Of a stretch of DNA of 38,737 nt, positions 1-38,737 are shown piece by piece (position 1 is the stretch's first letter; each line of letters starts with the position of its first letter). This DNA is from Pseudomonadota bacterium (GTDB lineage Bacteria; Desulfobacterota; Desulfobulbia; Desulfobulbales; Desulfocapsaceae): assembly GCA_023412495.1 (NCBI GenBank), contig JAEYNP010000002.1, forward strand, positions 1 through 38,737, written 5' to 3'. The position numbers and the translations under genes were made by a program. Below the pieces are notes generated by a model. It searched no databases. It saw only the letters and a program-made list of their open reading frames with translations, and had not been told where the DNA came from.

Positions 1-90
1 TATGACTTGGGTGACGGCCCCGGCGGCCGCGGGGCCGCCGCTAACGACAGGGGGCTGAAACGGGAGAGGCAATCCTACCAAGAGAACAGC

Positions 91-1224
91 ATGGACAAGA
101 ATCTGATCAGCAAAACCACTCTCCTCGGTCTGGTGATCGTCATCTCGGGCCTGTTCCTGACGATGATCCATCAGTTCCTGATGGCGATCTTCATGGCCGG
201 CCTATTTTCGGCCATGGTCTCGCCGATCCATCACCGGCTTACGGTCAAACTGAAGGGCCGGGAGGATCTGGCTTCGATCATCACCGTCCTGGGCATCGTT
301 CTACTGGTCCTCACCCCCCTCGCCGTTCTCATCACCCTGGTCGTCGCCCAGGCCATAACCGTCGGCCAGTCGGTCACCCCCTGGGTCCAGCAGTTCATCC
401 AGGAGCCGACGACGATTTCGGACTACCTCGCCAGAATCCCCTACTACGAACAGATCCTGCCCTACCGGGATACTATCATACAGAAAGCCGGGGAGATGGT
501 CGGCACCGTCACCGCCTTCCTCATCGATTCCCTGTCGTCCTTCACCAAGCTGACCATCGACGCGATCTTCTCGTCCATCATCATGCTCTATGTGATGTTC
601 TATTTTCTCTCCATGGGCGACGTGCTGCTGAAGAAGATCCTCTATTTTCTGCCCCTGGACGACACCAGCGAGCAGCGGCTGCTCCAAAAATTCACGTCGG
701 TGGCGCGGGCGACGCTCAAGGGGACGCTCATCATCGGCATCATCCAAGGAGGGATCTGCGGGCTCGCCTTCGCCTTCGCCGGGATCAAGGGTCCGGTCTT
801 CTGGGGTACGGTGATGGCGGTGATGTCGATCATCCCGGCGGTCGGCACGGCGATCATCTGGGTTCCCGCCCTGATCATCCTCGCTCTTATCGGCGATTTC
901 TGGGGGGTGGCAATTCTTGCCATCCTCTGCGGGCTGGTGGCGGGCAACCTGGACAACCTCCTGCGGCCTCGCCTGGTCGGCAAGGACACCCAGATGCACG
1001 ATCTATTCGTACTCTTCGGAACCCTCGGCGGCATCTCCATGTTCGGGCTGGTGGGCATCATGATCGGCCCCATCGTGGCCGCGCTGTTCATAACCGTCTG
1101 GGAGATCTATGGCGACACCTTTCAGAGATATCTGCCACATGTGGAGATTGAACTGAAAAAGGACAAACTGCTCGAACCGGAAGACAACACCCCAAAAGAC
1201 ACTGACCCAAACGAGCCTCGGTAA
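91..1224 (+). CDS. AI-2E family transporter (PerM/TqsA-like)
   Basis: A 377-residue inner-membrane protein with about eight hydrophobic segments. The family (PF01594) includes E. coli TqsA and PerM, and members export small molecules or Na+. Two family hallmarks are visible in the second half: the segment MSIIPAVGTAIIWVPALI, then NLLRPRLVGKD followed by a glycine-rich stretch ending GLVGIMIGPIVAALF. The C-terminus is a charged, Pro/Asp-rich tail of about 30 residues. The ATG at 91 was chosen because it directly precedes the first hydrophobic segment; an in-frame ATG at 7 would add a low-complexity Gly/Arg stretch. The ribosome site is weak (AAGAGA). A DMT transporter follows after 16 bp on the same strand, so the two are probably co-transcribed. 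The substrate cannot be told from sequence. Confidence 0.88.
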   Translation: MDKNLISKTTLLGLVIVISGLFLTMIHQFLMAIFMAGLFSAMVSPIHHRLTVKLKGREDLASIITVLGIVLLVLTPLAVLITLVVAQAITVGQSVTPWVQQFIQEPTTISDYLARIPYYEQILPYRDTIIQKAGEMVGTVTAFLIDSLSSFTKLTIDAIFSSIIMLYVMFYFLSMGDVLLKKILYFLPLDDTSEQRLLQKFTSVARATLKGTLIIGIIQGGICGLAFAFAGIKGPVFWGTVMAVMSIIPAVGTAIIWVPALIILALIGDFWGVAILAILCGLVAGNLDNLLRPRLVGKDTQMHDLFVLFGTLGGISMFGLVGIMIGPIVAALFITVWEIYGDTFQRYLPHVEIELKKDKLLEPEDNTPKDTDPNEPR

Positions 1225-1240
1225 GCGACCCTTTCCGTTC

Positions 1241-2119
1241 ATGCCCTATCTTCTGCTTATCCTCACCACCCTGTTCTGGTCCGGCAACTTCGTCCTCAGC
1301 AGGGGCATGCATGCCGATATCCCCCCGTTTGCCCTCTCCTTCTGGCGATGGCTGGTGGCGTTTCTGATTCTCGCCTGTTTCGGCCTGCGCTATCTGCTGG
1401 CCGACCGGGAGAAGGTTCTCCATCACCGGAATTTCCTCATCATCCAGGGGCTGCTCGGAGTGGCCGGCTTCAACAGTTTCATATACCTGGCCATGCAGAC
1501 CACCACCGCCATCAACGCGGCGCTGGTCAATTCCTGCACGCCGATCGTCATCGTAGTCATCTCCTGGCTGATGTACCGGGAGCGGCTGCGCCTGCGGCAG
1601 GGGCTGGGCGTGATGACCTCGCTCTGCGGGGTGCTGCTGATCATCTCCCGCGGCGAGCTTGCCTCCCTGTATACGCTGCAATTCAATATCGGCGATGTGC
1701 TGGTGTTCATCGCTGCAATCCTCTGGGCTTTATACTCCGTGAACTTGAGGAACTACCCGGTGGGCCTGCACCCCCTCGCCTACCAGACCGGCATAGTCAT
1801 CGTCGGCCTTGCCTTCCTCCTGCCCCTCTACACCTTGGAAATCGCCTCCGGCCGGACGCTTGCGGTGACGCCCGCAACCGCTGCCACCATCTGTTATGTG
1901 GCGATCTTCGCCTCGGTTCTTGCCTTCATCTTCTGGAACCGGGCGGTCACCATGCTGGGGGCCAACATCGCCGGGCCCTTCATCCATCTCATGCCGGTCT
2001 TCAGCACAGTTCTCGCGGTGGTCTTTCTGGGCGAGAGTCTCACCGGAATGCATCTTCTGGCGATCCTCCTCATCTTCGGTGGGATCTTCATGACCACCTT
2101 CCGGGTGGCCAAAACGTAA
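1241..2119 (+). CDS. EamA/DMT-family transporter
   Basis: A 292-residue protein with about ten hydrophobic segments in two repeats, the layout of drug/metabolite transporter superfamily members with tandem EamA domains. The first repeat begins LILTTLFWSGNFVLSRG. The second ends with GPFIHLMPVFSTVLAVVFLGE, where the Pro and Glu are typical of the last helices. It probably exports or imports a small metabolite across the inner membrane; the substrate is unknown. The ATG at 1241 lies 16 bp after the preceding transporter stop and has only a poor Shine-Dalgarno sequence, which suggests translational coupling. The gene is convergent with aspS. Confidence 0.88.
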   Translation: MPYLLLILTTLFWSGNFVLSRGMHADIPPFALSFWRWLVAFLILACFGLRYLLADREKVLHHRNFLIIQGLLGVAGFNSFIYLAMQTTTAINAALVNSCTPIVIVVISWLMYRERLRLRQGLGVMTSLCGVLLIISRGELASLYTLQFNIGDVLVFIAAILWALYSVNLRNYPVGLHPLAYQTGIVIVGLAFLLPLYTLEIASGRTLAVTPATAATICYVAIFASVLAFIFWNRAVTMLGANIAGPFIHLMPVFSTVLAVVFLGESLTGMHLLAILLIFGGIFMTTFRVAKT

Positions 2120-2169
2120 CCGTTCATTCGCAGGGCTTCCGGCGGATAGCTTTTACCGTGAGTGAGTCG

Positions 2170-2275
2170 GTAGGGGCGATCCTTGTGATCGCCCGCGACA
2201 TAGAACCCTCCCGTAGACTTTTCATTGATTACAAAGCACCATACGTTCATCGGGCGAATCAAGATTCGCTCCTAC
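2170..2275. repeat. Pair of inverted REP-like hairpins
   Basis: Two short palindromes face each other in the gap after the DMT gene. The first is GTAG followed by GGGCGATC-CTTGT-GATCGCCC (2170-2194). The second is the mirror arrangement, GGGCGAATC-AA-GATTCGCTC followed by CTAC (2252-2275). A GTAGG tag beside a GC-rich stem, present twice in inverted orientation, is the architecture of bacterial REP doublets. A third hairpin with the same GTAGG-stem layout lies at 29717-29739. That these are genome-wide repeats is inferred. Confidence 0.6.
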
Positions 2276-2302
2276 ACGCCAAGCCAGCTGAACGATGTAT
2301 GG

Positions 2303-2353
2303 CAAAACCAAAAAAGCCTGATCAACCCGCTTCGGGAGCGGGTCGATCAGGCT
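2303..2353 (-). terminator. Intrinsic terminator of the hisS-aspS operon
   Basis: A long stem: AGCCTGATC (2315-2323) pairs with GATCAGGCT (2345-2353), and CCCGCT (2326-2331) pairs with AGCGGG (2337-2342), with a 5-nt loop. Read on the minus strand it is followed by TTTTTGGTTTTG, a T-tract. It lies 50 bp past the aspS stop, the expected place for a Rho-independent terminator. Confidence 0.9.
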
Positions 2354-2402
2354 TGTGAAGTACCTCTCCGACCGCTTGTGCAGTGCTGGAGAAGGCGTTG
2401 CT

Positions 2403-4187
2403 TTATTCCTTCCAGTCGGGGCGGATATGTAGCTCCGTCAGCTGCTTCCTGGCCACCGCGGCCGGGGCGTCGGTGAGCGGGCAGGTGGCCTTCTGGGTTT
2501 TGGGGAAGGCGATGACCTGGCGGATGGAATCGCTGCCGGTGATGATCATCAGCAGCCGATCAAGCCCGAAGGCCAGCCCGCCGTGGGGCGGAGCCCCCAG
2601 CTCCAGGGCCCGGAGCAGGAAGCCGAACTTTTCGCCCGCCTCCTCGGCGCCGATGCCGAGCACCTCGAGGACCTTCGCCTGGAGCGTGCGCTGATGGATA
2701 CGGATCGAGCCGCCGCCGATCTCGGTGCCGTTCAGGACCAGATCGTAGGCCCGGCTGAGTACCCCGGCCGGATCGGTGTCGAGCTTTGCGATATCCTCTT
2801 CCCTGGGCGCGGTGAAGGGGTGATGGAGGGCCTCGTAACGTTTTTCCTTGTCGTCGTACTCCATGAGCGGGAAATCGGTAACCCAGAGAAAGCGGAAGTC
2901 GTCCTTTTTGGTGAGGCCCAGGCGGCGGGCCAACTCCAGGCGCAGCTCGGCCAGGACCTGGAAGACCACTTTCTTGCTGTCAGCGCCGAAGAAGAGCAGA
3001 TCCCCCTCCACCGCGTCGGTTGCCGTGGCGATGGATTTCCGCTCCTCTTCGGTGAAGAACTTGCCGATCGGCGACTGCCATTCCCCGCCCGCCTTTATTT
3101 TGACCCAGGCGAGACCCTTGGCCCCGAACTGAGCGACATACTCGGTGAGCACGTCCAGCTCCTTGCGAGTGAACTCGCCGCAGCCCTTGGCGTTGATCGC
3201 CCGGACAGTGCCGCCCTTGTCGGCGATGTCCCGGAAGACCTTGAAGCCGCAGGTGGCGGCGATGGGTGTCAGATCGACCAGTTCCAAGCCGAAGCGGACG
3301 TCAGGCCGGTCGGTGCCGAAGCGGTTCATCGCCTCGGCGAAAGTCAGCCGCGGAAAAGGCGGGTTCAGCTCCACCCCGAGAGTCTCCTTGAAGAGCTTGG
3401 CGATCATACCTTCGTTGATGGCCATGATTCTCTCCTCGTCCACGAAGCTCAGCTCCATGTCGATCTGGGTGAACTCGGGCTGGCGGTCGGCGCGCAGGTC
3501 CTCGTCGCGGAAGCACTTGACGATCTGGTAATAGCGGTCCATGCCGGCGATCATCAGCAGCTGCTTGAAGAGCTGGGGGGACTGCGGCAGGGCATAGAAC
3601 TTGCCGGCATTGACCCGGCTCGGCACCAGGTAGTCGCGGGCGCCCTCCGGGGTGGAGCGGGTGAGCATCGGCGTCTCGATATCGAGAAACCCGTTGTCGT
3701 TCAGGTAGTTGCGGACGATCTGCACCGCCTTGTGGCGCATGACCAGATTGGCTGCCATCTCAGGCCTCCGGAGGTCGAGGTAACGGTACTGGAGGCGCAG
3801 GTTGTCGGAAACCTCTGTATCCTCGTCGAGAGGAAAGGGAGGCGTTTCGCTGCTGTTCAGGATCCGCAGCTCGGAGACCAGAACCTCGATCTCGCCGGTG
3901 GCGAGTTTCGGGTTGGCCATGTCGCCGGGCCGGGCAACCACCTTGCCCTCCACCGCCAGCACCCATTCGCTGCGGATCTGGTGCGCCTTGGCATGCACCT
4001 CGGCGTTGACCTCCGGATTGAAGACCACCTGGGTGAGGCCCCGCCGATCCCGCAGATCGACAAAAATGACCCCGCCATGGTCCCGCCTGCGCAAAACCCA
4101 GCCCATCAGCGTTACCTGCTCACCAACATTTGCCTTGCCGAGGTCATTGCAGAAATGAGTCCGGCGCAGAGTCCCCATTGATTCCAT
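2403..4187 (-). CDS. aspS: Aspartyl-tRNA synthetase, probably non-discriminating
   Basis: A 594-residue class IIb synthetase that charges tRNA with aspartate. The N-terminal OB-fold (about residues 1-110) contains RRRDHGGVIFVDLRD, motif 2 is seen as CFRDEDLRADRQPEFTQID, and motif 3 as GLAFGLDRLLMI near the C-terminus. The large insertion between motifs 2 and 3 is typical of bacterial enzymes. The His in RDHGG corresponds to the residue found in non-discriminating AspRS that also charge tRNA-Asn, whereas discriminating forms usually carry Leu. If so, the cell should have GatCAB. The ATG at 4187 and a second in-frame ATG nine bases later are both possible. It follows hisS by 33 bp in one operon. 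Confidence 0.96.
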   Translation of the reverse strand: MESMGTLRRTHFCNDLGKANVGEQVTLMGWVLRRRDHGGVIFVDLRDRRGLTQVVFNPEVNAEVHAKAHQIRSEWVLAVEGKVVARPGDMANPKLATGEIEVLVSELRILNSSETPPFPLDEDTEVSDNLRLQYRYLDLRRPEMAANLVMRHKAVQIVRNYLNDNGFLDIETPMLTRSTPEGARDYLVPSRVNAGKFYALPQSPQLFKQLLMIAGMDRYYQIVKCFRDEDLRADRQPEFTQIDMELSFVDEERIMAINEGMIAKLFKETLGVELNPPFPRLTFAEAMNRFGTDRPDVRFGLELVDLTPIAATCGFKVFRDIADKGGTVRAINAKGCGEFTRKELDVLTEYVAQFGAKGLAWVKIKAGGEWQSPIGKFFTEEERKSIATATDAVEGDLLFFGADSKKVVFQVLAELRLELARRLGLTKKDDFRFLWVTDFPLMEYDDKEKRYEALHHPFTAPREEDIAKLDTDPAGVLSRAYDLVLNGTEIGGGSIRIHQRTLQAKVLEVLGIGAEEAGEKFGFLLRALELGAPPHGGLAFGLDRLLMIITGSDSIRQVIAFPKTQKATCPLTDAPAAVARKQLTELHIRPDWKE

Positions 4188-4220
4188 ATCGTCCGCTCTA
4201 TTGTATATTCTTGAAATTTA

Positions 4221-5528
4221 TCAGTCGTTTGTAATTTTAAAAGCCCCCGCATCGATCATCGATCGAAGGCCTCGCTTATCTTCCAACACAATCCTGGCGA
4301 TTTCGTCGGCATGAAGCGCAACTTCTTCTTGGCCTTCACCGCTCATCCGTTTCAGTGCAGCCCTGCCGGCCGTGATTTCATTTTCGCCGATGATGAGGGC
4401 AAAACGTGCGCCGCTCTTGTTCGCCTGTTTCATTTGTCCCTTCAGGCTTCTCCCCTCATGATCCATGGATACCCGGACCCCGGTCGCCCGCAGCCGATGA
4501 GCAAGAGCAAAACCGGCATGGATTGCCTTCTCTCCCAGACCTGCGATGAAGAGATCTACCTCGTCGGCGGCAATGTTCATTTCCGGCTGTTGCTGCAACA
4601 GCAACACCAGCCGCTCCATGCCCATGGCGAAGCCGATGCCGGGGGTGTTCTTCGGACCGCCCAGGGTCTCGACCAACCCGTCATACCTGCCGCCGGCTCC
4701 AACCGCCGCCTGGGCGCCCAGATCGGAGGTGATGAATTCGAAGGTGGTCCGGCAGTAATAGTCGAGGCCGCGCACCATGAATTTGTTCAGGCTGAAGGGG
4801 ACGTCAAGCTGCGTCAGCCCGGCCTGGACCTTGCTGAAATGTTCGGCGCAGGGACCGCAGAGGTGCTCCTGAATGGACGGCGCCTCCGCCATCTGCTCCC
4901 GGCAGGCGGGCACCTTGCAGTCGAGCACCCGCAGGGGATTGGTCGTGCTCCGCCGCTTGCAGTCGCTGCAGAGGTGCGGCAGCCGCTCGTTGATGTAGGC
5001 GACCAGCTGCGCCCGGTATGCGGGACGGCACTCCGGGCAGCCGAGAGAGTTCAGCTCGAGGCTGACCGAAATGTTCAGCTCCTTCAAGAGCATCGCCCCC
5101 ATGGCCATGAGTTCGGCGTCTACCAGGGGATTGTCCGAACCCAGCACCTCGATGTCCATCTGGTGGAACTGCCGGAGCCTGCCCTTCTGGGGACGCTCGT
5201 GGCGGAACATCGGACCGATGGTGAAGAGCCGCTGCACCGGCTTTTTGGCGTAGAGCCCATGTTCTATATAGGCGCGCAGCAGCGAGGCGGTGGCCTCGGG
5301 CCGCATGGTGATCTTCTTGTCGGTAAAGGTGTACATCTCCTTCTCGACAATGTCGGTGGCTTCGCCGATGGAGCGGGCGAACAGCTCGGTCTCCTCGAGG
5401 ATCGGCAGGCGGATCTCGGCAAAGTGGAAGCGGGCGAAAATGTCCCTAGCCACCTTTTCCAGGTGCTGCCAGAGCTCCACCTCGCCAGGCACGATATCCT
5501 TGAACCCTTTCAGGGCTTGAATCTTCAC
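4221..5528 (-). CDS. hisS: Histidyl-tRNA synthetase
   Basis: A 435-residue class II synthetase that charges tRNA-His. It starts VKIQALKGFKDIVPGE, typical of HisRS. Further signatures are RPEATASLLRAY (motif 2 region), the histidine-specific LDYYCRTTFEF, and GGRYDGLVETLGG. The C-terminal anticodon-binding domain follows (about residues 330-420). The start is set at the GTG at 5528, because GGAG lies six bases upstream; an in-frame TTG at 5543 is less likely. A Cys-rich stretch around residues 185-225 (SDCKRR, GPCAEHF) is the variable insertion domain. It is the first gene of the hisS-aspS operon, with its own candidate promoter. Confidence 0.96.
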   Translation of the reverse strand: MKIQALKGFKDIVPGEVELWQHLEKVARDIFARFHFAEIRLPILEETELFARSIGEATDIVEKEMYTFTDKKITMRPEATASLLRAYIEHGLYAKKPVQRLFTIGPMFRHERPQKGRLRQFHQMDIEVLGSDNPLVDAELMAMGAMLLKELNISVSLELNSLGCPECRPAYRAQLVAYINERLPHLCSDCKRRSTTNPLRVLDCKVPACREQMAEAPSIQEHLCGPCAEHFSKVQAGLTQLDVPFSLNKFMVRGLDYYCRTTFEFITSDLGAQAAVGAGGRYDGLVETLGGPKNTPGIGFAMGMERLVLLLQQQPEMNIAADEVDLFIAGLGEKAIHAGFALAHRLRATGVRVSMDHEGRSLKGQMKQANKSGARFALIIGENEITAGRAALKRMSGEGQEEVALHADEIARIVLEDKRGLRSMIDAGAFKITND

Positions 5529-5598
5529 TGCAGTCTCCAGCAAATTTTTCAGATGTTCCGTTCGGGATCTGTATCCAAGTTTCTTCGAAAAACTGAGA

Positions 5599-5627
5599 AT
5601 CTAACTGCAACTTTGCGATTTTGTCAA
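5599..5627 (-). promoter_or_regulatory. Candidate sigma70 promoter of hisS-aspS
   Basis: On the minus strand a perfect -35 TTGACA (5627-5622) is followed after 17 bases by TTAGAT (5604-5599) as a weaker -10. It lies about 70 bases upstream of the hisS GTG. Confidence 0.5.
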
Positions 5628-5736
5628 GTTCGCCCCGGCCAATCACCCTTCTCCCCCGGCCGATTTCCACACTCGGCGTCGGCTTTTGCCGCAATTCCCG
5701 GCCTCTTGCAATCATACCTTAAGGGATATACTGTTC

Positions 5737-5765
5737 TTGACAAATACCGGCAAGAGTTGCATTAT
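5737..5765 (+). promoter_or_regulatory. Candidate sigma70 promoter of the flavoenzyme gene
   Basis: A perfect -35 TTGACA (5737-5742), a 17-base spacer and -10 CATTAT (5760-5765), with AAAGGAG at 5795-5801 and the ATG at 5811. The spacing suits a housekeeping promoter for the 5811-8216 gene pair. Confidence 0.55.
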
Positions 5766-5810
5766 CTGATCTCTCAAAAGCCACCGCTTTAATCAAAGGA
5801 GTTTTTCCGC

Positions 5811-6797
5811 ATGAAGCTGCCCTCTCTCAAGATCGCCAAATTTACAGCCGCATTTCCACTTATCCAGGGCGGTATGTCGATTCGTGTCTCCACCTCCGCG
5901 CTCGCAGTTCCGGTTGCCGAATGCGGCGGCATCGGGGTCATCGGCGGTTCTGGGCTGCCTCCGGAGGAACTCCATGCCGACATCAAAAAGGCCAAGGCGG
6001 CCACCAAGGGGATCATCGCCGTCAACATCATGTACGCGATGAAAGACTTCTATCAACTGGTGATGAGTTCCATAGACGCCGGTATCGACATGATCATCAC
6101 CGGGGCGGGTTTCTCGCGGGATATCTTCAAGATCGGCCGGGAAAACAATACGCCCATCGTCATGATCGTGAGTTCCCCGACGCTCGCCAAGCTCGCGGAA
6201 AAGCTCGGGGCCTCTGCGGTCATAGTCGAAGCCAAGGAAGCGGGCGGCCATCTCGGCACCGACAGGCCCCTCAGGGAGATTTTCCCGCCCATCAGGGACG
6301 TGGTCAAGAACATCCCGCTGATCGCCGCCGGCGGCATAACCGACGGCTACGAAATGGCCGAGATGATGGACAAATACGGGGCCGACGGGGTCCAGATCGC
6401 CTCCCGCTTCGTGCTCAGCAAGGAATGCGATGTCTCCGACGCCTTCAAAGAGGCCTATCTGAACGCCAGGAAGGAGGATATCGTCCTTACCTCCTCGCCG
6501 GTCGGCATGCCCGGCCGGGCCATCAACAATCCCTTCGTCCAGGCGATCAACGCTGGCGAGGACATGGCCACCAAGAAGTGCCCCTGCCTCTGCCTGAAGA
6601 AATGCGACCACCACTACTGTATCAACGAGCGGCTGATGATGGCCAAGAACGGCAATACCCGCGACGGTCTCATCTTCTCCGGAGAAAATACCTACAAAAT
6701 GAAAAATATCCTCTCCGTTGCCGAAATATTCAAGCAATTCAAAACACAGGCCGAATCGGTCTACCGGGAAGGGAGAGGATTCTGCCCGGCAACCTGA
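5811..6797 (+). CDS. Nitronate monooxygenase-like FMN oxidoreductase
   Basis: A 328-residue TIM-barrel flavoprotein of the nitronate monooxygenase / 2-nitropropane dioxygenase family, which also includes the enoyl-ACP reductase FabK. Signs are PLIQGGMSIRVST at the N-terminus, GGIGVIGGSG, the VEAKEAGGHLG loop carrying the conserved His near the flavin, IAAGGITDGYEM and GADGVQIASRF (FMN phosphate binding). The C-terminal third has a tight cysteine cluster, CPCLCLKKCDHHYC, which the classical fungal enzymes lack and which may bind a metal or cluster. The function could be nitronate detoxification or an anaerobic reductase reaction. AAAGGAG precedes the ATG. pcnB follows after 15 bp. Family assignment is firm, reaction is not. 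Confidence 0.85.
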   Translation: MKLPSLKIAKFTAAFPLIQGGMSIRVSTSALAVPVAECGGIGVIGGSGLPPEELHADIKKAKAATKGIIAVNIMYAMKDFYQLVMSSIDAGIDMIITGAGFSRDIFKIGRENNTPIVMIVSSPTLAKLAEKLGASAVIVEAKEAGGHLGTDRPLREIFPPIRDVVKNIPLIAAGGITDGYEMAEMMDKYGADGVQIASRFVLSKECDVSDAFKEAYLNARKEDIVLTSSPVGMPGRAINNPFVQAINAGEDMATKKCPCLCLKKCDHHYCINERLMMAKNGNTRDGLIFSGENTYKMKNILSVAEIFKQFKTQAESVYREGRGFCPAT

Positions 6798-6812
6798 GGT
6801 TCGCCTCCTTCC

Positions 6813-8216
6813 ATGAACACCTTCATAGACGAAGAACTTTTACTTGACCCGCCCGCTGCCGTTTCATCCCCGCCTGTCCGGATCGTCACCAGAGACGAAC
6901 ACCCCATTCGCACCGACCTGATTGACGGCGATGCCCTTTATATCTTGAGAAAACTAGGTGATGCCGGTTTTGCCGGCTATCTTGTGGGCGGCGGCGTGCG
7001 CGATCTCTATCTAGGCAAAAAGCCAAAGGATTTCGACATCAGCACGGACGCCCGCCCCGGCCAGCTCCGCAAGCTCTTCCCCAACAGCAACACCATCGGC
7101 AGGAGATTCCGCCTGGTCCAGGTCTTCTTCAAGGGCGGCAAAACCATCGAGGTCAGCACGCTGCGCTCGCTGAGCGAGCACGACCTGGACGGGCCGGAGG
7201 AGATCCTGGCTCCGAACAATACGTTCGGTACCCTCAGCGAAGATGCCCGGCGCCGCGATCTCACCATCAACTCGCTCTTCTTCGAGATCAAGGGGAGCAC
7301 CATCCTCGATTACGTAGGCGGCATCGAGGACCTCGACCGGGGGATCATCCGGATCGCCGGCGACCCCGCGCGCCGGATCGGCAGGGACCCGGTACGGATG
7401 ATGCGGGCCATTCGTCACGCAGCGCGAAACGACTTCACGATCGAGGAAAAGACCTGGAGGGCCATCTGTGACAACAGTGACAAACTCGCCCTCTGTCCGC
7501 CCTCGAGGCTGCGCGACGAGTTCCTCAAGGATTTGTACGGCGGGGCGGTGGCGCCATGGTTCCAGTTGGCGCTTTCATCCGGAATCTTCTTCACTCTTTT
7601 TCCGATGTATCGGGATGTGCTGGCCCGGGAGGATGAAAGCTCCCAAAAGGCTCGGCATCTTCTTGCCCGGCTTCTGGAAACCGTCGACCGGGCCAACACC
7701 CTGGCCGTCACTCGGGGCATCCATCGTCAGCCGGACTACTTCTACCTCGCTATTCTGTTCATCCCCTGGGTGGAGGCGCGCTGGCAACTTTTCAGCGAGT
7801 TCCGGAAAAGCGGGGCACTGTACCAGCTGGCCAAGCAGATCCGTGAGGAAATCGACCGTACCATCGGAATCGATCTGAACCTGCGCCGCTCCCTGCGGCA
7901 GGAGAAGGTCAATCTCTTTGTCTACCTGGCGATGCTCGTTCATCACTGTCAGCCGAATGGATGGCCGAAGTGGCTGAAGAACAAGCCTTATTTCCGCAGG
8001 GCCCTGCTCTTCCACAGCTTCTATCAGGAGGCTGCTACCGGAGAACCCATCGACGAGGTGCTGATCGGCCGGGAAGGGCAGAAGCGGCAAGCCGATGCAG
8101 AGCGGCCCCTTCCTGCCGACCATGACGGTGGACGACAGCCGGCGCCGAAATTTAGACCTTCCTTTGCGAAAAAGACCAAGGGCGGCATTTTCGGGTTTAA
8201 GAAGGAAAAGACCTGA
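6813..8216 (+). CDS. pcnB: Poly(A) polymerase PcnB
   Basis: A 467-residue nucleotidyltransferase that adds 3' poly(A) tails, marking RNA for decay. The head domain shows YLVGGGVRDLYLGKKPKDFD, with the metal-binding Asp pair at residues 73 and 75, then RRRDLTINSLFF and the RNA-binding segment RIGRDPVRMMRAIRHAAR. The long C-terminal region ends in a Lys/Arg-rich tail (about residues 435-467), as in E. coli PcnB and unlike CCA-adding enzymes, which favours poly(A) polymerase. The ATG at 6813 lies 15 bp after the preceding stop, so the two genes are likely one transcript. It is distinguished from CCA transferase on motif and tail only. Confidence 0.88.
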   Translation: MNTFIDEELLLDPPAAVSSPPVRIVTRDEHPIRTDLIDGDALYILRKLGDAGFAGYLVGGGVRDLYLGKKPKDFDISTDARPGQLRKLFPNSNTIGRRFRLVQVFFKGGKTIEVSTLRSLSEHDLDGPEEILAPNNTFGTLSEDARRRDLTINSLFFEIKGSTILDYVGGIEDLDRGIIRIAGDPARRIGRDPVRMMRAIRHAARNDFTIEEKTWRAICDNSDKLALCPPSRLRDEFLKDLYGGAVAPWFQLALSSGIFFTLFPMYRDVLAREDESSQKARHLLARLLETVDRANTLAVTRGIHRQPDYFYLAILFIPWVEARWQLFSEFRKSGALYQLAKQIREEIDRTIGIDLNLRRSLRQEKVNLFVYLAMLVHHCQPNGWPKWLKNKPYFRRALLFHSFYQEAATGEPIDEVLIGREGQKRQADAERPLPADHDGGRQPAPKFRPSFAKKTKGGIFGFKKEKT

Positions 8217-8945
8217 GCCCAACAATCCGCTACCGCCGATTTAGTCCTTCGCCCAGCCAAAAAGAAGAAGGCAGTACTGCCGCCGAAGGCCTCTTAGGCA
8301 GATCACACCCGGAGTTGTCGATTCCGCTCGACTCCTCCTGCACATCATTCGCACAACTCCCGTCGCGAACCATCACACTGATAACATGCTGTTTCTAGGC
8401 AACAATTGTGCAGCTTATGCAAAACAAAACGGATTCTATTGAGAATCGGTCAGCTTTCCGGGCTTTCAGAAAATAGTCTTGCACCGGTACTACAAAAGTG
8501 TTATTTTTTGGCACTTTTCAAGGCGAGAGGTCGGTTTGCACAAGCTTAATTTGTGCGCTTACTTCAAACAAAGACGCACATTTTGCACAAATGGCGATAA
8601 AAAACTTGCTCTTACACCTTCCGTGTTTGGCCCCACTGCAATTTCTGCATTCCATTTTCGTCTTTTTTTCCCGCAAAGGTCGATCTACCAGACTCGCCGC
8701 GCATAAAATAATCCCCTTTTGCTCAACCTCCTCGAGCAGGCAAGTTGCATTCATTCCACACCCATGCCTGATGTCTTCCCCCGCCTCTGTCATGGAGGGA
8801 GTCGTCAAGCCATCGATTCTCCAAAGCCGGCCGGCTTTATTTTTCATAACGTTTCACTTTTTTATTCACATCTTCGGTGCTTTCCCAGATCGAAGCAACC
8901 GCGCGATAGCGCACATCTGTTGTCACACAGCAATTGGAGGTTGAT
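8217..8945. other. 729-bp intergenic leader upstream of the hydrogenase operon
   Basis: No convincing gene. Short frames here (for example 8498-8944) have poor composition and no family resemblance. The stretch contains five copies of GCACAA/TTGTGC (8351, 8406, 8538, 8551, 8585); two of them form the palindrome GCACAA-N7-TTGTGC at 8538-8556. A separate 16-bp palindrome, GATTCT-ATTG-AGAATC, lies at 8432-8447. The AT-rich second half and its position suggest a regulatory region for hydrogenase expression. I could not find a good sigma54 site or a confident sigma70 site. Confidence 0.5.
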
Positions 8946-10016
8946 ATGGCAGACACAGTAAACAATGCTCTGGACCCGCAGCTTGATCGGCGCGGATTCC
9001 TCAAGGGATGCACGATGGCTGCAGCCGCTTTAGGACTGTCCGAGGCGATGATCCCCAAACTCGTCGAGGCCGCCGCCACGGCAGAGCGACCCAGGGTCAT
9101 CTGGTTGCATTTCCAGGAATGCACCGGCTGCACCGAGAGTTTGCTCCGGTCATCGCATCCGGATCTGGCCCGCCTGCTTCTCGACATCATTTCCCTCGAC
9201 TACCACGAGACAGTCATGGCGGCAGCCGGTCATCAGGCCGAGCAGAATCTGCATGAAACAGTTTCAAAACACCCCTTCCTCCTCGTCGTGGAAGGCGGAA
9301 TCCCCACCAAGGATGGTGGAATCTATTGTAAAATCGCAGGCAAAACCGCCGTGGATATCCTTGCGGAAGTTGCCCCCAAGGCCTCGGCGATCATCGCCAT
9401 CGGAACCTGTGCAACCTTCGGCGGCGTGCAGGCCGCCGCGCCCAATCCCACAGGTTCCGTCGGCGTGCAGGATCTCGTCAAAGGCAAGCCGATCGTCAAC
9501 ATCTCCGGCTGCCCGCCAAACCCGATTTCCTTCCTCGGCACCATTCTCCACTATCTGACCTTCAAAAGACTGCCGGCTCTCGATCATCTGAACCGTCCGC
9601 TCTTCGCCTACGGCCGCAGGATCCATGACCATTGCGAGCGCCGTCCGCACTTCGACGAAGGCCGTTTCGTCGAGACCTACGGCGATCAGGCCCATAAACT
9701 CGGCTACTGTCTCTACAAAGTCGGCTGCAAGGGCCCCGAGACCTTCGCCAACTGTCCTGCAGTCCGCTTCAACGACGTCGCCGTATGGCCGGTCAGCGTC
9801 GGTCACGGCTGCGCGGGCTGCACCGAGCCCAATTTCTGGGATACCATGACGCCCTTCTATGAGAGACTGCCGAACGTCAAGATCCCCGGCACCGGCATCA
9901 TCGAGGATGCGGACAAGGTCGGCAAGACCATTCTCGGCGCCACCGCCGCGGCAGTCGGTATCCATGCTGCGGTCGGCATCGGCAAGCGGTTGATCAAGGG
10001 CAAGGACAAGGAATAA
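8946..10016 (+). CDS. hyaA: [NiFe] hydrogenase small subunit, Tat-exported
   Basis: A 356-residue electron-transfer subunit of a group 1 membrane-bound uptake hydrogenase. A twin-arginine signal is visible (RRGFLK, residues 15-20, then a hydrophobic Ala-rich stretch). Proximal-cluster ligands are C59 and C62 (ECTGCTES), C155 (GTCATFGG) and C189 (SGCPPNP). Distal-cluster ligands are H227, C230, C255 and C261, with the spacing of the D. gigas enzyme. Medial-cluster ligands are C270, C289 and C292. The two extra cysteines of oxygen-tolerant enzymes are replaced by Gly (CTGCT and FGGVQ), so a standard, oxygen-sensitive proximal cluster is expected. A weakly hydrophobic helix before the basic C-terminus may be the anchor. 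GGAGG sits five bases before the ATG. It heads the operon. Confidence 0.95.
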   Translation: MADTVNNALDPQLDRRGFLKGCTMAAAALGLSEAMIPKLVEAAATAERPRVIWLHFQECTGCTESLLRSSHPDLARLLLDIISLDYHETVMAAAGHQAEQNLHETVSKHPFLLVVEGGIPTKDGGIYCKIAGKTAVDILAEVAPKASAIIAIGTCATFGGVQAAAPNPTGSVGVQDLVKGKPIVNISGCPPNPISFLGTILHYLTFKRLPALDHLNRPLFAYGRRIHDHCERRPHFDEGRFVETYGDQAHKLGYCLYKVGCKGPETFANCPAVRFNDVAVWPVSVGHGCAGCTEPNFWDTMTPFYERLPNVKIPGTGIIEDADKVGKTILGATAAAVGIHAAVGIGKRLIKGKDKE

Positions 10017-10118
10017 TCAGGACCCCTGGTTGAGGTTTTTTGCAGATTTATTGAAATTTTCACTTACCGGCGACAGGTTTTCTTCCTTGCCCGGTAGTCA
10101 CTTTTGGAGGTTTTATTT

Positions 10119-11819
10119 ATGGCTCAGCGAATCACCGTTGATCCGGTAACCCGGATCGAGGGTCACCTAAGAGTAGATGTCGAAGTGGACGGAGGCAAGG
10201 TCACCAAGGCATGGTCCTCCGGCCAAATGTACCGTGGTCTGGAGACGATCCTCAAGGGCCGCGATCCCCGCGACGCCTGGATGTTCGTCCAGCGCATCTG
10301 CGGTGTCTGCACCACCGTTCACGCCCTCGCGTCCGTCCGTTCCGTCGAGAACGCCCTCGGCATCCAGATCCCGCTCAATGCTCAGCTCATCCGTAACCTG
10401 GTGCAGACGATCCACTGCCTGCACGATCATATCGTCCATTTTTACGCCCTATCGGCACTTGACTGGGTGGATGTCGTTTCCGCCCTCGACGCCGACCCGG
10501 TGGCCACCGCCAAGCTCGCCGACAGTCTCTCCGACTGGCACGGCAACAGCCCCAAGCGCTTCGCCGCCGTAAAAGACAAAGTGAAAGCCCTGGTCGCCAG
10601 CGGCCAGCTCGGCCCCTTCGCCAACGCCTACTGGGGCCATCCCGCGATGAAGCTGCCGCCCGAGGCAAACCTGATGGCGGTCTCCCACTACCTCGAAGCT
10701 CTCGATTATCAGCGCAAGGCCACCCAGGCCCTGGCCATCATCGGCGGCAAGAACCCCCATGTTCAGAATCTCGTGGTCGGTGGCGTCACCACCAACATCA
10801 ACCCCGAGAATCAGACCGCCGTCACCATGGAACGTCTCTACTTCATCAAGCAATTGGTCGAGGAAGTATCCGATTTCATTAAAAAAGTTTACATGGTCGA
10901 CGTCACCGCGGTCGGCGCCCTCTATGCCGAATGGCTGCCCTATGGCCCCGGCGTCACCAACTACCTGGCCGCACCGGATCTGTTCCTCGATGCCGCCGCC
11001 ACCCAAGCCGACCTGCCGGGCGGCACCGTGTTCAATGGCGACCTGAAGACCATCAAGCCGATGACCGCCCATGCCGATCCGTACTTCAAGGAGAACGTCC
11101 AGGAGTCGATCGCCCGCGCCTGGTATGACGGCAACTGGTCCAAACATCCGTGGGAATCCTCCACCGATCCGAAGTTCACCGACTTCCAGGACGAAGGCAA
11201 GTACACCTGGCTCAAGGCGCCGCGCTTCCAGGGCAAACCGATGCAGGTCGGCCCGCTCGCCCAGATGGTGGTTGGCTACGCCCAGGGCCATGAGGCTACC
11301 GTGAAAGCCGTCGACAGCTTTCTGGCCGGCGTCAGCGCCGTGGCCAAGGTGAAAGTCGGACCGGAGATTCTCCACGGCACCATCGGCCGCCACGCCGCCC
11401 GCGCCGTCCGCGCCGGCATGATGGCGGATCTCTGCCTGAAGCACTGGGGCCTCCTGGTCGAAAATATCGCCAAAGGCGACTACGAGATCTTCACCCCGTG
11501 GTCGTATCCGAAGGGAGAACAGCGCGGCGTCGGCGTCCACGAAGCTCCGCGCGGTCTCCTGTCCCACTGGATCGTCATCGAGAACGGCAAGATCAAGAAT
11601 TACCAGGCAGTGGTTCCGTCCACCTGGAACGCCGGCCCTCGCGACGGCGAAGGTCAGCTCGGACCCTACGAGGCTTCTCTGATGGGCAATCCCATTGCCG
11701 ATCCGGAGAAACCGCTCGAGGTCCTGCGGACCATCCATTCTTTCGACCCGTGTATCGCCTGTGCCGTGCATATGCTCGATCCAGAAGGTAAAGAAGTCGT
11801 GAAAGTGAAAGCGATGTGA
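10119..11819 (+). CDS. hyaB: [NiFe] hydrogenase large subunit
   Basis: A 566-residue catalytic subunit carrying the NiFe(CN)2CO centre that oxidises H2. The L1 motif RICGVCTTVH supplies C61 and C64; the C-terminal L2 motif DPCIACAVH supplies C545, C548 and H551. After H551 there is a 15-residue extension (MLDPEGKEVVKVKAM), expected to be removed by the maturation protease encoded at 17272. It has no signal peptide and should be co-exported with the Tat-targeted small subunit. The ATG at 10119 has GGAGG eight bases upstream. The 102-bp gap from the small-subunit gene holds no terminator. Confidence 0.96.
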   Translation: MAQRITVDPVTRIEGHLRVDVEVDGGKVTKAWSSGQMYRGLETILKGRDPRDAWMFVQRICGVCTTVHALASVRSVENALGIQIPLNAQLIRNLVQTIHCLHDHIVHFYALSALDWVDVVSALDADPVATAKLADSLSDWHGNSPKRFAAVKDKVKALVASGQLGPFANAYWGHPAMKLPPEANLMAVSHYLEALDYQRKATQALAIIGGKNPHVQNLVVGGVTTNINPENQTAVTMERLYFIKQLVEEVSDFIKKVYMVDVTAVGALYAEWLPYGPGVTNYLAAPDLFLDAAATQADLPGGTVFNGDLKTIKPMTAHADPYFKENVQESIARAWYDGNWSKHPWESSTDPKFTDFQDEGKYTWLKAPRFQGKPMQVGPLAQMVVGYAQGHEATVKAVDSFLAGVSAVAKVKVGPEILHGTIGRHAARAVRAGMMADLCLKHWGLLVENIAKGDYEIFTPWSYPKGEQRGVGVHEAPRGLLSHWIVIENGKIKNYQAVVPSTWNAGPRDGEGQLGPYEASLMGNPIADPEKPLEVLRTIHSFDPCIACAVHMLDPEGKEVVKVKAM

Positions 11820-11876
11820 TCACTTTATCCACTATCATCTTTTCTTTCCGGCTTAAACCGCAGGAGGTAAAATAGA

Positions 11877-12521
11877 ATGGCAACATACGAGAAACATTAC
11901 TGCTGGAGCGTTCTGCTCCGGCTATTCCACTGGATGTTTGCCCTGTCTATCGTGTTTCTGGTAGTCACAGGGTTTTACATCAACGATCCGTGGACCAACA
12001 CCATGATCGAGGGCAGTGCCGGCTGGCCCATGGCACTCATGCGCTACATCCACTATGTAGCGGCATACACCTTTTCGGCAGCGGTCGCGATCAGGCTGTT
12101 CCTCTACATTTTCGGCAATGCCCAGGAAAGGGTATGGGACATCCTGCCGATCACCAAGCGGAACCTCAACAACCTGAAAAAGACGCTGCTGCTCTACAGC
12201 TACATCAGCGACGAACACGACGAGCGTCTCGGCCACAATATCCTGGCCGGTCTCTCCTACCTGTTCACATTCATCGTCGCCGTGGTCATGATCATGAGCG
12301 GATTCTATATGCTTTATCCGGAAGCTGCTTTCTGGCAGGGCTGGGGGGTTGCGCTGTTCGGTAACCAGCAGTTCGCTCGTTACCTGCACCACATTCTTAT
12401 GTGGTGGTTCATGATCTTCGCCGTCATCCATATCTATCTGTGTATCTGGAATGACGCCAAGGAGCCCGAGGGACTCATTTCCTCGATCTTTACCGGTGCG
12501 AAGTTCAAACACAAAGCCTAA
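11877..12521 (+). CDS. cybH: Hydrogenase b-type cytochrome subunit
   Basis: A 214-residue integral membrane protein of the HyaC/CybH family. It anchors the hydrogenase to the membrane and passes electrons through two b hemes to quinone. Four hydrophobic helices are visible (about 16-34, 55-78, 122-146 and 168-191). Candidate heme ligands are H18 (LFHWMF), H59 (IHYV), H171/H172 (YLHHIL) and H185 (VIHIYL). AGGAGGT lies at 11862-11868 before the ATG. Its 3' end overlaps the likely hypF start by 26 bp. Confidence 0.93.
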   Translation: MATYEKHYCWSVLLRLFHWMFALSIVFLVVTGFYINDPWTNTMIEGSAGWPMALMRYIHYVAAYTFSAAVAIRLFLYIFGNAQERVWDILPITKRNLNNLKKTLLLYSYISDEHDERLGHNILAGLSYLFTFIVAVVMIMSGFYMLYPEAAFWQGWGVALFGNQQFARYLHHILMWWFMIFAVIHIYLCIWNDAKEPEGLISSIFTGAKFKHKA

Positions 12522-14874
12522 GCAGCAAGGGGTCGAAATACTTGTCCGGGGAACGGTTCAGGGCGTAGGATTTCGACCCTTCATTTACAATCTGGCCTCT
12601 CGTTTGGGGATTTCCGGCACGGTGACCAACACCGCAGACGGCGTGGTCATTGAGGCCTACGCACCCCGCGAGAGGCTTGATCTTTTTCTCGCGGCAATAA
12701 AAGACGAAGCCCCGCCGCTTGCCAGAATTACCTCAATGGAAAGCCGGCCGCTCGATTCACCTCAGGCCGCCGAGGGCTTTTTCATTCTGCCAAGTGTGGC
12801 CGGAAACGCTGCAAATACCGCCATTCCACCGGATATCGCCATCTGCGCCGATTGCCTGCGGGAATTGCTCGATCCCGCCGACGACCGGCACCACTATCCC
12901 TTCATCAACTGCACCAACTGCGGTCCGCGTTTCACCATCGTCGAGAGAATTCCCTACGATCGGCCCAAGACTTCGATGAAGGTCTTTCCGATGTGTGCTC
13001 GCTGCGCCGGCGAATATCACAATCCCGGCAACCGGAGGTTCCACGCCCAGCCCAATGCTTGCCCTGCCTGCGGCCCGAACGTTACCCTGCATGACCGAGA
13101 TGGCGAACATCTTCCTGTGCCTGACCCGATCGCCGCGGCCGCAAAGCTCCTCTCCGAAGGCAGGGTCCTCGCCATGCGCGGCCTGGGCGGCTTCCATCTA
13201 GTGGTGGACGGCACCTCGGAAGAGGCCGTAGCCCTGCTGCGCGCACGGAAAGGCCGACCGGATAAGCCGTTGGCGATCATGGTCCGGGATCTCGAGGCCG
13301 TGCGCGACATCTGTCGCCTGAATGAGACGGAACAGAAAATTCTCACCTCGCCGGAACGGCCCATTGTCCTGCTTACCAGGAAAGAAAAGACCGATCTGGC
13401 TGCAAATCTTGCTCCGGGGATCGAAGAAGTCGGGGTAATGCTGCCCTATACCCCTCTGCATCATCTGCTCTTTCAGATGGCGGATTCCCCAAAATTTCTT
13501 GTCATGACCTCCGGCAACATCAGCGGATCGCCGATCTGCACCGCAAATGACGATGCCCTGGCAAGACTCGCCGCCATTGCCGATTTTTTCCTGCTCCACA
13601 ACCGGGAGATCGTCACCAGGGTTGATGATTCGGTGGTGAAAACCGTTGAGGACATCACTCTCGTCCTGCGGCGGGCGAGGGGCTTCGTGCCCTCGCCGGT
13701 TGCCGTCGACTGGACCCTGCCGAGGATCCTCGGCTGCGGCGCGGGCTTGAAGAGCACCTTCAGCCTCGGCCGGGAGCGGAGCGTCTTCACCAGCCAGCAC
13801 ATCGGCGATCTCGACAGTCTGCCAACCTATGAGTTTTACCTCGAGTCGATCGATCATCTGAAGAGTGTCCTGCAATTGGAACCCGAAGCGGTAGCCTGCG
13901 ATCTGCATCCCGACTACCTGAGCAGCCGCTTCGCCGCCGACCTCGGCCTGGCGCTCTATAAAGTGCAGCATCACCATGCCCATGCGGTCGCGGTCATGGC
14001 CGAGCACGGCCTCTCCGGGCCGGTCCTTGCCGTGGTGCTCGACGGCACCGGCCTGGGCGATGACGGCACCATCTGGGGCGGAGAGATACTTCTTTCCGAA
14101 TTGACTGGTTTCTCCCGACTGGGCCACCTCAGCCACCTGTTGCTTCCTGGCGGGGATGCCGCCAACACCGAGCCCTGGCGCATGGGGCTGTCGGCCCTGT
14201 ACCAGGCCTATGGCCCCGACGGCATTACCCCCGAAAACCTGCCATCTTCTTTTGCCCAACTCGACCAGGCCAAAGTGGCTATCGTATCTTCGATGATGCA
14301 GACCGGCTTTCAATGCCCGCCCAGTTCCAGCTGCGGCCGCCTGTTCGATGCGGTGGCCTCGCTCCTCGGCCTGCGGCAGACGATCAGTTACGAGGGCCAG
14401 GCCGCCATGGAACTGGAGGCCGTCGCCAAACGGGCGAGAACCTCCTCCTGGCTGACGCAATTCTCGCCTAAAAGGCACACCGAGTCGTCTCCTTTTCTCC
14501 GCGAGACAAATGGAAAATGGGAGATTAGTTCCCCGGAATTTGTTAAGATGGTCCGCGAAGGAATGGCCAGCGGCGAGTCGTCCCCGGCCATCGCCCTGCG
14601 TTTCCATTCCCTCCTGATCAGCAGTATAACGAGACTCATCGAAATTCTCGCCCACCAGACAGGCATAAGACATGTCGTACTTTCCGGCGGTTGCATGCAG
14701 AACGGTCTACTGCTGGAGGGTCTTTTTCACACCCTGAAACAGATCCGCCTACAGGTTTATACGGGAAACCTGCTGCCGGTCAATGACGGCGCGGTTTCCT
14801 TCGGTCAGACAATTATTGGAGGTCTACGACATGTGTCTCGCCATCCCCATGAGAGTCACCAGCGTCCAGGGTGA
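12496..14874 (+). CDS. hypF: Carbamoyltransferase HypF
   Basis: Activates carbamoyl phosphate and transfers the carbamoyl group to the HypE C-terminal cysteine, the first step of CN ligand synthesis. The domain order is as usual: N-terminal acylphosphatase (VRGTVQGVGFRPF), two zinc fingers built from CADC, CTNCG, CARC and CPACG motifs, a YrdC-like domain (KGRPDKPLAIM) and a Kae1-like C-terminal domain (HHHAHAVAVMAEH, VLSGGCMQNGLL). The GTG at 12496 is preferred because an ATG at 12451 would overlap the cytochrome gene by 71 bp; the RBS is poor either way, so coupling to cybH translation is likely. The last 44 bases overlap hypC. Confidence 0.94.
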   Translation: MRSSNTKPKQQGVEILVRGTVQGVGFRPFIYNLASRLGISGTVTNTADGVVIEAYAPRERLDLFLAAIKDEAPPLARITSMESRPLDSPQAAEGFFILPSVAGNAANTAIPPDIAICADCLRELLDPADDRHHYPFINCTNCGPRFTIVERIPYDRPKTSMKVFPMCARCAGEYHNPGNRRFHAQPNACPACGPNVTLHDRDGEHLPVPDPIAAAAKLLSEGRVLAMRGLGGFHLVVDGTSEEAVALLRARKGRPDKPLAIMVRDLEAVRDICRLNETEQKILTSPERPIVLLTRKEKTDLAANLAPGIEEVGVMLPYTPLHHLLFQMADSPKFLVMTSGNISGSPICTANDDALARLAAIADFFLLHNREIVTRVDDSVVKTVEDITLVLRRARGFVPSPVAVDWTLPRILGCGAGLKSTFSLGRERSVFTSQHIGDLDSLPTYEFYLESIDHLKSVLQLEPEAVACDLHPDYLSSRFAADLGLALYKVQHHHAHAVAVMAEHGLSGPVLAVVLDGTGLGDDGTIWGGEILLSELTGFSRLGHLSHLLLPGGDAANTEPWRMGLSALYQAYGPDGITPENLPSSFAQLDQAKVAIVSSMMQTGFQCPPSSSCGRLFDAVASLLGLRQTISYEGQAAMELEAVAKRARTSSWLTQFSPKRHTESSPFLRETNGKWEISSPEFVKMVREGMASGESSPAIALRFHSLLISSITRLIEILAHQTGIRHVVLSGGCMQNGLLLEGLFHTLKQIRLQVYTGNLLPVNDGAVSFGQTIIGGLRHVSRHPHESHQRPG

Positions 14875-15094
14875 TCCGGACGATTTCACCACCCACCAGA
14901 TCGCCACCGTCGATGCGGACGGCATCAGCAGGGAGGTCCGCCTGGAAATCGTCGATCACTGGCCCGCAGTCGGCGACTATGTGATCGTCCACGCCGGCTT
15001 TGCCATCCATTCCCTTGTGGAGGAAGAGGCCCTCAAAAACATCGCGCTCCTGCGGGAACTTGCGGAGAAAACCCCGGAAGAACTGCTGTCCTGA
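14831..15094 (+). CDS. hypC: Hydrogenase maturation chaperone HypC
   Basis: An 87-residue chaperone that works with HypD to build the Fe(CN)2CO unit and deliver it to the large-subunit precursor. The diagnostic N-terminus MCLAIPMRV carries the essential Cys2, and GDYVIVHAGFAI follows around residues 47-58. The ATG at 14831 is firm: GGAGG lies eight bases upstream, and the Cys must be residue 2. The start lies inside the hypF 3' end in another frame. hypD follows after 20 bp. Confidence 0.96.
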   Translation: MCLAIPMRVTSVQGDPDDFTTHQIATVDADGISREVRLEIVDHWPAVGDYVIVHAGFAIHSLVEEEALKNIALLRELAEKTPEELLS

Positions 15095-15114
15095 AGGCTG
15101 AAGGAGTACGAAGC

Positions 15115-16203
15115 ATGAAGTATCTTGATGAATACCGTGACGTGAGTCTCGCCCTGCCGCTGGTCGAGGAATTGAAAAAGGCTGTGACCAAGCCGCTTCG
15201 GATCATGGAGGTCTGCGGCTCGCACACCATGGCCATCTTCCGCAACGGCCTGCGGACCATTCTGCCGGAAGGGATGGACCTGGTCTCCGGCCCAGGCTGC
15301 CCGGTCTGCGTTACCTCCGCCTCCCATATGGACGCTTTCATCTCCATGGCCGACCGGCCGGGAGTGCGGGTCGCTATCTTTGGGGATCTCTTTCGCGTCC
15401 CCGGCACCAGGGGGTCTCTCGCCGAGGCGAGTTCCCGCGGTGCCAAGGTCGACATCGTCTATTCTCCCATGGACGCTCTGGATATCGCGGTGAAGAATCC
15501 GGATGAGATGGTCGTTTTCCTCGGGGTCGGCTTTGAGACAACCACCCCCGGCATAGCCGCCACCATCCTCACCGCCTACAACACCAAGGTCAAGAATTTC
15601 ACGGTCTTCTCCACCCAAAAGACCATGCCCGCCCCGATGGAGGCCCTGCTCAGCGATCCGGCCCTCAAGATCGACGGCCTGCTCTGCCCCGGCCACGTCT
15701 CCTCGATCATCGGTGCCGGGACGTGGGAGCCGCTCGCCAAAAAATACAAGCTCGCCTGCGTGGTCAGCGGCTTCGAGACCGCAGATCTGCTCAAGAGCCT
15801 CATCCTGCTTGCCCGGCAGGTTGGCAACAACGACATCAAGGTAGAAAATGTCTACCCCAGGGCCGTCTCCTGGGAGGGCAACCCCCGGGCGGCCAAGGTG
15901 GTCGAAGAGATCTTCGAACCCTGCGATATGGACTGGCGGGGTCTCGGCCGCATTCCAGCGAGCGGCCTCAAGATCCGGGAAAAATATGCGGAATTCGACG
16001 CCGAGATCCGCCTCGACATCAAGCTGCCCGAGGCAAAAGAACCGAAGGGCTGCATGTGCGGCAATATCCTGAAAGGCATGAGCACACCGCGGGAATGTCC
16101 GCTCTTTGCCACCCGCTGCACCACCGCCAACCCCATCGGCCCCTGCATGGTGTCAAGCGAAGGCACCTGCGCCGCCTACTACCGGTACGGACGGGACGAA
16201 TAG
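15115..16203 (+). CDS. hypD: Fe-CN/CO assembly scaffold HypD
   Basis: A 362-residue iron-sulfur protein on which the Fe(CN)2CO moiety is assembled with HypC and HypE. Conserved elements are MEVCGSHTMAIFRNG, SGPGCPVCVT (the CxxC pair) and GVGFETTTP. The C-terminal [4Fe-4S] cysteines lie among CMCGNILKG, ECPLF, RCTTANPIGPC and GTCAAYY. AAGGAG precedes the ATG. The length is close to the family norm, with no sign of damage. Confidence 0.96.
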   Translation: MKYLDEYRDVSLALPLVEELKKAVTKPLRIMEVCGSHTMAIFRNGLRTILPEGMDLVSGPGCPVCVTSASHMDAFISMADRPGVRVAIFGDLFRVPGTRGSLAEASSRGAKVDIVYSPMDALDIAVKNPDEMVVFLGVGFETTTPGIAATILTAYNTKVKNFTVFSTQKTMPAPMEALLSDPALKIDGLLCPGHVSSIIGAGTWEPLAKKYKLACVVSGFETADLLKSLILLARQVGNNDIKVENVYPRAVSWEGNPRAAKVVEEIFEPCDMDWRGLGRIPASGLKIREKYAEFDAEIRLDIKLPEAKEPKGCMCGNILKGMSTPRECPLFATRCTTANPIGPCMVSSEGTCAAYYRYGRDE

Positions 16204-16243
16204 GCGCCCGATCCATCATTAGCCCCTTACCCAAACCAGACAC

Positions 16244-17257
16244 ATGGCCGAAAAAACCATCCTTCTCGATCACGGCAGCGGCGGGCTGGCCAGCCAGCAA
16301 CTGATCGCAGGGCTCTTTCTGAAGCATCTCAACAACAAGACCCTGCACAGCCTGGAAGACAGCGCCATCCTCCAGAACCGGAGGGGACGGCTGGCCTTCA
16401 CCACCGACAGCTACGTGGTCGACCCGATCTTCTTCCCCGGCGGCGATATCGGGAAACTCGCGGTCCACGGTACCATCAACGATCTGGCCATGCGCGGAGC
16501 GGCGCCCCACTGTCTCAGCCTCGGCCTGATCCTTGAGGAGGGCTTCCCGATCGAGGATCTGGAGCGGATCATCATCTCCATCGCCGATTCCTGCAAGGAA
16601 GCGGGCGTCCCGGTGGTGACCGGCGATACCAAGGTTGTACCGAAAGGCAAGGGCGACAAGATTTTCATCAATACTTCGGGCATCGGTTTTGTCGCAAAAG
16701 ATATCGACATTTCCTCAAGGAATGCCAAGGAGGGCGACGCGGTCATTCTCTCCGGGACCATGGGCGACCACGGCATAACCATCATGACCCGCAGGGCGGG
16801 CATAGCCATCCAGGGCGATCTTCAGAGTGACACCATGCCCCTGCACAACCTGGTTGCCGCCCTGCTGGCGGAACTGCCCGGAGATGTCCATACCCTCCGC
16901 GATCCCACCCGCGGCGGGGTGGCCACCACCCTGAACGAGGTGGCCGCGGCAAGCGGTCTCACCATCGAACTCTCCGACCAGGCTTTGCCGATCCGTCCCC
17001 CGGTGCGGGCCGCCTGCGAACTGCTCGGCCTGGAGCCCCTCTATCTCGCCAACGAGGGCAAGTGTCTCGCCATCGTCAGCGGCGATAAGGCGGAGAAGGC
17101 CCTGGAGGTTATGCGCGCAACCAAAGAGGGCCGGGAAGCCGCCATCATCGGCCGCCTGGTCGCCGGCCGGGCCGGCCGGGTGATTATCAACACCCCGGTG
17201 GGCGGGGCGCGGGTCGTGACACCTCTCCACGGCATGCCGCTGCCACGGATCTGCTAA
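16244..17257 (+). CDS. hypE: Carbamoyl dehydratase HypE
   Basis: A 337-residue ATP-dependent enzyme of the PurM/ThiL superfamily. It dehydrates the carbamoyl group placed on its C-terminal cysteine to a thiocyanate for transfer to iron. Visible are LLDHGSGGLASQQLI at the N-terminus, FTTDSYVV, GTINDLAMRGA, DTKVVPKGKGD and DPTRGGVATTLNE. It ends in PRIC, so the reactive Cys337 is the last residue, as required. It lies 40 bp after hypD and only 14 bp before the protease gene. Confidence 0.96.
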   Translation: MAEKTILLDHGSGGLASQQLIAGLFLKHLNNKTLHSLEDSAILQNRRGRLAFTTDSYVVDPIFFPGGDIGKLAVHGTINDLAMRGAAPHCLSLGLILEEGFPIEDLERIIISIADSCKEAGVPVVTGDTKVVPKGKGDKIFINTSGIGFVAKDIDISSRNAKEGDAVILSGTMGDHGITIMTRRAGIAIQGDLQSDTMPLHNLVAALLAELPGDVHTLRDPTRGGVATTLNEVAAASGLTIELSDQALPIRPPVRAACELLGLEPLYLANEGKCLAIVSGDKAEKALEVMRATKEGREAAIIGRLVAGRAGRVIINTPVGGARVVTPLHGMPLPRIC

Positions 17258-17271
17258 CAGGAATTGTGAAT

Positions 17272-17769
17272 ATGAGTGACGAAAAAAAAATCGGCATTGC
17301 TGGCATCGGCAACTATATCGTCGGAGACGAGGGCTTCGGCGTCCATGTCGTCCATTATCTGCAGGAGCACTATGACTTCCCCGAGCGGGTGGAGATCCAG
17401 GACGTCGGCACCGCCGGCCTCTACATGGCCCCCTTTCTTGAAGAGTGCGACCCCGTTCTGATCATCGATGTGGTTGATATGGCCGGCGAACCTGGCTCCT
17501 TCCGTCTCTTTTCCCTGGCGGATGTAAAAGCCGGCAACTTCCAGATGCGGATGTCCCCCCACCAGCTCGGCATCCTGGAAATTCTCGAGATCTCCAAACT
17601 CAGGGGCTGCGCTCCGGAACAGGTCGAATTCTACACGGTCATCCCCAAAATATTGGGCGATTCCGTGGAACTGTCGCCGGAACTCGAGGCCCGAAAGGTG
17701 GAAGTGGCCGGGATGATTCTTGCCCGGCTGGAGGAACTCGGCGCTCCTGCCATCCGGAAATCTGCCTGA
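17272..17769 (+). CDS. hyaD: Hydrogenase maturation endopeptidase (HyaD/HybD family)
   Basis: A 165-residue nickel-dependent protease that removes the C-terminal tail of the large subunit once nickel is in place. The start IGIAGIGNYIVGDEGFGV is typical. The three metal ligands of E. coli HybD map to E20, D66 (LIIDVVD) and H97 (SPHQLG). The likely substrate is the 15-residue tail of the large subunit in this operon. The ATG at 17272 has AGGA nine bases upstream; an in-frame GTG at 17266 would be too close to it. Confidence 0.93.
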   Translation: MSDEKKIGIAGIGNYIVGDEGFGVHVVHYLQEHYDFPERVEIQDVGTAGLYMAPFLEECDPVLIIDVVDMAGEPGSFRLFSLADVKAGNFQMRMSPHQLGILEILEISKLRGCAPEQVEFYTVIPKILGDSVELSPELEARKVEVAGMILARLEELGAPAIRKSA

Positions 17770-17780
17770 GGAATCAGATA

Positions 17781-18128
17781 ATGCACGAGATATCCTTGGT
17801 CCAGGGCCTGCTCCAGCAACTTGAAGAGCTGGCCGCCGAAAATGAGGCCGGGAAGGTTCTCTCCGTTACCATGGAAATCGGCCCCCTCTCCGGCGTGGTG
17901 GTCGATTCCTTCCGGTTCGGATTCGAGATCCTCTCCGCCGAAAGCGAGCTGGTCAAGGGCGCAAAGCTCATCATCAAGATCCCGCCCGCCCGCTACGGCT
18001 GCACCAAGTGCGGCCATGAGATGGAAACCACCGACGGCAAGCCGGACGGCTGTCCGGCCTGCGGAGACCTCCTGCTCTTCCCCCAAGGCGGCGACGATCT
18101 CGTCCTCCGCCAGGTGGAGATGGAATAA
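17781..18128 (+). CDS. hypA: Nickel metallochaperone HypA
   Basis: A 115-residue protein that delivers nickel to the hydrogenase with HypB. The N-terminal MHEISL supplies the His2 nickel ligand. A zinc-ribbon site is formed by C74, C77, C91 and C94 (GCTKCGH and GCPACG). It lies 11 bp after the protease gene. The gap to hypB is filled by a MITE-like inverted repeat that may weaken coupling between the two nickel-insertion genes. Confidence 0.95.
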   Translation: MHEISLVQGLLQQLEELAAENEAGKVLSVTMEIGPLSGVVVDSFRFGFEILSAESELVKGAKLIIKIPPARYGCTKCGHEMETTDGKPDGCPACGDLLLFPQGGDDLVLRQVEME

Positions 18129-18149
18129 GTCAATCTAAATCTAAGTCAG

Positions 18150-18241
18150 GTGGGGTCAAATCTTTAACTTTGACATTTACCCTAATTTCCACTTGAAATC
18201 AGTAGAACAAAGAAATGTCAAAGTTAAAGTTTGACCCCCAC
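18150..18241. mobile_element. MITE/REP-like element between hypA and hypB
   Basis: A 92-bp element with 29-bp terminal inverted repeats. The left arm (18150-18178) begins GTGGGGTCAAATC and ends CTTTAACTTTGACATTT; the right arm (18213-18241) is its near-exact reverse complement, differing by two single-base indels. The 17-bp inner part is perfect. The loop is 34 bp. From memory, similar GGGGTCAAA...TTTGACATTT ends occur near REP-associated Y1 transposases in other bacteria. No transposase is present here. The right arm contains an in-frame ATG (18215) that could mislead start prediction for hypB. Confidence 0.7.
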
Positions 18242-18262
18242 TCAAAACAAAGAGGAGTAAAC

Positions 18263-19066
18263 ATGTGCGATACCTGCGGCTGCCCCAGCCCTTCCGACAA
18301 TCATAGCCACGATCACAACCACGATCATGGCCACAGCCACAGCCACAATCATAACCACGATCACAGCCACGACCACGGCCACAGCAAGACCGTCTCGGTC
18401 CATGCCAGCCTCTTTGCCGCCAACGACGCTTTGGCCCGCGCCAATCGCGAGCACTTCAACGAGGTCGGCGCCGTGGCTTTGAACCTCATCAGCAGCCCCG
18501 GCTCGGGCAAGACCACGCTGCTCGAGCATACCATCGAGGCACTCAAGGGAGAGATCCGGATCGGGGTCATCGAAGGCGATATCGAAACCGAACGGGATGC
18601 CGAACGCATCCGCGCCAAGGGAGTGCCGGTCATCCAACTCACCACCGGCGGGGCCTGCCATCTCGACGCGGCCATGACCCACAAGGGCTTCCATCGGCTG
18701 CAGAAGGAACCGGGCGGAGAGAAGATCGACCTGCTGTTCATCGAAAACGTCGGCAACCTTGTCTGCCCCTCCACCTTCGACCTGGGCGAGCACGAGCGCG
18801 TAGTCCTGGTCTCGGTGCCGGAAGGACCGGATAAGCCGGCCAAGTACCCCAAGGCCTTCACCAGTTCCCACACCTTCGTGGTCACCAAGACCGACCTCCT
18901 GCCCTACTTCGATTTCCCGGTGCCTGCGGCGGTGGGCGATGCCCTCTCACTCAACCCGAAGCTGAGGACCATGGATCTCTCCTCCAAGACAGGCGAAGGC
19001 ATGGAAAGCTGGCTCAATTATCTGCGGGAATTGGTCGGCCGGATGAAGGCGGGCACGTTGAAATAA
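18263..19066 (+). CDS. hypB: Nickel-storing GTPase HypB
   Basis: A 267-residue GTPase for nickel insertion into the hydrogenase. The N-terminal MCDTCGC matches the high-affinity nickel site (C2, C5, C7). Residues 14-40 hold 14 alternating histidines, a nickel-storage tract. The G domain has the P-loop SSPGSGKTT (77-85), EGDIETERD, the metal-site TTGGACHLDA and the base-recognition TKTD. The ATG at 18263 is chosen because AGAGGAG lies just upstream and the Cys motif must be N-terminal; an upstream in-frame ATG at 18215 lies in the inverted-repeat element. Last gene of the hydrogenase locus. Confidence 0.95.
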   Translation: MCDTCGCPSPSDNHSHDHNHDHGHSHSHNHNHDHSHDHGHSKTVSVHASLFAANDALARANREHFNEVGAVALNLISSPGSGKTTLLEHTIEALKGEIRIGVIEGDIETERDAERIRAKGVPVIQLTTGGACHLDAAMTHKGFHRLQKEPGGEKIDLLFIENVGNLVCPSTFDLGEHERVVLVSVPEGPDKPAKYPKAFTSSHTFVVTKTDLLPYFDFPVPAAVGDALSLNPKLRTMDLSSKTGEGMESWLNYLRELVGRMKAGTLK

Positions 19067-19156
19067 ACATCTGGGTGCATTCGTCTGGTAAGTGAGTACC
19101 TGGGTACGAAGTTCGATAAGGGATCCATCTTTGATGGATGGATTGTCGAAATCCGG

Positions 19157-19248
19157 ATCGGTATCGCTATCGAAATTGAGATGAGGAAAGCAATAAAAAT
19201 CCGCTGACCGTAACGGATGTCTGATTCGATTTCGATACCGATACCGAT
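19157..19248. repeat. Imperfect inverted repeat downstream of hypB
   Basis: The 23-bp stretch at 19157-19179 (starting ATCGGTATCGCTATCG) and the reverse complement of 19226-19248 differ at only two positions. Both are built of the simple unit TATCG/GAAAT. The loop is 46 bp and AT-rich. No T-tract follows, so it is not an obvious terminator. Confidence 0.55.
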
Positions 19249-19348
19249 TTCGATGCACTGCACAGGTATGAAATCACGTATTCCACGTTGATCTGATCTC
19301 ATGCGAAAACGGGAAGTGTCCCTAATTTTTCAGCATAAGGAGAGACTG

Positions 19349-19774
19349 ATGAGAAGACCGGCGGCAGCGTTCATGGTCCTTTACTGTGCGGCTTTCTTGC
19401 TGACGGGCTGCCGGATGGGTCCCGACATGAAAGAAGGGAAGTGGGAGATCACCACTGAAATCGGGCTGAAGGGCATACCCATAAAGATGCCGGCAATGGC
19501 CAGCACTCTGTGTCTCACAAAAAAGAACCCGATTCCCCAGGAGCAGCCCCCCGATCGCAACTGTGCGGTCACCGAACAGAAGACCGACGGCGATACCGTT
19601 ACCTGGAAGATGGTATGCAGGGATAACGGAGCCGAAGTGACAAGCGAGGGAATGATCACGTACAGCGGGGTGCTCTTCAGCGGCAAGATCGACACCACCA
19701 TCAGCGGAGGCCCCATGGCGATGACGGCCTCGAACACCATTACCGGAAAGTACTTGGGTCCCTGCGAAAGATAG
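19349..19774 (+). CDS. Putative DUF3617-like lipoprotein
   Basis: A 141-residue secreted protein. The N-terminus is a lipoprotein signal peptide with lipobox LLTGC (Cys21), so it should be lipid-anchored in the envelope. The mature part, from KEGKWEITTEIGLKG onward, has the pattern of DUF3617 proteins: a KxGxWE start, paired cysteines (LCLTKK, DRNCAVTE, MVCRDNG) and a beta-rich C-terminus ending GKYLGPC. The function of the family is unknown. The ATG at 19349 has AAGGAGA five bases upstream; an in-frame ATG at 19301 would put 16 charged residues before the signal peptide. Confidence 0.8.
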   Translation: MRRPAAAFMVLYCAAFLLTGCRMGPDMKEGKWEITTEIGLKGIPIKMPAMASTLCLTKKNPIPQEQPPDRNCAVTEQKTDGDTVTWKMVCRDNGAEVTSEGMITYSGVLFSGKIDTTISGGPMAMTASNTITGKYLGPCER

Positions 19775-19848
19775 CTGAACTGTTTCCCCTATGCCTGAAC
19801 TACCATCAAATGAAGGAAAAGTCCGTCAGGCCTTTTTGACCTTTTTCT

Positions 19849-19866
19849 CGCCTTTACAGGCGTTTT
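19849..19866 (+). terminator. Weak intrinsic terminator candidate
   Basis: CGCCT-TTAC-AGGCG followed by TTTT, downstream of the lipoprotein gene. The stem is only 5 bp, so support is modest. Confidence 0.3.
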
Positions 19867-19994
19867 GAATATCCTCGCCCCCCGCTTTTGCATTGACTAG
19901 GTCGCTTGCTCATCAGCCATTTTCCTGGCAACCACCGCTTCTGGACTGCGGCCTGCCAAACGGTGATCGTACGAAAAACAGGTTAGGATCTAGA

Positions 19995-20034
19995 TTGCCT
20001 GCCGACAAAGACAATATCCGGCAGGCAACTGTTT
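19995..20034. terminator. Hairpin between convergent genes, possible terminator
   Basis: A perfect 10-bp stem: TTGCCTGCCG (19995-20004) pairs with CGGCAGGCAA (20019-20028). CTGTTTTATAA follows on the plus strand. It sits just past the stop of the minus-strand 113-residue gene and 220 bp past the lipoprotein gene, so it could serve either direction. Confidence 0.5.
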
Positions 20035-20375
20035 TATAACGCTTTTTCAATCGTCGCAATGAAATCCTTGAGGTAGGAAAGCTCAGCATCAACAGTCATC
20101 CTGCCGAACTCTGTCTTGGCCTCGATTTCTCGGACAACCTCATCCCGCGTCATCGGTTTACCGCTAATTGATTGGACTGTGTAATCAGGACCTTGGCGGT
20201 TACGCTCAAGAACAAGATTGACTTTCTCTTCTTCTGTCAACGCATCAAGAGAGACAGGAGTTTTCTTGCCGGAGACGATCTCATCAAAGCTGATAAATCG
20301 TTTCAATTTGGGGTCATAACACAACGGTTTATACCGGTCAGGACCCTGTACATCCGGTAATGATGATCGGGGCAT
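20034..20375 (-). CDS. Hypothetical partner protein sharing a module with the adjacent peptidase
   Basis: A 113-residue, charged, soluble protein with no signal peptide and no family I recognise. Its residues 42-112 align without gaps over about 58 positions to residues 55-112 of the peptidase-like protein encoded just upstream. Shared positions include the ER-x5-PD start, M-[ST]-[KR]-[DE]-EV, then T..G...V.AE..Y, with many conservative changes. This suggests a common binding or adaptor module and a physical or regulatory link. The ATG at 20375 has AAGGAG nine bases upstream and lies 13 bp after the peptidase stop, so the two are almost certainly co-translated. An upstream extension to 20531 would run inside the peptidase gene and is rejected. 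Confidence 0.75.
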   Translation of the reverse strand: MPRSSLPDVQGPDRYKPLCYDPKLKRFISFDEIVSGKKTPVSLDALTEEEKVNLVLERNRQGPDYTVQSISGKPMTRDEVVREIEAKTEFGRMTVDAELSYLKDFIATIEKAL

Positions 20376-20388
20376 ATGCGTAGGCTCC

Positions 20389-21585
20389 TTAATTTGCGGG
20401 TTCCACTTCCGAGGGTTCAAACTCCAGTTCACTCTCCGGTGCAGCAAATAACTCCTCGGCCGACTCAAGCCGTGGCACACGAATCGCAACATACGGGTAG
20501 AGCTTGGTGCTCTTCGAGCCATACTTGCCATCTATTACGGGGGTCATAAAATAATTGCGGTCATGGGTCAGCCAGGTAGCCGTCGCGGTTCCTGCCACAC
20601 CAGGCTTTGCAATACAGGCGTTGTAAGTGCGAATAGTGGCCTCGTGCGCTTCTTGCACAGTCGCGCCTCCTGCTAGCATGATATCGTAGGTGCTGTCGCA
20701 TTGCCAGAAGAGTTCCATATCATCGAAAGGAGTGGCTGGTTGGTCGTAGATAAAGGTGAAGTTTTCATAATAACCGGCATAGGCCTTAGCCCCATTTCTG
20801 ATGAGATCAGGACCGAGTTGTTTTGCGGTCTGGCAACTCAGCAGGTGGATGGTTTTTCCTTTTACCTCTTCAGGATTGTAGCTGCCAACTTTCAGAATTG
20901 GACTGCCAAGATGCCCCGTAAAGGTAGTTGGACTACCATGCCCGATACCTGAAATATAGGTAACCCTGTTTTTTTTGAGCGCGTCAACAAATTGAAATCT
21001 GTCATCATTAATATCTTTGAGAACAACAACATTGAACCCTCTTTTTGTGAATGCAGGATGGACGTGCTTGAACCTGTATGGAGTTGCCTTCTGGGTCACA
21101 TCGTCAGTGGTGTTCTCGCAGAAGAGCGCCGTGTTTCTCAGGAACGTCCATCGTTGCCACCAGTCCTTTGGAATCCAGTGGTAATACGGCGGGATTGGCT
21201 CAGGTTCAATATCAGGGATTTTCGGTTTTGCCGGTATCGGCTCAGGATTATTCAGGTTCTGCATCAGCTCCTGACAATAGACCATCTCAGCTCGGACGAT
21301 ATCCTGACCTATGAGCGTTTGGTTCTTGACTGAGTCAATGACCTCCTCCTTGGACATACTCCCATGTTCGAAGATACCTAGTCGAAAATCCGGCTCCGGT
21401 ATATAACGTTCCACCGTCAGCTCAATCTGCAGCTTGTCTTCCATGCTAAACAAGTTGGCCATGGAAAGGCTGGGGTTCTGGGCTACATCTGCCAGTGTGG
21501 ATTTTTTCCCATCTGCTGCGATTGTTACAGGTTTCTTTACAGCATATTCAAACATTTCCAGATTTTTTACTTTCACCTTTTTCAT
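20389..21585 (-). CDS. Putative clan CD cysteine peptidase (caspase/gingipain/CHAT-like)
   Basis: A 398-residue soluble protein. Residues 208-217 form a hydrophobic strand ending in Gly-His-Gly (VTYISGIGHG, H216). Residues 244-254 form a second strand ending in a cysteine (KTIHLLSCQTA, C251), followed by LGPDLIRNGAKAYAGY. This His-Gly / strand-Cys pair 35 residues apart is the catalytic layout of clan CD peptidases (gingipain C25, caspases, CHAT). The N-terminal ~112 residues hold a module shared with the downstream 113-residue protein; a Pro-rich linker (about 113-134) joins it to the peptidase domain. The tail is acidic. There is no signal peptide, so it is cytoplasmic. The ATG at 21585 has GGAGG upstream. 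The substrate is unknown, and activity is inferred. Confidence 0.75.
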   Translation of the reverse strand: MKKVKVKNLEMFEYAVKKPVTIAADGKKSTLADVAQNPSLSMANLFSMEDKLQIELTVERYIPEPDFRLGIFEHGSMSKEEVIDSVKNQTLIGQDIVRAEMVYCQELMQNLNNPEPIPAKPKIPDIEPEPIPPYYHWIPKDWWQRWTFLRNTALFCENTTDDVTQKATPYRFKHVHPAFTKRGFNVVVLKDINDDRFQFVDALKKNRVTYISGIGHGSPTTFTGHLGSPILKVGSYNPEEVKGKTIHLLSCQTAKQLGPDLIRNGAKAYAGYYENFTFIYDQPATPFDDMELFWQCDSTYDIMLAGGATVQEAHEATIRTYNACIAKPGVAGTATATWLTHDRNYFMTPVIDGKYGSKSTKLYPYVAIRVPRLESAEELFAAPESELEFEPSEVEPAN

Positions 21586-21712
21586 AACATGCTCCTCCCG
21601 ATTTAGTTGACATGCATTTTCCGGATTCATCAGTATTTCCGGTGAACCCGGCTCCCTTAGGAGCCTTCATGAACAATGATTCCGAGGTGGATTTGCAAAG
21701 TTTGCATTTCAT
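21548..21712 (-). CDS. Small Cys-rich ORF upstream of the peptidase gene
   Basis: A 54-residue frame with a CKLC pair at residues 3-6, two more cysteines near positions 34 and 42, and many Lys, Gly and Ser. AAGGTG lies just before the ATG. It ends 38 bp inside the peptidase gene in another frame, an overlap that would allow coupling. It could be a tiny zinc-binding regulator, a leader peptide or a chance frame. I recognise no family. Confidence 0.35.
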   Translation of the reverse strand: MKCKLCKSTSESLFMKAPKGAGFTGNTDESGKCMSTKSGGACYEKGESKKSGNV

Positions 21713-21788
21713 GTCACCTTCTGCCGTCAATCACGCCCCCCGCCCGAAGGGCTAACTTCCGCCCTGTTTAACTGTTTACGGAATCGGG

Positions 21789-21817
21789 ATTACAGATAGA
21801 TCACAGATAGATTACAA
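21789..21817 (-). promoter_or_regulatory. Candidate promoter with embedded 11-bp direct repeats
   Basis: On the minus strand TTGTAA (21817-21812), 17 bases, then TGTAAT (21794-21789) as -10. The region between and around them is a tandem direct repeat of ACAGATAGATC / ACAGATAGATT (21792-21802 and 21803-21813, plus strand), a spacing of about one helical turn. It lies about 80 bp upstream of the small ORF and is well placed to drive and control the peptidase cassette. Confidence 0.45.
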
Positions 21818-22045
21818 AAGATTTTTTTTGGATCGCGTTGAATGGCGAATTTGTGGCTTTGGTGAAGCTTATGAAAACACAAGATGGAAGAACCGTTGAT
21901 CCTTTGATCTAAGGCTCGTGAGAAGGTCCGAGTAAAAAATGATTTTATAATACGTGGAGGCCGATGGAAGAGCAGAGGCGGTTATTAAGGGTACTCGGTT
22001 TTTACTAGAAGGCGAATTAATGAATTGTTTGCCAAGTGTCGAGAA

Positions 22046-22072
22046 GGTGTCCCTGATTCCCTCAGGGACACC
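22046..22072. repeat. GTGTCCCT hairpin, REP-like
   Basis: GGTGTCCCTGA-TTCCC-TCAGGGACACC, a perfect 11-bp stem. A related half-site GTGTCCCTAATT occurs at about 19316. No T-run adjoins it. It is probably a dispersed repeat or a REP remnant; this is inferred. Confidence 0.55.
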
Positions 22073-22169
22073 GAGGCTGGAGGCCGAGAAACGACAATAA
22101 TCCTCAGTGGAGTTACCTGGGTATTTATTGTTACTGTCTCCGCCCTCCGCGGTGTCCTTCATTTTCCCA

Positions 22170-24287
22170 CTACTTCATCGGCTGCTGAGCCGCGGCCTGA
22201 ACCGCCGTGATGGCCACCGTGTTGACGATATCGGGCACCAGGCAGCCCCGGCTGAGGTCGTTCACCGGTTTTCGCAGGCCCTGGAGGATGGGGCCGACAA
22301 CCACCGCACCGGCCGAGCGCTGCACCGCTTTATACGTATTGTTGCCGGTGTTGAGATCGGGAAAGATGAAGACGGTAGCCCGGCCGGCCACCTTGCTGTT
22401 CGGCATCTTGGTCTTGGCAACCTCCATGTCCACCGCCGCATCGTACTGGATCGGCCCCTCTATCTCGAGGCCGGGATACTCGGTGAAGGCTTTTTGCCGG
22501 GCGATCTCGGTCGCCCGCCGCACTTTCTCCACCTGCTGCCCCTTGCCCGACTTGCCGGAGGAATAGGAGAGCATCGCCACCAGCGGCTCGATGCCGAAGA
22601 GGGCGGCGGTCTTGGCCGAGCTGAGGGCTATTTCGGCCAGCTGCTCTGCGGTGGGGTCCGGGTTGACCGCGCAATCGCCGTAGGCGAGCACCCGGTCGTT
22701 CAGGCACATGAGCATGACACTCGAGACGATGGAGCATTCCGGTACGGTCTTGATGAACTGGAAGGCCGGCCGGATGGTGTCGGCGGTGGTATGCACCGCG
22801 CCCGAGACCATCCCATCCACATGGCCCTTGTATATCATCATGGTGCCGAAGAAGTTGAGGTCGACCATGATATCCCGGGCCTGGTCCCTGGTGATTCCCT
22901 TATCCTTGCGCAGTTCGAAATAGGTATCGACATAGTCGTTCAGGAGAGGCGAAGTCTTGGGGTCGATAATGGTAGCCTTGTCCAGGTGCAGGCCGAGGCT
23001 CCGGATGCGTTCCTTGATCTTCTCCACCCGGCCCAAAAGGGTTATGTCGACAATCTCCCGGCGCAGCAGGATCTCCGCCGCCTTGAGCACCCGTTCTGCC
23101 TCCCCTTCCGGCAGGACGATACGCTGCTTGTTGACCTTCGCCCGCTGCAGCAGTCGCGATTCGAACATCTTCGGCGTAACGATGGTGGTCTTGGTCTTGA
23201 TGATCCTGTCGCTCAGTTGGTCCATGTTGATATGCTTCTCGAAGACCGCCAGGGCTTGGGTGATCTTGCGGGTGTTGTCCGGGGTGATGGAGGCGTGGAT
23301 GTTGTCCACCCGGATGGCAGCCTGGAAGGTATTTTCGTTGACCGCGATGATCGGCACCGTGTCGGCGAAGCCCTCGATCACCTTCTGGATCGGCTCCTCC
23401 GGCACCAGTCCGCCGGTGAGCATCAGTCCCGATATATTGGGCATGGTCCGGGACTGGGCGGCGGCCAGGCAGGCGAGCACCACGTCGGAGCGGTCGCCGG
23501 GGGTGATGACCAGCGCCCCGTATTCGATCCGCGCCAGCAGATTACGCAGCTGCATGGCAGCGATGGTGAAGCTGCGCACATGGCGGGTGAGATTTTTCTC
23601 GCCGTAGAGGATCTCGGCATTCAAGAGCCTTGCCACCTCGCCCACGGAAGGATTGCCGAGGTTTTCGTTGTTGGGGATGATATAGATTAAGTGCTCGGTG
23701 GAAATCTGCTCGGCCTTGAGCCTTTTTTTCAGCGCGTCCAAAAAGCTTGGATCCACCCGATTGATGATGGTCGCGACCGGCCGGATGCTGCGGTCGTCCA
23801 TGGATTCGTGGTACACCTTAACCGTCCGAATGACATCCTCCACCGTCTTCATCTTGGCCCCGGCCACCAGCATCACAGGACAACCGAGGTTGCTGGCGAT
23901 GTCCATATTGATGTCGAAGTCAAAGGACGAGGCGGTTCCCTCGATTTCGATGCCCTCGCAGAGCACGAAGTCCGCCTTTTCCATCAAGGTGTTGTATTTG
24001 TTGAGAATCCCTTCATGCAGTTCGGCATTCTTGCCCATGGCGATAAGCTGGCTTGCCTCGGTCAAGGTAAACGCATACATCTCCTCGTAACTGGTACACA
24101 GATGAAACTGACTCTTGATCAGATTGATGGTGTTGTCCCGTTCCCCAGCGACGTGATTGACATCGACCAGGGGCCGGAAGAAAAGCACCTTCTTGACATT
24201 CCTCGTGAGCAATTCCATGAGGCCGAGAATGATGGCGGATTTCCCACTGCGCGGCTCGGTGCCGGCGACATACAGATTGTTTGACAT
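22170..24287 (-). CDS. pta: Phosphate acetyltransferase, long form
   Basis: A 705-residue enzyme interconverting acetyl-CoA and acetyl phosphate, close in length to E. coli Pta. The N-terminal P-loop domain (TEPRSGKSAIILG) resembles dethiobiotin synthetase. A DRTGG-type regulatory domain lies in the middle (about residues 215-330). The catalytic PTA_PTB domain begins near RIVLPEGEAERVLKAAEIL and includes VDGMVSGAVHTTADTIRP and SYSSGKSGKGQQVEKV. The gene stands alone on the minus strand; no ackA neighbour is visible. The ATG at 24287 has only a weak RBS (AGAGAA). Confidence 0.96.
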   Translation of the reverse strand: MSNNLYVAGTEPRSGKSAIILGLMELLTRNVKKVLFFRPLVDVNHVAGERDNTINLIKSQFHLCTSYEEMYAFTLTEASQLIAMGKNAELHEGILNKYNTLMEKADFVLCEGIEIEGTASSFDFDINMDIASNLGCPVMLVAGAKMKTVEDVIRTVKVYHESMDDRSIRPVATIINRVDPSFLDALKKRLKAEQISTEHLIYIIPNNENLGNPSVGEVARLLNAEILYGEKNLTRHVRSFTIAAMQLRNLLARIEYGALVITPGDRSDVVLACLAAAQSRTMPNISGLMLTGGLVPEEPIQKVIEGFADTVPIIAVNENTFQAAIRVDNIHASITPDNTRKITQALAVFEKHINMDQLSDRIIKTKTTIVTPKMFESRLLQRAKVNKQRIVLPEGEAERVLKAAEILLRREIVDITLLGRVEKIKERIRSLGLHLDKATIIDPKTSPLLNDYVDTYFELRKDKGITRDQARDIMVDLNFFGTMMIYKGHVDGMVSGAVHTTADTIRPAFQFIKTVPECSIVSSVMLMCLNDRVLAYGDCAVNPDPTAEQLAEIALSSAKTAALFGIEPLVAMLSYSSGKSGKGQQVEKVRRATEIARQKAFTEYPGLEIEGPIQYDAAVDMEVAKTKMPNSKVAGRATVFIFPDLNTGNNTYKAVQRSAGAVVVGPILQGLRKPVNDLSRGCLVPDIVNTVAITAVQAAAQQPMK

Positions 24288-24758
24288 GACGTTCTCTACT
24301 TAAAAATGACAAGTGGCGGATGCGAATTCCTGCGGATGAGATTGTTTTCTCTGATATCACGGCAACCCCCGCACTTCCAAAAGGGGTCGAAAGGATGGCT
24401 ATCATACCGTGCTCTTCACGGAAGTTCCAGCTTTTATCCGGGACTTACCAGACTCCTTCCCCCTCCCCGCCAGTGGACTACTTTTAATCCACATGATCGC
24501 AAGGTGTTAAAGAACGAGCCGTCTGTATAAATAATACTGAATATCAACTCCATCCCTTTACATGAAAATTCATCATAAAGTCAGGAAGGTAAAGGATATC
24601 CCCCTAATGCGGGCTGCGCCCGCAACCCAAGGGTTGTTATCCCCTCCGACAGCAGAGGGGACTCTTTTCAGTACCCCCTTGAGGGGTATAAGTACCTTCA
24701 CGAAAATCATTTCTAAAAAACAAGAAATGATTTTCTAAGGTACTAAAAAGAGAAAACA
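24288..24758. other. Intergenic region with clustered hairpins
   Basis: 471 bp without a supported gene. The half nearest pta shows nothing notable. The half nearest ftcD (24609-24744) is packed with palindromes, described separately. Confidence 0.5.
24609..24744. repeat. Cluster of five palindromes downstream of ftcD
   Basis: In order: GCGGGC-TGC-GCCCGC (24609-24623); AACCC-AA-GGGTT (24624-24635); CCCCTC-N8-GAGGGG (24641-24660); TACCCC-N5-GGGGTA (24672-24688); and a long two-part stem (24691-24744) in which AGTACCTT pairs with AAGGTACT and AAAATCATTTCT pairs with AGAAATGATTTT around an 8-nt A-rich loop. The last begins 14 bp past the ftcD stop and may end the hutU-hutI-ftcD transcript, though a T-tract is not adjacent. 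Confidence 0.6.
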
Positions 24759-26381
24759 TCATGCCGTTCTTTCGGCAACGGCGGCAAGAACCTCGGCGCA
24801 TTTCATCCCAGCCCGGCCAAGCAGCAGGTCAGCCTCGGCCAGGACTTCCTTCTTGTACTCTTCATCCTCCATCTCGCGCATGTTGATCAGGACATTCTGG
24901 TATGCCCCCCAGATCCCGGTCTCCAGAGCCCGTGCCCCGACCTGGATGTCCGACGCAGAGGCGGGATTGCCGTGGCGGGCGACCGTGAGCAGCGCCTCCC
25001 AGCCACTGTCGGAAAGTCGCATGGTGGTCAGCGGAACCTGGATGGCCTCCTTCAGCCCTTCCTGCATCTTGGCGTGGCGGGCCGCCCGCTCCTCCTCCGT
25101 CGCCTTCGGCATCCGCAATCCCTCCATATAGAGATTGAAAGCAGAGGTGTCGGCGTCGATCATCGGGATCAGGCGACGGGTGAGATCGTGGAGATGCGGA
25201 ATGATCTTCTCCAGATGTGCCTGCTCGGCCTCGAATTTGCGTACCCCGTGGGTGAGTTTGGCCACCATCGCGCCCAGGGCCACGCCGATGGCCCCGATCG
25301 CCGCCGAGGCCGAGCCGCCGCCCGGGGCGGAGGACCGGGCGCCGATCTCCTCGATGAAGCCACGCACGGTCATCCCGGCCAGGGGCTCAACGGGCGGTTC
25401 GGCGACCTTGTACTCGATGATCTTCTCCCGCGGATCGAAATGGGCGACAGAACTGAGCCCCAGCCGATCGACGACCAGGCGAACCTTCTGGTCCTCCTCG
25501 TAGACGAAGAGTTTTTCCTTGTCGATGTAATAGTCGGCGGCCATGAGAAGGGCCTCGAGCGGCACGAGCCCGACGATTTCCGAGCCAGTCACGGCCACCT
25601 TCAGGGCCTGGGCCTCCTTTTTCACCTCCTCGAACAGGACATGGATCGGCGTCACCCGGTAGTCGAGGAGATTGACCGTCACCTGGGCCAGGTTGTACTC
25701 CCTCACAAACCAGCCCATGCCCTTCACCGCCGGGAGCCGCCCGGGCTGGTCCTCGCCACGGCCGGCCTCCCGCAGGTTCAGGGCGATTCGGTGGGCCTGA
25801 TTGGGGGTGCCGAGGATGTTGACGTTATAGGCGATAAGGAAATTCCGCGCCCCGGTGGCGGTGATCCCCCATTTGGGCATGAATTCCGCCGGCCCGTAGT
25901 CCGGCCGCCATTTCGGATCCTTCAGCCGCGCTGGCAGACCCTCGTATTCCCCCTGGCGCAGATCCGGCAGCCGGCGGCGATAGTCGAGGACCGCGGCTGC
26001 CTCGTAGAGATAGAAGGCCACGCCCAGCTCCGCCGCCGCCCGCTCCGCGAATTTTTTGGCAATCTCGACACACTCCTCCATGCTGACGCCGGTGACCGGC
26101 ACGAAGGGGCAGACATCCATCGCTCCGAAGCGCGGATGCTCGCCCTGATGGGTCCGCATGTCGATCCGCTCGGCCGCTACCCGGGCAGCCGCCAGCGCCC
26201 CCTCGACAACACTCTCCGGGTTGCCGACGAAGGTGTAGACGGTGCGATTGGTGGACCGGCCGGCATCGACATCGAGGAGGGTGCAGCCGCAGGTCTTCGC
26301 AATGGCTTCACCGATCGCGGCGATAGTCTCTTCGTTTCTGCCCTCGGAAAAATTCGGCACGCATTCGACTATTTTTTTCAT
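24759..26381 (-). CDS. ftcD: Bifunctional glutamate formimidoyltransferase / formimidotetrahydrofolate cyclodeaminase
   Basis: A 540-residue fusion that takes the formimino group of formiminoglutamate to tetrahydrofolate and then releases ammonia to form methenyl-THF. This is the last step of the folate-linked histidine pathway. The N-terminal transferase domain (about 1-300) shows ECVPNFSEGRN and HQGEHPRFGAMD, with the catalytic His at residue 82 as in the vertebrate enzyme. The C-terminal cyclodeaminase domain (about 345-535) shows SSAPGGGSASA and HGNPASASD. Many bacteria carry the two parts separately, so the fusion is informative. GGAG overlapping the hutI stop precedes the ATG, so it is coupled to hutI. 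Confidence 0.94.
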   Translation of the reverse strand: MKKIVECVPNFSEGRNEETIAAIGEAIAKTCGCTLLDVDAGRSTNRTVYTFVGNPESVVEGALAAARVAAERIDMRTHQGEHPRFGAMDVCPFVPVTGVSMEECVEIAKKFAERAAAELGVAFYLYEAAAVLDYRRRLPDLRQGEYEGLPARLKDPKWRPDYGPAEFMPKWGITATGARNFLIAYNVNILGTPNQAHRIALNLREAGRGEDQPGRLPAVKGMGWFVREYNLAQVTVNLLDYRVTPIHVLFEEVKKEAQALKVAVTGSEIVGLVPLEALLMAADYYIDKEKLFVYEEDQKVRLVVDRLGLSSVAHFDPREKIIEYKVAEPPVEPLAGMTVRGFIEEIGARSSAPGGGSASAAIGAIGVALGAMVAKLTHGVRKFEAEQAHLEKIIPHLHDLTRRLIPMIDADTSAFNLYMEGLRMPKATEEERAARHAKMQEGLKEAIQVPLTTMRLSDSGWEALLTVARHGNPASASDIQVGARALETGIWGAYQNVLINMREMEDEEYKKEVLAEADLLLGRAGMKCAEVLAAVAERTA

Positions 26382-26390
26382 CGTTTCTCC

Positions 26391-27653
26391 TCACAAGAGT
26401 TCCCTGATGACTTCAATTTTCCGCCCCCGTTTATACACGGCCGCGACCGGCGAGACCCCCGCATGGTAGGCGAGGATGGCCGGCGTCTCGCCGTCCAGCA
26501 GGAGGAAATCCGCCTGCTTGCCTACGTCGAGGCTACCCACCCTGTCCGCCATGCCGATGCCGTAGGCCGCATTCAAGGTGGCTCCGGTGAGGGCCTCGGC
26601 CGGCGTCAGCTGCATGTTGAGCACGGCGAGGCCGATGACAAAGGGCATCGACTCGGTGAAACTCGATCCCGGATTGCAGTCGGTGGCGAGCGCCACGGCA
26701 AGACCCTGCTCGATCATCGCTCTCGCCCTGGCGTAGGGTTTTCTGAGGCTGTAGGCGGTGGCCGGGAGAAGGATGGCGAGGGTCCCCGCTTCGGCCATCG
26801 CCGCCAGACCCTCGTCGCTGGCCGCGAGCAGATGATCCGCCGAGACGGCGGTGAGTTCCGCGGCAAGTCCAGCCCCTCCGAGATCGTGGACCTCGTCGGC
26901 ATGAAGCTTCACGCCGAAGCCCATGGCCGCAGCGGCCGCAAGCAACCTACGGCTGTCGGCGACGGAGAAGACGCCTTCCTCGCAGAAGACATCGCAGAAT
27001 CTTGCGACGCCCTGGCGGCGGACTTCCGGCAGCATCTCCTCGATAATCAGGTCGATGAAGCCCCCGGGATTATCACGGTAGGCGGACGGCACGGCATGGG
27101 CGCCGAGAAAGGTGGCGACGACGTCGGCAGGGCCGGTCTGCGACACCCGGTGGATCACCCGCAGCATCTTCAACTCGTTTTCGGTATCGAGACCGTAGCC
27201 GCTCTTGATCTCCAGCGTGGTAGTGCCAAGGTGCAAGGCGGTTAACATGCGCCGCAAGGTCTTTGCGTACAGTTCCTCCTCATTCGCGGCGGCCAGCGAG
27301 CGGACCGAGGAGAGGATCCCACCCCCCCGGCGGAGGATCTCGAGGTAGGGTGTGCCCGAAAGGCGCAGGGCGAATTCTGCCTCGCGCAGTTCGGCAAAGC
27401 ACATATGGGTGTGGGGGTCGACGAAGCCCGGCACCAGGCAGCGGCCGCCGCAGTCGGTTTCGACGAGGGTCTCGGCGGGGCTGACCATCGCCATCACCTC
27501 CGCTTCATCGCCCAGAGCGACGATCAGGCCATTTTGCACCAGGAGCGCCCCCTGCGGATAGTTGGCCAGCTCGCCCTGGGCCTGCCCAGCCCGCGGCCGC
27601 CCTTTGTCCACCGGCGAATAGATCCGCGCATTGCGGAAGAGTTGTCGCGACAT
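26391..27653 (-). CDS. hutI: Imidazolonepropionase
   Basis: A 420-residue metal-dependent amidohydrolase opening imidazolonepropionate to formiminoglutamate, the third histidine-degradation step. Metal site DPHTHMCFAE, substrate region GGGILSSVRS, KSGYGLDTENELKML, KLHADE and the catalytic Asp in ATDCNPGSS are all present. GGAGG lies just upstream of the ATG at 27653, 13 bp after the hutU stop; an upstream in-frame ATG at 27719 would lie inside hutU. The gene is in the hutU-hutI-ftcD operon. Confidence 0.95.
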   Translation of the reverse strand: MSRQLFRNARIYSPVDKGRPRAGQAQGELANYPQGALLVQNGLIVALGDEAEVMAMVSPAETLVETDCGGRCLVPGFVDPHTHMCFAELREAEFALRLSGTPYLEILRRGGGILSSVRSLAAANEEELYAKTLRRMLTALHLGTTTLEIKSGYGLDTENELKMLRVIHRVSQTGPADVVATFLGAHAVPSAYRDNPGGFIDLIIEEMLPEVRRQGVARFCDVFCEEGVFSVADSRRLLAAAAAMGFGVKLHADEVHDLGGAGLAAELTAVSADHLLAASDEGLAAMAEAGTLAILLPATAYSLRKPYARARAMIEQGLAVALATDCNPGSSFTESMPFVIGLAVLNMQLTPAEALTGATLNAAYGIGMADRVGSLDVGKQADFLLLDGETPAILAYHAGVSPVAAVYKRGRKIEVIRELL

Positions 27654-27666
27654 GGAGTCCTCCCCC

Positions 27667-29697
27667 TCACTGGTTTTCGGCAAAAACCTTGGCCACCGCC
27701 CCGGCCACCAGTTCCTCATCGGTCTGGTAGGGAATGGTGATTTGATCGCCGCCCGAGTTTTCCCTGTTGTAGGCCATGGCCACCTCCATGGCGTTTTCGT
27801 TCCGAGCCCAGTTGCGCCGGGCCACGCCGCCCATGACGTCCCAGGACATGGCGGAGCAGAGTATCTCGTTGACCCTGCCGCTGCCGTCTAACACCATGCC
27901 GAAGCCGCCGTTGACGGCCTTGCCGATCCCGGTGCCGCCGCCGTTGTGCAGGGCGACCAGCGACATGCCCCGGGCGGCGTTGCCGGCGAAGCAGTGGGTT
28001 GCCATGTCGGCGCAGACATTGCTGCCGTCGCGGATGTTGGCGGTTTCCCGGAAGGGCGAGTCGGTGCCGCCGGGATCGTGGTGATCGCGGCCGAGCATGA
28101 TCGGGCCCACCTCGCCCCTGCGCACCATCTCGTTGAACTTCAAGGCAATGGCCGTCCGGCCCTTGGCGTCGGAGTAGAGGATGCGGGCCTGGCTGCCCAC
28201 CACCAGCCGGTTTTTCTCGGCATCGCGGATCCAGATGTAATTGTCGCGGTCCTCTGCCCGGCGTTTGGGATCGATGCAGGACATGGCCGCAAGATCGGTT
28301 TTATGCAGATCATCCGGGAATCCGCTGAGGCACACCCAGCGGAACGGTCCGTAGCCGTAGTCGAAGATCGGCCCCATAATGTCCTCGAAGTAGGAGGGGA
28401 AGATGAATCCGTCCTTGGCGTCGATGCCATTCCTAGCTATTTCCTGCACCCCGGCATCGAAGACCGCCTTCAGGAAGGCATTGCCGTAATCGAAGAAGAA
28501 GGCGCCCTGGCCGACGAGAGTCTTTATCGCCTGGTAGTGGCGGCGCAGGCTCGCATCCACCAGCTGCCGGAATTTCGCCCGGTCGGCGGCGAGCAGCCGG
28601 GTGCGCTCGGCGAAGTCGATGCCCTGCGGGCAGTAGCCGCCGTCATAGACCACATGGCAGGAGGTCTGGTCGGAGAGGAGATCAACCGGGAAACGCCGGG
28701 CGGCGAGAAATTCCAGCAGATCGACCACATTGCCGTGGTAAGCAATCGAGGTGTTTGTTTTCTCGGCCTTGGCTCTCTCGGCCAGTACGACAATCTCCCC
28801 CAGGTCACTCGAAACCACGTCCACCCAGCCCTGGCGGTGACGGGTCTCGATCCGCGAGGAGTCAACCTCGGCGGTGATCGACACCGCCCCGGCGATCTTG
28901 GCGGCCTTGGGCTGCGCGCCGCTCATCCCGCCGAGGCCCGAAGAGACGAAGAGCAGGCCGGCAAGGTCGCCGTCCGCTGCCACCCCGCACATTTTGCGCC
29001 CGCCATTCAACAGCGTGTTGTAGGTGCCGTGGACAATCCCCTGCGGGCCAATGTACATCCAACCGCCGGCGGTCATCTGGCCGTAGGAGGAGACCCCCAT
29101 CTGGGCGGCGATCTCCCAGTCGTCCGGGTTGTCGTAGAGCCCGACCATCAGGCCGTTGGTGATGATCACCCGCGGCTGGTCCGGGCTCGACTTGAAGAGC
29201 CCCAATGGATGGCCGGACTGCATGACCAGAGTCTGGTCATCGGTCAGCGCCTGCAGGTATTTTTTGATCAGCCGCAGCTGCATCCAGTTCTGGCAGACGC
29301 TGCCGGTCTCGCCGTAGGTCACCAGCTCGTAGGGGTAGAGGGCCACCTCGAAGTCGAGGTTGTTGTCGATCATCAGCTGAAATGCTTTACCAGCCAGGCA
29401 ATTGCCTCGATACTCGTCGATGGGTTTCGCCTTGATCCTCCCATGGGGACGGAAGCGATAGCCGTAGATCCGGCCGCGGGTCCGCAGCTCCTCGAGAAAC
29501 TCCGGGATGAGCAGCGCATGGTGGTGCTCCGGGATGTAGCGGAGGGCGTTCTTCAACGCCGTCTCGGTCTGGCTCCTGGTCAGGCGGAAGCCGCGGTCCG
29601 GCGCCCGCCTGATGCCCGGCACAAACTCTTCCCGCTCCGGCAGTTCATCGTCCAGCCGGATCCTCATCGCCCCGGCTATCTCGCTGTTACTCCACAT
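27667..29697 (-). CDS. hutU: Urocanate hydratase, long form
   Basis: A 676-residue NAD+-dependent urocanase, the second step of histidine degradation. Typical segments include MQSGHPLGLFKSS, GLMVGLYDN, YGQMTAGGWMYIGPQGIVHGTYNT, and a C-terminal core with HNGGGTGIGKAVNGG. It is about 120 residues longer than the Pseudomonas enzyme (about 555) and belongs to the longer subgroup seen in some anaerobes. The ATG at 29697 is well supported: AAAGGAG lies seven bases upstream, and a start at 29814 would lie across a REP-like hairpin. It heads the minus-strand hut operon. Confidence 0.95.
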   Translation of the reverse strand: MWSNSEIAGAMRIRLDDELPEREEFVPGIRRAPDRGFRLTRSQTETALKNALRYIPEHHHALLIPEFLEELRTRGRIYGYRFRPHGRIKAKPIDEYRGNCLAGKAFQLMIDNNLDFEVALYPYELVTYGETGSVCQNWMQLRLIKKYLQALTDDQTLVMQSGHPLGLFKSSPDQPRVIITNGLMVGLYDNPDDWEIAAQMGVSSYGQMTAGGWMYIGPQGIVHGTYNTLLNGGRKMCGVAADGDLAGLLFVSSGLGGMSGAQPKAAKIAGAVSITAEVDSSRIETRHRQGWVDVVSSDLGEIVVLAERAKAEKTNTSIAYHGNVVDLLEFLAARRFPVDLLSDQTSCHVVYDGGYCPQGIDFAERTRLLAADRAKFRQLVDASLRRHYQAIKTLVGQGAFFFDYGNAFLKAVFDAGVQEIARNGIDAKDGFIFPSYFEDIMGPIFDYGYGPFRWVCLSGFPDDLHKTDLAAMSCIDPKRRAEDRDNYIWIRDAEKNRLVVGSQARILYSDAKGRTAIALKFNEMVRRGEVGPIMLGRDHHDPGGTDSPFRETANIRDGSNVCADMATHCFAGNAARGMSLVALHNGGGTGIGKAVNGGFGMVLDGSGRVNEILCSAMSWDVMGGVARRNWARNENAMEVAMAYNRENSGGDQITIPYQTDEELVAGAVAKVFAENQ

Positions 29698-29716
29698 TGT
29701 TCGCTCCTTTGTTATT

Positions 29717-29739
29717 GTAGGGTGCGCGCTCCGCGCACC
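29717..29739. repeat. REP-like hairpin in the hutU leader
   Basis: GTAG followed by GGTGCGCG-CTC-CGCGCACC, an 8-bp GC-only-rich stem just upstream of the hutU Shine-Dalgarno sequence. It has the same GTAGG-plus-stem layout as the pair at 2170-2275. Confidence 0.6.
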
Positions 29740-29888
29740 AACATGGGCAGCCGGCGAGGTTTTATTCGGTCCAACGAGACGAGAGTGGGATGCAGGAGTG
29801 CACCCCGCCGGCAATGTTCATGTTTAGGTTAGTATAGGCATCATTGATATTTCATAGAAGAGTCTTACAAAACTCTACCATGCCATAT

Positions 29889-29900
29889 TTGTATATACAA
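29889..29900. promoter_or_regulatory. HutC-type operator 1
   Basis: Perfect palindrome TTGTATATACAA, which matches the TGTA-N-TACA type of site bound by GntR-family HutC repressors. It overlaps the predicted -10 of the hutU promoter (minus strand). Confidence 0.65.
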
Positions 29901-29919
29901 GTTATTTTCTTATAGACAA
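29892..29919 (-). promoter_or_regulatory. Candidate promoter of hutU-hutI-ftcD
   Basis: On the minus strand TTGTCT (29919-29914), 16 bases, then TATATA (29897-29892) as -10 lying within operator 1. Confidence 0.4.
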
Positions 29920-29941
29920 TTGTTGTTGATTTACCCATAAT
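29913..29941 (+). promoter_or_regulatory. Candidate sigma70 promoter of hutH-hutC
   Basis: TAGACA (29913-29918), exactly 17 bases, then CATAAT (29936-29941): five of six matches in each box. Operator 2 abuts the -10 directly downstream, where a bound repressor would block initiation. Confidence 0.6.
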
Positions 29942-29952
29942 TGTATATACAT
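29941..29952. promoter_or_regulatory. HutC-type operator 2
   Basis: TTGTATATACAT, an 11-of-12 match to operator 1, centred 52 bp away (about five helical turns). It overlaps the downstream edge of the predicted hutH -10. Confidence 0.65.
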
Positions 29953-30030
29953 TTTGGACGTAACAGATCCACGCCAGGCCCTGAGGCCGGACCAAACGGC
30001 GGAGATTCCCAGAAAGGAGCGAGGAAAGAC

Positions 30031-31575
30031 ATGACCACCGAGATACTCATCCACCCCGGCAAACTCACCCTGGCGCAGCTGCGCACGATCGCCAGACAAC
30101 CTGTCACCGTGCAGCTGTCGTCCGACTGCCGGGCCGCTATCGACAACGCGGTGCGGACGGTGAAGAATCTCATCGACCAGGGCCGGGTGATCTACGGCAT
30201 CAATACCGGCTTCGGCCTTTTGGCCCGGACCATCATCCCGAACGACGAACTGGAGCACCTGCAGCGCGCCATCGTCCTCTCCCATGCCGCTGGGGTAGGC
30301 GACTTCATGAAAGAGTCCACGGTGCGGCTGATGATGGTTCTCAAGATCAACTCCCTGGCGCGCGGCTACTCGGGGATCCGCTACGAGGTGATCGACTCCC
30401 TCGTCCGGCTGGTGAACGCCGGGGTCTATCCCTGCATCCCGGAGAAGGGCTCGGTGGGGGCTTCGGGGGATCTCGCGCCGCTCGCCCACATGAGTACGGT
30501 ACTGCTGGGCGAAGGGGAGGTGTTCCACGAAGGCAGGCGGCTGCCCGGCGCGGAAGGACTGCGCATCGCCGGACTCGCCCCGATCACCCTCGGTCCGAAG
30601 GAGGGGTTGGCGCTGCTGAACGGTACCCAGGCATCCACCGCCTTCGCCCTGGAAGGGCTCTTCGCCGCCGAGGATCTCTTTGCCGCGGCGCTGGTCTCCG
30701 GCAGCCTCAGTGTCGATGCGGCGCTCGGCAGCAGGCGACCCTTCGATCCGCTCATCCACGAGGTGCGGGGCCACCGGGCCCAGATCGACGCGGCCGCCGC
30801 ATATCGGCATCTGCTTACCCACAGCGAAATCGAGATCTCCCACAAGGATTGCGAGGCGGTCCAGGATCCCTACTCCCTGCGCTGCCAGCCCCAGGTGATG
30901 GGCGCTTGCCTGAACCAGATCCGCGACGCGGCGGCGGTGATCGTCACCGAATCAAACGCCGTGTCCGACAACCCGCTGGTCTTCGCGAGAGAAAACGACA
31001 TCATGTCCGGCGGCAACTTCCATGCCGAGCCGGTAGCCATGGCTGCCGACAACCTGGCCCTGGCCATCGCCGAGATCGGGGCGCTCTCCGAGCGGCGGAT
31101 GGCGCTGTTGATCGACACCCACATGTCGAAGCTGCCGCCCTTTCTGGTCGAGAAAGGCGGTCTCAACTCCGGCTTCATGATCGCCCAGGTTACCGCAGCT
31201 GCCCTCGCCAGCGAGAACAAATCGCTCGCCCATCCTGCGTCGGTGGACAGCCTGCCGACCTCCGCCAACCAGGAGGACCATGTCTCCATGGCCACCTTCG
31301 CCGCACGGCGACTCCTCGAGATGGCCGACAATACCGCGGGGGTTCTGGCTATCGAGCTGCTGGCCGCCTGCCAGGGCCTCGATTTCCGTCGCCCCCTGAA
31401 ATCCTCGCCGCTGCTCGAGGAGGCCAGGGCCAGGGTCCGGGAGGTGGTGGCTTTCTACGATCAGGACCGCTATTTCGCCCCGGACATCAGGAAGGCCCAG
31501 GACCTTATCCAGAAAGGGACCTTTAACCGCCTGATCGTGAGTGACCTCCTGCCGAGTTTCGGGATTACGGGATGA
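30031..31575 (+). CDS. hutH: Histidine ammonia-lyase
   Basis: A 514-residue lyase converting histidine to urocanate, the first step of the pathway. The Ala-Ser-Gly triad that forms the MIO cofactor is at residues 144-146 in [14 protein letters not shown]. Other signatures are YGINTGFG (catalytic Tyr55), [11 protein letters not shown] and NPLVF. The ATG at 30031 follows AAAGGAG and GAGGA; an in-frame start at 29941 would lie in the operator and is rejected. The stop overlaps the hutC start (ATGA). Confidence 0.96.
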
Positions 31576-32330
31576 CAGTTATGCAAAAACAAGAACAGAA
31601 GCCGGACTTGCCCCTCTACCAGCAGGTCAAGGACCATATCCTCGACCGAATCAACAGCGGCGTCCTGCTCCCCGGCATGCGGATCGAATCGGAAGCCGAG
31701 CTGGTAGCATCCCTGAACGTCTCGCGGATGACCGTCAACCGTGCCCTGCGCGAACTGACCGCCGAGGGGCGGCTCAGCCGCCGGCAGGGCCAGGGGACCT
31801 TCGTGGCGGCGAGAAAGCCCCAGGCCGCCCTCTTCACCATCCAGTCCATCGCCGACGAGATCCGCGCCCGTGGCGGGTGCTACTCCTGCGTCGTCCACCT
31901 GCTGCAGGAAGAAAAGGCCCGGCCGGCATTGGCCGCCGAAATGGAACTCGCGCCCTATGCCCCGGTCTTCCACGCCATCCTCATCCACAAGGAGGACGAC
32001 GTGCCGATCCAGCTGGCCTGCCGCTACATCCGGCCGGAGATCGCCCCCCACTTCCTCGAACAGGATTTCACCAGGATCACGGACAGCGAATATCTCCTCT
32101 CCATCGCCCCGGTCTCCGCCATCGAGCATGTGGTCGAGGCCCTGATTCCCGAGCCCTGGATCAGGGATCTGCTGGAAATCAACGGCTCGGAGCCGTGCCT
32201 CGCTCTCCATCGCAAGACCTGGGTCGACGACAGGATCGCCACCAGCAGCACCTTCTATTCGCCGGGCTCCCGCTACACATTGGGCGGCAGGTTCACTCCA
32301 GTCTCCCCCGGTGGCATCGGACTCACGTAA
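31572..32330 (+). CDS. hutC: GntR-family histidine-utilisation repressor HutC
   Basis: A 252-residue regulator. The N-terminal winged helix-turn-helix (about residues 14-80) has [33 protein letters not shown] and [10 protein letters not shown]. The C-terminal UTRA ligand domain (about 95-240) ends YTLGGRFTP. In Pseudomonas and Klebsiella, HutC represses hut genes and responds to urocanate. Its ATG overlaps the hutH stop, so it is translated with hutH and probably controls itself. Two matching operators lie upstream of hutH. A second ATG at 31581 is possible. Confidence 0.93.
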
Positions 32331-32369
32331 TGCAAAGTCCATAGCTCAGGCTGCGCTATGGATTTTGCA
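32331..32369. terminator. Bidirectional hairpin between hutC and the Nudix gene
   Basis: A 15-bp stem: TGCAAAGTCCATAGC (32331-32345) pairs with GCTATGGATTTTGCA (32355-32369) with one G-U pair and a 9-nt loop. ACGTTTTC follows on the plus strand. It begins directly after the hutC stop and overlaps the last codons of the convergent Nudix gene. Confidence 0.65.
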
Positions 32370-32847
32370 ACGTTTTCGACAGATATTCGAGTTTTCGGCA
32401 CAGTTGTTCGAGAAACCCTAGCTGGCCTTTGGTGATTTTCTTCATCGCCTCCTCGATGGCAAACCAGCCCCCGCGGTCGACCTCCGGAAATTCGCATTGC
32501 TTTCCGGACCGCGGCGGCCATTCCATGGTAAAGGTGTTGCTGGTGATTGCAACCGGATCGCAGTCGCCTTGGAAGGCCCAGGCGCTGATCAGCTTCCGGC
32601 TAGGCTGCCGTAACGGATCAAGCGGGATGTAGGTGTCAGCCTCTGCCGCAAAGCCTGTCTCCTCGGTGAATTCCCGTCTCGCGACCTCGAAGGGCGACTC
32701 ATGCTCTTCATATTCTCCCTTGGGAATAGACCAGGCGCCCTCATCCTTTTTGGCCCAGAACGGGCCTCCGGGATGGACCAGGAGAACCTCAAGCTTCCCG
32801 TCCGAGTAGCGGAACATAATCAGGCCCGCGCTCTTTTTCCCCGCCAT
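32356..32847 (-). CDS. Nudix hydrolase
   Basis: A 163-residue pyrophosphohydrolase of the Nudix superfamily. The full Nudix box G-x5-E-x7-REFTEETGF occupies residues 44-66. AWSIPKGEYEEHESPFEVAR just before and within it is typical of MutT-like or diadenosine polyphosphate-type housecleaning enzymes. A CEFPEVDRGGWFAIEEA segment after the box is common in NTP-pyrophosphohydrolases annotated as MutT-like. The substrate cannot be assigned. It lies 18 bp downstream of the DsrE-like gene, so the two may share a transcript. Confidence 0.9.
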   Translation of the reverse strand: MAGKKSAGLIMFRYSDGKLEVLLVHPGGPFWAKKDEGAWSIPKGEYEEHESPFEVARREFTEETGFAAEADTYIPLDPLRQPSRKLISAWAFQGDCDPVAITSNTFTMEWPPRSGKQCEFPEVDRGGWFAIEEAMKKITKGQLGFLEQLCRKLEYLSKTLQNP

Positions 32848-32865
32848 TTTCTTTGCGCCGGAGCT

Positions 32866-33213
32866 TCAGAACGTAATAATCTCGAACCCCTGCTCCCGAT
32901 ACGCCGCCATTGCGGGATGGCCGGACATCCCTTCCAGAAGAGTCAGGCCCTGTTCACTGGCGGCCTCCAGCGTCCCCAGCTTGCCGGAGCACGCCTTGCA
33001 GACCCCTTCAACCAACCCCGTCTCGAGGGCCTTTTTCCACAAGCCGTTAAGGGGATTACCCGGCTTGACGAGTTCCGGAACTAGCTTCACCGAGGCCCCC
33101 TCCATGACGATTCTCGCTTCATGGTCCCTGGATCTCATGTCCAGGGCGTTCAGAAGCACGTGAATGAAACACATCGGGTCTCCGTTGAAAACGAACAAGG
33201 CGAATTTCTGCAT
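32866..33213 (-). CDS. DsrE-like cytoplasmic protein
   Basis: A 115-residue protein with the DsrE/DsrF-like alpha-beta layout: strand MQKFALFVFNGDP, then ALDMRSRDHEARIVMEGASVKLV, and a Cys pair C72/C75 in VEGVCKACSGKLG. DsrE-fold proteins act in sulfur transfer or as small redox or regulatory subunits, and the cysteines here fit such a role. The ATG at 33213 has AGGAG upstream; a start at 33258 would lie in the large palindrome upstream. No dsr or tus neighbours, so the function is open. Confidence 0.8.
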   Translation of the reverse strand: MQKFALFVFNGDPMCFIHVLLNALDMRSRDHEARIVMEGASVKLVPELVKPGNPLNGLWKKALETGLVEGVCKACSGKLGTLEAASEQGLTLLEGMSGHPAMAAYREQGFEIITF

Positions 33214-33238
33214 GGTGCTCTCCTGTCTTGGACAGTTG

Positions 33239-33273
33239 CTAGGAGTATGTCGGATCATCCGACAAACTCCTAG
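33239..33273. repeat. 35-bp near-perfect palindrome upstream of the DsrE-like gene
   Basis: CTAGGAGT pairs with ACTCCTAG at the ends and TGTCGGAT pairs with ATCCGACA inside, with one A-A mismatch and a single central C. It lies 25 bp before the DsrE-like start and 20 bp after the serpin remnant. It could be an operator, a cruciform or a REP copy; no T-tract is present. Confidence 0.6.
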
Positions 33274-33294
33274 GGTTGTTGGATCGGCAACCTG

Positions 33295-33750
33295 CTATTC
33301 TCCCGGCACGCTCGGATCGGCGAGCCTGCCCACGAAAAGGATGCTGCCGGTCTCGTTTTCCCGGATCAGGAAAACGAAGGGATGATCTGCCCGGAAGGTC
33401 GGCGGAGGCGGGGCCATCGCCGTCGGTCTCATGACCACGGCGGTCGCGGCTGCGGCTTCGGTCCCCTCCTCGTTCACATCCACGAAGGCCTGATGAATGG
33501 CGGCGCTGATGAACAGCCAGTTCGACCGGCCGTCCATGCCGGAGAAGTCGGCTTTGCTCCGCTGAAGGCATCGACCATGCCCATGGACACGAGAGTCCGG
33601 CCAAGATCGAATCTGCTTGTCGTCTTGAACTTCGGGAGATAGACGAAAACTTCCCGCCGGCTGAGAGTTGCATCCAGTCTTCATATGCTTCCACCATTTC
33701 AACCCGCTCAGCGAACCCCTGCGCCGCGGAACTACCGGGGAGCGCAGAAC
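33295..33750 (-). pseudogene. Serpin C-terminal remnant, truncated and frameshifted
   Basis: Translated across frames, the minus strand gives a serpin C-terminal third: VFVYLPKFKTTSRFDL, then SGMDGRSNWLFISAAIHQ, the inhibitory hinge VNEEGTEAAAATAVVM, and DHPFVFLIRENETGSILFVG before the stop at 33295. Two one-base deletions break it, near 33669 (after W-M, before T-L-S) and near 33557 (after FSG, before KADF). The 5' two thirds are missing: upstream sequence runs directly into the chemoreceptor gene at 33756. A functional serpin would be a suicide inhibitor of serine or cysteine proteases; this copy should be dead. Confidence 0.85.
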
Positions 33751-33755
33751 GATAC

Positions 33756-36155
33756 CTAACTCAGGTAAAGCTCGTCCAATGCCTTGAAAAAGGCCTCCCG
33801 GGTGAGTTCGAATTCCCGCATTAGGGCAGCGGCATCCTCCTTCCTGCCCTGCTTGACCAGCTCAACGACCTGTCTGGCATATTGATGCACCCTGGCATGC
33901 TGTTCGCCCACTGCCGCAAAATGAGGCCTGCCGCTGAGTGCCTGACTCCCGACGCCGTGATACCATTTGCCGAACTCACAATCGCGGTCGGAGGTTACTT
34001 CCTCCGGACGCAAGGCTTGCTTGCCGTTCAACACCATTTCAAGCCGGGAGCGCCACTGCATGTGGGCTGCCTTGACCTTGCCGAGGTCGAATCTGGCCTT
34101 TTCCGTCTTGAACCGGTCGATGACCTCCGCCAGACGCTCCGACAGGTTCAACAGATCCCGGGCGCTGCTGGTCAGCTGGCAGCTCACGATATTGACATCC
34201 TTGGAGCCCCGGCTGACATCGGCTATATCGGACGAAATCTCGCCGGTGAGAGTGGAAACCACCGCGATATTCTGATTCACGTCCTGGATACCCTGGGAGG
34301 CCTGGCTCAAGTTTTCGGCGATTTCGGCCGTCGACGCCGACTGTTCCTCCACCGCTGCGGCGATTGCACCCACCATTTCGTTGACCTCGTTGATCACCGC
34401 GGATATCCGCTCGATCTCATTGACCGTCTCCCCGGTCGAGGCCTGAATATTGGCGATTTTACCCTTTATTTCACCGGTGGCCTCCGCGGTCTGTTTAGCA
34501 AGCTCTTTGATCTCGTTGGCAACCACGGCAAATCCTTTGCCGTACTCTCCCGCCCTGGCCGCTTCGATTGTCGCGTTGAGGGCGAGAAGATTGGTCTGCT
34601 CGGATATTTCGGTAATAACCTCGGTTACCTTGCCGATATCGTTTACATCCATGCCCAGCCTGTTCACCTTGTCGGAGGTGGATGTGGCGCCAGTCGCAGC
34701 CTTCTGCGCAGTGACCCGTGTTCTCTCAGAGTTTGCCGCGATCTCCCTAACCGTTGCCGCCATTTCATGAACGGCCGAGGCCACCGCATCCACATTGGTT
34801 GCAGCCTGTTCGCTCGCCGCGGCAACCGAGGTCATGCTGGCGCTCATCGACTCGGCGCCGCCTGCCATTCGCTCAGATTTCGCGCTGGAATGCTCGGCGC
34901 TTTTCGCAAGCTCCTGGGCGATGTTGCTGAGATCGTCGGAGGAGAGGCGCAGGCTGTGCGCCTTGGAACCGAAATCCTTCACCAGCCTCTCCAGCCTGTC
35001 CAGAAATACGTTGAACCAGTGGGCCAGCTCCCCGAGCTCGTCTTTTTTCAGGATCTGCAGCCTCTTGGTCAAGTCGCCCTCCCCTTCGGCGATATCCTTG
35101 AGCATGGCCGCGGTGCGCCGGATGGGCGTCGTAACCGAGCGGACGCTGAAATAGAGCGGGACGATGACGGCAACCAGCAGGACAAGGCACAGGACGATAA
35201 TGCCCTGCTTCATCCTGCGCATCTGTTGATACAGCTCGGAGGCGTTGTACACATAGGCCATGACCCCGACCTGCTTGCCGCTGAAATCGTTGATGGGAAA
35301 AACGGTGGTAAAGTAATCCCCGGTGCCGGCCATCTTGATGCCTGCCTGCCCGCCGGCGAGCATCTCCGCGGTGACGACCGCATCGGTGACCAGCTGATCG
35401 GATGATGACACGAAGACAAAGGCATCGCCGACCACGGGGTGCTTCGCGGCATCCTGCAGCTCGGTGGCTATCGGGAGCAGCGCCTTGTTCATGTACACGG
35501 CAATGTGCTCCTTGTCGTTGCTGACGCCGTATTGGACAAGCGGGCCATACGAGGAGAGCGATTCCACGGATCCCATGTATTTGCCGCTCTCCGAGATCAC
35601 GGGGACAATGCCGCGGATCTCGAAACCTCCGACACCGACCTCGACGCCGACAATCCGTTGGTGGCCGCCCGTGCTGATGGTGGTCACGGTTTCTCGGAAA
35701 GAAGAGAGATCGTCACTTTTCTTCTGATCTTTCTTCCAGACCCGGAGAAGGCTCCGGGCCGGCGGAACATGGAAATGAAGGCGAAGGGCCTTGTTCTCGC
35801 TGTTCTCCTTGAAACCCTTCTCGATGGAGGAGAAATACGAACGGAGCTGGCCCCGGGCCATCTCCATATGCTGATCTGCCTCGTCATTGAGGTTCCCCTG
35901 ATGGGCGGTCTGATAAGCTTCCAGTACTGGTTTTGCCTGGCTGAACAGGGCAGCCTGGGACAGCATGTCGTTGGCGACCCTCTTTTCACTCGCAGCAATA
36001 TCCGCCACCTTGGACCTGCCCAGCCGATACAGGTTGCGTTCCATCAGTTGCCCAATCGTGTAATCGGCGACAAGATACATGGCCACGGTAAAAACGACGG
36101 TAACCGCTGCGATCGGCAGCAAAATTCTCGGGGCGATCCTCTGCAAGCTCATCAT
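33756..36155 (-). CDS. Methyl-accepting chemotaxis protein with CZB domain
   Basis: A 799-residue transmembrane chemoreceptor. TM1 is at about 11-31, followed by a large periplasmic Cache-like sensor (about 32-315), TM2 around 318-340, HAMP, and a signalling coiled coil whose hairpin tip reads [20 protein letters not shown]. The C-terminus is a CZB zinc-binding domain with candidate ligands H698 (HMQW), C726 ([10 protein letters not shown]), H753 and H757 (EQHARVH). CZB receptors are known to sense zinc or hypochlorous acid through this Cys. AGGAG lies eight bases before the first of two ATGs. It follows a solute-binding-protein gene on the same strand that may share its signal. Confidence 0.93.
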
Positions 36156-36332
36156 TACTCAGCTCCTGTAATTATTAGCCCGGATGAACCGGTCTGTTTG
36201 TTACGAGATGGTCTACTGGATGTGTGAAAATTTTTTTCCGGATGGTTACCTCCTTTTGTTTTCACCGCTCTCTCCTGAGAAAGAGAAAATCACGGCGGCC
36301 AGTCCTCACTTTATTACTCGCTTGTCCGGGGA

Positions 36333-37130
36333 TCATTCGTATCTGCCAGGAGACTTTGATGGCTTGAATACTTGGAGGCCACGTTCGAACGTGCCCCTCT
36401 TCTCGAGCTCGTTTATGACCTCGTTGATTTTCGGCATCAACTGGGCATACCGGGAATTCTTGCTCACCAGCAAGTGGAAATTTAGCGGTCCGAACATAAC
36501 ATCCGTCTTCACGATCTTCGACTCCAGGTTGTACTGCTGTATGAGGTGATTCATGAATATCGGGGCATCGATCATGATATCGGCCCTCTTGAGCGCCAGG
36601 AACTGAATGATATTTTCATCGTTCGGCACATAAAACGCAGTAACGCCCGCGTTTTCGATGTTCTCCTTATGCCAGCCGTTTCCCAGGTTGGTAACCGGTT
36701 TCAATCCGAGTGCGATAATGTCCTGAACCGTTTTGATCTTCCTGATCTCCCCGAGTTTGGGATGGCCGGCATATGTGTATAGGTTGAGATACATTTTCAG
36801 GATCGGTTGATCGCTTACGAGAGCGTATTCAAGCCGCTCCGCAGTCGGAATGGTAAACGTAATATCCGCAATTCCCTCCCTTACATTCTGCTGGGCTCGC
36901 TTCCATGGGTACTGTTCGATAACCAGTCTATACCCGAGCTCTTTAACAAATATCTCTTCCGCTATTTCGATATACAATCCTTTCCAGCCATTGTCATTTT
37001 CCGGCGCCAACTCGAAGAGGGGGATTGAAGGCGGCCCGAGCGCATATATTATGGATGGAGAGGCGCCCAGCGCGCTCAGGGAGAAGGTCACGTTGAAAAA
37101 AAGTGCTGCTAGTATGGGCAAAAGTCTCAT
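36333..37130 (-). CDS. Family 3 periplasmic solute-binding protein
   Basis: A 265-residue exported protein. A signal peptide is seen at residues 1-22 (hydrophobic core, then ALGA). The mature part has the SBP_bac_3 pattern: GLYIEIAEEIFVKELGYRL, QYPWKRAQQNVREGIADITFTIPTAER, and an FLALKRADIMIDAP segment. There is no permease or ATPase beside it; its neighbours are a chemoreceptor and a PAS protein, so it may feed a sensory system instead of import. The RBS is not evident. It is somewhat AT-richer than the genes to its left. Confidence 0.85.
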   Translation of the reverse strand: MRLLPILAALFFNVTFSLSALGASPSIIYALGPPSIPLFELAPENDNGWKGLYIEIAEEIFVKELGYRLVIEQYPWKRAQQNVREGIADITFTIPTAERLEYALVSDQPILKMYLNLYTYAGHPKLGEIRKIKTVQDIIALGLKPVTNLGNGWHKENIENAGVTAFYVPNDENIIQFLALKRADIMIDAPIFMNHLIQQYNLESKIVKTDVMFGPLNFHLLVSKNSRYAQLMPKINEVINELEKRGTFERGLQVFKPSKSPGRYE

Positions 37131-37200
37131 TTGGAGTTTCTAAACAAAGTTTTAGGGAGAAGCCGAGGGGGCAACGACGACCATTTCGCCCCTAACCTTA

Positions 37201-37251
37201 TTCTTCTCCCGTCACCGTTCTTCTCCCGTCACCGTTCTTCTCCCGTCACCG
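37201..37251. repeat. Three exact tandem copies of a 17-bp unit
   Basis: TTCTTCTCCCGTCACCG occurs three times head to tail at 37201-37217, 37218-37234 and 37235-37251. The PAS gene stop codon (37229-37231) is inside the middle copy, so the array spans the end of the coding sequence. Confidence 0.9.
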
Positions 37252-37738
37252 GTTTCATATCGGAGATTGCGATACTGACCATACCCTCGACATAAGAGGT
37301 TGTAACGGTCAGAATAAATGTGCATGCATCCTTCATCAGAAAAACCTGTTGATTGACCTGATTTCGCTTGGCTTTCCTGGTCTTCTCCACTAACCTTCTG
37401 ATTGTGCAGGCGGAACAGTGGGCGGTCCGCCCGCATCCCTCCACCAGACGGGCATATACACATTCCAGCGCTTCTCCGCCCAGCAGTCCGCGCACATTCT
37501 CCGAAGGTATGTTCAAGATAGCGAGCGCCTTTGTATTTATTGCGACCAGCCTCGCCTCTTGGTCGACGATTACCACCGGAACATCGAAATCCTCCAGATA
37601 TTCATCGAAGGATATGCCCGCCATCTGCTTCATCCTTCTCTCGTAGCAATCGACGCACATCCCATGGGAATACCTTTTGTCTTCGTAGGGCTCTTTTTCT
37701 CTGACCGTCTTCCGGCAGAAGGAGCAGATAACAATCAT
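37229..37738 (-). CDS. PAS-domain protein with zinc-ribbon-like cysteines
   Basis: A 169-residue soluble protein. The N-terminal ~35 residues have two Cys pairs (C5/C8 and C28/C31), a zinc-ribbon layout. Residues about 42-165 are a PAS domain (FDVPVVIVDQEARLVAINTKALAIL). Inside it a second set of cysteines appears, C93, C102, C108 and C111 (LECVYARLVEGCG, HCSACTIRR), which could hold a metal or heme. There is no output domain, so it may act by protein contact. Its stop lies in a 17-bp tandem array. The start at 37738 has no clear RBS. It lies about 100 bp upstream of the solute-binding-protein gene. Confidence 0.75.
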   Translation of the reverse strand: MIVICSFCRKTVREKEPYEDKRYSHGMCVDCYERRMKQMAGISFDEYLEDFDVPVVIVDQEARLVAINTKALAILNIPSENVRGLLGGEALECVYARLVEGCGRTAHCSACTIRRLVEKTRKAKRNQVNQQVFLMKDACTFILTVTTSYVEGMVSIAISDMKPVTGEER

Positions 37739-38346
37739 AACAGTATGCCTTGCAAGGTATTCACTGATTGGACTGGGGGATTGGCCGCAGCCGTGACCAT
37801 CGTTGAGGGAACATATAGTGGGCGGACATGGATGAAGGCCCCGGGACGTGGCAGCGCGGCTCCAAGCGAAGTTCGGTCATTTGGCAACCGTTCGTCCGTA
37901 TGAGGGGGGGTGCCATAGCCTACGGAAGGGGCGGGCATTGTGCTCGGATCAGAGATTGTCACTTCGGGAGTCGTAAAAGTAAGTATCAGACGTAAGAGCC
38001 TTTTTCGTCCAAGATCAGGGCATGCGAAAAAATTTTGCCGATTTTGAAAACCGGTCTGACCGAAAATGGCCCGGGAAAAAGGGGAACCCTGAAACTCATT
38101 TCCGGCTATAATGCTAATTCTTAGCCTAGCAGGGGATGTGGCATTTTTCAAGACAACGGATCGGATGTTTGAGTCGGAGCATGGGCCGCTCGTCTCCTGA
38201 CGGCAGATAGTCTTGTGATTGCGCTGTGTCCAGGGTTTCTATCCTTGAAGTCCCCCGTGGATTTTTTTCGCTCATCTAATTACACCATCAGATGTTTTCG
38301 CGGGCTACGAAGCACTTGGATAAATGGAATATTCCAGCCCCGATTT
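37739..38346. other. Intergenic region, nothing recognised
   Basis: About 600 bp in which I see no supported gene. Short frames on either strand have poor composition and no family resemblance. Only small palindromes such as CGGTCTGACCG (about 38063) were noted. Confidence 0.4.
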
Positions 38347-38737
38347 TCAATCGTGCACATACAGCTCGTCTATCTCTTCCCAGGTCTCGACATCGCCCTG
38401 ACGGAGCATCAGAATCTTTTTGTAGTAAAAGATCTGAACCGAGATGAATTGCAGCCGCAGATCCTAACATTTCATGGGTTCATCCGGAGCAAGTGCGCAC
38501 GCTTCCTGATCCGGCATGGCAAGGATCCTGTCGATCTCCTCAAGCAACCCTTTTTTTGTGAGTCGAAGAAATTTCTCGATTGGGATGATCACCGGCGGGA
38601 ATAGTTGAGACCGTAACCGTTCACCGGGATAAATGAACCCGGCGCGCTGCTGTCCAAATGGTGCGTGGTAAAAGGAATTAATTCGGCAAAGACAAGGGCA
38701 AACAAGGTAGGGGATGTTTGACAGAGAAGGAAGCTTC
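38347..38737 (-). pseudogene. Partial frame with one internal amber codon at the window edge
   Basis: A minus-strand frame is open from the window end to a TGA at 38347, about 129 codons, interrupted once by TAG at 38466-38464. From a possible GTG at 38592 it reads VIIPIEKFLRLTKKGLLEEID, an amphipathic, coding-like composition. After the TAG it continues in the same frame with equally coding-like sequence, ending EEIDELYVHD. It may be a decayed small gene, a sequencing error or a recoded amber. The family is not recognised. Confidence 0.3.

What the first reader, a model, noticed from the sequence alone, without database searches (positions are those of the whole stretch)
20034..21817. Compact cassette: caspase/gingipain-like protein, adaptor-like partner, own promoter
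An AT-rich minus-strand unit encodes a soluble protein with a clear clan CD dyad (H216 in GIGHG, C251 in LLSCQTA), a co-translated 113-residue partner, and possibly a tiny Cys-rich ORF. It sits in a zone ringed by REP-like repeats between conserved operons. Peptidases of this clan are known effectors in bacterial conflict and regulated cell-death systems, usually paired with a recognition or adaptor module. I know of no described system with this exact make-up; a defence, toxin-type or signalling role is inference.
Basis: partly seen in the sequence, partly recalled or inferred. Interest (0 to 1): 0.72.

Follow-up and report, generated by a model that had tools for sequence, protein, structure and literature searches.

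The report
Caspase-like enzyme with separate regulator twin
Two neighbouring genes, found together in bacteria of many phyla and in an archaeon, encode an unnamed caspase-like enzyme and a separate small protein related to the enzyme's own first domain, which suggests a self-contained protease with its own dedicated partner.

Summary
The observation largely holds. The window encodes a 398-aa protein A (20389-21585, minus) and a 113-aa protein B (20034-20375, minus); B's ribosome site overlaps A's stop codon. A matched no named family in Pfam, NCBIfam, PADLOC or PDB. His216 and Cys251 are identical in 248 of 248 sequences compared, and A's core resembles clan CD families C25 and C14, but weakly. 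The main new result: B is a stand-alone paralogue of A's own N-terminal domain. A free copy follows the enzyme gene in 19 of 20 related loci; the twentieth contig ends there. A second branch (8 of 8 loci) carries the two domains as separate genes. Fused, free and split copies form three clades, and A and B evolved in parallel. In 15 of 15 genomes the domain was found nowhere else. In one genus A and the N-domain occur in the same 3 of 59 genomes, and filled and empty sites exist. Best reading: a mobile two-gene cysteine-peptidase module whose free domain binds and probably restrains the enzyme. A defence role, promoter, REP ring and Cys-rich ORF gained no support. No fold could be predicted.

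The parts
20389..21585 (-). Gene A: 398-aa N-domain + His/Cys (clan CD-like) peptidase-type domain; no hydrophobic segment of transmembrane type
   Evidence: ORF; homologues; alignment; hydropathy
21244..21585 (-). N-domain of A (about residues 1-114), homologous to protein B
21406..21408 (-). Arg60 of A, equivalent to Arg58 of B; the only residue identical in all rows of all three N-domain clades
   Evidence: 138/138 fused rows (some proteins appear twice), 24/24 free, 8/8 split; 119 of 120 with one gap
20476..21138 (-). Clan CD-like catalytic domain (about residues 150-370, boundary approximate)
   Evidence: conservation; profile comparison
20938..20940 (-). His216, predicted catalytic (GIGHG)
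   Evidence: H in 120/120 fused and 128/128 split sequences
20833..20835 (-). Cys251, predicted nucleophile (LLSCQTA)
   Evidence: C in 120/120 fused and 128/128 split sequences
21103..21117 (-). Glu157-Asp161, conserved acidic positions; candidate S1-pocket acids for a basic P1 residue (inference)
   Evidence: position 157: E 120/120 fused, D 128/128 split; position 161: D 117/120 fused, E or D 128/128 split
20034..20375 (-). Gene B: 113-aa stand-alone N-domain (paralogue of A residues about 18-114)
21592..21599 (-). Ribosome-binding site of A (GGGAGGAG)
   Evidence: sequence
20385..20391 (-). Ribosome-binding site of B (TAAGGAG), overlapping the stop codon of A
   Evidence: sequence
19995..20028 (-). 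Hairpin just after B, terminator-like but without a strong U tract; not reported by the terminator scan
   Evidence: fold of 19975-20040: z-score -4.69

Best explanation
A and B form a self-contained, horizontally moving two-gene module. A is a cytosolic cysteine endopeptidase of the caspase/gingipain type (dyad His216/Cys251), probably cutting after a basic residue. Its N-terminal domain of about 115 residues acts as a regulatory prodomain, and B is a dedicated second copy of that domain that binds A in a fixed complex and restrains it, possibly by pairing with the N-domain of A and/or by placing the invariant Arg (R60 in A, R58 in B) in the S1 pocket, as the prodomain of gingipain RgpB does. 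A trigger that removes or cleaves the N-domains frees the peptidase to cut a host or intruder protein. SHOWN: architecture, paralogy of B with the N-domain, linkage, parallel evolution, invariance of the dyad, presence or absence as a unit. INFERRED: peptidase activity, basic specificity, complex formation, inhibition, trigger, biological role.
For: His216/Cys251 identical in 248/248. Best profile matches C25 (0/100 shuffles) and C14 (1/100); controls 65/100 and 5/100. B homologous to A's N-domain. Linkage: free B-like gene after A in 19 of 20 fused-type loci (L008 ends at the contig edge); separate N then catalytic gene in 8 of 8 split-type loci. Tree: fused 19, free 19 and split 8 are each one side of a branch; distances of A and of B correlate at r=0.82, 0 of 2000 permutations as high. 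N-domain only at the module in 15/15 genomes at E<=0.01; in 59 genomes of one genus N-domain and A occur in the same 3. Filled and empty versions of one site. One Arg invariant across the N-domain clades, acidic residues at 157 and 161. The RgpB prodomain puts an Arg in the S1 pocket, bound by Asp163 of the first helix (PMC4357240, passages).
Against: No fold was computed. Profile similarity to C25/C14 is weak (hhalign probability 3.6% and 1.6%; the best C25 shuffle scores 24.3 against 24.8), and these matches cover the His region, not the Cys. No catalytic or binding data. Arg60 may be purely structural. The split branch has only one N-domain per module, so a second copy is not always needed. 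The distance correlation shows joint inheritance, which would arise without contact. I saw nothing in the neighbourhood that names a target or trigger (the last two show 25 of 61 and 25 of 222 families).
Confidence: 0.45

Rival explanations
1. B is an obligatory activating or folding subunit: N and N' form a heterodimer that holds the catalytic domain in its active shape. The enzyme then has a housekeeping or stress role, not a death role.
For: Pairing of one free copy with each fused gene and parallel evolution; free and fused N-domains kept apart as two clades; weak resemblance of about residues 72-98 of B to the N-terminus of HU proteins, 0 of 100 shuffles as good against 8, 39 and 40 of 100 for C25, C14 and response regulators (that this part of HU dimerises is recalled); a predicted cis-regulatory RNA (DUF805b) before the gene in two Bacteroidota loci.
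Against: The HU resemblance spans about 24 columns with probability 11%. Patchy presence (A in 3 of 59 genomes of one genus; N-domain in 1 of 149 genomes of the Acidobacteriota sample) does not fit an essential housekeeping role.
Confidence: 0.25
2. An effector-associated-domain (EAD) type conflict system: the N-domain recruits the caspase-like effector by homotypic contact, B being the adaptor.
For: Small domain without catalytic residues at the N-terminus of a caspase-like effector with a second copy in the next gene, which is the EAD pattern (PMC7159879, PMC8195603, passages); split branch found in cyanobacteria, Acidobacteriota and a Poribacterium.
Against: The free copy's own fused partner is its closest fused relative in only 2 of 19 loci, whereas EADs of adjacent genes are described as closest to each other. 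No further copies in 15 of 15 genomes. No third gene shared across the fused-type loci beyond close relatives.
Confidence: 0.12
3. B is the substrate: the peptidase cuts B (and perhaps its own linker) and a fragment carries the signal.
For: Dedicated partner, invariant Arg, variable Pro-rich linker in A.
Against: B is conserved over nearly its whole length and shares its domain with A; no conserved basic site in an exposed tail stood out in the alignments, though none was searched for systematically.
Confidence: 0.12
4. The His/Cys domain is catalytic but not a peptidase (for example a ligase or transpeptidase), or is a non-catalytic scaffold.
For: No fold or activity data; weak profile matches.
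Against: A non-catalytic scaffold would hardly keep His and Cys in 248 of 248.
Confidence: 0.06

Closest known systems
Peptidase family C25 (gingipains), clan CD
   Same: His-Gly motif followed by the Cys; best profile match of those tried; N-terminal extra domain; conserved acidic residues ahead of the His, as RgpB has its P1-binding Asp163 in the first helix (PMC4357240, passages; positional equivalence is inference)
   Different: No Pfam C25 hit at E<=1 in 50 members; no sign of secretion; a second copy of the N-domain encoded in trans. The gingipain prodomain itself was not compared.
Peptidase family C14 (caspases, metacaspases, orthocaspases)
   Same: His-Gly motif after a hydrophobic strand; second-best profile match
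   Different: No Pfam C14 hit at E<=1 in 50 members; Ser-Cys rather than the usual Ala-Cys before the nucleophile (usual form recalled), in conserved surroundings of its own (HLLSCQTAxxLGPD)
Effector-associated domain (EAD) systems, including the EACC1-caspase pair
   Same: Small domain on a caspase-like effector with a copy in the adjacent gene
   Different: Adjacent copies not each other's closest relatives; no extra copies in 15 genomes; no shared core gene; no transmembrane-type segment as in EACC1
Toxin-antitoxin modules
   Same: Two coupled genes, patchy, one small partner
   Different: Partner is a paralogue of the effector's own domain; no toxicity data
YabG, proposed as a new clan CD family
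   Same: Precedent for a clan CD-type His-Cys enzyme without sequence similarity to other families of the clan (PMC12445089, passages)
   Different: Not compared directly here; no YabG model among the 17 Pfam families reported for 50 members

Membership tests
Clan CD cysteine peptidases | Conserved His-Gly and Cys dyad in that order | tested here: met
   H216, G217 and C251 identical in 248/248
Clan CD cysteine peptidases | Caspase-hemoglobinase fold | not testable with these tools
   Structure prediction switched off; only weak profile support
Clan CD cysteine peptidases | Peptide-bond cleavage after a specific P1 residue | not testable with these tools
   Needs biochemistry; acidic 157/161 suggest basic P1, inference
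Peptidase C25 | Match over the Pfam cut-off | tested here: not met
   No PF01364 hit at E<=1 in 50 members
Peptidase C25 | Profile similarity above chance | tested here: inconclusive
   hhalign score 24.8 exceeds 100 of 100 shuffles, but the best shuffle is 24.3 and the probability 3.6%
Peptidase C14 | Match over the Pfam cut-off | tested here: not met
   No PF00656 hit at E<=1 in 50 members
Peptidase C14 | Profile similarity above chance | tested here: inconclusive
   1 of 100 shuffles as good; probability 1.6%
CHAT | Profile similarity above chance | tested here: not met
   9 of 100 shuffles as good; no PF12770 hit at E<=1 in 50 members
Peptidase C11 | Profile similarity above chance | tested here: not met
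   9 of 100 shuffles as good, with only 4 C11 sequences in the alignment
EAD systems | Small terminal domain without catalytic residues on an effector, second copy in an adjacent gene | tested here: met
EAD systems | Adjacent copies closest to each other | tested here: not met
   own fused partner ranks first in 2 of 19 loci; free and fused are separate clades
EAD systems | One copy fused to a core component (VMAP, iSTAND, GAP1, Ubl) | tested here: not met
   N-domain only at the module in 15/15 genomes; no third gene shared across the fused-type loci beyond close relatives
Toxin-antitoxin module | One gene toxic, the other neutralising | not testable with these tools
   needs expression
Toxin-antitoxin module | Two-gene unit, patchy distribution, gained or lost as a unit | tested here: met
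   A and N-domain in the same 3 of 59 genomes of one genus; empty and filled site

The most novel reading that the evidence does not exclude
A previously undescribed family of clan CD-type peptidases, spread across bacterial phyla and at least one archaeon as a two-gene unit, controlled by a dedicated trans-acting copy of its own prodomain: a zymogen whose inhibitor was duplicated into a separate gene and has co-evolved with the enzyme ever since.
Probability: 0.35. Interest if true: 0.8.

Novelty: new variant of a known kind. Interest (0 to 1): 0.6.

Why it matters
Regulated proteases of the caspase type are central to cell death and immunity, and how their restraint evolved is an open question. 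Here the regulatory domain exists in two arrangements (fused plus a free copy, or fully split) that can be compared directly, in a unit of only two genes that is naturally present or absent at one site in culturable Algoriphagus. That would make prodomain-in-trans control testable in laboratory bacteria. It would also give an identity to a family of at least several hundred proteins (561 at E<=0.01 alone) that in the listings seen are unnamed or 'hypothetical'.

Tried and rejected
Family searches: A matched nothing in NCBIfam, PDB (profile of 50 members, nothing below E 0.31) or PADLOC, and nothing credible in Pfam. B matched nothing credible. Eight split-type catalytic proteins matched nothing in Pfam. 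Rfam gave nothing in the window. PHROGs was not searched. PF07477 (Glyco_hydro_67C) matches 14 of 50 members, best E 0.00021, and A at 13.9 bits against a cut-off of 27; I took it for chance without a further test. Plasmid search: no match. Viral scan with A alone: nothing; with the alignment: one locus, L028.

Profile comparisons included some family sequences read from the wrong strand (my extraction guessed the strand from stop codons, 12 of 30 HU rows were dropped and others may have been wrong). One search repeats them with recorded strands and only it is relied on. C25 was 0/100, 1/60 and 0/100; C14 was 15/100, 5/60 and 1/100. One search also used a smaller alignment of A's family.

A conserved third gene was sought: in the fused-type loci none is shared beyond close relatives (only ORFs of 90 aa or more). 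In three split-type loci (L021, L023, L026) a 578-634-aa protein follows; it has no Pfam match at E<=0.001 and was not found as a shared neighbour in the other five, so I did not make it part of the system. The idea that B is a RiPP-type precursor was dropped on sight of the alignment: no variable core tail.

Dropped rows: one search used 19 loci including the window; L008 (contig ends) and L019 (A truncated) were left out. One search used the genomes of 15 of 28 loci. Of 134 flanking ORFs listed (mechanical ORFs, some perhaps not genes), 111 were scanned, whose tables show 25 of 61 and 25 of 222 families. One search aligned 50 of the 120 listed proteins; all 120. A fourth Algoriphagus with the pair (L016) was not among the 59 genomes drawn.

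Literature: 8 of 10 searches; none of the titles and abstracts listed describes this pair. That is limited to the open-licence library. Read by passages only: PMC8195603, PMC7159879, PMC4357240, PMC12445089; no paper was read whole.

Full report
WHAT IS THERE. On the minus strand the window carries two coupled genes between a hydrogenase-maturation (hyp) gene cluster with a DUF3617 gene on one side and pta on the other. Gene A (20389-21585) encodes 398 residues, gene B (20034-20375) 113. Both have good ribosome sites; that of B overlaps the stop codon of A. A strong hairpin follows B (z-score -4.69). The pair has 47.8% GC against 58.8% for the window outside 20034-21817; the only 2 of 186 windows of that size that are as low both overlap the pair. 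That would fit a recent arrival. The claimed promoter, repeat ring and Cys-rich ORF gained no support.

THE FAMILY OF A. A search of 5.8 billion proteins gave 135 at E<=0.01 (the window's own included); of the 120 listed none has a precomputed Pfam domain or a functional name. His216 and Cys251 are identical in all 120. A scan of GTDB genome contigs gave 27 loci, whose records name Bathyarchaeota, Bacteroidota, Acidobacteriota, Zixiibacteriota, Planctomycetota, Chloroflexota, Verrucomicrobiota, Cyanobacteriota and others. A further search with the catalytic domains of the divergent branch gave 561 at E<=0.01 (7996 candidates scored, a capped set); the 120 listed again have no Pfam domain. Over 120 fused-type and 128 split-type sequences (120 listed plus 8 loci), His216, Gly217 and Cys251 are identical in 248 of 248; position 157 is acidic in 248 (E in 120/120, D in 128/128) and position 161 in 245.

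WHICH CLASS OF ENZYME. No Pfam, NCBIfam or PDB entry matches convincingly. I built alignments of C25 (25 sequences), CHAT (30), C14 (28) and C11 (4) from genomes, plus response regulators (24) and HU proteins (30) as controls, and compared profiles against 100 column-shuffled nulls each. C25 scored 24.8 (0 of 100 nulls as high, best null 24.3), C14 20.4 (1 of 100), CHAT 17.0 (9), C11 18.2 (9), HU 15.5 (5), response regulators 11.8 (65). So CHAT and C11 do no better than the HU control. The C25 and C14 matches align the His-Gly motifs but do not reach the Cys. This is weak, though consistent with clan CD and closest to C25/C14. A fold could not be predicted. Earlier runs of this test had some wrongly oriented sequences and are superseded.

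LINKAGE. Of 20 loci of the fused type besides the window (L001-L019, L028), 19 have a free N-domain gene downstream on the same strand, 10-576 nt after A; in L008 the contig stops at the end of A, L019 lacks the start of A, and A is frameshifted in L017. In 8 of 8 loci of the divergent branch (L020-L027) the N-domain is a separate gene immediately upstream of a catalytic-domain-only gene; by the mechanical ORF starts the two overlap in L020, L022, L025 and L026. The loci were found through A, so this is linkage seen from A's side. The domains thus occur fused plus free, or fully split.

EVOLUTION. In a tree of 46 N-domains, fused (19), free (19) and split (8) copies are each one side of a supported branch (99/98, 97/90, 100/99). 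The free copy's own fused partner is its nearest fused relative in only 2 of 19 loci. Distances between A proteins and between B proteins correlate at r=0.82 over 19 loci, 0 of 2000 permutations as high. The duplication therefore seems older than the spread, and the pair has travelled together across phyla. This measures joint inheritance; it does not prove contact.

A SELF-CONTAINED UNIT. In 15 of 15 genomes scanned whole (many of them incomplete MAGs), N-domain matches at E<=0.01 lie only at the module; one genome (G015) has two split modules, and G013 has a third, broken N fragment inside the module. In 59 genomes of the genus of L014 (Algoriphagus), A is found in 3 and the N-domain in the same 3. 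In L014 and L015 the pair sits between a 270-aa and a 219-aa gene. Of six genomes without A whose neighbourhood I fetched, three (L233, L235, L238) have those two genes side by side, with at most 99 nt between the matches; in the other three the 270-aa gene was not found in the stretch fetched, and in one of them (L237) neither was the 219-aa gene. In Algoriphagus the GC of the pair equals its surroundings, so low GC is not general. In the Acidobacteriota sample only the reference genome has the domain (1 of 149).

CONTEXT. No third gene is shared across fused-type loci beyond close relatives. Among 111 flanking proteins the commonest Pfam family is the protein kinase (4), and there are 2 phage integrases; of 61 PADLOC models with a match 25 are shown, 23 of them PD-T4-6, 4 members each. 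What is shown gives no defence-island signal; the other 36 models were not seen. One IMG/VR contig (L028) has the pair near a terminase gene, the only viral hit; GC jumps from 35.7% to 59.7% between the two halves.

HOW IT MAY WORK. One residue is identical in every row of all three N-domain clades: Arg60 of A, Arg58 of B (119 of 120 with one gap). In gingipain RgpB the prodomain inserts an Arg into the S1 pocket, where Asp163 of the first helix binds it (PMC4357240, passages). A has conserved acidic residues ahead of the His that could play that part. I therefore propose, as inference, that the N-domain is a prodomain-like inhibitor and B its trans-acting twin. An activating heterodimer is the main rival; a short, weak resemblance of the N-domain to the start of HU proteins (0 of 100 nulls, about 24 columns) would fit it.

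WHAT IT IS NOT, ON THE TESTS MADE. It shows the outward pattern of effector-associated domains but not two features of theirs (closest adjacent copies; a copy on a core component), as described in PMC7159879 and PMC8195603 (passages). It is not a member of C25, C14 or CHAT by Pfam criteria.

VERDICT. Real, conserved, and not described in the libraries and paper listings searched. The make-up is new as far as those searches go; the biochemical role is open.

Noticed in passing
L003:9947-9980 and L008:5877-5910: A DUF805b cis-regulatory RNA (RF02914, above the gathering score) lies just upstream of gene A in these two Bacteroidota loci, of seven Bacteroidota loci searched; a paper search for the RNA's name found nothing.
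   Followed up: partly
L014, L015, L016, about 25-55 nt upstream of position 10001: A conserved leader (GGATAGCCGAAACCG...AGTAGGC) looks similar by eye to the DUF805b matches, but Rfam does not report it in these loci at the gathering score nor in L014 at E<=10.
   Followed up: partly
L028:1-5569: The pair occurs on a contig catalogued as viral, near a terminase gene and a gene that looks HNH-like by eye; GC is 35.7% in 1-2300 and 59.7% after it: a phage-borne copy or a chimeric contig.
   Followed up: partly
L021:11092-12828, L023:10419-12323, L026:10685-12490: A conserved 578-634-aa protein without a Pfam match at E<=0.001 follows the split-type pair in three Acidobacteriota loci.
   Followed up: partly
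L009:11308-11541: A broken third N-domain fragment between gene A and gene B.
   Followed up: no
L017:9998-11149: Gene A is interrupted by a frameshift in this delta-proteobacterial MAG while the free N-domain ORF is open.
   Followed up: no
window 19146-19253: A 29-nt inverted repeat (arms 50 nt apart, 86% complementary) between hypB and the DUF3617 gene.
   Followed up: no
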